Below, piece by piece: positions 1 through 54,497 of a DNA stretch of 54,497 nucleotides. The notes beneath the pieces were generated by a model. That model did no database searches. It saw only the letters and a list, made by a program, of their open reading frames with translations, and was not told where the DNA came from. The stretch spans positions 1-54,497 of the forward strand of contig CALVGZ010000014.1 of the NCBI GenBank assembly GCA_944327225.1. Direction: 5' to 3'. The stretch's first letter is position 1, and each line of letters starts with the position of its first letter. Made by a program: the position numbers and the translations under genes. This stretch comes from Candidatus Gastranaerophilales bacterium (GTDB lineage Bacteria; Cyanobacteriota; Vampirovibrionia; Gastranaerophilales; Gastranaerophilaceae).

Positions 1-173
<173 letters not shown>

Positions 174-245
174 TTACTCCTTAGTATGAATAATCTAAAT
201 TTTAGCTCAAAAAACTTTCAAAATAAACTTAATATTAAAAAATAT

Positions 246-273
246 TTGCCTTTAACAATAAAACCTATATAAT
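246..273 (+). promoter_or_regulatory. Promoter of the NuoL/M/N-like cluster
   Basis: TTGCCT (246-251) and TATAAT (268-273) are separated by 16 bases. The -10 box ends only 9 bases before the ATG at 283 and there is no Shine-Dalgarno, so the transcript probably starts at or next to the start codon (leaderless). Confidence 0.6.
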
Positions 274-282
274 AAAGATAGT

Positions 283-1701
283 ATGGATACAGGAATTTTT
301 ATCAGTTTAGTTGCTATTTTTGCTCCGCTTATTTTTGCAATTTATCTTTTTATTTCAAGAGTAAAGCTGTCTTTTGTAAATAAAAAAATCTTAAATTATG
401 GTTTAATAGCAATAAATTTTATTAGCTTAACTTGTTTTACCGTACAAAAAGCTCTTTTCTTAAACGATTATTTACCAATAAATTTAAATTTCACATTTTT
501 TTCATACAACAAAATCAATATTGATTATGGAATCACAATAAACCCTGATAATATCATATTTCTTTTATTTGCTTGCTTTACATTTACAATTCTAAGTATT
601 TATTCAAAATTCTACTTTGACAAAAAAAAGCAATTCTTATTCACCAAACAAAGATTTTATATATACCTTTCCGCATTAATATTTAACACCTATATGTTTT
701 TTGTTTCTTCAAATTTATTCCAAGCATATATTTTCTTTGTGTTAGAAGGCATTTTTATTTTTATTTTTTCATATTTTGATATTTTTAAAAACTCAACAAA
801 CTACAACATTACAAGATTTCAAAGAATTAGTATAGTGGGAGATTTTTCACTTTTGTTGGGTATTTTAATTCTTTTTAGATATGCAATATTATCTGAAGGC
901 TACATAAACTCCACAACCTTAAATTTTAATGAGCTGAATATTTTAATCAGTTATACATACGGTATTAGCAGCTCTATCGAATTTAAATTAATAGCTCTAT
1001 GCTTTTGCATTGCCTTTGCCAGCCGATTATTTTTATTTCCGCTAAATTGTTATTGCAGCTTTCTTACAAATTCATCAAATATTTTTTATTTAACAACAAC
1101 AATTGCTACAAACACGCTTCTTGGACTCTTTATATTCTTAAAAAGCCTGTCTTTTGTTTATCTTTTAAATAACGCTAAAGAATATATTATAATTTTCTGT
1201 ATTTTTTCGGCTATTATATCGGCAATTCTAATCTTATTTGAAAAAAACCTCAAAATCATTTCCGGACACATAATTTCAATAATAAATTCAACTTTTATAG
1301 TTTTATTTTTGATATTTGAGCAACAAAAAATTATCTATGTTTATTTTGCTGTCAATTTTATAATTTTATTTATTACAATGTTTTTATTTATGAAAGATAA
1401 AACAAGCTTAAACTCAGCATTAATACCAAAAAACAAAGGGTTTATTTTAGAAAAATGTCATATAGCTTTTTTTGAAACAATACCAAATAAAATTTCCGAA
1501 TTAACAAACTTTATAGATGAACAAATAATGCAGAATATTATTTCAGTACCAATAAAACTGTTTGATAATACACTCAGTATTTTTGTCATAAAAACAAAAC
1601 AAAAAAATATAAAAAAATACATAAGAAATATTCTTGTAATATTTGCATTATTTGTAATTCTGGCTATATTTACGGCTTTATTCGGGAGATATAAATGTTA
1701 A
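283..1701 (+). CDS. Divergent NuoL-like (proton-translocating antiporter family) membrane protein
   Basis: This 472-residue protein is almost wholly hydrophobic, with about 12-14 membrane segments. Weak signs of the NuoL/MrpA antiporter fold are visible: a FVLEG motif where NuoL has WE..G, a RISIVGDFSLLLG stretch where NuoL has RIGD...G, and FASRLFLFPLNCYCSF where NuoL has the K/R-A-PLH-WL loop. The usual lysine there is arginine and most consensus positions have drifted. It is first of three similar genes (overlapping the next by 7 bases) in the order nuoL-nuoM-nuoN. Being a membrane-arm-like ion-translocating subunit is inference from fold-level resemblance; no peripheral complex I genes are nearby. 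Alternatively it is an Mrp-like antiporter subunit. Confidence 0.5.
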   Translation: MDTGIFISLVAIFAPLIFAIYLFISRVKLSFVNKKILNYGLIAINFISLTCFTVQKALFLNDYLPINLNFTFFSYNKINIDYGITINPDNIIFLLFACFTFTILSIYSKFYFDKKKQFLFTKQRFYIYLSALIFNTYMFFVSSNLFQAYIFFVLEGIFIFIFSYFDIFKNSTNYNITRFQRISIVGDFSLLLGILILFRYAILSEGYINSTTLNFNELNILISYTYGISSSIEFKLIALCFCIAFASRLFLFPLNCYCSFLTNSSNIFYLTTTIATNTLLGLFIFLKSLSFVYLLNNAKEYIIIFCIFSAIISAILILFEKNLKIISGHIISIINSTFIVLFLIFEQQKIIYVYFAVNFIILFITMFLFMKDKTSLNSALIPKNKGFILEKCHIAFFETIPNKISELTNFIDEQIMQNIISVPIKLFDNTLSIFVIKTKQKNIKKYIRNILVIFALFVILAIFTALFGRYKC

Positions 1702-3113
1702 ACAGTCACAATAACATTCTTATCAATACATATATATTTATTCCTTTCATTTTTGCATTCCTGTTAGGTATATTTTCATTTATCAAAAATCCAATTTATA
1801 TAAGAAGAATAACAAAGATTATTTTTTCAATTATATTTATTTTTGCATTTATAGTTCATACAAGTATAGAAGATTCAAGCTTTTCAATTCTAACAATAAA
1901 TTTTATTATAGATGATTTTTCATCAATTATCTTATTTATTAACGCATTTATATTTTTAATTTTCTCAATTATTTCAAAAACTTTTATTCAAAAATCCCAA
2001 AAATTATACAGCTTATCAAACCTTTTAATATTCGGTTTAATAAATATAGTAATACTTTGCGACAATGTAAACATAACCTTAGGCAGTATTTTTTGGTTTT
2101 TTCTTATTAGTTTTCTTCTCAATACAAATTTTGATCCAAAAAATAAAAACAATCTTAACCGTAAACTAAACATTAATATCTTAATTCTTGCAATTTGCTC
2201 TATATTAATATTTTATGATTTTGCAAGACTTTTTATCTTAAACGAAATTCCCTTCAACTTTTCAAATATCAACGAAAACCTTTATCATATAAACAATTCA
2301 TCTATATTTGCAGCTTTTATCGGTTTAATTATGCTTATTTCAAAACTATTTAATTTTATACCCTTTAATAAAAATGAAGCTCAACGCAACCCTCTAATTG
2401 CTGCATCAAATACGCTAACAAATTTTATTTTAGGAAATATAATTCTATACAAAACCTTTCTTGTTTTTGACTACTTATTTTACAGCTTTGAACAATATTT
2501 AACTATATACTTGATTATAAATTTTGCATGGTTTACAACACTATCCTTTAATCAAAAAAATCTAATACAAATAACAAATTCTACCTTGCCAATTTTTCTT
2601 ATAATAAATATATTTACCTTATTTTCTTTTGAAGAAAAAGGTATATTAACTTACACATATTCAACTATATCAACATTAATATCATATTTATTATTATTTA
2701 TAGTATTTGCAATACTTACAAATAAATCTAAAAGCAGTGATTTAGAAAATTTATATAAAATTTCACCTAAGAATCGAATTTTAAAATTTTTCTTAATAAT
2801 AGCTATACTAAATTTAATAAAAACTCCGCCACTTGCACTTTTTACGTCTTGTTTAATAAATCTTGTTATGATATTTTCAATAGATTATGACGAAATATTG
2901 ACAGAAATAACTCCCTATATCTTAACAATAGGCTCATTTTTAATTTCAATTTGTGCCTTAAATATATTTTATAAAATGCTTATTGAACCCCAAAATACAC
3001 CAAAAAACGAAATGAAACTCGCAAATCATCAAATAATAACTCTTTCATTAATAATAACAGCAATAATAATTATAGGAATATATCCGCAATATTTTTTTAA
3101 CGGGAGCTTTTAA
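1695..3113 (+). CDS. Divergent NuoM-like membrane protein
   Basis: This 472-residue polytopic membrane protein is the middle gene of the trio. The stretch IGLIMLISKLFNFIPFNKNEAQRNPL followed by ASNTLTNFILGNIILYKTF sits where NuoL/M proteins carry the conserved lysine, PLH and loop helix. The lysine (ISK) is retained but the PLH-WLP signature is not. It overlaps the upstream gene by 7 bases and precedes the third by 3 bases, so the three are surely co-transcribed. Assignment rests on gene order, size and weak motif similarity. Confidence 0.45.
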   Translation: MLNSHNNILINTYIFIPFIFAFLLGIFSFIKNPIYIRRITKIIFSIIFIFAFIVHTSIEDSSFSILTINFIIDDFSSIILFINAFIFLIFSIISKTFIQKSQKLYSLSNLLIFGLINIVILCDNVNITLGSIFWFFLISFLLNTNFDPKNKNNLNRKLNINILILAICSILIFYDFARLFILNEIPFNFSNINENLYHINNSSIFAAFIGLIMLISKLFNFIPFNKNEAQRNPLIAASNTLTNFILGNIILYKTFLVFDYLFYSFEQYLTIYLIINFAWFTTLSFNQKNLIQITNSTLPIFLIINIFTLFSFEEKGILTYTYSTISTLISYLLLFIVFAILTNKSKSSDLENLYKISPKNRILKFFLIIAILNLIKTPPLALFTSCLINLVMIFSIDYDEILTEITPYILTIGSFLISICALNIFYKMLIEPQNTPKNEMKLANHQIITLSLIITAIIIIGIYPQYFFNGSF

Positions 3114-3116
3114 AAT

Positions 3117-4523
3117 ATGGAAAGTATATTAACCACCTTAAATATAGATCCAGAAACATTTGAAGCAATTTCATATTTTTCAAGTGAACTTTTCTTAATT
3201 TTTGGAATTGTACTAAATTTAATTTTCTTTTTATTTTTTAAAAGAAAACTTAATATAAAAAGAATTTCAGATTTTATCACAAGTTCAATATTCATATTAA
3301 ACTCTTTAATAATATCTGCGATATTAATTAAAAGCCTCTTTTTTGTAAGCGAGATTAATTATTCGACCTTAAACAATTTAATCATAATAAGCAAAAACGA
3401 ACTCACTATAAAGCTACTAATAAATATATTTATGTTCGGATTTATAATTTCAACATACAAACTAACAAGAAAGGCACGTTTTAAAACCCCTTTAATAAAC
3501 TCCCTTTTACTATTAATTGCACTTAGCAGCTATCTTTTAATACAAAGCCAAAATTTTATATTAATTTATATTTTATTAGATTTATCAACGATTTTAATTT
3601 ATAAATATGCCTCAAATATTAGAATAAGAAAAAATAATTATTTCTCAATTGATTTTGTTGCAATAAGCACTTGTGCAAGCATCTTATTTTTTTCATTTTA
3701 TATTTTAACTTTTTTCATAAAAGACAGTATTCAACTAAATATAATACATGTTTGTATAGCACTTTCAATATTTTTAAAGATTGGCATATTTCCATTTACA
3801 AACTATCTTGTTAACAAGAATTACAAAGACAATATACCGTATTCAATACTTCTGTTTTGTTTCCTACCTTGGATTGGAATATTGTCATTTAACAAAATAA
3901 CTAATTTTATAAATTATACCGACGAAATATGCCAAATAACATTAATTGCCTTTTTAACAATTTCAATTGCGTATTTTGGGATTTTAACTCTAAAACAAAA
4001 AAATATTATAAAATTTCTTGCAAACTCAAATTATTATTTTTGCTGCTTCTGTCTTTTAAATATTGTCTTTTTATCCTCAAATGAATTAAGCACAAAATAC
4101 TCAACTCTTATTGCATTTTGCTTTTTAGCTTTATATTCAATTCTAAGTATTATAAAAATAAATTTAAAAACAGAAAAAATAAATATAACAACTATAAAAG
4201 GGGTATTTTTTAACAACAGAATATTTGCCGCATTATTATCTTTATTACTACTAATACTAACAGGAATAGTTCCAAGCGGTATTTTAAAATACAATATTCA
4301 AATATTGCACAACATTTACATATATGACAAATTATCTTTCCTGACAATCATAATAGCAAGCATTGCATATACTTTTATATTATTCAATGCAATAAAAATA
4401 ATACAAAATTTATACAGCTTTAATTTTAAAAATATTAAAGAAAAATTTATAAAAAGAACAACGCCAAATTACGTTGTTCCGTTTATAATCATGATTCTTT
4501 TAATAATAGGATTTGTCTTATAA
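3117..4523 (+). CDS. Divergent NuoN-like membrane protein
   Basis: This 468-residue protein has about 13-14 membrane segments. The clearest family trace is LSIFLKIGIFPFTNYLVNK, which lines up with the NuoN motif around the channel lysine (FK...PFH.W..D), with the lysine and PF kept and the histidine and aspartate lost. It follows the NuoM-like gene by 3 bases and ends by overlapping, tail to tail, a small secreted-protein gene by 6 bases. The L-M-N order supports a complex I membrane-arm origin; present function is unknown. Confidence 0.5.
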   Translation: MESILTTLNIDPETFEAISYFSSELFLIFGIVLNLIFFLFFKRKLNIKRISDFITSSIFILNSLIISAILIKSLFFVSEINYSTLNNLIIISKNELTIKLLINIFMFGFIISTYKLTRKARFKTPLINSLLLLIALSSYLLIQSQNFILIYILLDLSTILIYKYASNIRIRKNNYFSIDFVAISTCASILFFSFYILTFFIKDSIQLNIIHVCIALSIFLKIGIFPFTNYLVNKNYKDNIPYSILLFCFLPWIGILSFNKITNFINYTDEICQITLIAFLTISIAYFGILTLKQKNIIKFLANSNYYFCCFCLLNIVFLSSNELSTKYSTLIAFCFLALYSILSIIKINLKTEKINITTIKGVFFNNRIFAALLSLLLLILTGIVPSGILKYNIQILHNIYIYDKLSFLTIIIASIAYTFILFNAIKIIQNLYSFNFKNIKEKFIKRTTPNYVVPFIIMILLIIGFVL

Positions 4524-4889
4524 ATTTTCCACAACTTCATGTTCTTTTAACTGTGATGAATACCAGTTAGGTTCTCCCATCCAAGTATTTGTAAAATTAA
4601 TCTGATGCTCTCCAAACTTTCCATCATCCTGTGTCGGATCAAAATATATTTTCATCTTAGAATACGCACCCATTTTTCCTGAATATCTGACAGGTTTAAA
4701 ACGACGTTCATAATTACCATTTATACCTTTATTTTTTTCATTCACAAAATCGGCAATTTGCAACATACTCTCACTATAGCCCTGAGCCCTCAAAGTGTCA
4801 ATCTCACTTGTCGTACTCTCATCTAAATATGCAAAGCAAGAAAGCGAACTTATAAACAAAACTCCAAATAAAATCGATATCTTCTTCAT
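4518..4889 (-). CDS. Small secreted protein, unknown function
   Basis: The 123-residue product starts with a clear signal peptide (MKKISILFGVLFISSLSCFA) with likely cleavage after CFA; the cysteine is not in a good lipobox. The mature part (about 100 residues) is polar and rich in aromatic residues (NYERRF, WMGEPNWYSSQ). No family recognised. Its 3' end overlaps the convergent NuoN-like gene by 6 bases. The upstream TATATAATAAA-like stretch on the minus strand may be its promoter. Confidence 0.65.
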   Translation of the reverse strand: MKKISILFGVLFISSLSCFAYLDESTTSEIDTLRAQGYSESMLQIADFVNEKNKGINGNYERRFKPVRYSGKMGAYSKMKIYFDPTQDDGKFGEHQINFTNTWMGEPNWYSSQLKEHEVVENL

Positions 4890-4963
4890 TAAAAATCCCC
4901 TATATAATAAAAATTATCCATTTTAGTTATATTATATACCATGTTATTTTTTTTACAAAATTT

Positions 4964-6037
4964 TTAATAAATATTTAAATCAGATTTAATAATTTTTTCC
5001 AATTCACCCAACAACAGTTCCTGAGGAACTTTTTTTATCATCTGACCTTTTTTAAAAATATATCCCTCACCAATTGCACCTGCTATTCCATAATCTGCAC
5101 CAGCCGCTTCTTTGGGTCCGTTAACAGGACATCCCATGGTTGCTATTGTAATATCGGCTTCCAAATTTTCAAATTTTTCTTCAACTTTTTTAGCTAACCC
5201 GATTAAATCTATCTGTGTTCTGCCACAAGTAGGACAAGAAACAAAATTAACTCCGCCTTTTTTTAAACCCAAGGTTTTCAATATTTGTTTAGCCAGTTTA
5301 ACTTCTTCAACGGGATTTTCAGTCAAAGAAACTCTTATAGTGTCTCCTATGCCTTCTGCCAAAAGCGTACCTATACCTACTGAAGACTTAACAATTCCAC
5401 CTCTTAAAGTACCAGCTTCTGTTAAACCCACATGCAAAGGGTACGGCGAGATTTCAAACATCTTTCTATATGCTTTAATTGTTGTCATAACATCAGAAGA
5501 TTTTAAAGATACTTTTATTAAGTGAAAATCCAAATCCTCTAAAATTTTAATATGCCTTTGGGCAGAAATTACCATTTTTTCTTCCAAGGGCAAACTTTTA
5601 TTTTCATACAAATCTTTCTCCAAAGATCCTGCATTAACACCAATTCTTATAGGGGTTTTTGTATTTTTAGCCATTTCAACAACTTTTATAGTGTGTTCAA
5701 CAGAACCAATATTACCAGGGTTGAGTCTTAAAGCATTAATCCCTTTTTCCATCGCAATCAATGCTAATCTATAATCAAAATGAATATCTGCCACAACAGG
5801 AATAGGTGAATGCTTAACAATCTCACCCAAAGCATTTGCACAGTTTTTATTTAAAACAGCAACCCTAATTATCTCGCAGCCTTCATTTGCCAATTCTTCT
5901 ATTTGATTTAAAGTTGCTTTTGTATCATCAGTTTTTGTATTTGTCATAGATTGTATAGAAATGGGACTTCCCGCACCTATTTCAACATTTCCGATTTTAA
6001 TTTTAATCTTTTCCATAAATTTACAAAAAACCCTCAT
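4964..6037 (-). CDS. ispG: 4-hydroxy-3-methylbut-2-enyl diphosphate synthase (flavodoxin/ferredoxin)
   Basis: IspG (GcpE) converts MEcPP to HMBPP in the MEP isoprenoid pathway using a [4Fe-4S] cluster. The 357-residue sequence has the typical N-terminal barrel (IGAGSPISIQSMTNT; VVADIHFDYRLA; ALRLNPGNIG) and the C-terminal cluster domain with SCPTCGRT and MGCPVNGPKEA supplying the cysteine ligands. Length matches the short bacterial form. The first ATG at 6037 has no Shine-Dalgarno but a CATAAT box ends 6 bases before it, as for other apparently leaderless genes here. An internal ATG at 6016 (MEKIKIKIG) is the alternative and is closer to the usual family start. Confidence 0.95.
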   Translation of the reverse strand: MRVFCKFMEKIKIKIGNVEIGAGSPISIQSMTNTKTDDTKATLNQIEELANEGCEIIRVAVLNKNCANALGEIVKHSPIPVVADIHFDYRLALIAMEKGINALRLNPGNIGSVEHTIKVVEMAKNTKTPIRIGVNAGSLEKDLYENKSLPLEEKMVISAQRHIKILEDLDFHLIKVSLKSSDVMTTIKAYRKMFEISPYPLHVGLTEAGTLRGGIVKSSVGIGTLLAEGIGDTIRVSLTENPVEEVKLAKQILKTLGLKKGGVNFVSCPTCGRTQIDLIGLAKKVEEKFENLEADITIATMGCPVNGPKEAAGADYGIAGAIGEGYIFKKGQMIKKVPQELLLGELEKIIKSDLNIY

Positions 6038-6043
6038 TTGATA

Positions 6044-6049
6044 ATTATG
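6044..6049 (-). promoter_or_regulatory. -10 box for ispG (leaderless-type)
   Basis: CATAAT on the minus strand, 6 bases before the ATG at 6037, with no ribosome-binding site between. Confidence 0.4.
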
Positions 6050-6090
6050 CTAAAATCATACCATAAAATTTGATTTAAAAAGGATAAAAA

Positions 6091-8142
6091 ATGGACAATA
6101 AAACAAAATTACCAATTATTAAAATAGCATTTTTCACTTTAATATTTTTTTCCATTTTTTCAATTTTTAATATTTTTAAAAATTACCCTTACCACTTTAA
6201 AATAAATGGTTTTAATTATCCTGTAGATAACATAACAATAAATATAGAGTTTAAACAAAGAAAAAATTTAAATCCGCTTATTTGTTTCAATGATTTTTGT
6301 TCAACCTTCGAAAAAGACGATTTTTTAAATGTTTATACAATAAAATTTGATGAAAACACACCTGATTTTTTTAACTCAAAAGTTAAAAATATTTTTCTTG
6401 CATATCCAAAAAACACAAATCTGATAAATAATTTAAAAATGATTGATATGCACAACGGCACCAAAAACGACTATTTTACAAGCAATGAAATATTAAAATT
6501 TGAAAAAACAACACTTAAAATTAATATAAATGACAAATTAAAGGAATATGACGCCATTAAAATACCTTTTAAAACAAATTATAAAGGTATATTAAACCAT
6601 TTTTGTATTTTATTCTTATCTCTTTTTTATAATTTCAAGATATTTATAATTCCTTATTTTTGGCTTTTTGTAGCATTTTTACTATATTATCTTAATAAAG
6701 ACAAATTTGAATTTTCATTTAACAATAAAACACTTAACACAATGTTTTTCGCAATTTTGACACTTGGAATAATTCTAAGAATAAATGAAATCAACTATTT
6801 TCCGCTTTGGTTAGATGAAATATATACAAAAACTTCAGCAATAACATCCTTCAAGTCATGCTTTAGTGACCCCGGAAACCCGCCAATGTTTTACATTCTG
6901 GAACTTCTTATAACTAAAATTATAAATAACGGCAATCTTTCACTAAGACTTATCCCATTAATATCAGGAATTATCTTCCCCTATGCAGTATATTTAATTT
7001 TTAAAAATATTGATAAAAAATTTGCCTTATTTACAATGTTTTTTGCTTCTGTTAACCTTATAAATATTTACCACTCACAAGAAGCAAGGACATATTCATT
7101 ATGTATTACCCTGAGCATTTTTTGTATTTATTTTTTATTTCAATATTTAAAAAATCAAAACACAAAAAATCTTATAAAATACACAATCTTATCAATTATA
7201 ACAATAAACCTTCACTATTATATGGTGTTTTTTGGTTTGTTCAATAGCATTTGGGGACTTTTTAAATTAACTTTAAACAAAAATAAAAAAGAAATAATAA
7301 AATTTATATTATCAGCCACTGTTATCTTTATTTCCTTTTTACCGTATTTTATATACACTTTTAAAAGCTCTATTTCAACCACATTTAACAGTTGGATTGA
7401 TAAAATTTCACCAAACACATTTATATACATAATTAATGAATATTTTAGCAACAAATTTATTTTTGTTTTGATAGCTTTAATAACGACTGTTTACCTCATT
7501 TTAATATTATCCAATCAATTTTTAAAAAAACCCGAATTAAATAAAGATAAAAAAGAACTTTTTACATACCTTTTTTGTTCAATAATATTTATTTTAACTA
7601 TCACCTTCCTAATTTCAATTTGCATAAAACCCGTTTTACACAAAAGACTTCTATTATCCTGTTATGGACTATTATTCCTATTTGAAAATATTTTAATTTT
7701 AGGAATTTATGAAATCAAAAAATATCAAATATCAAAAATCATTTTACAAATTATTTTATTTTTTATATTCATTTCTATTACAAAACCAATGTGCCTCAGG
7801 GAAATATATGTCTTGGATGATTTTATGAATTTTATTAAAAATGATTCAATTCAATATGATGAAAATTATGAAATCCACTGCATTACAAATGATTCTGAAA
7901 AATATTTAGACAATTTCAATACTCTAAAACAAAATAAAAAAATTATCTGGCATTATGTAGACACAAATTCAATGCACTATATTAAAAAAATCTCGAAAAA
8001 TGACTATATAAAAGGCAATAAAGGAATAATTTATCTGCATGATATGTCTTCAGATATTAATAAAATCGGGTTTTTAAACCCAAATGCAAGAATTTATCAC
8101 ACAAATTCAATAAGAAATTTAAAGCTTATATATAACAAATAG
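6091..8142 (+). CDS. GT39/ArnT-like membrane glycosyltransferase, copy 1
   Basis: This 683-residue protein has an N-terminal anchor (about 10-30), a roughly 150-residue extracytoplasmic domain, then a polytopic core. The core carries PLWLDEIYT, DPGNPPMFY and HSQEARTYSL, motifs of the PMT/ArnT superfamily in which the Asp-Glu after the first core helix is the catalytic region. Such enzymes move sugars from polyprenyl-phosphate carriers to lipid, glycan or protein on the outer face of the membrane. Copy 2 (8884-10812) shares the layout and the PLW.DE.YT and DPGNPP.FY motifs. RBS AAAGGA precedes the ATG. Substrate unknown. Confidence 0.75.
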   Translation: MDNKTKLPIIKIAFFTLIFFSIFSIFNIFKNYPYHFKINGFNYPVDNITINIEFKQRKNLNPLICFNDFCSTFEKDDFLNVYTIKFDENTPDFFNSKVKNIFLAYPKNTNLINNLKMIDMHNGTKNDYFTSNEILKFEKTTLKININDKLKEYDAIKIPFKTNYKGILNHFCILFLSLFYNFKIFIIPYFWLFVAFLLYYLNKDKFEFSFNNKTLNTMFFAILTLGIILRINEINYFPLWLDEIYTKTSAITSFKSCFSDPGNPPMFYILELLITKIINNGNLSLRLIPLISGIIFPYAVYLIFKNIDKKFALFTMFFASVNLINIYHSQEARTYSLCITLSIFCIYFLFQYLKNQNTKNLIKYTILSIITINLHYYMVFFGLFNSIWGLFKLTLNKNKKEIIKFILSATVIFISFLPYFIYTFKSSISTTFNSWIDKISPNTFIYIINEYFSNKFIFVLIALITTVYLILILSNQFLKKPELNKDKKELFTYLFCSIIFILTITFLISICIKPVLHKRLLLSCYGLLFLFENILILGIYEIKKYQISKIILQIILFFIFISITKPMCLREIYVLDDFMNFIKNDSIQYDENYEIHCITNDSEKYLDNFNTLKQNKKIIWHYVDTNSMHYIKKISKNDYIKGNKGIIYLHDMSSDINKIGFLNPNARIYHTNSIRNLKLIYNK

Positions 8143-8153
8143 GAGATTAATTT

Positions 8154-8891
8154 ATGAAAATAGCAATTATTTCAGATATTCATGGCAATAAAGAAGCCTA
8201 CGACAAAGTTATAGAAAATATTAATCTGTTTAATCCCGATAAAATATTTTGCTTGGGAGATATAATACTTGCCGGTTACAATCCAAATTATATATGCGAA
8301 AAAATCATTAAATTAAAAGAAAAAATGAAAGATAACTTTCAAATCATTCAAGGCAACACCGACAAAATGATATCAAACTGCACAGATGAACTTATTAAAA
8401 AAACAAAAGAAGCATTTCCCTGTATGGGATACTCGCTTGAAGAAGACGTAAAAATAACAAAACAAGAATATATTAATTTTGTAAAAAAATTACCTGAAAA
8501 TAAATATGTAGAAATTAACGGACTTAAAATTCAACTCGTACATGGTTCACCAAGAAGTCAAAATGAAAATATATATCCCGAACTAACAAATAAAACCGTA
8601 TGTGAAATGACTAACAATTCAAATGCAGATTTAATCCTCTGCGGACATACACATATACCATGCGGATACAGCCTTTCAAACGGAAAAACAGTTGTAAACG
8701 TAGGTTCAATCGGTCGATCCATGACAAAAGATAAAATGCCCGTATATTTACAACTTACAATTGATAAAAACGGCAAATTTTTCATTGAACATAAAATTGT
8801 AGAATACGATAATATAAAGGTTTCAAAACACATTTTATCAAGGGGTTTTAAACATTGTGAAGATTTAGCCGGAATGTTTTTAAGTGAATAA
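8154..8891 (+). CDS. YfcE/MJ0936-type metallophosphoesterase
   Basis: A calcineurin-like phosphoesterase of 245 residues with every metal-site motif: ISDIHGN (DxH), CLGDI (GD), GNTD, VHGS and CGHTH, plus VVNVGSIGR near the end as in YfcE-type phosphodiesterases. It is soluble and cytoplasmic, with a strong AGGAG site before the ATG. It lies between two paralogous glycosyltransferases, 11 bases after the first and overlapping the GTG start of the second, so all three are one transcript. Family is sure; substrate is not. Confidence 0.88.
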   Translation: MKIAIISDIHGNKEAYDKVIENINLFNPDKIFCLGDIILAGYNPNYICEKIIKLKEKMKDNFQIIQGNTDKMISNCTDELIKKTKEAFPCMGYSLEEDVKITKQEYINFVKKLPENKYVEINGLKIQLVHGSPRSQNENIYPELTNKTVCEMTNNSNADLILCGHTHIPCGYSLSNGKTVVNVGSIGRSMTKDKMPVYLQLTIDKNGKFFIEHKIVEYDNIKVSKHILSRGFKHCEDLAGMFLSE

Positions 8892-10812
8892 TTTTTTTAA
8901 AAAAAACCTTTTAATTTTTTCATTAATTCTATTTTTAATTGTCTTATTTTCCTTGAGACATTATTTGAGCATATTTTATTTTCAAAACGATTTAAACAAA
9001 ATTTCAATCAATGTAGAAACAAAAAATAATATCAATATTTCAGATTTATATGTCTGCTTTAACAAAAATTGTGACAAAATGAAATTTGAAAAAGGTATAT
9101 ATACGTACAAACTGAATCAAACAAATCCCCTTTTTTATAAAGAGGAAATAAACAGTATAGAATTAATAACAAAAAATCAAAATATAGAAAATAATATTAA
9201 ATCCATTTCAATTTTCTGCGAAAAGGATTTAGGATACTATTCAATAAATGAAACCTTAAAAACAAAAGTCGATTTTGAAAATAAAAAATATACAAGTTAC
9301 AAAATTCCCTTTAAAATAAAACATAAAACACTTTTACAAAAGTCCTCAATATACTTTGAAAGCATTTTCTACAACTGGTATTTTTATATATTTAGCTATA
9401 TCTTAATAATTATTTATCTTCATAAAAATCAATTCAACCCTAAATTTAATTTTTCACCCATATTTTTAATTATTATACTCGGATTTTTATTAAGACTATC
9501 TCACATTGATTTTATTCCGCTTTGGAATGACGAATTATACACAATCTGTAACATTTCAAATGGAAATCTTAATTTAAAAAGAACTATATTAGACCCAGGA
9601 AATCCACCTTTATTTTATGTACTTTCAAACATCTGGCTTATAAAATTTAATTCCACTATAACTCAAATACGCTTTTTACCTTTAATTTTAGGGCTTGTAC
9701 AAATTTATAGCATATACTTTATAACACATAAATTAACAAATAAAAAAACAGCTCTTATTGCTAGTTTTATAAGTGCAATAAATATTTTTATAATTGTTGA
9801 ATCAAATGAAATAAGAAGTTATATACTTTCTATGAGTCTTGTGTTGTGGGGAGCATACAGCTTTTTAAATATATATAAAAATTACAACTATAAAAATTGC
9901 TCCATTTATGTCTTATTTCAAATTTTACTTATAAATACTCACTACTATACACTTTTATTTGCCTTATTTAATTTCATACTGGGATTATTTATTTTAAAAA
10001 ATAATAAAATTAAATTCTCTATTTTAAACATTTTTGCCTTTTTAACTTTCCTTCCATATTTTCAAAACACAATGATATTTAATTCATTTAACAAAAACTT
10101 TAACACTTGGCTTGAAAAACCTGATTTAAATGTTTTATATAATCATATAATTTTTTATTTCGGAAATATATTTTTCTTGTGTTTAACGATTATATTTTGT
10201 GTTTATGTTTATAAAAAATATTTAAAAAACACATTCGAAGAAAAAATCTTCTTATATAACATATCCGCAATTTCGTTTGTATTTATTACTGCTTATATAA
10301 TTTCAATTACAGTGAAACCTGTTCTTTTTGAGAGATATTTTTGTATATTCTTACCTTTATTAATAATAAATACTGCAATTATATTAAATATAAAATATAA
10401 AATAAATTTTTTATGGCTTATCATTCTTTTATTCTCAATTAATATGCCAAAATATGAAAACTACAACTTATTTTCAAACATCGATACTCTAATTAAATAT
10501 GCAATCAATGACTACAAAAATTATAAATACGAAAATGTTTATTTTATTATTCCGGACTCAAAAGCTTACCTTAAATATTATCCTCAACTACCACAAGAAA
10601 AAATAATAATATCCAATTTAGGGACAAGAGAAGACAAAGATTTAATTAAAGAATATTTAAAAGAGATAAAAAAAATTAACCCGAAATTAACTAATATTAC
10701 ACTATATTTGCCCGAAATATGTGTTAATTCCAAAATAAAATATTCAAAAAAAGAAAACATTAAAAAAATCAACACATCTATATTACCTATTTATAAGATT
10801 TTTTTAGAATAA
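8884..10812 (+). CDS. GT39/ArnT-like membrane glycosyltransferase, copy 2
   Basis: This 642-residue paralogue of the 6091-8142 product has the same plan: anchor helix, about 150-residue extracytoplasmic beta-rich segment, then polytopic core with PLWNDELYT and DPGNPPLFY, and VESNEIRSYILS where copy 1 has HSQEARTYSL. The start is a GTG inside the end of the phosphoesterase gene (8-base overlap), implying translational coupling. No ATG exists near the family start. The copies are strongly diverged, so they probably differ in donor or acceptor. Confidence 0.72.
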   Translation: MNNFFKKNLLIFSLILFLIVLFSLRHYLSIFYFQNDLNKISINVETKNNINISDLYVCFNKNCDKMKFEKGIYTYKLNQTNPLFYKEEINSIELITKNQNIENNIKSISIFCEKDLGYYSINETLKTKVDFENKKYTSYKIPFKIKHKTLLQKSSIYFESIFYNWYFYIFSYILIIIYLHKNQFNPKFNFSPIFLIIILGFLLRLSHIDFIPLWNDELYTICNISNGNLNLKRTILDPGNPPLFYVLSNIWLIKFNSTITQIRFLPLILGLVQIYSIYFITHKLTNKKTALIASFISAINIFIIVESNEIRSYILSMSLVLWGAYSFLNIYKNYNYKNCSIYVLFQILLINTHYYTLLFALFNFILGLFILKNNKIKFSILNIFAFLTFLPYFQNTMIFNSFNKNFNTWLEKPDLNVLYNHIIFYFGNIFFLCLTIIFCVYVYKKYLKNTFEEKIFLYNISAISFVFITAYIISITVKPVLFERYFCIFLPLLIINTAIILNIKYKINFLWLIILLFSINMPKYENYNLFSNIDTLIKYAINDYKNYKYENVYFIIPDSKAYLKYYPQLPQEKIIISNLGTREDKDLIKEYLKEIKKINPKLTNITLYLPEICVNSKIKYSKKENIKKINTSILPIYKIFLE

Positions 10813-10847
10813 TTTTTATGATAATATAAGAAAAAAGGATTTTAAAA

Positions 10848-12002
10848 ATGCCAATGACTCAACTTGAAACAATACATCAAAAAGCAGCAGAATTATATGA
10901 AAACAAAAATCTTGATGATGCCTTAAAAATATATGAAGAAATTATAAAAGCAATTCCAAATGACGAAGTAGCACTTTCTTGCATCATGGACATATACCTT
11001 GAAAAAGGCGATAAATTTAACTACTACCTTGCAAGAGCAAATGTTAACATTGCACAAAACAAATTGGAATATGCTATTCACGATACAAAAAAAGCTCTCG
11101 AGCTTGATATAGATAACATCAATGCAAGAAGAAAACTTGCAAGACTTTTTAAAGTTGACAATAAAAACCTAAAAGCTATTGATGAATTTATCAAACTGCT
11201 GGAATTAAGCTCCAAGGAGTTTGATGTTTATTTTGAGCTTGTTGATTTGTACATGAAAGAAGGTGCTATTGAAAGTGCTATTTCAATAGCAAAAAAAGGA
11301 CTTGAAGAATTTAAAGATGACGCAAATATTAAAAATATGCTTGCACAACTGTATTTTAAAGCAAACGATTTTAAATCTGCTCTTGAAGTTGTCGAAGATA
11401 AGTTTTTAAAAACAAAAATACTTCTTCAAGATGAACAAAACGAAGAAGCAAATAAACTACTTGAAGAATTTAGCACTAAAAAATTAAACGATGCGGAGAA
11501 AAAATCATACCATATTCTAAAAGCTCAATATTTATACAATACAAAAAATTTTGAAAATGCCCTTAAAGAAATAGATGAATACATAAAGCTTGCATCGCCG
11601 GATGCTGTATCATTTCAAATGAAAGCTCTAATATATGAAGAATTAAAAGATGAATTTAATTCACATCTAAATTGGGGATTTTGTTACAAATTACAAGGAA
11701 AATTTGATGACGCTATTGTTGAATTTAACCATGCTTATCAAGAAAATCAAAACAATAAAACTGTTCTAATTGAACTTGCAAACTTATATATGCAAAATAA
11801 GGAAAAATTTGTTGCAATTGAATTTTGGGAAAAAGTTTATGCTATAGATCAAGATGAGCAGGCAAAAGAAATTTTAGCGGAATTTTATTATTCTGAAGGA
11901 AATTTTGAAAAAGCCGAACAATACGGTAAAATAATAGAAAAAAAAGAAGAAAACTACAGTGGACTAATAGATAAAATAATGGAATTTTTTACAAAAAAAT
12001 AA
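10848..12002 (+). CDS. TPR-repeat protein
   Basis: A soluble 384-residue protein built of helical tetratricopeptide repeats: for example AAELYENKNLDDALKIYEEI near the N-terminus, YAIHDTKKALELDIDNINAR, then repeated ALANLY/FDDAIVEF patterns to the end. No signal peptide or catalytic domain. AAGGAT lies 8 bases before the ATG at 10848; a second ATG at 10854 is possible. It follows the glycosyltransferase operon by 35 bases and may be co-transcribed. TPR proteins act as protein-interaction scaffolds; the partner is unknown. Confidence 0.8.
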   Translation: MPMTQLETIHQKAAELYENKNLDDALKIYEEIIKAIPNDEVALSCIMDIYLEKGDKFNYYLARANVNIAQNKLEYAIHDTKKALELDIDNINARRKLARLFKVDNKNLKAIDEFIKLLELSSKEFDVYFELVDLYMKEGAIESAISIAKKGLEEFKDDANIKNMLAQLYFKANDFKSALEVVEDKFLKTKILLQDEQNEEANKLLEEFSTKKLNDAEKKSYHILKAQYLYNTKNFENALKEIDEYIKLASPDAVSFQMKALIYEELKDEFNSHLNWGFCYKLQGKFDDAIVEFNHAYQENQNNKTVLIELANLYMQNKEKFVAIEFWEKVYAIDQDEQAKEILAEFYYSEGNFEKAEQYGKIIEKKEENYSGLIDKIMEFFTKK

Positions 12003-12038
12003 ATTCAAGTTTTTTATTAAAAGGTCGTTAAAGGTGAT

Positions 12039-12197
12039 ATGGACAAAAACATAAACAACAATCAAAACAATTTTCAAGAAAAGAAAAATATTTTAGATAA
12101 AAAAATACAAGATATGCGAATAAGCGTTTTAGATAGCGAAAAGTGCAAAGAAATTGCACAAAAGTTGACTGCATACATTGCAAACGATAAAAAATAG
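12039..12197 (+). CDS. 52-residue small protein
   Basis: An ATG at 12039 preceded directly by AAGGTGAT (12031-12038) opens a 52-codon frame to TAG at 12197. The product is charged and asparagine-rich (MDKNINNNQNNFQEKKN), then a predicted helix (ILDKKIQDMRISVLDSEKCK) and a second helix ending ANDKK. It lies 37 bases after the TPR gene on the same strand. The good ribosome-binding site and coding-like composition support it; no family recognised. Confidence 0.55.
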   Translation: MDKNINNNQNNFQEKKNILDKKIQDMRISVLDSEKCKEIAQKLTAYIANDKK

Positions 12198-12220
12198 GCA
12201 AGTATTAAGAAATACTTGCC
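12197..12220 (-). terminator. Rho-independent terminator between convergent genes
   Basis: Ten-base-pair stem GGCAAGTATT / AATACTTGCC with a 4-base loop. The T-run (TATTTTTTATC) follows on the minus strand, so it mainly terminates the 12205-13134 gene, whose stop codon lies inside the stem. Confidence 0.7.
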
Positions 12221-13134
12221 AATGTTTGTGATAAATTTTTATAAACTACATTCAATTCATAAGTACTTGTTGAATTATCTTTAAACAAGGCATATTCTCC
12301 TATAGGAATACCTGCATATTTATTATGATTCAAATATTTATATTTCTTTGAAAATGTAGAGGAAGACAAAGCCCTATTTTTAAAGTTCAACTTTTTAATT
12401 TCACTATTTGAATGATGAATTTGACTTAGTGTTTTATTATTAACATAAGCATCTGAAAAAGTATTTGGAATTATTTTAAGCTCATATTTACCTTCAACTA
12501 CATTTTTAACTTTTGCCAAAGCTCTTAAAATAGTAGAATAAATAGCATCATATTTATCAAAATCAAAAGATGTAACGATTAAAACATCGCTATAATTAAC
12601 TTTCACTTCCGGAAAAGCAATTTTTAATACATTTTTAATTTTATTAAAAACAACGTTATTTAATGTTGTTTTTGTTTCATCACTTATATTTTTTTGTGAT
12701 TCATAATCCAAAGAAAGACAAATCGAATAACTGTTTATAATGTCATATTGCATTAAATTATTAATTTTTTCTTGCTTTTTTCTATTTTGTTCAATGATTT
12801 CATCAATTTTATTTTCTCTTTGAATTAACTTTTCTTCGATTTTATCTGCAATAAAATACATAAAATTACAAGGTATAATTAAAAAAGCTAAAATAATTGC
12901 AGTAGAACGATATATATCAACCGAAGTATCATTTTGAAAAAAGAAATTCGCAAGCGGACTGAAATATTTAGCTGTATAATCTAAAACCATTTCATCGGAC
13001 ATAACAGCAGCCCAGTATACAAAATAAACAAAAGATAAAAAAGCAACCAAAATAATCGATAAATTGACTAATTTTCTAACTTTCTTGAAAAAACTACGAA
13101 TTTCAATAACTCGCACATTGCTTGTGTGTATCAT
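12205..13134 (-). CDS. Two-TM membrane protein with cytoplasmic domain, unknown
   Basis: This 309-residue protein has two membrane helices (about 23-45 and 78-98), a short coiled coil (ADKIEEKLIQRENKIDEIIEQ) and a cytoplasmic alpha/beta domain of about 180 residues. The segment with SICLSLDYESQ and SDVLIVTSFDFDKYDAIYSTIL faintly recalls a degenerate nucleotide-cyclase (GGDEF or class III) fold, but no catalytic motif is present. AGGGGGAA precedes the ATG. It stands alone between a terminator and gatA. Confidence 0.6.
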   Translation of the reverse strand: MIHTSNVRVIEIRSFFKKVRKLVNLSIILVAFLSFVYFVYWAAVMSDEMVLDYTAKYFSPLANFFFQNDTSVDIYRSTAIILAFLIIPCNFMYFIADKIEEKLIQRENKIDEIIEQNRKKQEKINNLMQYDIINSYSICLSLDYESQKNISDETKTTLNNVVFNKIKNVLKIAFPEVKVNYSDVLIVTSFDFDKYDAIYSTILRALAKVKNVVEGKYELKIIPNTFSDAYVNNKTLSQIHHSNSEIKKLNFKNRALSSSTFSKKYKYLNHNKYAGIPIGEYALFKDNSTSTYELNVVYKNLSQTLASIS

Positions 13135-13180
13135 AAACTATTCCCCCTGATATATTAATAAAAAAAAATTTATAAAAAAA

Positions 13181-13202
13181 ATTGCCTGTAAAAACAGACA
13201 AT
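13181..13202 (-). terminator. Terminator after gatA
   Basis: ATTGCCTG / CAGACAAT stem (one G-T pair) with a 6-base loop and T-runs on both sides. It lies 22 bases beyond the gatA stop on the minus strand. Confidence 0.65.
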
Positions 13203-13224
13203 TTTTTATTTTTATTTAATTTGT

Positions 13225-14685
13225 CTAAATATCAGGTCGTAAATTATATACTCCAAGCTCCTGCTCAAGTGCGTAAGCAGCCTGTAAAAGAGTCAATTCG
13301 TCCAATTTTTTAGCTATTATTTGTAACCCGATAGGCATATTTTCTTTATCAAATCCAACAGGCATAGACAATGCAGGGGAACCGACCAAATTTGATGAAA
13401 TTGTTGCAATATCCGTTAAATACATTTCAAGAGGATTATCTGCTTTTGAATTTAAATCAAATGCAGTTGTAGGACAAGTAGGAGAAACTAAAATATCAAC
13501 CTCTCTAAATGCCTTTTCAAAATCATTGGCAATTAACCTTCTTAACTGCTGTGCTTTTTTATAATAAGCATCATAATAACCGCTTGAAAGAGCGTATGTT
13601 CCAAGCATTATCCTTCTTTTAACTTCAGGTCCGAAACCTTCTGCTCTTGTTTTACAATACATATCCAGCAAATTTTCACAATTTTGAGCACGATAACCGT
13701 ATTTTACACCGTCAAAACGAGCAAGATTAGAACTTGCTTCGGCAGTTGCAACAATATAGTAAACACCGATAGAATGCTTTAATAAAGGCAGGGAAATTTC
13801 TTTTATTTTTGCACCCAATTTTTCATAAGTTTTTATTGCATTTTCCGTTGCAAGTTTTACATCATCACTGACACCTTCCGACATCAATTCCTTAATAACC
13901 CCGACTCTTAAATCTTTAATATCTCTCTTTAAATTCTTTGATATGTTCCCAACCTCAAGATTTAAAGATGTTGAATCCTTTGTATCGTATCCTGCAATAG
14001 CTTCATAAAGATTTGTTACATCTTCAATCGAACGTCCAAACGGGCCAATTTGATCCAATGAAGAAGCAAAGGCAATTAAACCATATCTTGAAACCCTGCC
14101 ATAAGTCGGCTTAAACCCTGTTATACCGCAAAAAGAAGCAGGTAAACGAATGGATCCGCCGGTATCAGAACCTAAAGACAAAGTAACTTCAGAAGCTGAA
14201 ACACTTGCTGCGGAACCACCAGAAGAACCGCCTGGAACTTTATTCAAATTATAAGGATTTCTAACTATCTTAAAAGCTGAATTTTCATTACTTGAACCCA
14301 TAGCAAACTCATCTAGGTTTGCCTTCCCCATAATAGGTACAAGATTTTCTTTTAATTTTGTCGTAATTGTCGCATCATAAGGAGAAACAAAGTTTTCTAA
14401 AATCTTTGATGAACAAGTTGTTTTCGTGCCGACAGCATTCATATTATCCTTCAACGCAGTAGGAATACCTGCCAATGGTGGAATTGCCTCATTTTTGGCA
14501 ATTTTTTCGTCAACCTTCTTTGCTGTTTCAATTGCACTTTCAAAAGTCAAAGAATTAAAAGCACCAAGAGTGCCGTCTAATTTTTCAATTCGTTCAATAG
14601 AAGCATTTACCAACTCAACTGCACTGACTTCTTTGTTAATCAAAGCTTCGTGTTGCTCTTTTGCAGTTCTTTTCAATAATTCCAT
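13225..14685 (-). CDS. gatA: Aspartyl/glutamyl-tRNA amidotransferase subunit A
   Basis: GatA releases ammonia from glutamine for transamidation of Glu-tRNA-Gln (and Asp-tRNA-Asn) in the GatCAB complex. The 486-residue protein shows the amidase signature in full: catalytic lysine in AGIPTALKDN, PGGSSGGSAASV, and nucleophile serine in GSDTGGSIRLPASFCG. Length is normal. GGAG lies upstream of the ATG at 14685. gatB and gatC are not adjacent. Divergent from yraN with a 40-base shared promoter gap. Confidence 0.96.
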   Translation of the reverse strand: MELLKRTAKEQHEALINKEVSAVELVNASIERIEKLDGTLGAFNSLTFESAIETAKKVDEKIAKNEAIPPLAGIPTALKDNMNAVGTKTTCSSKILENFVSPYDATITTKLKENLVPIMGKANLDEFAMGSSNENSAFKIVRNPYNLNKVPGGSSGGSAASVSASEVTLSLGSDTGGSIRLPASFCGITGFKPTYGRVSRYGLIAFASSLDQIGPFGRSIEDVTNLYEAIAGYDTKDSTSLNLEVGNISKNLKRDIKDLRVGVIKELMSEGVSDDVKLATENAIKTYEKLGAKIKEISLPLLKHSIGVYYIVATAEASSNLARFDGVKYGYRAQNCENLLDMYCKTRAEGFGPEVKRRIMLGTYALSSGYYDAYYKKAQQLRRLIANDFEKAFREVDILVSPTCPTTAFDLNSKADNPLEMYLTDIATISSNLVGSPALSMPVGFDKENMPIGLQIIAKKLDELTLLQAAYALEQELGVYNLRPDI

Positions 14686-14713
14686 TAATGTTTACTCCAT
14701 ATAAAATTTATCT

Positions 14714-14719
14714 TACAAT
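14714..14719 (+). promoter_or_regulatory. -10 box for yraN (leaderless-type)
   Basis: TACAAT ends 6 bases before the ATG at 14726, with no Shine-Dalgarno in the spacer. Confidence 0.4.
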
Positions 14720-14725
14720 TATTCT

Positions 14726-15088
14726 ATGACAAATAAACAAATAGGTAAATACGGCGAAGAGTTAGCACAAAATTTCTTAATAAAGAAAGGTTATAAAATT
14801 CTTGAAACAAATTTCCGTTATTCTAAAATGGCTGAAATAGATATAATCGCAGAAAAAAATAACATCATTCATTTTATTGAAGTAAAAACAAGAAAATCTG
14901 ACTTTTTCGGACTCCCCGTTGAAGCAATTAATCAAAAAAAATTAAATTCTATTTTTTTATGTGCTAAATTCTACATTCAAAATTCAAAAAAGAACTGTAA
15001 AAATTTTCAAATAGATGGAATAGGTATAATTTTAAACAAAGAAAATAAACCTAAAATAAATTTTATCGAAAATATTTCAATTAATTAA
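14726..15088 (+). CDS. yraN: YraN/UPF0102 family nuclease-fold protein
   Basis: The 120-residue product matches the UPF0102 family: GKYGEELAQNFLIKKGYKILETNFR, then AEIDIIAEKNNIIHFIEVKTR, the EID...EVK core of a PD-(D/E)XK nuclease fold. The role is generally assumed to be in DNA recombination or repair but is not established. It ends by overlapping the convergent TIGR02757 gene by 8 bases. Confidence 0.88.
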   Translation: MTNKQIGKYGEELAQNFLIKKGYKILETNFRYSKMAEIDIIAEKNNIIHFIEVKTRKSDFFGLPVEAINQKKLNSIFLCAKFYIQNSKKNCKNFQIDGIGIILNKENKPKINFIENISIN

Positions 15089-15815
15089 ACTGCACATGTT
15101 CATCTACCCCTAATCCGAACAAAGCAAAGTCATACTTTACCGGATCCGATTCATCAAATTCCTTTAATTTTTCAGTAAGCTCAACTGCTGCTTTATAATC
15201 ATTAGAAGTTCTCTTTAGTAAGTTAAACTTTCTTGAAAGCCTTGCAACATGTGTATCTAAAGGAATTATAAGCTCGTTTTTTGAAATAAAATTCCAAATG
15301 CCAAAATCCACTTCACCATTTCTTACCATCCACCTTAAAAACATGTTTAATCTTTTTAGGGCGGATTTATTTTCGGGCTTTGCAAACATAAAACAAAAAC
15401 CCATATTCTCGGAGCAATTTGAATTTTTATAAAAATATTCAACAACTCTACTGAAACGATTTTTTCTTTCATAAAAAAGTTCAGCCAGACTTGATTTATC
15501 CAAAACATATAATTTATTTAAAAGTCTCAACAATTCAATTAAATCAACACTTTTTATAAACCGATATACAAAATTTTGCAAATTATACTTTTTATAATTA
15601 TAAATTAAAGCATAAGGAGAATCGGCGAGACTAAATAATTCATCTAATTTCTTTATAAAAAGTTCTCTTTTACCAAATGCAAAAAGCGACGAAATAAAAG
15701 CCGATATCTCAATATCCCTTGAAGAAGAATACCTGTGAGGAAATTGAATAGGGTCATTTTTTATAAAGTCCTTTGTTTCATATTTTTTTACCAATTCGTC
15801 TAAAAATTGTTTCAT
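15081..15815 (-). CDS. TIGR02757 (DUF2400) family protein
   Basis: A 244-residue protein beginning MKQFLDELVKKYET, with FPHRYSSSRDIEISAFISSLFAFG, LFLRWMVRNGEVDFGIWNF, PLDTHVARLSRKFNL and PVKYDFALFGLGV. These are the hallmark segments of the TIGR02757 family, whose helical fold recalls helix-hairpin-helix DNA glycosylases; the biochemical role is unknown. Its ATG overlaps the tadA stop as ATGA, so it is the last gene of the nfeD-like/regulator/kinase/tadA operon. Confidence 0.85.
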   Translation of the reverse strand: MKQFLDELVKKYETKDFIKNDPIQFPHRYSSSRDIEISAFISSLFAFGKRELFIKKLDELFSLADSPYALIYNYKKYNLQNFVYRFIKSVDLIELLRLLNKLYVLDKSSLAELFYERKNRFSRVVEYFYKNSNCSENMGFCFMFAKPENKSALKRLNMFLRWMVRNGEVDFGIWNFISKNELIIPLDTHVARLSRKFNLLKRTSNDYKAAVELTEKLKEFDESDPVKYDFALFGLGVDEHVQFN

Positions 15816-16261
15816 TTATTCTTCCTCATTTTATTAAAATAATTTTTCAAAAGTTCATCCCCCTCTTTTTCCATCAAACCACCTTTAAAATTAATTTTAT
15901 AATCTGAATATTTACAAATATTAAAAGCTCCGCCGAAAGCACCGTATTTTGTGTCAAAAGAAGCAAAATATAAATTGGCAATTCTTGCGTTAATTATAGC
16001 CCAAGCACACATCGGACAAGGTTCTAAAGTAACGTAAATGTCACAATTATTTAAACGCCAATTATTAAATTTTTTATTCGCAGAAATTAAAGCCAAAACT
16101 TCAGCATGAGAAATTATTAAATTATCCTTTTCTCTTTTATTTACTTCAATAGATATTATTTCATCTCCCGAAACAACAACAGCACAAACGGGAATATCAT
16201 CAATAACTTTTTTTGCATTATTTAAAGCTAATTGCATTATCTCAGGTTTATACATAATCAT
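15812..16261 (-). CDS. tadA: tRNA-specific adenosine deaminase (TadA-like)
   Basis: TadA deaminates A34 of tRNA-Arg(ACG) to inosine. The 149-residue protein carries the zinc and catalytic motifs HAE (52-54) and PCPMC (81-85), plus the ALYFASFDTKYGA-like segment (here NLYFASFDTKYGAFGG) of tRNA deaminases. It starts inside the kinase gene (14-base overlap; ATG at 16255 is an alternative) and ends overlapping the next gene by 4 bases. A general nucleoside deaminase cannot be excluded, but TadA is the likeliest. Confidence 0.85.
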   Translation of the reverse strand: MIMYKPEIMQLALNNAKKVIDDIPVCAVVVSGDEIISIEVNKREKDNLIISHAEVLALISANKKFNNWRLNNCDIYVTLEPCPMCAWAIINARIANLYFASFDTKYGAFGGAFNICKYSDYKINFKGGLMEKEGDELLKNYFNKMRKNK

Positions 16262-17888
16262 TAAATTTCAATGTTATAATAAAACTTTCATCACATTCAA
16301 GAGAAATATCAATTTTTAAAGCCTCAGCCAAACCCTTAACAATATATAAACCAAGACCTGTTCCTCTTGTTGTCCTGGTAAGTTTTGAATCAGCCCTTAT
16401 AAATTTTTCAAAAAGCTTTTCTTTAATATCGTCCGATATTTTTTCGCATTTATTTTTTATTTTTAAAGTTGGAATCCCATCTTCATTTTTTGCCATAACT
16501 TCAATAGGAGCATTGTCTTTTGTATATTTTATAGCATTATCCAATAAATTTATTACAATCTGTTCAAGCCTGTATTCATCTGACCATACATTTTTTAAAT
16601 CAGGAGCAATATCAACGACAAACTTTACTTCATTAGAACTTAAATATTCAATCACTTGATTAATAGAATTTGCTAAATCAACTTCATCAAAATTAAATTT
16701 TAAGCTGTAACTTTCAAGTTCAGGTATTACAAGTAAATCTTCAACCATATTTGATAATCTTTGTGCCTGTTGTTTTATAATTTGCAAAGATTTAACTTTT
16801 GTCTCGTCATCAAGAACAATATCTTGCCTTAAAAGTCTTGAAGTATATCCGATAATACTTGTTAAAGGTGTTCTAAACTCATGACTTGTTGCATTAACAA
16901 GATTTTCCCTAAATTCATTCAATCTTTCAAGTTCTTTATTTTTTTCTCTTAAATCCTTATAAGAAACATTAATCTTATTTGCCATATAATTAAATTCTTT
17001 AGCAAGAAATACGATTTCATGAGGAGTAAATGCTCTTTTAATAAGATGGATTTTTTTATCATAGTTACCTTTTGAAACTGCAGTAATTCCTTTAAAAAGT
17101 TGTCTTATATTTATGTATAAATAATATGTATACAATCCGACTATAAATATAATTGAAAGAGCAGCAATACAAAGAGAAAGCACAATTCTATATCTTGCTT
17201 TTATAATAGTTTTAGCTGTAACTTTTTTTGTTGTATCAACAACAACAAGCCATTGCGGATTTTTCATCTTATAATAAGCTTTTGGGGTATTTTTCTTTTT
17301 ACCAAAAAGTCCTTTTTTAGAATCCTGCTTAAGTGTTAAATCCGAAACAACGTCATAAGTATTTATATTATCCACATTTGTTGCTATCAGCTTTTTTCTT
17401 AAATAATCAAAAATATAAATATTTCTGCCTTCAATATTTTCTTTACTCAACAATTTATCAATAATATTAACATTTATTTGAGCCAAAAGATAATAATTTT
17501 CATCCGCATCAATCGGAGAAACAAGCGTCAATCTGCCATTTTTAACATTGTATTTTTCCTTTGGAATTTTGTTTTTTTCGATTATATCCAAATCCTTAAA
17601 CAACATTGTTTTGGATTCTATTTCATCAAAATATTGAATTTTTGCCATTGTATTAGGAATATAATTAAAACCTGAAGCAATTTGATCCAACTGTGCTTGA
17701 GATAAAAGTACATAATTTTCTGTTGCTTCGCCAACAAACTGTGCAATTAAAGATGTATTATTTGCAAGTTCATTTCTTACTGACTGTTGAGAAATATTTG
17801 AAATGATAATACCGATTGTAATAAAAGGTATCAAAACAGCAACAACAAGAACAATAATAATCTGTTCAATTATCTTTAGGCGTTTCAT
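16248..17888 (-). CDS. Membrane sensor histidine kinase
   Basis: The 546-residue kinase has a membrane helix at about 11-30, an extracytoplasmic sensor domain of about 200 residues, a second helix near 233-254, and a HAMP-like linker. Then come HisKA with NATSHEFRTPLTSIIGY (phospho-acceptor H) and HATPase with EQIVINLLDNAIKYT (N box) and GTGLGLYIVKGL (G box). Its ATG overlaps the regulator stop by 4 bases (ATGA) with GAGGAAC upstream. It surely pairs with the adjacent OmpR-type regulator. Signal unknown. Confidence 0.93.
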   Translation of the reverse strand: MKRLKIIEQIIIVLVVAVLIPFITIGIIISNISQQSVRNELANNTSLIAQFVGEATENYVLLSQAQLDQIASGFNYIPNTMAKIQYFDEIESKTMLFKDLDIIEKNKIPKEKYNVKNGRLTLVSPIDADENYYLLAQINVNIIDKLLSKENIEGRNIYIFDYLRKKLIATNVDNINTYDVVSDLTLKQDSKKGLFGKKKNTPKAYYKMKNPQWLVVVDTTKKVTAKTIIKARYRIVLSLCIAALSIIFIVGLYTYYLYINIRQLFKGITAVSKGNYDKKIHLIKRAFTPHEIVFLAKEFNYMANKINVSYKDLREKNKELERLNEFRENLVNATSHEFRTPLTSIIGYTSRLLRQDIVLDDETKVKSLQIIKQQAQRLSNMVEDLLVIPELESYSLKFNFDEVDLANSINQVIEYLSSNEVKFVVDIAPDLKNVWSDEYRLEQIVINLLDNAIKYTKDNAPIEVMAKNEDGIPTLKIKNKCEKISDDIKEKLFEKFIRADSKLTRTTRGTGLGLYIVKGLAEALKIDISLECDESFIITLKFNDYV

Positions 17889-18604
17889 AGTTCCTCTAAC
17901 ACTCCAAACGGAGTCAACTTATAACCAACGTTTACTACAGTGTGAAGATATTTCGGGGTTCTTGTGTTTTGTTCAATTTTTTGTCTTAAACCGCCAACAT
18001 GAACTCTCACCATCCTAACATCCTCATCTGAGCCGTATCCCCAAACCTCGTCCAATAATGTAGCAAGAGTAACGGGAGTGTTTATATGCTGCATTAAACA
18101 ATACAAAATTTCAAATTCCGTAGGAGTTAATTTTACCTTTTTATCCAAAATCATTGCCTCCAAACTTTCAGGCAAAATCTCAATATCTCCCGCTCTTAAA
18201 ACTTCTTTGTTATTTTGCTTTTGACCAACTTCACCACGTCTTAATAATGCCCTTATTCTTAATAAAACCTCTTGTATTTCAAAAGGCTTAACCAAATAAT
18301 CGTCTGCACCGCAATCAAACCCTTCTGTTTTATCTTCAAGTGTTCCCTTTGCGGTCAGCATTAGAATTGGAATATCGGGCTTTGCAATCCTAATATTTTT
18401 ACATACATCATAACCATTCATTTTAGGCATCATCACATCCAATAAAATTAAATCATAATGATTTTCTAGGGCTTTTTTTAAACCTTCCTGTCCGTCTGAA
18501 GCAACATCAACAATGTATCCGCTGTGAGCAATATCAAAAGCCAAAAGCTCTCTGATTTGTTTATCATCATCGACAATTAACAGTCTTTTGCTCATTTTTT
18601 GCAT
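17885..18604 (-). CDS. OmpR/PhoB-family response regulator
   Basis: A 239-residue DNA-binding regulator. The receiver domain shows IVDDD, LLLDVMMPKMNG (phospho-acceptor D) and LTAKG...KPF. The C-terminal winged helix has LTPTEFEILYCLMQH and DVRMVRVHVGGLRQKIE. The ATG shares a base with the stop of the upstream NfeD-like gene (TAATG). A second ATG three codons in (MSKRLL) is equally plausible. Cognate to the kinase just downstream. Confidence 0.95.
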   Translation of the reverse strand: MQKMSKRLLIVDDDKQIRELLAFDIAHSGYIVDVASDGQEGLKKALENHYDLILLDVMMPKMNGYDVCKNIRIAKPDIPILMLTAKGTLEDKTEGFDCGADDYLVKPFEIQEVLLRIRALLRRGEVGQKQNNKEVLRAGDIEILPESLEAMILDKKVKLTPTEFEILYCLMQHINTPVTLATLLDEVWGYGSDEDVRMVRVHVGGLRQKIEQNTRTPKYLHTVVNVGYKLTPFGVLEEL

Positions 18605-19041
18605 TACTCTACCGCCTTAACATTCATAATCATATTTTCTTTTGAAACAATTTCAACCTTTGAATTTGCCTTTATTTCAGAATCTGTGACACTTTTTGCC
18701 TGCCATGTTTGATTATTAAACTCAATTAAACCAATGCCGTCTATTGATAAAGTTTTTCCAATATCTTTTTTTACGACAGCAAACTTTCCTATATAATCCG
18801 ATAGTGTTTTTTTCTTAATATCTTCCTGCTTTTCCTGATTTAAAATTGAACCGACAATAAAATACAACATAAAACCGAAAATAACAATAAATAACAGTTG
18901 CAATAGAATCTTTTGAGGATATTTAAAAGCAAAAATTGAACCAAACAAAAAAGCACCGCCTAAAATCAATTTATAAAATGATTTTTTATAAACATCGGAC
19001 AATAAAAAAACAATACCGATAAGTGCATAAATAATATACAT
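18604..19041 (-). CDS. NfeD-like membrane protein
   Basis: The 145-residue protein has four short hydrophobic helices in residues 1-75 and a C-terminal OB-fold segment (YIGKFAVVKKDIGKTLSIDG, GLIEFNNQTWQAKS), the pattern of short NfeD proteins, which usually partner stomatin-like proteins in membrane quality control. No stomatin gene is adjacent. It is first in the five-gene operon reaching 15081, with GAGGTAGGG before the ATG and a TATAAT box about 30 bases upstream. Confidence 0.78.
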   Translation of the reverse strand: MYIIYALIGIVFLLSDVYKKSFYKLILGGAFLFGSIFAFKYPQKILLQLLFIVIFGFMLYFIVGSILNQEKQEDIKKKTLSDYIGKFAVVKKDIGKTLSIDGIGLIEFNNQTWQAKSVTDSEIKANSKVEIVSKENMIMNVKAVE

Positions 19042-19098
19042 AAATACCCTACCTCATTTCCAATTATAATTTTTAAAAAAAGGGGTGTCAATTAAAAT

Positions 19099-19917
19099 CT
19101 ATCTTGTTTGCTTCTTTGCGGTACCTTTTTTTACAAAATCAACAACAACGACTTCAGGCTTGCAATTAAGTCTAACAGGCAAAACACTCATTCCTAATCC
19201 TCTGGTAATAATCATTTTATTGTGAGTATTTGAAATCAATCCACTTGCAAACTCAGAACCAAACTTAGAAGGAACAAATAATGGTGGAGTAAAGGGTATA
19301 ATAAACTGCCCGCCATGAGTATGACCAGCCAATATCAAAGATACTTCTTCCATTATATCGTAATACAAATCAGGATTATGGGTCAGAACTATTCTTGGTT
19401 TTCTTGTTCCCATGAAAGCACGCTCAATATTTGGTTGACGAGTAGTCAAATCCTCGAGACCGATTATATCCAGATATCTTCTTTTTACAATAGTTCTAAC
19501 AGCAGAATTTGCCAGCACATTTATACCGTTTTTCTTTAATACGGAAGTAATTTCATTCCCGTTCGACCACCAATCATGATTACCCAGAACCGCATAGGTG
19601 GGGGCATTAATAAGATTTAATTTTTGAGCCGCAATGTTAATATCCATCGTATTTTTCATATTATGACCATTTGCAAAATCGCCTCCCAAAAATACCAAAT
19701 CGGGTTTCTGCTTATTTGTAAGCATGACAATATTGTCAAGCCTTTTATAATCATGTTTTTTTAAGTGAAAATCACTCAAAAATACAATTCTAACTCCCTG
19801 CAAAAGATTATCTTCTATCTCATAATTTGTAACTTCAAGAGAATTCGGCTCAACAAAAACAGAACGAAAAAGCACATATATAATTATTGCTATCAGTACC
19901 ATCATTTGTTTAGTCAT
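19099..19917 (-). CDS. Membrane-anchored YkuE-like metallophosphoesterase
   Basis: A 272-residue protein with an N-terminal signal anchor (about 5-20) and a calcineurin-like phosphoesterase domain: FLSDFHLKKHD, LGGDFANG, VLGNHDWW, LTHNPD and AGHTHGGQ. The GHTHGGQ...P form is typical of YkuE/LpxG-like enzymes that act at the membrane, often on lipid diphosphates. Substrate here is not proven. Divergent from the dGTPase-like gene with a 77-base gap; both starts look leaderless. Confidence 0.85.
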   Translation of the reverse strand: MTKQMMVLIAIIIYVLFRSVFVEPNSLEVTNYEIEDNLLQGVRIVFLSDFHLKKHDYKRLDNIVMLTNKQKPDLVFLGGDFANGHNMKNTMDINIAAQKLNLINAPTYAVLGNHDWWSNGNEITSVLKKNGINVLANSAVRTIVKRRYLDIIGLEDLTTRQPNIERAFMGTRKPRIVLTHNPDLYYDIMEEVSLILAGHTHGGQFIIPFTPPLFVPSKFGSEFASGLISNTHNKMIITRGLGMSVLPVRLNCKPEVVVVDFVKKGTAKKQTR

Positions 19918-19923
19918 AAGATA

Positions 19924-19929
19924 ATTTTA
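19924..19929 (-). promoter_or_regulatory. Extended -10 box for the YkuE-like gene
   Basis: TGTTAAAAT (TGN plus TAAAAT) ends 6 bases before the ATG at 19917; no Shine-Dalgarno. Confidence 0.45.
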
Positions 19930-19981
19930 ACACTTTAGCAAAATAAAATACATATATGATTTAAAAATCAATAAAATTACG

Positions 19982-19987
19982 TATAAT
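19982..19987 (+). promoter_or_regulatory. -10 box for the dGTPase-like gene
   Basis: TATAAT ends 7 bases before the ATG at 19995, placing transcription start on or beside the start codon. Confidence 0.5.
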
Positions 19988-19994
19988 CTAATGT

Positions 19995-21248
19995 ATGTTA
20001 AACGAAACAAGAGAAATTAAAAAACAATTATTTGCTAAATACAGAACAGATGAAAAAAGTAACAAATGGGAAAATGCCATAACAAGATTATCTCCTCTTT
20101 CTCATAAACCCTACGATATACGCTCCCCTTTTGACAGAGACAACACAAGAATACTACACTCTAGTGCATACAGAAGATTAAAACATAAAACGCAAGTATT
20201 TTTTGCAACAAATAATGACCACGTATGCACAAGAATTGAACACGTAAATCACGTTGCAAGTATTTCAAAAACCATTTCAAAAGCACTCGGCTTAAACGAT
20301 TCACTAACCGAAGCCATTGCACTCGGTCACGACTTGGGGCATAGTCCGTTTGGTCATCATGGAGAAAAAATAATTGAAAAAATAATGGAAAAAGAAGGTT
20401 TTGAAAAAAAATTCTGGCATGAAAAAAATTCTCTGAGATTTGTGGATTTAATTGAAACACTACCCAATTATGAAGGCTTTAAAGAAAATCTCAATCTAAC
20501 CTATGCCACAAGAGACGGAATTGTATGCCATTGCGGAGAGGTTAATGAAAATAATATTAAACCCAGGGATGACTTTTTTGATTTAAACTTAATCATAAAA
20601 GGTAAACACATGCCCTACACATACGAAGGCTGCGTTGTAAAAATTGCGGATAAAATTGCATACCTTGGACGTGATATTGAAGATGCTTATAATTACAGAT
20701 TTTTTGACAAAGAGGATATTATAGCTTTAAAGCACATGGGGCAAGATGTTATGAAGAAGAAAGTAAAATTTAAAGACATTAATACATCAGCCCTAATACA
20801 CGAATTTATAACAAATCTTTGCCTTAATTCGTCCCCCGAAAACGGTTTAATGTTTTCAGATGAACACTATTTAATGATGAATAAAATCAAAAAATTCAAC
20901 TACCAAAAAATATACCACAACAAAAGATTTAAACCCTTTATGGAATATGCAACATTAGTTATAAATACAATATATGACTTTATTTTAGATCACTATGATT
21001 CATACAATACAATTAACAAACTAGCTAAATACTCAAAATTTTACCCTACTTCAACAATAGATTTCTCAGATTGGTTAATAAAATATTCAAATATTGATGA
21101 AAAAACACACAAATTAAGAAAATATAGAAACAAAATTATATATAATATCGAAAATATATTTGATTATAAACAAGCAATTATAGACTACATTTCAGGCATG
21201 AGCGACAATTATGCAATTAAAATTCATAATGAATTTATAGAATTTTAG
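19995..21248 (+). CDS. dgt: dGTP triphosphohydrolase-like HD protein
   Basis: The 417-residue protein matches the bacterial dGTPase-like family: RDNTRILHSSAYRRLKHKTQVF, then TRIEHVNHVASISKTI (first H), IALGHDLGHSPFGHHGE (HD pair) and VVKIADKIAYLGRDIEDA (final D), the metal-binding HD set. The family hydrolyses dNTPs to nucleoside plus triphosphate and can limit nucleotide pools; specificity for dGTP is inference. Length is normal for the short form. Confidence 0.9.
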   Translation: MLNETREIKKQLFAKYRTDEKSNKWENAITRLSPLSHKPYDIRSPFDRDNTRILHSSAYRRLKHKTQVFFATNNDHVCTRIEHVNHVASISKTISKALGLNDSLTEAIALGHDLGHSPFGHHGEKIIEKIMEKEGFEKKFWHEKNSLRFVDLIETLPNYEGFKENLNLTYATRDGIVCHCGEVNENNIKPRDDFFDLNLIIKGKHMPYTYEGCVVKIADKIAYLGRDIEDAYNYRFFDKEDIIALKHMGQDVMKKKVKFKDINTSALIHEFITNLCLNSSPENGLMFSDEHYLMMNKIKKFNYQKIYHNKRFKPFMEYATLVINTIYDFILDHYDSYNTINKLAKYSKFYPTSTIDFSDWLIKYSNIDEKTHKLRKYRNKIIYNIENIFDYKQAIIDYISGMSDNYAIKIHNEFIEF

Positions 21249-21321
21249 CAAATTTTTTTGTTTTCATGTTTTAAAATATTGCAATAAGAATTAAACACTT
21301 TAAAATAGACTGGAATATATT

Positions 21322-21909
21322 ATGAATTTAAACAAACTACAAAATGTAAGCTTTCAAAAAAAACTCGTTGCTTATGCAAATGTTATCAAAAATAAACAAC
21401 CCTACCCTTGTACAATATTTAAATTAGAAAAAGGTACGGACAGTGATTACTTTACAAAGCAAGGACAAATTTGGAAAAAAGCAAAATACCTACAACCTGT
21501 TGAAGCTGAACTCGAAGGCGATTTTTGCAACTTGCATACGGGAGATTCTGAAATATTTGTATTAGAAAACCCAAATGGCAAATGTTTAGGATACTGCCAT
21601 CAAGATACCCTGAACAAAGGGAATGAAGTTATAACACTTGAAGTTCATCCAAGATATAGATATGAAAATAAAGAGAGAACAATTAAATATATAGGCGAAA
21701 CTTTACTTGCATTTTTGGCTAAATTATCCCAACAACAAAAAAAATCAACACTAAAAATTGACCACGCTACAAAAAATTCCAGACCTTTTTATACCAAAAA
21801 ATGTGGATTTAATAACGAAAATTCACCAGAACTTGATAAAGGAAGCTTTAATGCTCTAATAAAACAAAATGAAAAACACACCAAAGGAAAAATTGCATTT
21901 ATAGAATAA
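21322..21909 (+). CDS. GNAT-fold acetyltransferase-like protein, copy 1
   Basis: A 195-residue protein with VSFQKKLVAYANV at the start and a C-terminal half that looks like a GNAT fold: EIFVLENPNGKCLGYCHQD, then YIGETLLAFLAKLSQQ (where GNATs bind CoA) and NSRPFYTKKCGFN (the Y..GF end motif). The canonical Q/R-x-x-G-x-G/A loop is degenerate. TTGCAA/TAAAAT promoter boxes at 21279-21306. It is followed after 2 bases by a clear paralogue, so the two are co-transcribed. Substrate unknown. Confidence 0.6.
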   Translation: MNLNKLQNVSFQKKLVAYANVIKNKQPYPCTIFKLEKGTDSDYFTKQGQIWKKAKYLQPVEAELEGDFCNLHTGDSEIFVLENPNGKCLGYCHQDTLNKGNEVITLEVHPRYRYENKERTIKYIGETLLAFLAKLSQQQKKSTLKIDHATKNSRPFYTKKCGFNNENSPELDKGSFNALIKQNEKHTKGKIAFIE

Positions 21910-21911
21910 TT

Positions 21912-22511
21912 ATGAAAATACCAAGCTCAAACAAGATTGCTTTTCAAAAAAAACTTGCTGCCACTTGCTCAATTGGACAAATCGGCTCATCAAAAAAAGC
22001 TTTTATATACGAACTGGATAAACCCGAAGATCGTATTGAGCTATACAAAATATACTATGACAAAAAATGGCAGTATAACAACTATCTAAACGAAATAACC
22101 GAAGAATACGAAAAACCTCGTAAAAACAATCAAGAAAAATATTTCATAATTGAAGATAAAGATAAAAGTGTTCTGTGTATCAGTGTATTAAACACATCAG
22201 ACAAAGAAGAGAACATATTGGAATACATAGAAACAGCACCAACTCTTTCTTGCTACAACAGAAATTCAAGACCAATTAAGTTTATAGGCGAAACCATGAT
22301 TGCTTTTTTGGCAAAATTAACCAAAAGAGAAAGAAAAAATCTTTTTGTTCTTGAAATTGCCCCAAGACCACTTACGAGAAAGTTTTATTTTGAACATTGC
22401 GGTTTCAACCCTGCACCTGAAAACAATGCAATTATGCCTAACGAAACACTGGATACTCTTATAAGCATGAACGAACGTCACACAGGTTCAAAAATTGAAA
22501 TTATAGCTTAA
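21912..22511 (+). CDS. GNAT-fold acetyltransferase-like protein, copy 2
   Basis: A 199-residue tandem paralogue of the gene before it: IAFQKKLAATCSI, KFIGETMIAFLAKLTKRERK and RKFYFEHCGFNP align directly with the first copy, as do the C-termini (LISMNERHTGSKIEI versus LIKQNEKHTKGKIAF). The middle parts differ greatly, suggesting old duplication with divergent specificity. Its 3' end overlaps bioA tail to tail by 11 bases. Confidence 0.58.
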   Translation: MKIPSSNKIAFQKKLAATCSIGQIGSSKKAFIYELDKPEDRIELYKIYYDKKWQYNNYLNEITEEYEKPRKNNQEKYFIIEDKDKSVLCISVLNTSDKEENILEYIETAPTLSCYNRNSRPIKFIGETMIAFLAKLTKRERKNLFVLEIAPRPLTRKFYFEHCGFNPAPENNAIMPNETLDTLISMNERHTGSKIEIIA

Positions 22512-23868
22512 AACTCTGTTCTTTTAAAACATCTGATACACATTCCAATGCAATATTTACAACATAATCCATATCTTCTTTTGTTATTATTAAAGGCGGA
22601 TTAAAATAAATAACATCACCCAAAGGACGAAGAAGTACTCCTTTTTTTAAAGCTTTTTTATATATTTGATATCCGAGTCTCAACTTTGAATCAAAAGATT
22701 CTTTTTTACTCTTATCTTTTACAAGTTCTATTGCATTAATCAAACCAATTGATCTGACTTCACCCACGTTATTTATATTTAAAAACTTATTTTTTATTAA
22801 ATTATTAAAATAAGGACTAACGGTTTTAAGATGCTCTTGAATCTCTCCTCTTTCAAGAATATCAAGAACAGCTAAGGCACAACTTGCACCCAAAGGATTA
22901 CCAGAATAAGTGTGAGAGTGCATAAAAGCTTTACCTTTTATATAATCATCATAAAAAGCCTGGTATATTTCATCGGTAGTTACAACTGCCGCCATAGGCA
23001 TATACCCGCCCGTTAAACCCTTTGAAATACACATAATATCGGGTGAAACATCAGCATGATTAAATGCAAACATTTTTCCCGTTCTATAAAAACCTGTCGC
23101 AATTTCATCCGCTATAAGGTGAACATTGTATTTATTACAAATATCTCTTAATTTTTTCAAATACAAAGCAGGATAAATCTTCATGCCTGCAGACCCCTGC
23201 AACAAAGGTTCAACCAATATGGCAGCAGTTTTTTCACCATATTTTTCAAATTGTTTTTTAGCATCAATAAAACACTCACAAGAACAATTTTCTCTGCTTT
23301 TATTAAAAGGACACCTGTAACAATCCGGAGCTTTAATTCTAATTACATCCATTAAAATAGGTTTATAAATTTTTGTATATAAATCGCAAGCACCAACGGA
23401 TAATGCAGCTATCGTTTCACCATGATATGCGTCGGTTAAAGCCATAAATCTTGTTTTTTCAGGTTTTCCTGTTTGTTGAAAATACTGAAAACTCATTTTC
23501 ATGGCCATTTCAATCGAAGATGAACCATTATCGGAAAAATTAAATTTCTCTAAACCCTTGGGAACCAATTTTGAAAGACGCATACAAAGACTTATTATTT
23601 CCTTGTGTGAAAAGTTAGCAAATATAACATGCTCCAACTTATCCGCTTGCTTCTTTAAAGAAGCTGAAATTTCGGGATTACAATGTCCTAATAGATTACA
23701 CCACCAAGAACTAACTACATCCTTGTAACATTTACCATCCGTATCATACAAATTTATTCCCTGTGCATGGTCTATTACAATAGGGGGGAACTCCTCATAA
23801 TCCTTCATTTGAGAGCAAGGATGCCAAATATATTTTAAATCTTCTTTTTGCCAGTCTATTTTATTCAT
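22501..23868 (-). CDS. bioA: Adenosylmethionine-8-amino-7-oxononanoate aminotransferase
   Basis: BioA makes DAPA from KAPA with SAM as amino donor in biotin synthesis. The 455-residue class III aminotransferase opens with the family-typical YIWHPCSQMKDYEEFPP, has SSWWCNLLGH, the PLP-site segment NGSSSIEMAMKMS, AYHGETIAALSVG, the aspartate in LIADEIATGFYRTG and the Schiff-base lysine in CISKGLTGGYMP. An inserted cysteine cluster (CYRCPF...CSCECF) is seen in a subset of BioA proteins. Other bio genes are not in the window. Confidence 0.94.
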   Translation of the reverse strand: MNKIDWQKEDLKYIWHPCSQMKDYEEFPPIVIDHAQGINLYDTDGKCYKDVVSSWWCNLLGHCNPEISASLKKQADKLEHVIFANFSHKEIISLCMRLSKLVPKGLEKFNFSDNGSSSIEMAMKMSFQYFQQTGKPEKTRFMALTDAYHGETIAALSVGACDLYTKIYKPILMDVIRIKAPDCYRCPFNKSRENCSCECFIDAKKQFEKYGEKTAAILVEPLLQGSAGMKIYPALYLKKLRDICNKYNVHLIADEIATGFYRTGKMFAFNHADVSPDIMCISKGLTGGYMPMAAVVTTDEIYQAFYDDYIKGKAFMHSHTYSGNPLGASCALAVLDILERGEIQEHLKTVSPYFNNLIKNKFLNINNVGEVRSIGLINAIELVKDKSKKESFDSKLRLGYQIYKKALKKGVLLRPLGDVIYFNPPLIITKEDMDYVVNIALECVSDVLKEQSFKL

Positions 23869-23874
23869 AAACTA

Positions 23875-23880
23875 ATTTTA
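23875..23880 (-). promoter_or_regulatory. Extended -10 box for bioA
   Basis: TGCTAAAAT (TGN plus TAAAAT) ends 6 bases before the ATG at 23868; no ribosome-binding site. Confidence 0.45.
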
Positions 23881-23890
23881 GCACTTAAAA

Positions 23891-24781
23891 TTAACCGTTT
23901 ATACTAAAATATATTTCCCTTAAAGTTTTTTTACTGATATGAGTATAAAGTTGAGTAGTTACAATACTTGAGTGTCCCAATAATTCTTGCACAACCCTTA
24001 AATCCGCCCCATTTTCCAATAAATGTGTCGCAAAACTATGCCTTAGGGTGTGTGGTGAAATTTTTTTATTAATAAGCTCGCCTTGTCTTCTTATCAATTT
24101 GTACACACTTTGACGAGTAATTTTTTTACCCTTATTATTTAAAAAAAGATAAGGTTTAGAATCAAATTTTAAAGCCGTTAATTCACGAGTAAGCAAGTAC
24201 TTTTTTAAAACCCTTATACATTTTAAATTAATCGGAACAATTCTTTCCTTTGAGCCTTTTCCAAATACCTTTATCATTTTTTGATTTAAATCGACATTTT
24301 TTAATTCTAAATCAACAAGTTCGCTCACTCTTATTCCTGCAGAATATAAAAGTTCAATTATTGCAGCTTCAAAATCATTTAATCCGTCTTTTAATATTTC
24401 ATTTATTTCACCTATAGATAAGACCTTTGGCAATCTCATAGGCATTTTTGGAGAAACAACAGAACTCGCAGGGTTTGTTTTTATATCCCTGTTTGTACAT
24501 AAATATTTAAAAAAACCTTTAATTGAAGCTATCTTTCTTGTTATTGAAGAAGGTGAAAACTCTTTTCTTGCAAGATATTTAGTATAAGAAGAAAAATCTC
24601 TCCTTTTTATTTCTTCGAGTTTAACGTCATGATTTTGAATCGACAAAAAATCGAAAAAAGCAAACAAATCACTTTGGTAAGCTTCAATAGTATTTTTTGA
24701 CAATCCTCTTTCTATCTCAAGATACGACAAATAGGAAGATATTAGCTGTGATATATTTTCTCTTTCATAAATTATATTCAT
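23891..24781 (-). CDS. Tyrosine recombinase, XerC/XerD type
   Basis: A 296-residue recombinase of standard Xer size. The SAM-like N-terminal domain (YLSYLEIERGLSKNTIEAYQSDL) is followed by the catalytic set: R in AGIRVSELVDLEL, K in GKGSKERIVPI, H-x-x-R in HTLRHSFATHLLENGA, H in LGHSSIVTTQLYTH (the tyrosine nucleophile is in QLYTH). Such proteins resolve chromosome dimers at dif. The ATG overlaps the kinase stop as ATGA, so this looks like a resident housekeeping gene, not an element integrase. XerC versus XerD cannot be told apart here. Confidence 0.9.
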   Translation of the reverse strand: MNIIYERENISQLISSYLSYLEIERGLSKNTIEAYQSDLFAFFDFLSIQNHDVKLEEIKRRDFSSYTKYLARKEFSPSSITRKIASIKGFFKYLCTNRDIKTNPASSVVSPKMPMRLPKVLSIGEINEILKDGLNDFEAAIIELLYSAGIRVSELVDLELKNVDLNQKMIKVFGKGSKERIVPINLKCIRVLKKYLLTRELTALKFDSKPYLFLNNKGKKITRQSVYKLIRRQGELINKKISPHTLRHSFATHLLENGADLRVVQELLGHSSIVTTQLYTHISKKTLREIYFSING

Positions 24782-25773
24782 ACATTACTCACTGGAGTAC
24801 CAAATGGCAATTCAACCGTAAATTTTGCACCTTTACTTTGAACATTTTGTGCCGATATCCTACCATTGTGTTTAAGGATTATTTTATTTGCAATATACAA
24901 ACCTAACCCTGCACCGATATTAGCATATTTTTTTGCAGATGTATAATATTTTCTAAAAATACTTTTAATCTCTTCTTCTTTTATTCCATCACCGTAGTCA
25001 ATTACGGAAATAAATACAAAATTGTCGCTTTTGTTTAATTCTATATCTATATATTTTGAATTTTTGCCGTAAAAAACAGCATTAGAAATCAAATTGTTTA
25101 ATACTCTTTTTATTAAAAAAGCATCAAGAGAATAATATAATTCATTAATATCGCAAAAAAATCTTATTTCCTTATTTCTTATATCCAAAATGCTTTTATT
25201 TTGTACAATTGTTTCTCTTATTAATTTCACAATATCCGTATTTTCAATATGTAATTGCAATTCACCGTCTTCAAATTTATGAGCATCCAAAAGATCCACC
25301 ACCAGATTCTTTAAATCATTATTTGAAATCTTTAAATTCTTTATGGCATTTTCTTGCACTTTTGAAATTTCACCGAAATTTCCCTGCAAAAATAAATCAT
25401 AAGTGTTATCTTGAGCTATAATAGGAACTTTTAAGTCATGTGCTAAACTGGATATAAAATCTTGCTTTAGATTTTGACTTTGTTTTTCTCTTTCGATATA
25501 TTCATTAATCATTTTATCCCTATCGACAACACTTTCCAGCAACGCATTTGTATTTCTCGAAAGCTGAATTGTAAGTGCATCAACTCCATCTATACATTTT
25601 GAATTAAGATTTCCATATCTTGCGGACGTAATCGCATTTAAATAACTATATAAATATTTAGTTAATCTGTTATATTTTATTGAAAGTTTTATGTGTTTCA
25701 AAATTACGATCAAAGATATAAATACAACCAAAAACAGTAATACATATCCCAAAATAAAAATAACAGAACTCAT
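24778..25773 (-). CDS. Sensor histidine kinase, single N-terminal anchor
   Basis: About 331 residues: one membrane helix (about 5-27), a cytoplasmic linker, HisKA with SLAHDLKVPI (acceptor H) and HATPase with NNLISNAVFYG (N box) and GAGLGLYIANKIILKH (G box). No response regulator is adjacent, making this an orphan kinase, here sandwiched between a TPR gene and a Xer gene in one operon. AAAGGATAG precedes the ATG at 25773; the frame also reads a TTG codon just before it. No extracellular sensor, so it likely senses a cytoplasmic or membrane cue. Confidence 0.9.
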   Translation of the reverse strand: MSSVIFILGYVLLFLVVFISLIVILKHIKLSIKYNRLTKYLYSYLNAITSARYGNLNSKCIDGVDALTIQLSRNTNALLESVVDRDKMINEYIEREKQSQNLKQDFISSLAHDLKVPIIAQDNTYDLFLQGNFGEISKVQENAIKNLKISNNDLKNLVVDLLDAHKFEDGELQLHIENTDIVKLIRETIVQNKSILDIRNKEIRFFCDINELYYSLDAFLIKRVLNNLISNAVFYGKNSKYIDIELNKSDNFVFISVIDYGDGIKEEEIKSIFRKYYTSAKKYANIGAGLGLYIANKIILKHNGRISAQNVQSKGAKFTVELPFGTPVSNV

Positions 25774-25776
25774 CAA

Positions 25777-26166
25777 CTATCCTTTTTGTTCGATATTAAT
25801 CAATTTTAATGCGTCTATACACCTTCTCTTTGAGGCAAGTTCCTTTTGTGAAACAAAAATCAAAAGTGCCTTTGCTATATTAATTAAAGCATCATCATAC
25901 TTATTTAAAATATAATAACTAACCCCTAAATTAAAATATGCCTTGGCAAAATTAGAATTTAATTTTAATGCCGTTATATAATCTTCAATAGACTCTTCAT
26001 ATTTTTCTTGAGCAAAATGACACACCCCCTTATAATAATATCCGCAAGAGTCACTTGGAAAATTATACAATAATTTGTCAACATTTCTCAATGCAGATAT
26101 AAAATCAGCCTGAGAAATTTTATTTTTTATAATAAGATAATATTCTTTTATTATTCCATCATCCAT
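25777..26166 (-). CDS. Small TPR protein
   Basis: A 129-residue soluble protein with about three tetratricopeptide repeats (SDSCGYYYKGVCHFAQEKYEESI, NSNFAKAYFNLGVSYYILNKYDDAL). First gene of the TPR-kinase-Xer operon; its start lies 6 bases after a TATAAT box. It may be an interaction partner of the orphan kinase encoded 3 bases downstream; that link is inference from position. Confidence 0.8.
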   Translation of the reverse strand: MDDGIIKEYYLIIKNKISQADFISALRNVDKLLYNFPSDSCGYYYKGVCHFAQEKYEESIEDYITALKLNSNFAKAYFNLGVSYYILNKYDDALINIAKALLIFVSQKELASKRRCIDALKLINIEQKG

Positions 26167-26172
26167 AATTTC

Positions 26173-26178
26173 ATTATA
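26173..26178 (-). promoter_or_regulatory. Extended -10 box of the TPR-kinase-Xer operon
   Basis: TGGTATAAT ends 6 bases before the ATG at 26166, without a Shine-Dalgarno. Confidence 0.55.
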
Positions 26179-26186
26179 CCAAAGAA

Positions 26187-27932
26187 TTATTGTTCAATTT
26201 CAACATCTTTTTTGTACATTTTTTCTTCAAAATCAATATCTTCCAAAAGTTCATAAATCAAAGTCTTATCAGATGAAACTAATGATAAAATCCTTCCACC
26301 CATTGAAAAATAACGATTTTTATCCTTTTTTATATTAGAAAAGTATATTTTTATATTTTTTTCTTTATTTAAAATGCTTTCTAAATTTTTAATTTCAATA
26401 TTTTTTCTTGTCTTTAAAGGATACCCCTTGCTTGCAAGAACAACACAAGTTATTTCTTTATTTTTTTCTTTTAATTTAACAAAATCGAGCATTTGATTTG
26501 ATTGAGCAAAAAATATTTCAAGCCAATCATTTTCTATATAATTTAGCAAGACCTGCGTTTCAGGATCTCCAAGGCGAACGTTATATTCTAAAACATAAAT
26601 ATCGTCTTTGCATACCATAAGACCTGAATATAAAACAAAAGGAGTTTTAATTTTTTCACCTTTTAACATATTTTCAAGCTTTTTAATATATTTTTCAAGC
26701 TTATTTTTTTCATCTATATTTAAACAAATTGGACAAATCGAAGCCAATCCGCCAGTGTTTAAACCCTCGTCATTTTGTTTAAAATCTTGACATAATGGCA
26801 TATTTAACAAAATTTCTCCATCCCAAAAAGAAAAAAGTGAAATTTCATAACCAAATAACCTTTCTTCAATTAAACAAGTTTTCGAAGCATCTGAATATTT
26901 GCCCGATAAAAACTTAAAAAGTTCATTTTTTACTTTTCTTCTATCATTATCAAAAAACACTCCCTTGCCAAACGCAAGGCCGTCTGCTTTTATTACAGGA
27001 TTTTTAAAATAATAAACGTATTTATCTATTTTATTTTTACTTGATATTTTTTTATAGGGAGAAGTTTTAATTTTATATTTTTTCATTATGTTTTTAGCAT
27101 ACAATTTAGAAGCTTCAAGTTTAGAATTCTTTTTATCCGGCCCTATTATATTTATATTTTCTTTTTTAAATATATCAACAATACCACTGCAAAGATATTT
27201 TTCCGAACCGACTAAAACCAAATTTATGTTTTTTTCTTTAGCCTTTTTTGCAAGCTCACTATAACTTTCAAAATCAATTTTTTCGCCAAATTCCGAAAAT
27301 ACATTGTTGCCATCAGCAAAATATAATTTATTTAAAAATTTTGATTGAAGCATTTTATCCAAAATACAATGCTCTCTTGCACCAGAACCTATAATTAAAA
27401 CATTCAACCCCAAAAGTTTTTCTATAACTCTGGGATAATAAAAATGTTCATGTTTATGTATTTCTTTTTCTAATCGAAATAAATTCCAACGAGGATCAAT
27501 TTTAACTTGTTTTTGATAAATAATTTCCCCTTCATCAACTTGTTCCGTTGCGTAATGGATTGTAATTCCGGTTATTGTATCTCTATTAACATAAGCTTTT
27601 TTAATAGCATTTAAACCCTTATATTTTGGCAATAGCGAAGGATGAATATTAATAAATGTATTTGTTTTTATAATATCCTTATCTAAAATCCTATCAAATC
27701 CCGCCATTACAACCAAATCAAATTTTCGATTTTTAAAATATCCCGAAAAATCAGAAAATTTAAGATAATTTGCTTCAATTCCAAGCTTTTTTGCTCTTAA
27801 AAGAACTTCAGCATCTTCTTTATTGCACAAAAGCTTAAAATTAATGTCGAGTCTTTTTTTACTTAAAAAATATTTTATTATAGCTTCAAAATTAGTCCCC
27901 TTACCCGAAGCAAGTATTAAAACATTTTTCAT
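26187..27932 (-). CDS. purN-purD: Fused PurN-PurD: GAR transformylase and GAR synthetase
   Basis: One 581-residue frame carries two purine enzymes. Residues 1-173 are PurN (formyl-THF-dependent GAR transformylase): SGKGTNFEAI phosphate loop, NIHPSLLPKYKG with catalytic N95/H97, and D133 in QVDEGEIIYQ. From about 176 (LNVLIIGSGAREH) it is PurD, the ATP-grasp GAR synthetase, with VIKADGLAFGKGV and LEYNVRLGDPETQVLL. The linker is only a few residues. PurD acts one step before PurN, so the fusion joins consecutive steps in reverse order. Last gene of the pur operon, overlapping purM by 4 bases. Confidence 0.93.
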   Translation of the reverse strand: MKNVLILASGKGTNFEAIIKYFLSKKRLDINFKLLCNKEDAEVLLRAKKLGIEANYLKFSDFSGYFKNRKFDLVVMAGFDRILDKDIIKTNTFINIHPSLLPKYKGLNAIKKAYVNRDTITGITIHYATEQVDEGEIIYQKQVKIDPRWNLFRLEKEIHKHEHFYYPRVIEKLLGLNVLIIGSGAREHCILDKMLQSKFLNKLYFADGNNVFSEFGEKIDFESYSELAKKAKEKNINLVLVGSEKYLCSGIVDIFKKENINIIGPDKKNSKLEASKLYAKNIMKKYKIKTSPYKKISSKNKIDKYVYYFKNPVIKADGLAFGKGVFFDNDRRKVKNELFKFLSGKYSDASKTCLIEERLFGYEISLFSFWDGEILLNMPLCQDFKQNDEGLNTGGLASICPICLNIDEKNKLEKYIKKLENMLKGEKIKTPFVLYSGLMVCKDDIYVLEYNVRLGDPETQVLLNYIENDWLEIFFAQSNQMLDFVKLKEKNKEITCVVLASKGYPLKTRKNIEIKNLESILNKEKNIKIYFSNIKKDKNRYFSMGGRILSLVSSDKTLIYELLEDIDFEEKMYKKDVEIEQ

Positions 27933-28873
27933 ACAACTTCTCCCAAAACAAAAGGGGAATATTCTTTTGAAATTTCAATGATTTTATCAACATTTTCCTG
28001 ATTTGAAAATACACAAAACCCAACTCCCATATTAAAAACTCTATAACACTCATCAAGTTTAATTTTTTCCTTTAAAAATTCAAATATTTCCTGTTTTATA
28101 ATGCTATCATAGTCAAGTTTTATATTATTTTTTTTACCAACAACCCTCAGCAAATTAGAATATATGCCGCCGCCTGTTATATTAGATGCAAATTTTGATA
28201 ATTTTTTCTCCATTAAATCATACATTAAATTAGCATAAATTTTTGTGGGTTTAAGACACTCCTCAAACATTTCATCGCTCATAACCTTATCATTATACAA
28301 TTTTCTAATAAGGCTAAAGCCGTTTGAGTGAATTCCATTTGATGAAAAACCAATTATTACATCACCTTTTGTTACAGTATCTTTATCTAATACATCTTCA
28401 TTTTTACAACTTCCTACCAAAAAACCAGCTATATCAAAATAATTTTCGCAAATCAAAGAAGGTAACTCGGATATTTCACCGCCCAACAATGTAAAATTAT
28501 ATTTATCCGCAATTATTTTAATATTTTCTATTGTTTTTTGAACAATATTTCCTTTTAAATTATTTGCTGCAATATAGTCCAAGAAAAAAAGAGGTCTGGC
28601 ACCAAAAGTTATTAAATCGTTTAAATTCATTGCAATCAAGTCATTTGCAATTACATTAGGACGATTCCTCTCGATTAAAGGTATAATTTTTGAACCAATT
28701 CCATCACAACAAGAAAAAATTTTATAACCTTTAAAAAGATCAGAAGAATACAGACCTGCAAAATTTTGCAAATTATCCATTTTAAATTTTTTATTAATAT
28801 TATCTATTATTTTATCCGCTTTTTTTATATCTACACCTGCGGACTTATAATCGTAGGATGTTCTATGAAGCAA
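27929..28873 (-). CDS. purM: Phosphoribosylformylglycinamidine cyclo-ligase (AIR synthetase)
   Basis: PurM closes FGAM to AIR using ATP. The 314-residue protein shows SYDYKSAGVDIKKAD at the start, CCDGIGSKI, NDLIAMNLNDLITFGARPLFFLDYIA, LLGGEISELP and ITGGGIYSNLLRV. The only start fitting the family is a TTG at 28873, giving a 43-base overlap with purF; no ATG lies nearby, so the exact start is uncertain. It overlaps the next gene (purN-purD) by 4 bases. Confidence 0.93.
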   Translation of the reverse strand: MLHRTSYDYKSAGVDIKKADKIIDNINKKFKMDNLQNFAGLYSSDLFKGYKIFSCCDGIGSKIIPLIERNRPNVIANDLIAMNLNDLITFGARPLFFLDYIAANNLKGNIVQKTIENIKIIADKYNFTLLGGEISELPSLICENYFDIAGFLVGSCKNEDVLDKDTVTKGDVIIGFSSNGIHSNGFSLIRKLYNDKVMSDEMFEECLKPTKIYANLMYDLMEKKLSKFASNITGGGIYSNLLRVVGKKNNIKLDYDSIIKQEIFEFLKEKIKLDECYRVFNMGVGFCVFSNQENVDKIIEISKEYSPFVLGEVV

Positions 28874-30198
28874 TTATGACACCATTCATTTTCATTAAAA
28901 ACCTTACAAAATAAATCCCTTGAAATAAATTTAATTGAATCAACTCCAAGTTCTTTTGCCATTTCTTTATTATCCTTCGATTTAAACTTATATGCAAGAA
29001 GTTCATCTTTTTTTGGAATATCAACACCCCAAAAACAACAATTAATTATAGAAGGAGAAAACAATCTGAAATGAACTTTTTTAACTCCATTTTCTTTTAA
29101 AAGAGAGGTGATTTTTTTAACGGTATTGCCCCTAACTATTGAATCATCAACCACAACAACTTCTTTTCCTTCTACTTTATTTTTAATTATTGAATATTTT
29201 TCATCCAAAGCAATATTTCTTTTTGGTTCTTTTTCAATAAATGTTCTTAAAATATTTTTATTATTTTTTATTGCAAAAGACAGCTCTATATTTTTTTCCT
29301 TACTATATCCAAAAGCACCCCAAAGTCCGGAATTCATAACAGGTATTACAATATCGGCACTGATATCATCATCTTTTGCCAACAGTCTCCCTAATTTAAT
29401 TCTTGTTTTTTTAACATCCACATCAAAAACCGTTGATTTTTTATTTGCAAAATAAACAACTTCAAAAACACACTGTTTCTGACAATTTGTCTTATTATAA
29501 TCAGATAAAATATAGCCGTTTTTATTAATTTCAACTCCTTGTGCGGCTTTTAATTCAAATTTTGCTATATAATCTCCAAAATATGCACAATCTTCACTCA
29601 ACAAAATGTAATTATCTTTAGTTTCAATAAAAATTAAAGGACGAAAAGAAAAGAAATCTTTAAAAGCAAAAATTTTGTCTTTTAAAAGAACCAAAAGACT
29701 AAAAGCACTCATTTTAAAATCATTACTTAATATATACCTCATTTCTTCTAAAGACCACTTGGAAGGGTCTTTTTTTAGTTTTAAAAAAAGCCATTTTAAT
29801 ATAATTTCTGCATCAGAATCCGTTTCAAAAATAAAATTATTCTCTTTTAAAATTTTCTTATATTTTAAAACATTATATATAGTTCCGTTAAAACACAATG
29901 CAACATTATTATATAAATAAGGTTGTGCATTAGTTATATCAACTTTTCCGCAAGTTGCATACCTCGTATGGGCTATTATAATATTTGATTTTATTTTTAA
30001 ATTTAAAAAATTATCTCTGATTAAACCAAGTGCAATCTTTTTTTTTACAATATCATTTTCTACATACGATACACCACAAGAATCCTGACCTCTGTGCTGT
30101 AGTTTAATAAGTGCGTTTATAGCTTCATTAACTGCATTTTTATCTTTATTTTTTGAAAAATATGCAACAATTCCACACTCATGCTTTAATTTAGACAT
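28831..30198 (-). CDS. purF: Amidophosphoribosyltransferase
   Basis: PurF makes phosphoribosylamine from PRPP and glutamine, the first committed purine step. N-terminal nucleophile glutaminase: MSKLKHECGIVAYF, where the cysteine after a 7-residue propeptide becomes the active N-terminus; LQHRGQDSCGV and AHTRYAT follow. The PRPP loop is VVVVDDSIVRGNT. At 455 residues it is near usual length. Lies 3 bases after purL. Confidence 0.94.
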   Translation of the reverse strand: MSKLKHECGIVAYFSKNKDKNAVNEAINALIKLQHRGQDSCGVSYVENDIVKKKIALGLIRDNFLNLKIKSNIIIAHTRYATCGKVDITNAQPYLYNNVALCFNGTIYNVLKYKKILKENNFIFETDSDAEIILKWLFLKLKKDPSKWSLEEMRYILSNDFKMSAFSLLVLLKDKIFAFKDFFSFRPLIFIETKDNYILLSEDCAYFGDYIAKFELKAAQGVEINKNGYILSDYNKTNCQKQCVFEVVYFANKKSTVFDVDVKKTRIKLGRLLAKDDDISADIVIPVMNSGLWGAFGYSKEKNIELSFAIKNNKNILRTFIEKEPKRNIALDEKYSIIKNKVEGKEVVVVDDSIVRGNTVKKITSLLKENGVKKVHFRLFSPSIINCCFWGVDIPKKDELLAYKFKSKDNKEMAKELGVDSIKFISRDLFCKVFNENEWCHNCFIEHPTIISPQV

Positions 30199-30201
30199 AT
30201 T

Positions 30202-32238
30202 TTATTTTTCCATTTCAAAATTTATTTTATTTTGACAAATTTGAATTACTTCATCCAAATTAAAAATCAAATCGTCAATTTTTATTTTATCACCTACATA
30301 CTTTCCTAAATAACAAAACGGGATATCAATTTTCTTTAACTCATTTTCAAGCTCGCAGCTATCTGAAAGCAAAATATAGCAAGGAAGAAATTCCCTAAAA
30401 TATAATTCCTTTTTAAAATTAATTTCAAACCCCACTTTATAAAAAAGACTATTCTTTAATAAAGTACCAACAAGTCCAAATTTACCTATTGACTTTACGG
30501 AACGTAATAATCTTTTTTCATACAAATCGAAAACTATATTTTTTAATTTATTCTCATAGGAAAAATCAAAATTCTTAAATTCAAAATCACCCAAAAGAAA
30601 TATATTATCTCCTGAAAATACATTAGGTTTAATTAATTTATCCTTTTCTTGTATAACACCAATCATAGCCAAAGTAGCACAAGGCGGAATTTTATCATTT
30701 TTAAACTCGTTGTAAAAAGATACATTACCGGAAACAACAGGAATCAAAAAATCTTTTGACATCTTTTTTAACATTTCAACAGTATCAATAAAATCACTTT
30801 GAACATTTATATCATCAGGATTTGAAAAATTAAGACAATTTGTAAGCCCCAAAGGTTCAAATCCAAAAGAAACGAGTTTTCTGAATAAATTTAAAAAAGA
30901 ATTGCCAACGGCAACCTTAGCTGAATTTTTATAATTTGTTTCTATACAAAAAGCAATAAAAGAATCCGCTTCCTTTAAATATAACACTCCAATTGCATTA
31001 TCATTTTGAGAAAAAGATGTTCTTCCTTGAACTTCCTGATCAAATTGAGAATATATATATTTTTTCGAACAAAAATTTTCATCATTTATTATTTCTAAAA
31101 ATTTTTCTCTTGTATTTTTATATTCTATGTTATTAACAGCTTTTTTTTCTATTGATTTTAAAGTATATAAATATGGTTCACATAATACCTTTAAGGGGAT
31201 ATCCGCCAAAAGCTCATTATTATAAAAAACACGATATTGATGACTTTCATTAGTTTTACCAATTATAGAATATTCAAGTTCAAATTCATCTACAATTTTT
31301 TTAAATTCTTCTACCCCTTCTTCTTTAATAATAAAAGCCATTCTTTCTTGGGTTTCTGAAAGCATTATTTCAACAGGGGTTATATTTTTATTTTGCAAAT
31401 GAACATTCTGCAAAAATAAATCAGCTCCGCAATTTCCTTTGTAACATAATTCAGATGTTGAACTTAAAATACCGCTTGCACCCAAATCCTGACAAGCAAG
31501 AGTTGTATCAAGCGAATTAATTTTAATTGTTGCTTCAATTAAAAGCTTTTTTAAGTACGGATCACCAATTTGAACACTATTTCGAGATGACTTATCATTT
31601 AAAACATCGGATGCAAAAATAGCACCGCCCAGCCCGTCTACACCAGTTTTTGAACCCAAAAGAACAATTAATGAATCTTTTTTTGCACTTGATAATTTAA
31701 CTTTGTCTGCTTTTACTACGCCTGCTGCAAAAACATTTACAATAGGTATATTTTCAAAATTATTATTAAAAATAGTTTCACCGCTAATTACCGGTATTCC
31801 CGTCGAATTACCGTAATCACTTATTCCTCTAACCACTTCAGATAAATAATATTTCGTTTTGTTACTATAGATTCTGCCAAATTTTAAAGAATTCAAAAGA
31901 CAAATTGGTCTGGCTCCGAGAGATAAAACATCTCTTATAATCCCGCCTATTCCGGTCATTGAACCTTGATACGGTTCAATCGCACAGGGATGATTATGAG
32001 ACTCAATTTTAAAAAATACACAATAGTCTTTAATTTTTATACATCCTGCGTTTTCATTTTTAAAATTATTATTTGTAAAAAAATCATCTAAATATTTCTT
32101 TGAATGCAAATATCCGCAATGTTCAGAATGCATTGAAGCAAATAAATAAGTCTCAAATTCATTTGGCTTTCTTTTTAATTTTTTCAAAATATTTTGAAAA
32201 ACAACATCTTCAATTTTTAATTTTTTATACAAGTCCAT
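30202..32238 (-). CDS. purL: Phosphoribosylformylglycinamidine synthase, large subunit
   Basis: The 678-residue product is the small-type PurL, working with separate PurQ and PurS to make FGAM. Motifs: ASMHSEHCGYLHSKKYL, FKIESHNHPCAIEPYQGSMTGIGGIIRDVLSLGARP, GVDGLGGAIFAS and CQDLGASGI. Later parts of the C-terminal repeat (LTNCLNFSNPDD, VVSGNVSFYNE) are present. Starts within purQ (14-base overlap). The length is a little below the usual 720-740, mainly at the C-terminus. Confidence 0.94.
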   Translation of the reverse strand: MDLYKKLKIEDVVFQNILKKLKRKPNEFETYLFASMHSEHCGYLHSKKYLDDFFTNNNFKNENAGCIKIKDYCVFFKIESHNHPCAIEPYQGSMTGIGGIIRDVLSLGARPICLLNSLKFGRIYSNKTKYYLSEVVRGISDYGNSTGIPVISGETIFNNNFENIPIVNVFAAGVVKADKVKLSSAKKDSLIVLLGSKTGVDGLGGAIFASDVLNDKSSRNSVQIGDPYLKKLLIEATIKINSLDTTLACQDLGASGILSSTSELCYKGNCGADLFLQNVHLQNKNITPVEIMLSETQERMAFIIKEEGVEEFKKIVDEFELEYSIIGKTNESHQYRVFYNNELLADIPLKVLCEPYLYTLKSIEKKAVNNIEYKNTREKFLEIINDENFCSKKYIYSQFDQEVQGRTSFSQNDNAIGVLYLKEADSFIAFCIETNYKNSAKVAVGNSFLNLFRKLVSFGFEPLGLTNCLNFSNPDDINVQSDFIDTVEMLKKMSKDFLIPVVSGNVSFYNEFKNDKIPPCATLAMIGVIQEKDKLIKPNVFSGDNIFLLGDFEFKNFDFSYENKLKNIVFDLYEKRLLRSVKSIGKFGLVGTLLKNSLFYKVGFEINFKKELYFREFLPCYILLSDSCELENELKKIDIPFCYLGKYVGDKIKIDDLIFNLDEVIQICQNKINFEMEK

Positions 32239-32866
32239 AAAAATCTTTTTCTATAGTTTTTTTTATAAATTCAAAAATAATTTTACCGTTTTCGGGTTTA
32301 AAAGGAGTTATCATGTTCCTTTCAGGATGAGGCATAAGCCCCATAATATATCTTTTTTTATCATACAAACCCGCAATATTTGCTAATGAACCGTTTGGAT
32401 TATTTTTATATTTAATTATTTCAAAGTCATTTAATTTTTCGATATCATCTATATAATATCTTCCTTGATGGTGAGCAATAGGCAATGAAAAACTTCTATT
32501 TAAAAAATTAAGTTCAACATTATCACAAATAAATTTTCCACCAATATTTTCTAAGATTGCCCCCGGTAAAATATTGGCTTCGGTTAATATTTGAAAACCG
32601 TTGCAAATACCTAAAATAAAAACTTTTCTTTCTAAAGTTGCATTTTTTAAACTTAGAACCACAGGACTGTATTTAGCAATTCTACCACAAGAAACATAAT
32701 CACCGTAACTAAAACCGCCAGCTAAAACTATTAAATCTGAATTAATCATTGTTTCATTATGACTTATGAATGAAACATCAAAACCAAGATATTCAAGCGA
32801 TTCCAATGTTTCATTTTCACAATTCGTTCCGGGAAATTTTACAATGTTTGCAGTTAGTTTCTTCAT
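32225..32866 (-). CDS. purQ: FGAM synthase glutaminase subunit
   Basis: PurQ supplies ammonia to PurL. The 213-residue class I glutaminase shows VKFPGTNCENETLESL, VLAGGFSYGDYVSCGRIA, the nucleophile in LGICNGFQIL and the His-Glu pair in LMPHPERNMI. It overlaps purS by 4 bases (ATGA) upstream and purL downstream, which favours balanced synthesis of the three subunits. Confidence 0.95.
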   Translation of the reverse strand: MKKLTANIVKFPGTNCENETLESLEYLGFDVSFISHNETMINSDLIVLAGGFSYGDYVSCGRIAKYSPVVLSLKNATLERKVFILGICNGFQILTEANILPGAILENIGGKFICDNVELNFLNRSFSLPIAHHQGRYYIDDIEKLNDFEIIKYKNNPNGSLANIAGLYDKKRYIMGLMPHPERNMITPFKPENGKIIFEFIKKTIEKDFYGLV

Positions 32867-33123
32867 TGAATTTCCTTAATATCAATTATTTGATATTCCT
32901 CTATAACAGGGTTTGTCAATATATTTTGTGCTAATTCCCCTGCTTTTGTTTTAGCTTCATCCAAAGATTCGGCAAAAAAACTTATTTCATAAAATTTTCC
33001 AACCTTTACATTGATTTCATTGAAAATTTTTAATCTTTTTGAAATTTTTTCTACAACTTGTCCTTGAGGATCTTTTATTTCATCTTTTAATTTTGTTGAA
33101 ATTTTAAATAAATATTGACGCAT
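32863..33123 (-). CDS. purS: FGAM synthase small subunit
   Basis: The 86-residue PurS needed to assemble the three-part FGAM synthase: KDPQGQVVEKISKRL, VKVGKFYEISF and a C-terminal EYQIIDIKEI strand, all family-typical. First gene of the operon. A GATATT box with TG extension ends 8 bases before the ATG; no riboswitch-like structure fits the 60-base gap upstream. Confidence 0.93.
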   Translation of the reverse strand: MRQYLFKISTKLKDEIKDPQGQVVEKISKRLKIFNEINVKVGKFYEISFFAESLDEAKTKAGELAQNILTNPVIEEYQIIDIKEIQ

Positions 33124-33131
33124 AAAATACT

Positions 33132-33137
33132 AATATC
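33132..33137 (-). promoter_or_regulatory. Putative extended -10 box of the pur operon
   Basis: TGTGATATT ends 8 bases before the purS ATG. No Shine-Dalgarno is seen, so the operon may begin with a leaderless cistron. Confidence 0.35.
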
Positions 33138-33217
33138 ACAAAATATTAAGCCCGAAAAGACTATTTTTCTATTTTTGTGTAATAATGTTTTTAGCATATT
33201 TGAGGAAGTTTACTATA

Positions 33218-35029
33218 ATGAGACTTGACAACATCAAAACAGATAAAGCTTTTGACTATGGTTACCTTTTAAAAAGAATATATCCATACATAAAACCGCT
33301 TATGTTTAGGATTTTTATAACATTCATCTTGGCGATTCCGTTGGGGCTTCTGGATGGTGCTACGGCATTTGTTTTAAAACCATATATAGATGTTGTAGTT
33401 AACGGTCAAACTTTTGAAATATGGAACTACACTTTAACAAGAGATTTTCTTGCTATGTGGATTCCGCCTGGAATTGTTATATTTGCAGGAGTGCAAGGTG
33501 TATTAAGGTACTTGAATACTTATCTTTCAGATTGGATTAGTTTAACTATCGCAAATTCAATTAAAGTTGATTTGTTTAGAAAATTAATATACTTAGATTC
33601 GAAATTCTACGATGATAACTCATCAGGACTTGTTATTTCAAGATTTCTCGGAGACCCGGATGCAGCTTCAAAACAATTAATAAATAGCATTAAAACGCTA
33701 ATTACATCATTTACAAGTGCGCTCGGACTTGTATTTGTCTTGCTTTATAATTCTTGGGAGCTGGCGGTTGTTGGAGTAATTGTTTTAGTGTGTGCCTTTT
33801 TACCTATGGCTTTTTTGAGAAAAAAAATTAAACAAGTTTCAAATAAAAGTACCGTTGTCGGAGGAGATATTACAACTTCTTTCAATGAAACTTATAAAGG
33901 AAATAAGGTAATCTCGGGATATAATCTACAAGAAGATATGTATATAAAAGTTAAGAGACTAATTCATGAAACTTTTAGTTTACAAATGTCTTTAACAAAA
34001 AGAACAGGCTGGCTTTCCCCCATTATGTATATTATTGCAAGCGTAGGAATAGCTTTCGTTATGCTCGTCGGCAATAACTTAATAATAAGCGGCAAATTAA
34101 CAACCGGAAGCTTTGCGAGCTTTATCACTTCACTTCTGCTTCTTTATAAACCCGTTAAAACAATAGGGCAAGATTTAACTAACATGCAAAGTATATTTGT
34201 TGCCATAAACAGGGTATTTGAATTATTCGACTTTAATACAAGAGTTTTTGATAACGGTAAAAAAGAACTAAATTTTATTCCTGCATCAATTGAATTTAAA
34301 GATGTATGTTTTTCATACAATAAAGATAAAGAAATTCTGCATAATATTTCATTTAACATAAATCATGGACAAACCATCGCAATAGTCGGAAACTCAGGTG
34401 GCGGAAAGTCCACAATAGTAAATCTTCTGCCAAGATTTTACGATATAAATTCGGGTGAAATATTATTTGATGGAATTAATATAAAAGATTTTACTTTAAC
34501 TTCACTCAGAAATTCAATCTCAGAAGTATTCCAAGACAATTTTCTTTTTTCGGGAACAATCAAAGATAATATCCTAATTGGCAAAAAAGATGCAACCAAT
34601 GAAGAAATCGAAAAAGTGATAAAAGCTTCTCACTTGGATGATTTTATTAAAACTCTTGAAAATGGTATAAATTCCCAAATCGGAGAAAACGGGGTTTCTC
34701 TTTCGGGTGGTCAAAGACAAAGAATAGCCATTGCAAGAGCAATGATTAAAAACACTCCTATCGTAGTTTTAGATGAAGCAACATCGGCACTTGACAACAA
34801 ATCAGAAAAAATAGTCCAAAAAGCATTAGATAACTTAATGAAAGATAAGACCGTCTTTGTTATAGCACACAGACTTTCAACTATCTTTAATGCAGATAAA
34901 ATAATAGTTGTAGAAAACGGCAAAATCATAGAACAAGGTACGCACGAACAATTAATAAATATACCCGAAGGAAAATACCGTAACTTATACAATATGCAAT
35001 TTAAAAGTCAAGAAAGTTTGATTGTGTAA
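33218..35029 (+). CDS. MsbA-like ABC exporter (fused membrane and ATPase domains)
   Basis: A half-transporter of about 603 residues: six membrane helices in the first 320 residues (type IV exporter fold), then an ATPase with Walker A GNSGGGKST, signature LSGGQRQR, Walker B IVVLDEATSALD and H-loop IAHRLSTI. It would act as a dimer to flip lipids such as lipid A core, or export drugs or peptides; substrate is not set by sequence. The start at 33218 (MRLDNIK) is chosen because GAGGAA lies at 33202-33207; an in-frame ATG at 33185 lacks a ribosome site. Divergent from the pur operon. Confidence 0.88.
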   Translation: MRLDNIKTDKAFDYGYLLKRIYPYIKPLMFRIFITFILAIPLGLLDGATAFVLKPYIDVVVNGQTFEIWNYTLTRDFLAMWIPPGIVIFAGVQGVLRYLNTYLSDWISLTIANSIKVDLFRKLIYLDSKFYDDNSSGLVISRFLGDPDAASKQLINSIKTLITSFTSALGLVFVLLYNSWELAVVGVIVLVCAFLPMAFLRKKIKQVSNKSTVVGGDITTSFNETYKGNKVISGYNLQEDMYIKVKRLIHETFSLQMSLTKRTGWLSPIMYIIASVGIAFVMLVGNNLIISGKLTTGSFASFITSLLLLYKPVKTIGQDLTNMQSIFVAINRVFELFDFNTRVFDNGKKELNFIPASIEFKDVCFSYNKDKEILHNISFNINHGQTIAIVGNSGGGKSTIVNLLPRFYDINSGEILFDGINIKDFTLTSLRNSISEVFQDNFLFSGTIKDNILIGKKDATNEEIEKVIKASHLDDFIKTLENGINSQIGENGVSLSGGQRQRIAIARAMIKNTPIVVLDEATSALDNKSEKIVQKALDNLMKDKTVFVIAHRLSTIFNADKIIVVENGKIIEQGTHEQLINIPEGKYRNLYNMQFKSQESLIV

Positions 35030-35040
35030 AAATAAAACTA

Positions 35041-35068
35041 TTGACAAATAAGCTTTATATATTATCAT
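35041..35068 (+). promoter_or_regulatory. Promoter of tRNA-Val(TAC)
   Basis: TTGACA (35041-35046) and TATCAT (35063-35068), 16 bases apart, 19 bases before the tRNA. The second tRNA-Val has the same TATCAT box. Confidence 0.6.
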
Positions 35069-35087
35069 AGAAGTTGCAAAACAAGTC

Positions 35088-35163
35088 GGGCGTTTAGCTC
35101 AGTTGGTAGAGCGCTTCCCTTACAAGGAAGATGTCGGGAGTTCGAGCCTCTCAACGCCCACCA
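35088..35163 (+). tRNA. tRNA-Val(TAC)
   Basis: Full cloverleaf: acceptor GGGCGTT/AACGCCC, D-arm GCTC...GAGC, anticodon arm CTTCC-CTTACAA-GGAAG with anticodon TAC, TTCGAGC loop, and an encoded CCA at 35161-35163. Confidence 0.96.
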
Positions 35164-35164
35164 T

Positions 35165-35192
35165 AAAAAACCGCCGAATATGGCGGTTTTTT
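35165..35192 (+). terminator. Terminator of tRNA-Val(TAC)
   Basis: AAAAAACCGCC / GGCGGTTTTTT hairpin followed by T-rich sequence, directly after the CCA. Confidence 0.85.
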
Positions 35193-35215
35193 ATTTTTTA
35201 TTTTTAACGGTAAAA

Positions 35216-35845
35216 TTACAATCTGACAGGTTTTACGTACACATCTGTTACAGTATAAGCCGTTTTAGTTGTGCCTGCTGTAACTTGTGCCTCATCTCCT
35301 TTCATTAATAAAAACAAGGGACAAATTAATACACTTAAAACGATAGACAAGACCATTTCGTCATCCGGTTTTGCAGACACTGAAGCGGACAACGGAACAT
35401 AAGTACCATCTGTTGCCGTAGTGTGAAAATCTGTAATAGTAATTTCTCCAGACCTACCCACCAATCCTTTTGATCTTGCAAAAGATATTTGTGCTGTTAC
35501 AGGAGTGTTCGCCTTAATTAAAATATTTCCGTATGAATCTTTTATGTCGTTAACTACGGAAAATGCAACTTCACTACCGCTTACTATATCTTTCGTTGTA
35601 ATTGTCTCATTAGAACGAATCAAAATTGGGGTATGAGCTGAAATCAACGATTTACCCGATGAAGATGCAATCTTCATAGAAGGATATATGTAGTTTCCTT
35701 TAATTTCTTTTGTATTTTTAATAAAATCATATAATGTTTCATCATTAGTATTAGTATTTGCATTTGCATTACCGCCTATTGGCATTAAAAAAACTGTGCA
35801 AAATGCTATTGTTAAAAAAGATGTAATAATTTTTTTAAGCTTCAT
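35216..35845 (-). CDS. Secreted beta-rich protein, unknown
   Basis: A 209-residue protein with a signal peptide (about 1-30, cleavage after ANA), then a region with ISAHTPILIRSNETITTKDIVSG and ILIKANTPVTAQIS. This pattern of paired beta segments around 'p-G/A-T' turns is common in bacterial surface or conjugation-related proteins. A hydrophobic stretch (MVLSIVLSVLICPLFLLM) near 168-185 may be a membrane anchor. GGAG precedes the ATG. Overlaps the DUF2085 gene by 11 bases. Function unknown. Confidence 0.6.
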   Translation of the reverse strand: MKLKKIITSFLTIAFCTVFLMPIGGNANANTNTNDETLYDFIKNTKEIKGNYIYPSMKIASSSGKSLISAHTPILIRSNETITTKDIVSGSEVAFSVVNDIKDSYGNILIKANTPVTAQISFARSKGLVGRSGEITITDFHTTATDGTYVPLSASVSAKPDDEMVLSIVLSVLICPLFLLMKGDEAQVTAGTTKTAYTVTDVYVKPVRL

Positions 35846-36302
35846 GTTTTATTTCTCCAATTATTTTAAAAATTTTATCTATGTAGCAAATTATTATTAT
35901 TCCTATGAAAACACCTGCTATAAATCTTGCAATATTTCCCGTATTATATGCCCTAAAACCCATTCCTAAATTAATCAATAAATCCATACAAGAAACTAAA
36001 ATTAATACAATAATAATTTTATTATTGATTTTTAATTTTTCAAAATAAGCAAAAATACTTCCTATCATTGTTGCCATATATACACCATAACATCTCGCAC
36101 AAATAGCTATCGGATAATTAAAAATCCAAAAACTCCTATCAGGTTGTTGGTGACAAGAATAAATATATAAAAATGTTAAATGTGCAGATAAATCATATTT
36201 CCCGATATGAGCCATAAATGGTGCCAAAGTACTGCCCAAAACAAAAAAAGAGCTATACAAAAACAATAATATAAAGAAAAATTTTTTAACTCTTATAATC
36301 AT
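35835..36302 (-). CDS. DUF2085 family membrane protein
   Basis: A 155-residue protein with about four membrane helices. The family signature is plain: YSCHQQPDRSFWIFNYPIAICARCYGVYMA, i.e. the CHQ.P.RSF and CARC.GVY cysteine motifs that look like a metal or redox site. Role unknown across bacteria. Co-directional with and overlapping the secreted-protein gene downstream. No clear ribosome site before the ATG. Confidence 0.8.
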   Translation of the reverse strand: MIIRVKKFFFILLFLYSSFFVLGSTLAPFMAHIGKYDLSAHLTFLYIYSCHQQPDRSFWIFNYPIAICARCYGVYMATMIGSIFAYFEKLKINNKIIIVLILVSCMDLLINLGMGFRAYNTGNIARFIAGVFIGIIIICYIDKIFKIIGEIKHEA

Positions 36303-36428
36303 AGCTATTTAAAAATCAAGGCACCTATTTATCGTGAAACTTCCTTTTGTAATTATATAAAATTCAGGTTTTAAAATATAGTAAATTTTCAATTTAGTTA
36401 CAAATATTTAATAATACAAGTATAACTC

Positions 36429-36456
36429 TTGAAATTAATCATTTTTCATATATCAT
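36429..36456 (+). promoter_or_regulatory. Promoter of tRNA-Val(GAC)
   Basis: TTGAAA (36429-36434) and TATCAT (36451-36456), 16 bases apart, 20 bases before the tRNA. Confidence 0.6.
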
Positions 36457-36476
36457 CATACTGTTAAATTAATTTT

Positions 36477-36552
36477 GGGCGGTTAGCGCAGCTGGTAGCG
36501 CATCACATTGACATTGTGGGGGTCGCTGGTTCGAGTCCAGTACTGCCCACCA
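36477..36552 (+). tRNA. tRNA-Val(GAC)
   Basis: Acceptor GGGCGGT/ACTGCCC, D-arm with AGCTGGTA, anticodon arm TCACA-TTGACAT-TGTGG with anticodon GAC, T-arm CTGG-TTCGAGT-CCAG, encoded CCA at 36550-36552. Confidence 0.94.
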
Positions 36553-36560
36553 TAAAAAAA

Positions 36561-36579
36561 ACACCGCTTTAAGCGGTGT
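36561..36579 (+). terminator. Terminator of tRNA-Val(GAC)
   Basis: ACACCGCT / AGCGGTGT stem with a 3-base loop and a run of seven or more T, just after the tRNA. It may also serve the convergent gene ending at 36594, as A-runs lie on the other side. Confidence 0.85.
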
Positions 36580-36593
36580 TTTTTTATAAATAT

Positions 36594-38510
36594 CTAACAA
36601 GGTATAAATACTCTATAGCTTCCACCCCATTTATAGAAATTTGTATTTACGCCATTTTTTCTTATATAATCACTTACTTCTATAGTATTTCCGTTTGCAT
36701 CATGTGCTACCATACAAGCGTGACCCGCCTTGCCATTACTTGCGGTATGTCCCGATTCGTATTCACTCCAACATATTATTGCTCCATCCGGTAAACTATT
36801 TAAATCATCTACAGTAACCTCATCTGTTATTTCAACAAAATCGGAATTACCAACTAGATTTGCTTCGGCAAAATCTTTTCCCTTACTCGGAGTAAATGAA
36901 TGTCCAAACACATTTTCCATAGCAATTCTTACACCCTTTGCACACATTCCAGTTGCCGTAGTATTACCGTCAACATAAGCCAGTATGCTCTGTGCAAGGG
37001 CTTTGCCTTTTTCTTCATCATACATCGAAAGTCCGCTGACACTATATTCTTTTGTTTTTTCCTGATTTATTCTTTCAGTCAATGCAGTATTGATTTTATC
37101 AATTTCAATCTGAGCCAAAGCAACTTCATTTTCCGCATCTGAAATCAATGTTTCTTTTGTTGTATCGTAATTGTTTTTTGCATCCTCATATGCAGACTGC
37201 AATTCTTCAACTTCAGGATATTTTTCTGCAATTTCTTCTTCAAACTCAGCTTTTGTTTCATTTAATTCTTTAAGTTCACTATCCAAAAGCGTTTTAGTTT
37301 CATTCAAACTGTCAAGCGTATCTTGTGCCGTTTGTTGTTCTTCCTGTGCTTGCTCAAGAGCTGTTTCAGTTGACTCAATTTCTTGTTTAAGTTTTGATAT
37401 TTTATTTTCAAGATCCGCCTTTGCATCAGCATCCATAGTGCTTGTATCTGTAGACTCCAACGATGACAAATTTGAATTAAGACTGTTCAATGTGTTTTGA
37501 GTATTTGTAACATTAGCAATACAATTTGCCAAAGCAATTTCCTGTTGTGCAATTTGCGTTTGCTGCTCAGCTATTTCAGTTTCTTTGGAACTTATATTTT
37601 CAATCATTTCATCCAATTGAGCAGCCATATCTTTATTTAACAAACTAAGTTGTTCTTGATATGCTTGATAAGATGTATCAATATTTTGCTGAAGTTCTAA
37701 AAGTCTTGAATCTGTTCCATTATATATTGCTTCAAGTGCGGCTTGTTTTTCTTGCATAGTTGCGTTTGCAATATTGAGTTCATTTTGCAGCTCTTCTTTT
37801 GTCATATTTTCAAGTGTTGGTTCCTGTTGTTGGTTATTTCCAGAATTCTGAGAACCTACATACGAACTTCCACCACTTCCCGAAGAACCATGAGCCTTAT
37901 TTTTAGCATTGATTTTTTCTTCGGTTTTCTCTTTAGCTTCTTTAATTTTTTCTAAACCGCTAAATATATCTTCAAAAGATATGTCGTTTTCATTTCCGTC
38001 TATATTTTTAATATTTTCAAAAAAAGCATTTATTTCATCATTATCCAATTTACCGTCTTTATTTTTATCCAATGATTCAATTACTGTTTCATCTTCTAGT
38101 ATATTATTTAAAACTTCAATAAAATAATTATTCTCATCAATATTGTTTGATGGCTCCTGATTACCAGCATCCGTTGTTAACACTTCAGATTCCACTCCAT
38201 TCAGAGATTCATCCGGCAAAACATCATCTAAATTTTCGGTTTCATCGGCAAATAATAAATTTTTATTTTCTTCTGTTGTTTCCTCATCCTGAGATATTAA
38301 TTTACCATTCACTACTTCCATATCCAAAATATCATTCAGACTTTTTGTAAAAATAGACTCGCTTGTTTCATATTTTATATCTAAATAATTTTTAAATTCT
38401 TCACTATATTGAAAAATGCTAAAACTATTTACAGCATTATTATCATTGGCATATAATCCCAAATCTATTAAATAATTTTTAAAATCATTTATAATCGAAA
38501 TATTATTCAT
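36594..38510 (-). CDS. EF-hand, coiled-coil and CHAP-like protein
   Basis: A 638-residue modular protein. Residues 1-130 are acidic. An EF-hand loop (D148-E159: DKNKDGKLDNDE) is followed by a second, weaker one, then a Ser/Gly/Asn-rich linker (about 205-232), a long Gln/Glu/Ala-rich coiled coil (about 235-490) and a C-terminal domain. That domain has MCAKGVRIAMENVF (candidate nucleophile Cys) and GKAGHACMVAHD (candidate His), like CHAP/NlpC-P60 peptidoglycan amidases. No signal peptide is visible, so export would need another route. AAGGAA precedes the ATG. Enzyme activity is inference. Confidence 0.68.
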   Translation of the reverse strand: MNNISIINDFKNYLIDLGLYANDNNAVNSFSIFQYSEEFKNYLDIKYETSESIFTKSLNDILDMEVVNGKLISQDEETTEENKNLLFADETENLDDVLPDESLNGVESEVLTTDAGNQEPSNNIDENNYFIEVLNNILEDETVIESLDKNKDGKLDNDEINAFFENIKNIDGNENDISFEDIFSGLEKIKEAKEKTEEKINAKNKAHGSSGSGGSSYVGSQNSGNNQQQEPTLENMTKEELQNELNIANATMQEKQAALEAIYNGTDSRLLELQQNIDTSYQAYQEQLSLLNKDMAAQLDEMIENISSKETEIAEQQTQIAQQEIALANCIANVTNTQNTLNSLNSNLSSLESTDTSTMDADAKADLENKISKLKQEIESTETALEQAQEEQQTAQDTLDSLNETKTLLDSELKELNETKAEFEEEIAEKYPEVEELQSAYEDAKNNYDTTKETLISDAENEVALAQIEIDKINTALTERINQEKTKEYSVSGLSMYDEEKGKALAQSILAYVDGNTTATGMCAKGVRIAMENVFGHSFTPSKGKDFAEANLVGNSDFVEITDEVTVDDLNSLPDGAIICWSEYESGHTASNGKAGHACMVAHDANGNTIEVSDYIRKNGVNTNFYKWGGSYRVFIPC

Positions 38511-38648
38511 AATTATATTCCTTATATATAAAGTATATATATAAAAATAAATTGACTACTTGTGATATTGTTACTTAACTTTTTGTAATATAATAATAAT
38601 TTTTTTTCTTTATATGTTTTAACAATTTATAAAATAGGTAGGTAAAGC

Positions 38649-39911
38649 ATGATAATAAATTTTTCAAATGTAAAATTAAATCCAAATTTAATACCTTCTT
38701 TGACGCAAAATAAAACAACCAAACAAGCAAAATTTGACAGTGTAAGTTTTAGCGGTAACGATTTTGCATTAAATTTTTCAGATAAAGATGCCAAAAAAAG
38801 CGTAATATTATATCCCGGCGAAATAAAAAAAATGGAAAAAGGCCGTTGGATATTGCTTCCGTCTTGTGGGGCAACCTTCAGATTGGCAAACAGTGAAAAA
38901 CTGGATACAAAATCAAAAAATTTTCAAGCAAGATTAAAAAGTTTAAAAAACAATGAAGGTTTCACTGTTGGAAGAAATGATTTTGAGGATGAGAACATAA
39001 AAGTCTCAAGAAAACATTTACAATTTTTCAAATTCAATGATGACGTATATGTAAGAGATATTTCACTAAACGGCACTACAGTAAATGCTGATGGAATATT
39101 TAAAAATTATGATTTTAAATATTTACAAGAAAAATATGGCAAGAAACCAAATTTTAGAGAATTAATTAATGAAAAATATTCTTTCATAAGAAAATGTAAA
39201 TATTCTGACAATGGAACCTATGTCGCAGGATTAATACCTATACAAGCAGCAATTGATAAAGATGTTGAATTTGGGTTTAAAAAAATAACCAAAGATTGGG
39301 TTTATAGACGATTTAACAGAATGCCTTATGAAAAAAGCAAAGTCGTTCAAAGAATGTCGTTAAACGTTGTTGCTCACGCTTATTTAATAAAAGAATTGGA
39401 TGATTTTTTTGCAACGGGTTTTTATAGAGACGGAAACGGACAATGGCAATGTCTAAAAAATATAGATACCGTATGTGCTTATTATAAAACTCCTGCAAAA
39501 GCTGTCAACTGGTCAAAAAGACACGATCCTATAACTATATATAGCCAAAATAAAATAACTGATGAATTTTATAAAGCTATAGTAGAGATAACGAGAAAAT
39601 ATAAAAGAAGACCCGAAAGCAATATTCCCCTACAAGGAGTTTGCTCAAAAAATTATTGGATTTCAATTGAAGACGAACCAAATATCGAACAAATAGTCCC
39701 AATCATAGAAGAAGCTGAAAATATCGATAGAAACTTGGGTCTGGCTGTTTATGAAGAATGTTATAAAAATGGAAAAACACCCATAATTAGCACCGGTATA
39801 TTAAATGCTTGCAGAATAGTAATTGATGAATACGAAGAATTTTTGAAACAAGATAAAAAACGTTTTGCAACAATCTCATTAGACAATCTACGTAAATACT
39901 TTAACAAGTAA
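38649..39911 (+). CDS. FHA-domain protein with unknown C-terminal domain
   Basis: A 420-residue soluble protein. Residues about 55-150 form a forkhead-associated fold with FTVGRNDFED, VSRKHLQFFKFNDDVYVRDISLNGTTVN, containing the GR, S-x-K-H and NGT phosphothreonine-binding residues. The remaining 270 residues are unfamiliar (for example FATGFYRDGNGQWQCLKNID). The N-terminus has the FDSVSFSGNDF patch. FHA domains bind phosphothreonine; a Ser/Thr kinase partner is not in the window. An AGGTAGGTAAAG ribosome site precedes the ATG. Confidence 0.8.
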   Translation: MIINFSNVKLNPNLIPSLTQNKTTKQAKFDSVSFSGNDFALNFSDKDAKKSVILYPGEIKKMEKGRWILLPSCGATFRLANSEKLDTKSKNFQARLKSLKNNEGFTVGRNDFEDENIKVSRKHLQFFKFNDDVYVRDISLNGTTVNADGIFKNYDFKYLQEKYGKKPNFRELINEKYSFIRKCKYSDNGTYVAGLIPIQAAIDKDVEFGFKKITKDWVYRRFNRMPYEKSKVVQRMSLNVVAHAYLIKELDDFFATGFYRDGNGQWQCLKNIDTVCAYYKTPAKAVNWSKRHDPITIYSQNKITDEFYKAIVEITRKYKRRPESNIPLQGVCSKNYWISIEDEPNIEQIVPIIEEAENIDRNLGLAVYEECYKNGKTPIISTGILNACRIVIDEYEEFLKQDKKRFATISLDNLRKYFNK

Positions 39912-40331
39912 AATTTAAGTTTTTATTATGCAGAATTTGATTAAGCGAGAAACCGGTTCAAATAATCAGATAGATTTTTCTAATTCAACTAAAAATACTA
40001 ATTTTAACAATTTTTTATAGAGAATGTATAAGCTCAATCAAGCTATACTCCTGTAAAATAAAAAATCTGTGCAGCTATCATCCATTATAATTTTATTTAA
40101 CTGTCCTAACTCACATCTGTATGCTTACATTTATATCCGCTTTGTTGAAGTACGGCTAAATTTCAAAAGGTAGAGATTGCAAAGGTGTCTTGTTCATTCG
40201 GATTTAACAGACATACTCAAAGCTTGTCGCTTTGTGCTGATGCCCTATACTCACTTACGCTCGAATTCCCGACAAACCGCAGGCTTTTGCGAGTTCTCCT
40301 CTCAATCGCTCATTTTAAAAATAATAAATTA
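39912..40331. other. Intergenic stretch with a more GC-rich block beside tmRNA
   Basis: There is no supported gene in these 420 bases. The first half is AT-rich. From about 40120 to 40315 composition rises and the sequence has small dyads, e.g. CAAAGC/GCTTTG around 40218-40235. On the minus strand a stop-bounded frame near 40220-40310 reads ERRTRKSLRFVGN...SEYRASAQSDKL, with no start codon. I recall similar tails on spurious predicted proteins of gut bacteria, but cannot check. It could be a decayed or dispersed repeat, or the flank of an old tmRNA-targeted insertion. Confidence 0.4.
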
Positions 40332-40717
40332 TGGAGATGGCGAGAGTCGAACTCGCGTCCGAAATGATACCGAGGCGATATCTACATTCATAGGCACTTT
40401 TATCTTAAACTATAACCGGAAAATTACCGCAACCAATCAAAGTCCAAAGACAATTTTAAAGATTGCCAACTTCATTTAACTAAAACTTGACGTATGCCGC
40501 CAAATGAAAACATACGCTGTACTTGCATAATTGACCCTACACGCCGGCAAGTTGGGCATATAGAGTGGCTGTCGCTACTATGCAGCGATTGCTCTAGGAG
40601 CAAAATCAGCTTTTACAACGTTATTAGCGTTTATTTTTTTGAAAAGTTTAACGAGTTATTCGGCTCGAAATGCAACCGCAACGATAAACTTCACCCCGTC
40701 GAAACCTTTACATCCCC
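40332..40717 (-). ncRNA. ssrA: Transfer-messenger RNA (tmRNA)
   Basis: A one-piece tmRNA of about 386 nt. The 5' end (40717) reads GGGGATGTAAAGGTTTCGAC and pairs with CATCTCC at the 3' end (40333-40339; discriminator A at 40332); the T-arm GGACGCGAGTTCGACTCTCGCC is intact. CCA is not encoded. The tag frame starts at GCT (40628) and reads ANNVVKADFAPRAIAA then two TAG stops (40575-40580). The ANNxV start and AA end match cyanobacterial-type tags. It rescues stalled ribosomes and tags products for proteolysis. Confidence 0.95.
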
Positions 40718-40745
40718 ATATTTAATTTTCAAAGTGCTTATTTAA

Positions 40746-40773
40746 ATTATAACATTGCAGCCTGTTTTTTCAA
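40746..40773 (-). promoter_or_regulatory. Promoter of tmRNA
   Basis: On the minus strand TTGAAA (40773-40768) and TATAAT (40751-40746) are 16 bases apart. Transcription would start about 20 bases before the mature 5' end, leaving a short leader for RNase P. Confidence 0.6.
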
Positions 40774-40852
40774 TATATAAGCCTTTTATTTAACAAAAGA
40801 ATGATGAACAAAAATTTCAAATAATATATAATTTTTAAAAAAGGAGAGAGAA

Positions 40853-41158
40853 ATGTTTATAGAATTAGATGAAAAAAATTTCGAAAACGAAACAAAACAA
40901 GGTCTAAAACTTGTTGATTTTTATACAACTTGGTGCAAATATTGCAAAAATCAAGAATCGGTTTTAAAAGAATTAAGCGATAACGGTTTTTGGATAGGCA
41001 AACTTGACTGTGATAAACACTCTGAAATTGCACATAAATATGGAGTTTCAGGATTCCCCAGTTTTATTCTTTTCAAAAATGGCGAAATTTCAGCTCAATT
41101 TGCCGGCTATCACACAAAAAGCCAACTTTTAAACCGACTTATGGCTCATATCAATTAA
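40853..41158 (+). CDS. Thioredoxin-family protein with CKYC active site
   Basis: A 101-residue single-domain thioredoxin fold: LVDFYTTWCKYCKNQ with redox pair C28/C31, LDCDKHSEIAHKYGVSGFPSFILF with the cis-proline (GFPS), and NGEISAQFAGYHTKSQL. The active site is WCKYC where thioredoxin has WCGPC, so redox potential or partners probably differ. TATAAT (40827-40832) and a strong AAGGAGAGAG precede the ATG. Its end overlaps cysK tail to tail by 8 bases. Confidence 0.85.
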   Translation: MFIELDEKNFENETKQGLKLVDFYTTWCKYCKNQESVLKELSDNGFWIGKLDCDKHSEIAHKYGVSGFPSFILFKNGEISAQFAGYHTKSQLLNRLMAHIN

Positions 41159-42056
41159 AAACACCGCTTGAAAGATATCTTTCACCTGTATCAGGTATTA
41201 TCACTACAATATTTTTTTTGAAATCTTTTTTTGCTTCTTCTATAGCGGCAAAAACGTTTGCTCCTGCAGAAATTCCTGCAAAAATACCTTCTTTTTTGGC
41301 AAGTTCAACCGTCATATTAATTGCGTCTTCATCTTTAACTGTAATTATTTCATCAATCAAAGTTAAATTTAAGATAGAAGGGCAAAAACCAGCTCCAATA
41401 CCTTGTATTTTGTGAATTCCCGATGTTTTTTTTGTTAAATACGGACTTGAAAAAGGTTCTACTCCAATTACTTTTATATTTGAATTATATTCTTTTAATT
41501 TTTTGGCAATACCGGTTATTGTTCCGCCCGTTCCAATACCTGCAACAAAAATATCAACTTTTCCTTGCGTATCTTTTATAATTTCTTTAGCAGTTGTATA
41601 ATAATGTGCTAAAAAATTGTCGGGATTTTCAAATTGTTGAGGAATGTAGCTGTTCGGATTTTCCTTTTGTAATTCAAAAGCTTTATCAATCGCACCTTTC
41701 ATCCCCAATTTGCCATCAGTTAAAACCAACTTAGCTCCGTAGGCTTTCATTAATTTTTGCCTTTCAACACTCATGCTGTCGGGCATAACAATAGTCAATT
41801 TATAACCCCTTACAGCACAAACAAGAGCAAGCCCTATACCCGTATTTCCGCTTGTAGGCTCAATTATTTCAGTATCTTTTTTGATTAGTCCCCTTTTTTC
41901 GGCTCCTAAAATCATATTCAAAGCTGCCCTATCTTTAATTGAACCGGCAGGATTAAAATATTCTAATTTTGCAAAAACATTTCCCCCTGTGAGCTTATTA
42001 ATTTTAACTAAAGGAGTTGAACCTATTGTCTCCAATATATTATTGTATATTTTCAT
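41151..42056 (-). CDS. cysK: Cysteine synthase (O-acetylserine sulfhydrylase)
   Basis: A PLP enzyme making cysteine from O-acetylserine and sulfide. The 301-residue protein has IGSTPLVKIN, the PLP lysine K41 in NPAGSIKDRAA, EPTSGNTGIGLALV, GIGTGGTITG and the C-terminal VVIIPDTGERYLS. Full length. AAGGG precedes the ATG. CysK and CysM types are close, but the substrate loop TSGNTG favours CysK. No cysE next to it. Confidence 0.93.
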   Translation of the reverse strand: MKIYNNILETIGSTPLVKINKLTGGNVFAKLEYFNPAGSIKDRAALNMILGAEKRGLIKKDTEIIEPTSGNTGIGLALVCAVRGYKLTIVMPDSMSVERQKLMKAYGAKLVLTDGKLGMKGAIDKAFELQKENPNSYIPQQFENPDNFLAHYYTTAKEIIKDTQGKVDIFVAGIGTGGTITGIAKKLKEYNSNIKVIGVEPFSSPYLTKKTSGIHKIQGIGAGFCPSILNLTLIDEIITVKDEDAINMTVELAKKEGIFAGISAGANVFAAIEEAKKDFKKNIVVIIPDTGERYLSSGVFN

Positions 42057-42108
42057 AAAATACCCTTAAATTTTTCTATAATGACACTTACAGTCATTAT
42101 ATTCACAT

Positions 42109-42552
42109 TCAAAGTCTTTTTTCAATATTTAATAAATTATCTGAAATATATTCAACTTCAAAATTATATTTTTTTGCTATTTTTTTAATTCTGTCAAAAT
42201 AAATCATCTGCTCGAAAATTCTATCTGAATCCAAAATTAAAACCACTTTTGGGATTTTTCTTGTCATTAAGCCATAATATAGTGCTTGTCCGACAGCTTC
42301 GTAACTTTTATTTGCAAAATCATACTCTATTGCATACTTTTTAGTTAAACAATCAACTCTGGTCTTATCTTTTAGCTCGTATTCTTCAATACCGCCCACA
42401 CTTGAACAGTGTGCATGTTGAAAAGAAGATTCACTATGGTTATGGTGAACATATTTATATCCGTTAGGTGCATATCTATATTCAAAAGGAGATCCAAAAA
42501 CTACTGAAAATAAAAACACTAAAAACATTATAAATAATGAAATTCTATTCAT
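42109..42552 (-). CDS. Secreted PD-(D/E)XK-like nuclease-fold protein
   Basis: From the ATG at 42552 the protein has a signal peptide (MNRISLFIMFLVFLFSVVFG), a His-rich segment (YKYVHHNHSESSFQHAHC) and a core EYELKDKTRVDCLTKKYAIEYDFANKSYEAVGQALYYGL. The core resembles proteins with G-T-R-x-D-C-L-T...A-x-E-x-D-F...G-Q-A-L-x-Y, a nuclease-like fold. Upstream in-frame starts (ATG 42561, TTG 42588) lack ribosome sites. Enzyme activity and target are unproven. Confidence 0.6.
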   Translation of the reverse strand: MNRISLFIMFLVFLFSVVFGSPFEYRYAPNGYKYVHHNHSESSFQHAHCSSVGGIEEYELKDKTRVDCLTKKYAIEYDFANKSYEAVGQALYYGLMTRKIPKVVLILDSDRIFEQMIYFDRIKKIAKKYNFEVEYISDNLLNIEKRL

Positions 42553-42623
42553 ATAAATCATTCTATCATGCAAAATATATCCATGCAAATTATTATATTT
42601 AACATTTAAGAAAATTAAAGTAA

Positions 42624-42980
42624 ATGGATAATAATTATATGGGTACAGATTTAGATAAGCAAATTGGAGCCAGATTAAGACATTTCAGAACAAAAGCCGG
42701 ACTTACACAAGCACGGCTCGCAGAGATTGCTTGTTGTGAAACATCAACAATAGCTCACTCTGAAATTGGCAAAAATAGAATTTCATTAACTTTGTTAAGT
42801 AAAATATCGGAAATTCTACAAGTCGAACTTTATAAGTTTTTCATTCCTCGTGACCCTGAATCTGATGAAAAAACACTTAAATCCATAAATGATTTACTAA
42901 AAACTGCATCCAAAAATCAACTTGGTTTAATTTACGATACAATAAGCAACATATTAGATTTAACCAATATTGAAAAATAA
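42624..42980 (+). CDS. XRE-family transcriptional regulator
   Basis: A 118-residue protein with a Cro/C1-type helix-turn-helix at about 13-68 (IGARLRHFRTKAGLTQARLAEIACCETSTIAHSEIG...), followed by a short helical tail. It lies just outside the left end of the integrated element and converges on the original tRNA-Glu terminator, so it is likely a chromosomal gene. Targets unknown. Confidence 0.85.
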   Translation: MDNNYMGTDLDKQIGARLRHFRTKAGLTQARLAEIACCETSTIAHSEIGKNRISLTLLSKISEILQVELYKFFIPRDPESDEKTLKSINDLLKTASKNQLGLIYDTISNILDLTNIEK

Positions 42981-43018
42981 AATTTTATTCTTATAAAATA
43001 TTTTAAAATTTAAAACAA

Positions 43019-43042
43019 AAAAGCCACTTACAAGTGGCTTTT
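43019..43042 (-). terminator. Displaced tRNA-Glu terminator (shared with XRE gene)
   Basis: AAAAGCCACTT / AAGTGGCTTTT hairpin. The longer T-run (TTTTTTGTTTT) follows on the minus strand, as expected for a terminator of the minus-strand tRNA-Glu. It sits 2-3 bases from a copy of the tRNA 3' end (43045). The two tRNA-Val genes here have hairpins in the same position after CCA. Confidence 0.7.
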
Positions 43043-43044
43043 AA

Positions 43045-43053
43045 TGGTACCCC
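43045..43053. repeat. attL: left copy of the 9-bp attachment core
   Basis: TGGTACCCC repeats the reverse complement of the tRNA-Glu 3' end (GGGGTACCA) found at 53126-53134. The identical bases stop at position 43053, after four C instead of five. Confidence 0.7.
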
Positions 43054-43189
43054 ATATTGAGAAAAATTCGAAACAAATCGTTCTTGAATTGTACCAATTG
43101 TATGAATTAAGAAATGTTGCTTAGATACTAAAAAATTAAATATGTAAAATAATATATTTTTAATATAATATTTAGTTGAAAGGAATTAA

Positions 43190-43780
43190 ATGAAAAACCG
43201 ATTAAATAATTTAATAAGATGGATTTTATTCTTCATTGCATACTACCCTTTGTTTCTAATATTGCTAATCCAAAATTCAAAACTAATTGATAGGGTTTTT
43301 AGTTGTAATTTTGTTAATTTTAAATTTGTAGAATTGAATGATCCTTTTTTATGGGGAATTAGTCTGGGGTTGATAATTTTTATAACAATTATTATATTCC
43401 TAAAATTTCAAGCAAATACAAACACGATACAGTATAAAGTTTTGTCTGTGAAGGATATTTCTCACGAAACTTTAAATTATATATTAACATATTTAATAGC
43501 CTTTTTGTCTTTAGATATGAATAGTCCTAAAACTATTTTATCTATTATAATATTACTTTTTATAATAGGTGTTATCTACATAAATTCTAATATGCTATAT
43601 GTAAATCCAATATTACAATTATTAGGTTATTCTATATATGAATTAAGTACAACAAGGTATGGCACAAATGAAGAATATAAAATTATCGCAATTTCTGAAA
43701 TTGGAAAGATTAAAAAATGCGAATATGTTGATATATCATTGGTAAATGAAGGTGTTAAAAATATATATTTTGTAAAATAA
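43190..43780 (+). CDS. kwaA: Probable Kiwa membrane protein KwaA
   Basis: A 196-residue protein with about four membrane helices (about 9-28, 52-72, 90-106, 109-130), then a cytoplasmic tail beginning YVNPILQLLGYSIYELSTTR and ending in short beta segments (EYKIIAISEIGKI, YVDISLV). Size, topology, tail and the DUF4868-like gene just downstream fit KwaA, the membrane partner of the two-gene Kiwa antiphage system, which detects phage at the envelope. TATAAT at 43164-43169 and GAAAGGA before the ATG. Family match is from memory of features, so moderately sure. Confidence 0.65.
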   Translation: MKNRLNNLIRWILFFIAYYPLFLILLIQNSKLIDRVFSCNFVNFKFVELNDPFLWGISLGLIIFITIIIFLKFQANTNTIQYKVLSVKDISHETLNYILTYLIAFLSLDMNSPKTILSIIILLFIIGVIYINSNMLYVNPILQLLGYSIYELSTTRYGTNEEYKIIAISEIGKIKKCEYVDISLVNEGVKNIYFVK

Positions 43781-43854
43781 CTTAATAATAAGTTTAAATC
43801 CTTTTTTTATAGTATCATGAGCATGGAAGTTTTAATTATAGAGGAAAAGTTGTA

Positions 43855-44856
43855 TTGCCACATAATTTTTTATCATATGCAAATAGAATAAAAGAAATTG
43901 TTGAAACTGCAAATAGTCAGCAATTAATATTTTTTAAAAGAAAGAAAAGTGGTAGTACTTCAAAATATGAAGCTTATAATTTCGAGTTAGATCAAAACAG
44001 TATTGGTCAAAATCTAAAAAACATTGCAGTTTCAAGTGTTGAAATAAATAGAAGTTGTCAATTAAAAGCCTACACAATAGAACTTGACACAAATGAAAGA
44101 AATACTATATATGAAATTTCTTCAAGTGATGTAGGAAATTTTAGAAAGATTATAGATGCAATGTCAGATAGCTCTCTTAACAGAATAAACGTAGCTACAA
44201 CGGAAGATATTGATCCTAATTTTTATATATTGAATTTTGACAATAATGATGAACAAGTAATGGCATTTACTCATTATTCTCCTGCAACAACATTTAAGGG
44301 AAAATTGATTTTTAAAAACCAAGCTGAGATATATGATAAATGCCTATCAATAGCTACATATGTTCATTGTTTATACTACAGGATAAAATTAGAAGATCAA
44401 CAATATATAGAAAATGTTGTGATTTTTAAAAATGGCAAATCAAAATTTGAACAAATTTTTGACTACAAAGAAGATTATAGGGCTAGGGCAACGGCAACAA
44501 TTAGAGAACTTGAAAATTTGAATTTAATATCTAATGCAGATGCTTTTGAATTAAAAGCAATGACTGATGAATATTTTATAAGAAAATTAGCTAAAATTAA
44601 TCTTGAGAACAAAATAGAAATTGTTAGAAATAATTTTGAAAGTTTAGTAAAAGCAAATAATGATTTTCAAGAATTGGGGGTACAAATAAATACCAATACT
44701 CGAACTATTTTAATACCTCATAATGCAGACAAAAATTATATAAGAAGTGTTTTATCTTTACTTAATACAGAACCAATGCAAAATTTAATATCACAAGCAA
44801 AGGTATTAATACCGGATAACAATACACCCGTTCAACAAAGATTTTTTTTAGCCTAA
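43855..44856 (+). CDS. kwaB: Probable Kiwa effector KwaB (DUF4868-like)
   Basis: A 333-residue soluble protein. The middle has VVIFKNGKSKFEQIFDYKEDYRARATA then REFY-type FIRKLAKIN, the pattern of DUF4868 (V.F.nGk..F...FDf...Y...A...L..L...R.LAK). KwaB works with KwaA and blocks phage DNA functions. The start is a TTG at 43855 with GAGGAA 8 bases upstream; there is no better ATG. It lies 74 bases after kwaA and ends 6 bases from the convergent NACHT gene with no visible terminator. Confidence 0.65.
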   Translation: MPHNFLSYANRIKEIVETANSQQLIFFKRKKSGSTSKYEAYNFELDQNSIGQNLKNIAVSSVEINRSCQLKAYTIELDTNERNTIYEISSSDVGNFRKIIDAMSDSSLNRINVATTEDIDPNFYILNFDNNDEQVMAFTHYSPATTFKGKLIFKNQAEIYDKCLSIATYVHCLYYRIKLEDQQYIENVVIFKNGKSKFEQIFDYKEDYRARATATIRELENLNLISNADAFELKAMTDEYFIRKLAKINLENKIEIVRNNFESLVKANNDFQELGVQINTNTRTILIPHNADKNYIRSVLSLLNTEPMQNLISQAKVLIPDNNTPVQQRFFLA

Positions 44857-44862
44857 ATACAA

Positions 44863-47800
44863 TTATTTAATATAATCTTTTGTATACTTTTCGCATATTA
44901 AATCAATATATGTCTGGATATTAAATTGTTTTTTGTTTTTATATATGTATATTGTTGACCAAAAGAAATTATATAATATAAAAATAACTATTGATGATAT
45001 TAATGTCGTTATAAAAAACTTTTTTGTTAATTTTATAAGACATTTAAAATTTTTTAGAAAACAATTTAGAAGCTCTTTTATAATTTTATTTATTTGAAAA
45101 ATTATTGGGTGATAAATTTTATAGCTATCAATATAGTCCATTTCATAAGCTAAATAACATAATATTGAAGTATAGTTTTCTCTTTTTAATAATTTTAAAA
45201 TCAAATTTTGATTATCTTTTGTTATGTAATTTCTTATAAACCAATTATCAAGATATATAAATCTATGATTAAAATATTTTCGATTTATAGCATTTTCAAT
45301 ATTAACAAATGTATTACCAACAAAGCATATCATTTTTTTTATAGTTTTGTTTTTTAATTTTAATCTAAAAGTATCTATTCTCCAAATTACTGAATTACAG
45401 ATACGACTAATATAAAAGATAAAATGTCTACTCAAAGTGTTTTTTAAAGGTATAGATTTGATTAATTTTATTGAAAATTCTACTAAATCTTCATTATTTG
45501 GGCAATTTAAACAGTTTTGATATAAATCTAATAAGTAATCATTTCTTTTATCTTTTTTATTTTTATCGAGAATTAAATTCATTAAACAATTTTTATACTC
45601 TCTCTTATTTTGATCGTCTATATCAATATAAAATATAGCATATATTATTGATTTGTCGTCAGTATATTGAATTGATTTAAGGAACTCAATGATGGTATCT
45701 TTGAATTGAGTATGTTCCAATGCAATATGCCCTAACCAATTAATACATTCAAAATCATCGACATTATTTTTTATATGCTCTTTTAATATACTAACTGCTT
45801 GTGATATTATTTCTTCTGATTTTGCAATCATGCCTGTAACATAAGCTAAACAAGGTAGATTGTCGTATAGATCATTATCAGCATCGGTTTTTACAGTATT
45901 AAATAATTCAATTATATAATCATTTTCTTTATACTTTGGATGTGCAAGCATACATAAAAGACTTTTTTGTACTTTTATAAATCGATTATCAAATAATATG
46001 ATTTTTATAAATTCTTTTTGTTCTTCTATTGTAAAGCTTTCTAAAGTTTGTCTTAATTCTACGGAAGGAGATATAAAACCATTTTCTATATTTAAAACAA
46101 GTTCATCTAAACAATTATCATTTCTTGTTTCTAAATAAGTTTTTATGCTGATGTTAATTTTATCAAAAAATGATATTGCAATCCCAACTTCTTTTAAAAT
46201 ATCTTCATTTGTTGTTTTATCTCTTAAAAATGATTTCAGTTTACCTGTAAAAATAGATTTATTTTCACCATATTGATTTGCTAATGCTTCATTTTGATAA
46301 AGTTTGTATAATCTATTAACATATTCAGAATTATTAGGAATTATATCAGATAATATATCAATAACTCCTCTGACATACCACCCTTCTCTTTCTTTTTGAT
46401 AGTCATATTTTATAGGATTTTCAATTCTTTCAATAAAAAAATCTATAGTTTTAATATCATCATAAGCACAACTTTTGAAAGCTTTTTGAAATAAATCATA
46501 TGAATATTGTTTATTTCGTTCTTGATATATCTCAAATAAAAGATTTTTAAATTTGATAGTATTATAATTTAAATTCGCCAGTTTATTTATATAGGTTGTA
46601 AATGGAGCTTTTTTATCTCTTTTTCTCCAAGCTTTTTCTAGTCTATTATATAAAAGATTGCATAAACATTTTCTATCTGTATTATAAGTAACATTTGCCA
46701 AATCTAATAAATAAACAGAATCTTTATTTTTCTTATTTTCTTCAATTTCTTTATCATCAGTTAAATTATAATAATCTTTTGTTATATCAATAAATTTGTT
46801 TAATAATTTCTTTTTGTTATTTTTTGCAATATTCTTATACTCTCCTAATATTTCACAACACAACAAAAAAGCTCGTTTTTGATACCATCCGGATGTTTTA
46901 TCTTTAAACTTTAATATTCTATTAAAACATTTTATTTTTTCTTTATCAGAAATGGTCTCTATGCCAAACCAAAATATTATCGTTTGTTTCCAATTGGCTG
47001 AGAAAATATTATATATGTCATTTTTGTAGTCTAAAAAATCATTAACAGTTCCTTTATTAGCGAGAAATAAAGCAGAATAATAATCTTCGAATAATTTGTG
47101 TACAAATTGATAACTATTTCCTATTGGAACTAGAAGCTGTAATTTTAATAATAGTTCACTACTTGGATTTATCTCATTATTGAGTTTTAAATTGTAGGCA
47201 ATACTGCAAAGTTCTTCTAAAAGATGCTTTCTATTTACTTTGTCAATTAATTTTTCATCACATAAAACATCAAAAATTTGTTGTATAAAATCACTTTTTG
47301 AATGAATTGTATTGATACTTTCTGGATTAGATTTATAAATTCTGCACAATAAAGCTAAAAATAATGGAGTTTTTGAAAGTGTGTAGAGATCATCTTTGCT
47401 TTTTATGGCACTATATAATTTATCTGCATTCGGTTTGCCTAAAAAGAACAGTAAATATTCTAAAATCTGTTGAGTGCTAAATGCTTGAATATTTAATAAA
47501 TCAAAATTGTTCAAGTACATTGAACTTGTATTTCTTGAAGCAATTATAATATTAAAGTTTAATTTGTTTCTAAATAATTCATTATTTAAGAGGTTTCGAT
47601 AATTTCCACAATACTCATCTAATCCATCCAATAAAAGATAGAAGTCTTTATTAACAGTATTATTAAGATTATTAGCTTGTATAATAACTTTAGTTTTTAT
47701 ATTGTCAATTTCAAAACCTGTTAAATATTTAATATATTCAAGTAAACCTCTTTGAGCATTTTCTTTTTGCCATAATCCAAAATCTTGTAAAGAGATAAAA

Positions 47801-48078
47801 ATAGGCAATTTATCATTTTGGTATAAATCTTTATATAGCATCTTAAGAAATTGCGATTTTCCTTGTCCACCATTTCCTAGTATTGCCAATTTATTTTGTT
47901 CAGAAGCATTTAGTAACAAGTCTAGTATGTTATTGTAATGAACCGTTTTATTAGTATCATTAACAAATTCTGTTACGATATAAGACTTATCAATTTCTTT
48001 TTCTGAAAAAAAGTCAAAAGATTTATTTTCTATATCTTTTTCAATATATTGTTTGAGATTTGCAATATTTTCATCCAT
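44863..48078 (-). CDS. NACHT/STAND NTPase with C-terminal membrane segment
   Basis: A 1071-residue NLR-like protein. NACHT core: Walker A GNGGQGKS (68-75), Walker B YLLLDGLDE (147-155), sensor IIIASR (177-182), TPLFLALLCRIY and the winged-helix end YQFVHKLFEDYYSALFLA. Then about 650 residues of helical, probably repeat, sensor. A hydrophobic helix lies near 1023-1045 with a short tail. Only about 60 residues precede the NTPase, so there is no recognisable N-terminal effector such as a nuclease or TIR. In bacterial STAND defence proteins the repeats sense a phage product and the NTPase drives assembly; here the membrane segment could be the effector. Specific function is inference. Confidence 0.8.
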   Translation of the reverse strand: MDENIANLKQYIEKDIENKSFDFFSEKEIDKSYIVTEFVNDTNKTVHYNNILDLLLNASEQNKLAILGNGGQGKSQFLKMLYKDLYQNDKLPIFISLQDFGLWQKENAQRGLLEYIKYLTGFEIDNIKTKVIIQANNLNNTVNKDFYLLLDGLDEYCGNYRNLLNNELFRNKLNFNIIIASRNTSSMYLNNFDLLNIQAFSTQQILEYLLFFLGKPNADKLYSAIKSKDDLYTLSKTPLFLALLCRIYKSNPESINTIHSKSDFIQQIFDVLCDEKLIDKVNRKHLLEELCSIAYNLKLNNEINPSSELLLKLQLLVPIGNSYQFVHKLFEDYYSALFLANKGTVNDFLDYKNDIYNIFSANWKQTIIFWFGIETISDKEKIKCFNRILKFKDKTSGWYQKRAFLLCCEILGEYKNIAKNNKKKLLNKFIDITKDYYNLTDDKEIEENKKNKDSVYLLDLANVTYNTDRKCLCNLLYNRLEKAWRKRDKKAPFTTYINKLANLNYNTIKFKNLLFEIYQERNKQYSYDLFQKAFKSCAYDDIKTIDFFIERIENPIKYDYQKEREGWYVRGVIDILSDIIPNNSEYVNRLYKLYQNEALANQYGENKSIFTGKLKSFLRDKTTNEDILKEVGIAISFFDKINISIKTYLETRNDNCLDELVLNIENGFISPSVELRQTLESFTIEEQKEFIKIILFDNRFIKVQKSLLCMLAHPKYKENDYIIELFNTVKTDADNDLYDNLPCLAYVTGMIAKSEEIISQAVSILKEHIKNNVDDFECINWLGHIALEHTQFKDTIIEFLKSIQYTDDKSIIYAIFYIDIDDQNKREYKNCLMNLILDKNKKDKRNDYLLDLYQNCLNCPNNEDLVEFSIKLIKSIPLKNTLSRHFIFYISRICNSVIWRIDTFRLKLKNKTIKKMICFVGNTFVNIENAINRKYFNHRFIYLDNWFIRNYITKDNQNLILKLLKRENYTSILCYLAYEMDYIDSYKIYHPIIFQINKIIKELLNCFLKNFKCLIKLTKKFFITTLISSIVIFILYNFFWSTIYIYKNKKQFNIQTYIDLICEKYTKDYIK

Positions 48079-48155
48079 AAATGAATTATACTTTAAACAA
48101 ACTGTCTATAAAATTATGTTATAATCAAATTAATATTAGTAACAGGCATGAAATA

Positions 48156-48356
48156 ATGAATAAATACTGTCCAAAATGTAGAACTGAAAATCTTGCTATA
48201 GTTAATGCTTCCGAATGGAATAAAAGTGATCCTATTGAACCGACAGAAATAATTATAGATTTTGAATGTATAGAATGTGAAAATAAATATTCTCAAAAAA
48301 TAATTTTTAATTCTTTAAGTAAATATTTAAGCTTTTTGGATGGTTATAAATATTAA
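48156..48356 (+). CDS. Small zinc-ribbon protein
   Basis: From the ATG at 48156 the 66-residue product has two CxxC knuckles: CPKC near the N-terminus and CIEC near residue 42, separated by an acidic stretch. This is a likely structural zinc ribbon. An upstream in-frame ATG (48081) sits 3 bases from the divergent NACHT start and lacks a ribosome site, so the internal ATG is preferred; ACAGG lies upstream of it. Divergent from the NACHT gene and ends overlapping the XRE gene by 4 bases. Role unknown. Confidence 0.6.
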   Translation: MNKYCPKCRTENLAIVNASEWNKSDPIEPTEIIIDFECIECENKYSQKIIFNSLSKYLSFLDGYKY

Positions 48357-48673
48357 TCTATAATCCCGCTCAAAACTTTATAAGCCAGTTTTATTTCCTC
48401 ATCTGTTGCTTTGTTTAGCATTGTTTGGATGTCTTGCAGGAGTTCTTTTGTATCTTTCTGATGATTAAACATATAAAGTTTATAAGGCTCAACATTTAGT
48501 GCTTTAGCAATCTTTTCTAAATTATCATCTGTGGGGTGAAAATGTCCACTTTCTATTTTGCTAATACTAGAAGCACCTATTTCTGTTAATTCAGATAAAT
48601 CCTCTTGAGTTAAATTTCTTGCCACTCTTATTTCTCTAATTCTTTTTCCTAAAAGTTTTTTCAATTCAGACAT
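48353..48673 (-). CDS. XRE-family regulator of the element
   Basis: A 106-residue protein with an N-terminal Cro/C1 helix-turn-helix (LGKRIREIRVARNLTQEDLSELTEIGASSISKIESG) and a short C-terminal helix pair. GAGGTGAAAA precedes the ATG. It is divergent from the membrane-protein gene at 48831 across a 157-base gap that contains a perfect 16-bp palindrome, the expected layout for a self-regulating repressor. Confidence 0.85.
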   Translation of the reverse strand: MSELKKLLGKRIREIRVARNLTQEDLSELTEIGASSISKIESGHFHPTDDNLEKIAKALNVEPYKLYMFNHQKDTKELLQDIQTMLNKATDEEIKLAYKVLSGIID

Positions 48674-48803
48674 TTTTCACCTCACAATATATTTTTTATG
48701 AAATAGTGGTAAAAATGAATTAATCTTAACCGCATAATAAGTTGAATTTCTTTTATCTTTATGTAAGTATATATGCATAGTACAAAATAAAATTAAATAA
48801 AAT

Positions 48804-48819
48804 TTGCATTTAAATGCAA
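48804..48819. promoter_or_regulatory. Perfect 16-bp palindrome, probable operator
   Basis: TTGCATTTAAATGCAA is fully self-complementary and lies just before the AAAGGAAG ribosome site of the 48831 gene. Likely target of the divergent XRE protein; alternatively a small hairpin in the mRNA leader. Confidence 0.5.
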
Positions 48820-48830
48820 GAAAGGAAGTC

Positions 48831-49817
48831 ATGAGTAGATTTAATAATTTCTTATTATGGGTATTTATTAGCTTTTCTTTTATTCTTTCATTAGCTCTTA
48901 TGTCAGATGAAAACAGTATTTTATTAGGTCAATATTTTTTTGTTTTAGGATTATGTTTAATTCCTAAAATAAAAAAATTAATTAATAACAAAATAGCCGA
49001 AATTCTGTCAGTTTTGGATAAAAATAATAATAGCGAAAAGTCAATCACAAAAGGACTAGAAAAGAAAATTGGCATTATAAAATTTACTGTCTTTTTTATG
49101 GCATTCATATTTATTGTAGCAAGTTTACCTCAACAAGAAAATTCCAATATCACTCAAAATAACGCAACTCAAAATCAAGAAATAACGCAAAATAAATACA
49201 TTGATAATAAAAATACTAAGAAAATATCTAAGGCTTTGAATATTAATAGGATGGAAGCAAGTAATATATATGAAATTCTTCTTAATTGTGGAGTTGATAA
49301 AATACATTGGATTGAAAAAATAGAAGATATAGAAAATGCGTATTTTATACATTTAGAAAATATCATTGAACCATTAAAAATAAGCCTAAAAGATAATAAA
49401 TTGGAACATGTATTTTATGATACTTGGAGTTTATACGATAACGGAAAATATGATGGCAATTTGTCTGATTACAGTATAACTCTTGATGAAAAATTTGCTT
49501 TAAAAAGACTTAGTAAAGAAAATATAAATATCAATTTAAAATATCCTCAAAATTCTAAGTATAATGAAAATAGTTGGAATATAACAAAAATGGATAATGA
49601 ATACGCTGTTTCTTGTAGTGTTGATGCTCCCAATACGTTTGGTATGCTTGTTACGCATCAATTCTTTTTAACATACAAAAAAGAGAATGAAAAATTTATT
49701 CTAACGTCAATGAAATCTGATGAGAATAATATAATTAAAACTAAACAAATTCAGTCAAAAATAACTCCAGAAGATAAAAAAAGCATTAAAGAACTAAATA
49801 AAGCTTTGGGATTATAG
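48831..49817 (+). CDS. Membrane-anchored protein, unknown
   Basis: From the ATG at 48831 (AAAGGAAG at 48821-48828) a 328-residue protein with two helices near the N-terminus (about 6-23 and 28-44) and a third near 83-100, then an Asn/Gln-rich linker (ENSNITQNNATQNQ) and a polar domain of about 200 residues. Within that domain, KISKALNINRMEASNIYEILLNCGVDKIHWIEKI looks like a small helical module repeated in style at the C-terminus (KKSIKELNKALGL). No family recognised. Probably controlled by the XRE regulator. Confidence 0.6.
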   Translation: MSRFNNFLLWVFISFSFILSLALMSDENSILLGQYFFVLGLCLIPKIKKLINNKIAEILSVLDKNNNSEKSITKGLEKKIGIIKFTVFFMAFIFIVASLPQQENSNITQNNATQNQEITQNKYIDNKNTKKISKALNINRMEASNIYEILLNCGVDKIHWIEKIEDIENAYFIHLENIIEPLKISLKDNKLEHVFYDTWSLYDNGKYDGNLSDYSITLDEKFALKRLSKENININLKYPQNSKYNENSWNITKMDNEYAVSCSVDAPNTFGMLVTHQFFLTYKKENEKFILTSMKSDENNIIKTKQIQSKITPEDKKSIKELNKALGL

Positions 49818-49869
49818 CAAAAAGCACAATTTTAGAAAAATTAGTATAATAGCCATAGGAGATAATCTT

Positions 49870-50406
49870 ATGGCTACTTTAAAACAGCAAAAAGCAAACA
49901 AATTAAATTCTTTAAAAGGTGGAGTAAAAACTCATGCCGGAAAAGAAGTTAGCAAAATGAATGCTTTAAAATATGGATTTTTCAGTAAAATAGTTACGCA
50001 GTTTGACAAACTAGATAATTCTGATTTCTGTAATGAAATTTATAACTGTTTTAATCCCATTAATGAATATGAAAAACAATTAGTTGAAATTTTACTATCA
50101 AATCTATTAACATTTAGAAGAATTTGTTTTATCGAAAAAGAGTTTATTGAAACAAAACTAAATCCAGATGTAAAAATGGACTTTGAAGTTTGTATAAAAG
50201 AAGGATATAAACCTGTTATAGAGTTAAATTTACTTGATGATTTGAACAAATTTCAAAAATACAAAACAAGTATTCAAAATAATATTATAAAAATACAGCA
50301 TGAATTAGAAAGACTTATTAATAATAGATACACTACTGATAAAATAATACCAAATTCAGTAGATATAAATGTTTTAACTACAAATGGGTTCGTTTTGGAA
50401 AATTGA
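49870..50406 (+). CDS. Element protein with 'NALKxG' N-terminal motif, unknown
   Basis: A 178-residue protein. The start KQQKANKLNSLKGGVKTHAGKEVSKMNALKYGFFS matches a motif (A-N..N..K..G.KT..GK..S..NALK.G) recurrent in small proteins of phages and integrative elements; function not known. The rest is helical. TATAAT at 49845-49850 and TAGGAGA before the ATG. Confidence 0.6.
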   Translation: MATLKQQKANKLNSLKGGVKTHAGKEVSKMNALKYGFFSKIVTQFDKLDNSDFCNEIYNCFNPINEYEKQLVEILLSNLLTFRRICFIEKEFIETKLNPDVKMDFEVCIKEGYKPVIELNLLDDLNKFQKYKTSIQNNIIKIQHELERLINNRYTTDKIIPNSVDINVLTTNGFVLEN

Positions 50407-50420
50407 TTTACATTTCTTAA

Positions 50421-50478
50421 ATTATACTTGTATGTATAATTTTAATGCACTATAATAAATTATACATTGAGGTATAAT
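50421..50478 (+). promoter_or_regulatory. Promoter with two operator-like dyads
   Basis: Two copies of the inverted repeat ATTATAC-N6-GTATAAT, at 50421-50440 and 50459-50478, start 38 bases apart. A TTGTAT box (50428-50433) lies in the centre of the first and TATAAT (50451-50456) 17 bases on; the second dyad covers the expected start of transcription and abuts the ATG at 50481. Typical of autoregulation by the MerR-like product. Confidence 0.65.
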
Positions 50479-50480
50479 TT

Positions 50481-51431
50481 ATGAGTAATGAAATTGAAAA
50501 AGAAAGCTTTAATCCTAAGTTTTTAAAAATAAAAGATTATAAAACTGTAGAAGAATATAAAAATGATTTTTTTGTAAAAAATATTGTTGATACTACTGAA
50601 TATTATGAATTAGCTATATTAAATTCTTATTTTATTTATCCATTTTTATCGTTAAAATCTATCTCACAGGCATCTCAAGAATTATATGGTTCAGATAAAT
50701 TAGAAATAACTTATCGAAAAGTAAATGATTGGGGTTCTAAGGGTTTATTTGAAGATAATAGGACAAGTAGTATTCAATGGCGAAAATACTCTGTAAATAC
50801 AGGCATAAAATTGCTAATAATAAACGATTTAAAAAAGTTTGGCTATTCAAATGAACAAATAAAATACATCTTAGCTCAAATATGTGAAGATAGTTGTAGT
50901 GTACTTGTAAGAAACAAAAAATTTAATTATAAATACTTTGATTTTTATGCATCAACATTTTATAAAACTGGTATAAATTTTTTAATAATGATTGATAATG
51001 ATTGCAACGCATTTTATTTAACTGAAAAAGATTTAGCATTAAATATTACAGATAGTTTAGATATTTCTAAGCCACATTTAATATTGCCATTTTCAAAATA
51101 TTTACAGGTTTTTGCTAAATATATATTTAATCGTGAAAATGAAGGTGTAATCACAAAGTCCATTTCATTATCAGAGGAACTACCAAACGGTAATGAAAAA
51201 TATCTTATTGAGCAATTTCGCAATAATGAAAATGAAGAAATACACATAAAAAATAAGAAATCAGATAATTCAAAAATCGTTAAAACAAAGAAAACAATTA
51301 ATAATATAAAATTATCTGATAAAGAATTTGTAAATCTTTGTAAGAAAGATAAACATAAGAAAATAACTTCAACTGTTAAAGATAATGGAAATTACGATAT
51401 AACAATTGAAGAAACCGAAAAATTAAGATAG
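50481..51431 (+). CDS. MerR-like DNA-binding protein of the element
   Basis: A 316-residue protein whose residues about 55-130 resemble a MerR-type winged helix: SISQASQELYGS, VNDWGSKGLFEDNR, WRKYSVNTGIKLLIINDLKKFGYSNEQIKYIL, matching the W...GL...R...WR.Y......L..I..L...G.s...IK.IL pattern. The C-terminal half is lysine-rich and unfamiliar. Two identical dyads in its promoter suggest autoregulation. Position just upstream of the recombinase suggests a control or excision role (inference). Confidence 0.6.
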   Translation: MSNEIEKESFNPKFLKIKDYKTVEEYKNDFFVKNIVDTTEYYELAILNSYFIYPFLSLKSISQASQELYGSDKLEITYRKVNDWGSKGLFEDNRTSSIQWRKYSVNTGIKLLIINDLKKFGYSNEQIKYILAQICEDSCSVLVRNKKFNYKYFDFYASTFYKTGINFLIMIDNDCNAFYLTEKDLALNITDSLDISKPHLILPFSKYLQVFAKYIFNRENEGVITKSISLSEELPNGNEKYLIEQFRNNENEEIHIKNKKSDNSKIVKTKKTINNIKLSDKEFVNLCKKDKHKKITSTVKDNGNYDITIEETEKLR

Positions 51432-51505
51432 TGGCAATAAGGCACATTGAACTATTTTAATAGTTACAACTAAATATTTTAAGGTGGCAATGAGGTAAAT
51501 TGAGC
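51431..51505. repeat. Pair of 22-bp direct repeats
   Basis: GTGGCAATAAGGCACATTGA-AC (51431-51452) and GTGGCAATGAGGTAAATTGA-GC (51484-51505) match at 18 of 22 positions and start 53 bases (about five helical turns) apart. Candidate binding sites for a regulator or accessory recombination factor upstream of the 47-codon gene and recombinase. Confidence 0.55.
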
Positions 51506-51532
51506 CTTAATACAAGCAATAAGGATCAAAAA

Positions 51533-51676
51533 ATGCTTAGTATTGAGGTTTGCCGTAAAATTTTAGGTGTTAATGAAAGTGAAGTATCAAATGAAGAACT
51601 GGAAAATATTAGATATAGCCTTTACCAAATTTCGCAAGTGCTAATTAATCAATATCTTGAGGAAAAAACATTATGA
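51533..51676 (+). CDS. 47-residue protein coupled to the recombinase
   Basis: ATG at 51533 with AAGGAT 6 bases upstream; 47 codons ending in TGA that overlaps the recombinase ATG as ATGA (51673-51676). The product (MLSIEVCRKILGVNE... then NIRYSLYQISQVLINQYLEE) looks like two helices. Similar short frames often sit before large serine recombinases; it may help control integration or excision. That role is inference. Confidence 0.7.
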   Translation: MLSIEVCRKILGVNESEVSNEELENIRYSLYQISQVLINQYLEEKTL

Positions 51677-53166
51677 ATGCAGTTATTTATACAAGAGTAT
51701 CTACAACAGAACAAGCTAAACACGGATATAGTTTGGCAAGCCAAGAATTAGAATGTAAAAAGTTTGCTGAAAAAGAAGGCATGAAGGTTGTTAAAATATA
51801 CAGAGAAGAAGGTGTTAGTGCAAAAACAACTAATAGACCACAATTGCAAAACTTAATTAAATTTTGTATAGAGAATAAAAAATCAATCAATTGTATAATT
51901 GTTTGGAAATTTGATAGATTTACCAGAAAATTAGAAGACCAAATTGAGTTATTTGGGAAAATGCAAAAATATAATATAAGAATTTTATCAGCAACCGAAA
52001 ACAACGAAGAAAGTGCTATTGGTAATTTGGTAAGAAATGTAATTGGTACATTTGCTCAATTTGAAAATGATATTAAATCAGAAAGAGTTACAGCCGGCAT
52101 GAAAGAGGCTTTTTTGCAAGGTAATTGGCTTTGGAAAGCTCCTATTGGCTACAAAATGATAGGTAAAAAATTGTATATTGATGAAATAAAAGGCTCACAT
52201 ATCAAAAAGATTTTTGAAGATTTTGCTACTGGACTTTACAGACAAACAGATTTATTAAACTACTTAAAAGACAATAATATTAAAATAAGTGCAAATACAT
52301 TATGCGATTTATTAAGAAAACCTGTTTATTATGGATATTTAGTAAATGAAAAATATTCAAAAGAACCTATAAAAGGAGATTTTGAACCAATTGTTGATGA
52401 ACAAACTTTTTATAGGGTTCAAGCTATTCTAAATGGCAATAAGGCTCAAGCAGTACCACATTTAAGACAAAATCCTATGTTTCCGTTAAAACAATTTATT
52501 ACATGTCCTTATTGCAATCAATCGCTAACAGGAGATACTCCACATGGAAGGAAAGGTCAAAAGTATTATTACTATAGATGTTATAACAAAGATTGTATAG
52601 CTCATTTTAATATTTCTAAAGACAAATTGGAAAATAATTTTGTAGAATATTTAACAAAAATAAAACCAGATAAATCGTTATTAAAGTTGTTTAAAACTAT
52701 CATGAATGATGTATACAATAAAAGCACAGAAGAAGCTAGAAATAGCTATAATAGTTTTAATAAACAATTAGAAGGTATAAATAACAATAAAAGTAAATTG
52801 CTTGATTTATTAATTGAAGAAAAAATTTCTAGTGATGCTTATAAGATGAAAGTTGAACAATTTGAAAAAGCAGAATTAGACTTAAAATCTAAAATTGCAG
52901 TAAATGATATACCAGAAAATGATTTTAATGAATGCCTAGAATATGCCTGTAATGTTTTAGATAATCTAGATAAGTTTTGGCTTAATAGCAAAATTGATAT
53001 TAAAGAAAGATTGCAAAAAATAATATTTCCAAATGGATTAAGATACGAAAGTGGAGTTTTTCGAAACAGCCAAATGTCAAGCCTATTCAAAATAATAGGC
53101 ACCTTATCGGTGCCTTCTATTAATATGGTACCCCCAAGCGAATTCGAATCGCTGTCTACACCGTGA
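51673..53166 (+). CDS. Large serine recombinase (site-specific integrase)
   Basis: A 497-residue integrase. Catalytic domain 1-140 with Ser10 in YTRVSTTEQ and the KFDRFTR segment; recombinase domain about 150-260 (APIGYKM...LRKPVYYGYLVNEKY); zinc ribbon with C278, C281, C303, C308; coiled coil about 330-400; then a helical end with IIFPNGLRYESGVFRNS. The last 13 residues (MVPPSEFESLSTP) are read from tRNA-Glu antisense across attR, so they come from the host, not the element. It would integrate and, with a helper, excise this element. Confidence 0.93.
   Translation: MNAVIYTRVSTTEQAKHGYSLASQELECKKFAEKEGMKVVKIYREEGVSAKTTNRPQLQNLIKFCIENKKSINCIIVWKFDRFTRKLEDQIELFGKMQKYNIRILSATENNEESAIGNLVRNVIGTFAQFENDIKSERVTAGMKEAFLQGNWLWKAPIGYKMIGKKLYIDEIKGSHIKKIFEDFATGLYRQTDLLNYLKDNNIKISANTLCDLLRKPVYYGYLVNEKYSKEPIKGDFEPIVDEQTFYRVQAILNGNKAQAVPHLRQNPMFPLKQFITCPYCNQSLTGDTPHGRKGQKYYYYRCYNKDCIAHFNISKDKLENNFVEYLTKIKPDKSLLKLFKTIMNDVYNKSTEEARNSYNSFNKQLEGINNNKSKLLDLLIEEKISSDAYKMKVEQFEKAELDLKSKIAVNDIPENDFNECLEYACNVLDNLDKFWLNSKIDIKERLQKIIFPNGLRYESGVFRNSQMSSLFKIIGTLSVPSINMVPPSEFESLSTP
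53081..53114 (+). other. Two overlapping hairpins before attR
   Basis: GCCTATT-CAAAAT-AATAGGC (53081-53100) and GGCACC-TTATC-GGTGCC (53098-53114) share three bases, so only one can form fully at a time. They lie in the recombinase 3' coding end, 12 bases from the attachment core. They may be arms of the att site or a weak terminator; no T-run follows. Confidence 0.4.
53126..53134. repeat. attR: right copy of the attachment core in tRNA-Glu
   Basis: TGGTACCCC at the tRNA 3' end, direct repeat of 43045-43053. Confidence 0.7.
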
Positions 53167-53201
53167 AAGGGTGTTGTCCTAGGCCTCTAGACGATGGGGG
53201 C
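53126..53201 (-). tRNA. tRNA-Glu(TTC), attachment site of the element
   Basis: On the minus strand: acceptor GCCCCCA/TGGGGGT, D-arm with AGAGGCCTAGGAC, anticodon arm ACACC-CTTTCAC-GGTGT with anticodon TTC, T-arm AGCGA-TTCGAAT-TCGCT, encoded CCA at 53128-53126. The structure is intact because the element supplies or keeps the 3' end. It follows the 199-residue gene (stop at 53209) by 7 bases on the same strand and may be processed from that transcript. Confidence 0.95.
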
Positions 53202-53208
53202 ATAAAAC

Positions 53209-53808
53209 TTATTTCTTTTCGCCATATACAAACAAACCAATAATATCATTCAATTTATTTAATTGTTTTTGATAACTTGCAGCTTGTTTTTCCAATGTGC
53301 GAATATTGCTTTTATATTCTTGAATTGTATAATTACAATCCTTGATTGAGCTATTTAAGCAATCCCTTACTCTTTGAGCATCCTGAAGAACTGTTTTCAT
53401 CGGTATTCCAAGAGCTTCTATTGTCTGCCTAATTATTTGAGCTCCTGTTTGCCTTGGAACACCCGTCGGCAATTGAGAAATCAGTCTCTTTAAAACGTTG
53501 ATGTTGTTTGGCATTTCAAATTCTTCAACATCTTCTTCATTTTCAATTGACAATTTTAAATCAGGATTTGGAACAACTTCATCCTGTTTAACCGTAAACA
53601 CAGGTTGATAATCTTTTGCACTTCCGCCAAAATCAAATGAACTTTCAGAAGAAGTATCTTCAAGACCATCAAGAGATAACTCGTCGCTATCGTCAAAGCT
53701 GTCCATAGGGTTTTCAGAATTTAATTCCGTTGTTTCTTCAAAGTCCTGTTGCTTAAGTGCATCTACTATTTTTTTACCCATATTTTTTGGTAATTCTTTT
53801 TCTTGCAT
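53209..53808 (-). CDS. Acidic/coiled-coil protein, unknown
   Basis: A 199-residue soluble protein: acidic, low-complexity N-terminal half (SENPMDSFDDSDELSLDGLEDTSSESSFDFGG), then a conserved-looking segment LISQLPTGVPRQTGAQIIRQTIEALGIPMKTVLQDAQ and a coiled coil to the end (NYTIQEYKSNIRTLEKQAASYQKQ). No family recognised. AGGAG precedes the ATG. It runs straight into tRNA-Glu on the same strand. Confidence 0.7.
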   Translation of the reverse strand: MQEKELPKNMGKKIVDALKQQDFEETTELNSENPMDSFDDSDELSLDGLEDTSSESSFDFGGSAKDYQPVFTVKQDEVVPNPDLKLSIENEEDVEEFEMPNNINVLKRLISQLPTGVPRQTGAQIIRQTIEALGIPMKTVLQDAQRVRDCLNSSIKDCNYTIQEYKSNIRTLEKQAASYQKQLNKLNDIIGLFVYGEKK

Positions 53809-53951
53809 TTAGCAACTCCTTCTATGTCTACTTCAGAATAACTCTGTAAGTATATATAACCAAAAAAAAATTTGTTTGTCAAACGCAATGATTTGTTTTA
53901 CTTAAAAAAAATTAATATCGAGTGTGGTTTATACATTCAATTTATAATATT

Positions 53952-54236
53952 TTAAAAAAAACTAAAATCATCCTCTTCAAAATCATTTCCAATTAAATCA
54001 ATTTCTTCTTTAAAATATTCCAAGTCAATATTTTCGTAAGCCAAAACAATTAAATTAGGATTTTTGTAAAGTTCATTACGCCATTTATGAATTAATTTTG
54101 CAGCATATTTTTTATCTGAGCTTTTTTTATTCAATATTTCGCACGCTTTTTTTCCGCCAGAGTACGCCAATAATGCCCTTCTTTTAAAGGGTTTTGAAAA
54201 ATGCAATCTTACTTTATCAACAGATTTGTTATTCAT
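53952..54236 (-). CDS. Small basic/acidic protein, unknown
   Basis: A 94-residue protein with a basic N-terminal half (KVRLHFSKPFKRRALLAYSGGKKACEILNKK) and an acidic tail (EEIDLIGNDFEEDDFSFF). No family recognised. Its leader carries a TATAAT box and a 7-bp dyad. Confidence 0.55.
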   Translation of the reverse strand: MNNKSVDKVRLHFSKPFKRRALLAYSGGKKACEILNKKSSDKKYAAKLIHKWRNELYKNPNLIVLAYENIDLEYFKEEIDLIGNDFEEDDFSFF

Positions 54237-54253
54237 TTTCTAAGTCAATAAAC

Positions 54254-54287
54254 TACAACTATTACAGTTGTATCTTATTTTATTATA
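54254..54287 (-). promoter_or_regulatory. Promoter and dyad upstream of the 94-residue gene
   Basis: TATAAT on the minus strand (54287-54282), then TACAACT-N5-AGTTGTA (54254-54272) just after the expected start of transcription. An operator or 5' hairpin in a leader of about 39 bases. Confidence 0.4.
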
Positions 54288-54363
54288 CTTTATAAATCTT
54301 AGTATTTATTAATTTAAATAGCAATTTTTTTAACAGTTTAATACACATATAACTTTATAATAA

Positions 54364-54497
54364 GCTGAGGAAAAATGTCTGTTAATGCAAATAAGAAAAA
54401 ATACAATACGAAAAACAGGTGCAATGAGAACAAAAGAAGGTATTAGGGGTAAAGTTGCAACTGGTCAATATCCTAATCATCCACCTTATGGTTATAA
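54364..54497 (+). pseudogene. Remnant of a second serine recombinase (no catalytic domain; cut by window edge)
   Basis: An open frame from just after TAA (54361-54363) contains GAMRTKEGIRGKVATGQYPN followed by HPPYGY, the junction between catalytic and recombinase domains of large serine recombinases. It aligns with ERVTAGMKEAFLQGN...APIGYK of the element integrase. The 100-base region before it holds no catalytic-domain sequence (no YxRxS), so the 5' part is missing. It continues past the window. Confidence 0.6.

Follow-up and report, generated by a model that had tools for sequence, protein, structure and literature searches.

The locus analysed here raises the question of what two identical inverted repeats do in front of the gene for a MerR-like protein, and which genes they could serve. 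It lies in a 54,497-nt stretch of Gastranaerophilales DNA (the window; G+C 27%), for which an earlier note had proposed cooperative autoregulation and perhaps a switch for the excision of a mobile element.

Twin dyads upstream of a MerR-type gene

The motif ATTATAC-N6-GTATAAT is present without mismatch at 50421-50440 and 50459-50478, with a start-to-start distance of 38 bp, exactly as previously claimed; both dyads turned out to be longer than that claim, extending to 9-bp arms. The features of this region are as follows:

50419..50442, + strand: putative operator O1, AAATTATAC-N6-GTATAATTT; the predicted -35 hexamer, TTGTAT, forms its 6-bp centre
50428..50456, + strand: predicted promoter, -35 TTGTAT (50428-50433), 17-bp spacer, -10 TATAAT (50451-50456)
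50457..50480, + strand: putative operator O2, AAATTATAC-N6-GTATAATTT; spans the predicted transcription start
50481..51431, + strand: MerR-type regulator, 316 aa; winged helix at about residues 58-133, CvkR-like region to about residue 219
about residues 250-316 of the regulator: C-terminal domain, beta-beta-alpha-beta-beta in the predicted model

The 3' end of O2 (50480) immediately precedes the ATG at 50481, in agreement with the description of one dyad as adjoining the start codon, and the O2 centre holds the GAGG of the ribosome site (this site and the transcription start are predictions from the DNA sequence). A pair of identical 7-6-7 dyads at most 100 bp apart occurs once in the window, and such a pair was found in one of 200 dinucleotide shuffles. 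If the spacer is freed to 0-12, the window contains 3 pairs and one of 60 shuffles contains a pair; since the arms are 9 bp long, the 3 pairs probably represent one pair in three registers.

The scan of the window for additional dyads with 1 or 2 mismatches identified none, and with up to 3 mismatches the number of matches (21, vs 14.7 +/- 3.8 in shuffles) is near chance. In the 1.73-Mb genome the two exact dyads are the only ones, and 5 places with one mismatch compare with 3 for a reversed control pattern. Hence the search of the element and the chromosome for further copies, suggested in the earlier note, returned no other exact copy and none clearly over the chance level. Sites with 2 mismatches were found additionally in 6 of the 18 related loci described below, at inconsistent positions, and are not counted as real.

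The regulator: domains and predicted fold

The gene product had been called MerR-like, and the Pfam search confirmed the presence of the MerR_1 domain (PF13411; 26.4 bits, cut-off 21.6). Its membership in the MerR superfamily is based on the winged helix, as indicated by PF13411, by the matches to GlnR and MtaN and by the structure model. The winged helix is also the best-conserved part of the protein, with 35-44% identity between distant members and the window's sequence, compared to 14-24% for the N-terminus and the middle. The model (built from 17 sequences, pLDDT 77.6) has CvkR as its top structural match (Z 9.4, rmsd 3.5, 138 residues, model positions 53-219), a Z-score that barely exceeds the middling range against which the structure-comparison tool cautions, followed by TnrA and GlnR, aligned along the winged helix (Z 6.6-6.1). 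Foldseek alone reported nothing at E <= 0.001, while the sequence-profile search placed GlnR nearest (E 3e-4) and CvkR at a non-significant E of 2.0. Past the winged helix the model contains short helices and strands (a prediction only); classical MerR activators dimerise via an antiparallel coiled coil. We read the protein as a putative MerR-type repressor with a CvkR-like fold. Its C-terminal pieces have no Pfam match above the cut-off, and this domain occurs in two types: type A, found in the window, showed only weak structural matches, to unrelated proteins, and type B, found in 3 of the 18 loci (L057, L061 and L062), yielded a poor model (pLDDT 55) with no structural match above Z 4.3.

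The integrase operon and its mobile element

Downstream of the regulator gene come a small ORF and then the gene for a large serine integrase, an order found in 18/18 loci, and the operon resides on a genomic island:

43046..53127: genomic island, 10,081 bp, between two copies of GGTACCCC
43190-43780: KwaA relative, Kiwa defence pair with KwaB
43855-44856: KwaB relative, Kiwa defence pair with KwaA
44863-48078, - strand: NACHT-type protein, 1071 aa, possible defence role
48353-48673: XRE gene, within the element
51533..51676, + strand: 47-aa ORF (start ATG 51533), adjoins the integrase gene in all 18 loci
51673..53166, + strand: large serine integrase, 497 aa; last codons from the tRNA-Glu gene
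53126-53201, - strand: tRNA-Glu, holds the right end of the island

The extent of the island (10,081 bp) follows from the positions of the core GGTACCCC, 43046 and 53127. The left end, at about 43044, is common to the window and the loci L046 and L050 (3 genomes), and an empty attachment site bordered by the same genes was found in locus L109 (genome G190), where the left-flank genes run straight into tRNA-Glu. The named genes of the element are Kiwa-like, NACHT, XRE and serine integrase; PADLOC gave no match for the 1071-aa NACHT-type protein. Outside the island there is a tmRNA gene (40332-40717, - strand) with the tag ATATLYAQLAGV. A role of the dyads as attachment sites or accessory sites of the integrase was considered and rejected, as the ends of the element (43046 and 53127) are at least 2.6 kb away.

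The integrase comprises resolvase catalytic, recombinase and zinc-ribbon domains (PF00239, PF07508, PF13408; phrog_95). The tRNA-Glu gene in which the element sits supplies its final codons, and therefore its C-terminus changes on integration; a protein read through the joined ends would finish ...NMVPHIEKNSKQIVLELYQLYELRNVA rather than ...NMVPPSEFESLSTP. The 47-aa ORF is a candidate directionality factor or integrase partner. No terminator-like sites were found in 50300-51700.

Conservation of the dyads and co-occurrence with the regulator

In a protein search of 383 genomes of the order, relatives of the regulator were found in 17 genomes (18 loci, the window's own locus included), with identities from 100% down to about 23% over the alignment. 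The twin-site pattern, run independently of the protein, identified the same 17 of the 383 genomes and the same 18 loci, while the reversed control pattern gave 1 match in the 383 genomes. As the pattern was drawn from these 18 loci, the matches there are expected, and the informative part is that the remainder of the 383 genomes contains none. Both dyads are located upstream of the regulator's ATG in 18/18 loci, with 12-14 of the 14 arm bases retained in each, at a start-to-start distance of 38 bp in 6 loci with close proteins and 39 bp in 12 loci with distant ones. The earlier note had made its reading depend on the conservation of the half-sites in related elements, and this is what all 18 loci exhibit.

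The 18 loci all belong to a single bacterial family, and near copies among them reduce the set to 14 distinct promoters, in which the mean majority fraction is 0.96 for the arms of O1 and 0.94 for those of O2. The corresponding value for the spacer is 0.89 in O1, where the TTG of the -35 box is invariant, and 0.68 in O2, with 0.59-0.76 in other stretches. The arms contain TATAAT, so part of their conservation could stem from RNA polymerase. O2 is kept even in the 8/18 loci where it ends 19-20 bp upstream of the ATG, and in the loci with short leaders its centre carries a GAGG-like ribosome site.

No relatives outside the family were detected at E <= 1e-8 in 382 genomes of the class, and 194 genomes of the phylum added one weak match, a MerR protein in G527, whose surroundings contain no dyads and no relatives of the element's genes (the class and phylum samples overlap with the order sample). 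Relatives of the regulator are absent from the viral contigs, plasmids and phages searched; ten viral contigs match the twin pattern, and none of the ten encodes relatives of the element's proteins.

The one-to-one link between sites and protein is also apparent in a mosaic locus. In L050 the upstream gene is that of the window (177/178 aa aligned, 100% identity) and the cargo (93-100%) and the integrase (90%) are close to the window's, while the regulator is only 59% identical and, together with the operator, is of the L049 type. Conversely, L047 and L048 have regulators 94-97% identical to the window's and integrases 41% identical. Judging from these comparisons, integrase and regulator can differ in history, and the operator type goes with the regulator.

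We therefore consider it likely that O1 and O2 are operators of the adjacent protein, which would repress its own integrase operon; autoregulation by this protein, as put forward in the earlier note, is well supported by the comparison, with the sites present in 18/18 loci. It is improbable that the dyads are bound by another protein, for instance a host factor or an XRE-type repressor encoded by the element: relatives of the XRE gene do occur near the module in 17/18 loci, but in the distant loci they vary in kind, strand and distance (29-44% identical to the window's) while the sites hardly vary, none of the 383 genomes has the twin pattern without the MerR-like gene, and in the mosaic L050 operator and regulator are of one type.

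Promoter geometry

A TTG-led -35 box inside the centre of O1, followed after 17 bp by a -10 box, can be placed in a single register in 14/14 distinct promoters, with a gap of 2 or 3 bp between the -10 box and O2. The TG that marks an extended -10 is present in each of the 9 promoters whose -10 box is weaker and in none of the 5 with TATAAT or TATGAT. The -35 hexamer TTGTAT is weak, agreeing with TTGACA at only 3/6 positions, and a generic promoter scan did not list the predicted promoter (it listed 10 promoters vs 12.2 in shuffles, i.e. no excess). The conserved register nevertheless supports the promoter, and its placement between and within the dyads is plausible; accordingly, the earlier assignment of the dyads to the -35 region and the transcript start holds as to the positions, with a predicted promoter whose -35 box is weak.

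The same register explains the 38/39-bp spacing without cooperativity. The DNA helix has 10.5 bp per turn, and the dyad centres, 38-39 bp apart, are separated by 3.6-3.7 turns, so that two dimers would face different sides of the DNA. The cooperative binding suggested in the earlier note thus finds no support, as the sites are off-phase and their spacing follows from the geometry of the promoter.

The geometry also bears on the direction of control. The MerR_1 domain could suggest an activator of the classical MerR kind, but activation of the promoter by the adjacent protein is quite unlikely given the 17-bp spacer and dyads centred on the -35 box and just past the predicted start. Still less probable is that O2 works at the RNA level, folding into a hairpin that covers the ribosome site, and not as a DNA operator. 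O2 adjoins the ATG, and its centre has the GAGG-like ribosome site in short-leader loci; however, most of the left arm of O2 would be missing from the RNA, given a predicted transcription start inside that arm, O2 is maintained in the 8/18 loci where the ATG is 19-20 bp away, and O1 has identical arms yet sits outside the transcript. Finally, that the dyads reflect chance or just AT-rich promoter hexamers is hardly credible, since GTATAAT does resemble a -10 word in a window of 27% G+C, but the pair is conserved even in distant relatives, co-occurs with the protein and arises in only 1/200 shuffles.

Proposed control of the integrase

According to the repression model, a dimer with MerR-type winged helices would bind each dyad through the TATAC/GTATA arms. 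With O1 over the -35 box and O2 over the transcription start, occupancy would shut out RNA polymerase, and the regulator would repress its own operon, i.e. the regulator gene, the 47-aa gene and the serine integrase gene, all presumably read from the predicted promoter. In a settled element the integrase would be kept scarce, while entry into a new cell, a drop in the repressor or its inactivation would switch the operon on and allow integrase to be made. The regulator thus probably has a hold on the integrase via the twin sites. The excision switch imagined in the earlier note is plausible, with indirect evidence: it gains from the identity of the operon's third gene, a serine integrase in 18/18 loci. 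It is better described as control of integrase supply, because sites that lead an operon with the integrase would control that supply for integration as well as for excision.

RNA hairpins in the leader of the 47-aa gene

The region between the end of the regulator gene and the 47-aa ORF contains three predicted RNA hairpins:

51422..51461, + strand: H1, overlaps the regulator's stop codon
51479..51510, + strand: H2, its 3' arm is common with H3, the two being mutually exclusive
51505..51548, + strand: H3, with the 47-aa gene's ribosome site and start codon inside it

H3 is paired in 126/126 cells of the alignment, 5 of them with a double change, and has a covariation score of 0.232 (0.145 +/- 0.022 in shuffles, at most 0.109 when slid); neither the number of paired cells nor the score was reached by any of 500 shuffles, while its doubly changed pairs (2) show no excess (100/500 shuffles reach this number). 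In the 383 genomes the H3 pattern matched the same 17 genomes and 18 loci. For H1 and H2 the register was chosen for best pairing and rows repeating another's hairpin core were excluded, which left 11/14 and 8/14 distinct leaders, respectively. H1 is paired in 104/110 cells (72.8 in shuffles) and H2 in 73/80 (65.4 in shuffles), values reached in 0/2000 shuffles for either hairpin; one H1 pair is broken in L060. The doubly changed columns of H1 (8/10) are not above shuffles (408/2000 reach this number), and those of H2 (5/10) exceed them only moderately (48/2000). RNAalifold, applied to the whole alignment, predicted H3 and not H1 or H2, and Rfam gave no credible match, only a spurious snoRNA on the opposite strand below the gathering score.

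Compared in 60-bp blocks, the loci L058 and L062 have identities of 97-100% between -160 and about +620 relative to the regulator's ATG; between +980 and +1280 the identity is 98-100%. From +620 to about +940 it is 25-75% in 20-bp blocks, and this divergent stretch corresponds to the C-terminal domain of the regulator together with the hairpins, as far as the 3' arm of H2. Moreover, the loci with the type B domain have one kind of loop, CNGA-ARCCM-TCNG, while the other loci have mostly purine-rich loops. On account of this joint exchange, and of two domain types matching two loop kinds, one may speculate that the regulator is a two-level controller, with the winged helix reading the DNA operators and the C-terminal domain reading H1/H2 in the RNA. 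We regard this as a doubtful, though conceivable, scenario, and adjacency alone could account for the joint exchange, so that the pairing of domain and hairpins is a hypothesis. In such a scheme the competitor of H2 would be H3, in which the 47-aa gene's start codon and ribosome site are hidden, and binding of the protein to the hairpins would set the H2/H3 balance. If the C-terminal domain does bind the hairpins, the regulator would be an unusual case among MerR-type proteins, with RNA as well as DNA as its target; a literature search for MerR-type proteins with RNA-binding activity, itself a weak search, found nothing pertinent.

The regulator with its two putative operators, the leader RNA, the 47-aa gene and the integrase form one module, which may represent a compact circuit by which large serine integrases are controlled in Gastranaerophilales. 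A literature search found no paper on this circuit. Its parts could serve users of serine integrases as tools.

Comparison with known systems

Classical MerR activators (MerR, SoxR, CueR, BmrR) use a single dyad within an over-long 19-20-bp spacer between the -35 and -10 boxes. The present promoter differs in its spacer of 17 bp and in having dyads centred on the -35 box and past the predicted start.

Among integrases, IntS reportedly acts at its own promoter. The integrase gene intS of KplE1 is under tight control, according to the part of the study used here (PMC2951348), while in our case the presumed repressor is a separate MerR-type protein of the same operon and the integrase is a serine integrase.

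GlnR of Bacilli, the best profile match, is an autorepressor of glnRA (PMC3412718, PMC9249791), with two promoter sites in many Bacillus (PMC3412718), as far as the portions of these papers drawn upon here go. The similarity to GlnR and TnrA consists in the MerR-type winged helix (E 3e-4) and, for GlnR, in an operon that begins with the regulator gene and is repressed by its product, with two sites in the promoter. The differences concern the operator (TGTNA-N7-TNACA, not found here), the position of one GlnR site upstream of the -35 box, the control through glutamine synthetase, and the targets, which are nitrogen genes instead of a mobile element. The C-terminal tail of GlnR and TnrA binds glutamine synthetase; the C-terminus of the present regulator is predicted to be a folded domain.

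The type V-K CAST transposons of cyanobacteria have a MerR-type repressor, CvkR (Alr3614); in the sections of its description considered here it represses cas12k and tnsB via the 15-nt motif AnnACATnATGTnnT and is reported not to bind its own core promoter (PMC9938897). The dyads do not match that motif; they are two, of 20-24 bp, and occupy the promoter of the regulator itself, which has an additional C-terminal domain and is paired with a recombinase of the serine integrase kind. Members of the CvkR subfamily lie next to cas12k in a CAST transposon; the named genes of the present element are those given above. In CvkR the winged helix precedes a beta-strand dimerisation domain, an arrangement that the regulator model may share (Z 9.4, rmsd 3.5, 138 residues, model residues 53-219; sequence E 2.0). 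To the extent that the account of CvkR covers these points, both systems have palindromes in promoters and a regulator gene carried by a mobile element, whose own machinery is the target, or here the probable target, of control.

Follow-up and report, generated by a model that had tools for sequence, protein, structure and literature searches.

According to a description of 2014, tRNA genes were not known as targets of serine integrases (PMC4383910), and in a 2023 survey of Mycobacterium the attB sites in tRNA genes are attributed to tyrosine integrases (PMC10654092). An integrase C-terminus that is altered by integration is already known for both families. The streptococcal ICEs inserted in rumA carry a single serine integrase with the att site in the integrase gene, and the 3' ends of this gene are exchanged (Ambroset et al. 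2016, PMC4701971). In the Myxococcus phage Mx8, attP lies in int, and integration gives the gene a new 3' end (Tojo 1996, Magrini 1999; PMC6070905, PMC4701971, PMC4383910). The mycobacteriophages BPs and Brujita show an integration-dependent immunity in which integration strips an SsrA-like tag off the repressor (PMC4557955).

The window analysed here is the whole 54,497-nucleotide stretch of contig CALVGZ010000014.1 from a Candidatus Gastranaerophilales bacterium. The explanation of this locus that we regard as probable, judging from the sequences compared, is that it holds an element targeting a tRNA gene, that attP lies within its int gene, and that integration swaps a conserved tail which would act as a regulatory peptide in the free state.

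Structure and boundaries of the element

The integrative element is 10,081 bp long (43044-53124) and is seated in a tRNA-Glu gene between two copies of an exact 10-bp repeat, ATGGTACCCC. The left copy (43044..43053, plus strand) is the attL crossover region, while the right copy (53125..53134, plus strand) is the attR crossover region and overlaps the CCA end of the tRNA; the crossover dinucleotide falls somewhere within the first ~7 bases of this core. The attB target, tRNA-Glu(ttc), was identified with ARAGORN (53126..53201, minus strand) and is kept intact.

The empty site was found in a genome of the same genus (G013, contig L100), whose left flank is 98% identical over 494 bp. There, this flank, including a host terminator hairpin, is joined straight to ATGGTACCCCCAAGCG... 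/ AAATGGTACCCCCAAGCG of tRNA-Glu, and the empty site is covered up to the point within tRNA-Glu where the contig stops. The empty site fixes the left boundary of the element and indicates that integration displaced the tRNA-Glu gene's own terminator. This hairpin, which adjoins tRNA-Glu in L100 and has a T-run in the tRNA direction, was moved by the insertion to the left end of the element (43023..43038). An intact tRNA at one end, a tRNA fragment at the other and an empty site in a relative together mark the element as one of the tRNA-gene type.

The element brings a new terminator for tRNA-Glu. The hairpin GGCACCTTATCGGTGCC (53098..53114) lies within the 3' end of int, with a T-run after it in the direction of the tRNA, and its stems co-vary across relatives by paired changes (GGCACC/GGTGCC, GACACC/GGTGTC, GACGCC/GGCGTC and GGAGCC/GGCTCC). 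The coding sequence of int doubles here as the replacement terminator on the other (minus) strand.

The recombinase gene (51673..53166, plus strand) encodes a large serine recombinase of 497 aa in its integrated isoform. The N-terminal resolvase, recombinase and zinc-ribbon domains (PF00239, PF07508 and PF13408) are present in one protein and score above the cut-off, the YTRVST motif is present with an invariant S10, and the protein matches PHROG 95 (integrase) and the A118 and TP901-1 integrases in the PDB. The gene is single-copy in its genome. Its frame crosses the right core (53125-53134) and ends antisense within tRNA-Glu as ...NMVPPSEFESLSTP and a stop. At the left end of the element, the same frame continues as MVPHIEKNSKQIVLELYQLYELRNVA, 26 codons followed by TAG (43044..43124, plus strand). 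Joining of the ends gives 510 aa against 497 aa in the integrated form, with an alternative tail of 23 residues.

As read from these frames, attP sits in the last codons of the recombinase gene, and when it recombines with the 3' end of tRNA-Glu, the last 23 sense codons of int are replaced by 10 tRNA-antisense codons; the junction of the joined circle would read ...SINMVPHIEKNSKQ... in frame. The layout is of the Mx8 type, with attP within int and free and integrated isoforms that differ at the C-terminus. The repeat, the frame, the tRNA overlap and the geometry of the sites described below all agree with the original prediction that attP lies inside this gene. Its description of the tail, 26 codons including MVP and a TAG ending at 43124, was likewise correct, except for the start at 43054, which is one base late because the CAT codon occupies 43053-43055.

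Two genes upstream of int (50481-51676) are present in all relatives at tRNA-Glu and tRNA-His. The first (50481..51431, plus strand; PF13411) encodes a MerR-like HTH protein, a candidate recombination directionality factor, and was found in 14 related elements. The second is a 47-aa ORF (51533..51676, plus strand) which overlaps the start of int and is conserved in the same elements. The MerR gene of the window is 94-97% identical to that of tRNA-His elements whose integrase is just 41% identical, an imbalance which argues for an exchange of the MerR/47-aa module. A separate case is the element L032, in which the C-terminal half of the recombinase is identical to that of the window and the N-terminal half is clearly diverged, a pattern pointing to mosaic recombination within int; its MerR protein is 59% identical, and its tail and attP are identical.

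Homologues of KwaA and KwaB, the Kiwa anti-phage defence pair, lie directly behind the left end (43190-44856; PADLOC). They are followed by a gene for a 1071-aa NACHT-type NTPase-like protein (44863-48078, minus strand; weak Pfam matches), possibly a second defence gene, for which PADLOC gave no match.

Geometry of the attachment sites

Serine integrases bear an established signature, in that their zinc-ribbon motif is displaced by 5 bp from attB to attP (Rutherford et al. 2013, PMC3783163). The positions of the motif were counted from the base before TGG, the complement of the tRNA CCA end, and for tRNA-Asn from its own end. In attB, the T-loop motif TTCGAAYC stands at nt 19, and in attP a mimic of the type TT(C/G/T)GAAC stands at nt 24, within the codons of the tail; for tRNA-Asn the two stand at 16 and 21. 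All 22 of the 22 pairs compared, which come from five lineages, have exactly 5 bp between the attB and attP positions, and in L040 a T-loop variant, TTTGAACC, is identical in both sites. In the window, the T-loop of tRNA-Glu, TTCGAATC (53143..53150, plus strand), carries the motif in the attB register, while the mimic TTCGAAAC in the P' arm of attP (43067..43074, plus strand) lies 5 bp further out. The register shift confirms the position of attP within the gene by site geometry.

We infer from these registers that the zinc-ribbon domain of the recombinase binds the tRNA T-loop in attB and, in attP, the mimic displaced outwards by 5 bp. Such a reading of the T-loop would account for the ability of the relatives to move between tRNA genes. 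The first ~11 codons of the tail double as the P' arm of attP with its T-loop mimic.

Conservation of the tail

Relatives at tRNA-Glu and tRNA-His, with recombinases only 39-51% identical to that of the window, bear in-frame tails of identical length at their left ends, for example MVPQIENNWNRIVSDIRKFYELRNIA, MVPLVKTSWNRIVSDLRRFYELRHIA, MVLHLKKDLNQIIVTLQQFYELRNVA and MGRVLSFSSNQLLDDLQRFDELRRIC, each followed by a stop. The free-form tail proposed by the original prediction is supported by this conservation; moreover, in this lineage the homologues extend through the core and do not end before it. The recombinases of the tRNA-Asp, tRNA-Asn and second tRNA-His lineages, about 25-45% identical to that of the window, also read into their own tRNA, and wherever the left end was located they have conserved in-frame tails of about 36-41 codons, such as NGGKNASYIEPYILKLQQQLADKCSTKLIYMLNLWAVRKVA, NGGNYVANIERFLDRLKVQLSEQHSQKVIFMLKFLKERKIA and NGGLNAHRFELIVQRYVNNLDTQDTTKICYLINKLLKVA at tRNA-Asp, which are likewise closed by a stop. 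In all, about 28 tails were identified in five integrase lineages (tRNA-Glu, tRNA-His twice, tRNA-Asp and tRNA-Asn), all of them in frame; as elements of one lineage are kin, these counts are not independent. They cover elements with an identified left end, among which no out-of-frame tail was seen, and leave out those with the left end unfound or beyond the contig (e.g., L260, L262, L270-L273 and L315-L318, as well as the tRNA-Leu group L126-L128).

Two short tails were at first sight exceptions. The site of L323:9589 is a displaced tRNA fragment, and an in-frame tail (...SKLAA and a stop) lies 100 bp beyond it; that of L313:5444 has no full core and was read as a fragment too. Displaced tRNA 3' fragments beside the left end, remnants of other insertions in the same tRNA, were observed in L071:12-230 and L323:9589. 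In L043, L044, L045 and L046, C-terminal pieces of the recombinase flank tRNA-Glu or, in L045, a decayed end (with frame breaks in L044 and a cut by the contig end in L046), and these were classed as decayed elements.

The changes in the tail were reconstructed by parsimony on the recombinase tree. Codons 4-11, the attP arm, showed 14, 18 and 13 changes at codon positions 1, 2 and 3, i.e., no periodicity, while codons 12-26 showed 32, 13 and 45 (position 3 minus position 2, permutation p about 1.4e-4). According to this contrast, the tail evolves like a protein in its distal part and like DNA in its proximal part. It also bears on the possibility that the left-end DNA is conserved for binding at attP alone and the open frame is incidental. 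That account suits the first ~11 codons, which hold the P' arm motif and lack periodicity, but the motif does not reach codons 12-26, which are strongly periodic and for which this account was rejected; the length, the frame and the stop are kept and the substitutions are synonymous-rich, so that for the tail as a whole it is highly improbable. The tails of the tRNA-Asp lineage, with dN < dS, replicate this coding-type conservation, and the conservation and the shared frame of the tails across five lineages rule out a chance open frame. The tail of the free state is, by these measures, a genuine conserved protein segment, and its selection as protein implies that it acts in the free state.

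Naturally joined copies

The joined frame was found in two natural settings. In G210:C54, two elements stand in tandem at tRNA-His; the integrase of the downstream element reads into the tRNA (...NGAGSGIRTHA), while that of the upstream element crosses into the neighbouring element's left end without loss of frame, finishing as NGAGSGINLQPLYKFVAKQLIKTPIYELCA before the stop. In the viral (phage) contig L138, the recombinase gene lies mid-contig with no tRNA nearby, ends as ...PSWNPTLAWLRHLYDTLPRAA and a stop, and matches the free-form profile (HMM) through position 505 of 510. Inside this gene, the motif TTGGAACC is in the attP register, at nt 24 from the tRNA-end-like TTGGTGGACC, whereas the attB register is seen in related viral recombinases that lie next to tRNA genes.

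These in-frame joins, together with the 497 and 510 aa of the two forms, bear out the predicted exchange of the C-terminus. Joined tails are carried by the tandem copy and L138, but no free copy turned up for the window's own lineage: a search for a free circle of this element or of its tRNA-Glu relatives returned, in 383 genomes of the order, only matches that end at or before the core. Contiguous free copies with the exact junction were likewise absent from the phage records, plasmid records, genomes of the order and viral contigs searched.

Terminal alanine and possible function of the swap

Of 29 tails, 24 end in alanine, compared with 3 of 352 ORFs of at least 200 aa (0.9%) in the same genomes. 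Terminal alanine was found in 9/9 tails at tRNA-Glu, 8/8 at tRNA-Asp, 4/5 in the second tRNA-His group, 2/4 at tRNA-Asn and 0/2 in the first tRNA-His group, and also in L138; the tails without it end in C and K (first tRNA-His group), S and L (tRNA-Asn) and E (second tRNA-His group). The commonest ending, [VIA]A-stop, resembles the SsrA tags of the hosts, which end in AA; the tag of the window's own genome is ANNVVKADFAPRAIAA (...AIAA). The tag ATATLYAQLAGV given by ARAGORN for the tmRNA gene (40332-40717, minus strand) is a misreading, the conserved tag being ANNVVKADFAPRAIAA.

Because of this SsrA-like ending, a turnover signal that is lost on integration is the function we prefer for the tail, although this is the least certain part of the explanation and is put forward tentatively, at somewhat under even chances. 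Since alanine is absent from five tails, a role as degradation tag cannot hold for all of them, and the conserved hydrophobic/FYELR stretch exceeds the needs of an SsrA-type tag. The tail would be an exposed, probably helical regulatory peptide, active only while the element is free. The integrase made from the circle would thus differ in stability or activity from that of the inserted form, and integration would remove either the turnover signal or a partner-binding helix.

Another possibility is that the tail alters activity and not stability, the free isoform being competent for integration and the integrated one weaker or biased, which corresponds to the 'lock' suggested in the original prediction. 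The conserved amphipathic segment with its FYELR-like core would suit this role, and PMC4701971 describes the integrated form of the Mx8 integrase, in which a 112-residue C-terminus gives way to 13 residues, as less active. On the other hand, the tails differ strongly between lineages, and in the AlphaFold model of L138 the tail is a single helix outside the folded domain, with pLDDT <50. Moreover, serine integrases are directional without such a lock. They already require a directionality factor for excision, and a lock is therefore not required. On balance, this account seems unlikely, though not remote, and the conserved C-terminal alanine would point at least as much to a difference in stability, of the degradation-tag kind, as to a lock.

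The swap may also be a tolerated side effect of the compact int-attP layout, with the tail as the native C-terminus needed in the free form and no regulatory consequence. Conservation of the tail as protein is compatible with this, as are the integrated ends, which are tRNA antisense, vary by lineage and are for these reasons unlikely to be under selection. The persistence of the arrangement in five lineages and at different tRNAs, with a bias to C-terminal alanine, hints at more, and we consider a mere side effect rather improbable, slightly more so than the change in activity.

The recurrence of the arrangement in relatives that target four kinds of tRNA gene hints at an inherent mechanism by which the free and the inserted state yield different enzymes. 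A broader claim, that these enzymes form a widespread class of serine integrases which read the universal tRNA T-loop and, by means of attP in the gene, switch from a short-lived, tagged free isoform to a stable integrated one, is at present speculative and would go further than we expect to hold.

Comparison with known systems

In the literature searched, serine integrases that target tRNA genes, the T-loop/5-bp rule and a swapped tail conserved in five lineages appear to be new. Five lineages of one bacterial family target tRNA genes by a simple rule: the T-loop keeps a constant spacing from the tRNA end, and in attP its mimic is displaced outwards by 5 bp. This offers new pairs of att sites and the automatic detection of such elements. 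The arrangement also explains why annotated integrases of this kind end in peptide read antisense from a tRNA; the codons of their true C-terminus are found kilobases off, at the opposite end of the element. The conserved swapped tail is a testable case of a recombinase sequence that reports the integration state; if the switch from a short-lived free to a stable integrated form is true, this state would be written directly into the integrase.

The Listeria A118/LI serine integrase shares the domain order and, in attP, the outward displacement of the zinc-ribbon motif by 5 bp relative to attB (PMC3783163, PMC3556126; PDB 4KIS). Its target is comK, whereas the elements described here use the tRNA T-loop as the attB motif and have a coding attP. 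The archaeal integrases of the SSV type, named beside Mx8 in PMC4383910, also have the att site in the integrase gene. SSV-type integrases are tyrosine recombinases, and the catalytic domains of the window's enzyme stay intact after integration. Integration of the SSV type splits and inactivates the integrase gene.

BPs resembles this element in having attP in a coding sequence and a C-terminal extension in the free form (PMC4557955), the tag of the window's element being a matter of resemblance alone. In BPs, the repressor is swapped and the integrase is tagged but unswapped (PMC4557955), whereas here the integrase itself is swapped. Mx8 has attP within int and two isoforms, as in the window, but its enzyme is a tyrosine integrase, while that of the window has serine recombinase domains, and its change is from 112 residues to 13; a difference in activity between its isoforms is reported from experiment, while the window's element is known from sequence. 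In the rumA ICEs, too, a serine integrase has the att site within its gene and integration changes its C-terminus. Their target is a protein gene and not a tRNA, the exchange is described as changing the reading frame, and the available part of the description (PMC4701971) contains neither the conservation of a tail across lineages nor a reading of the T-loop.
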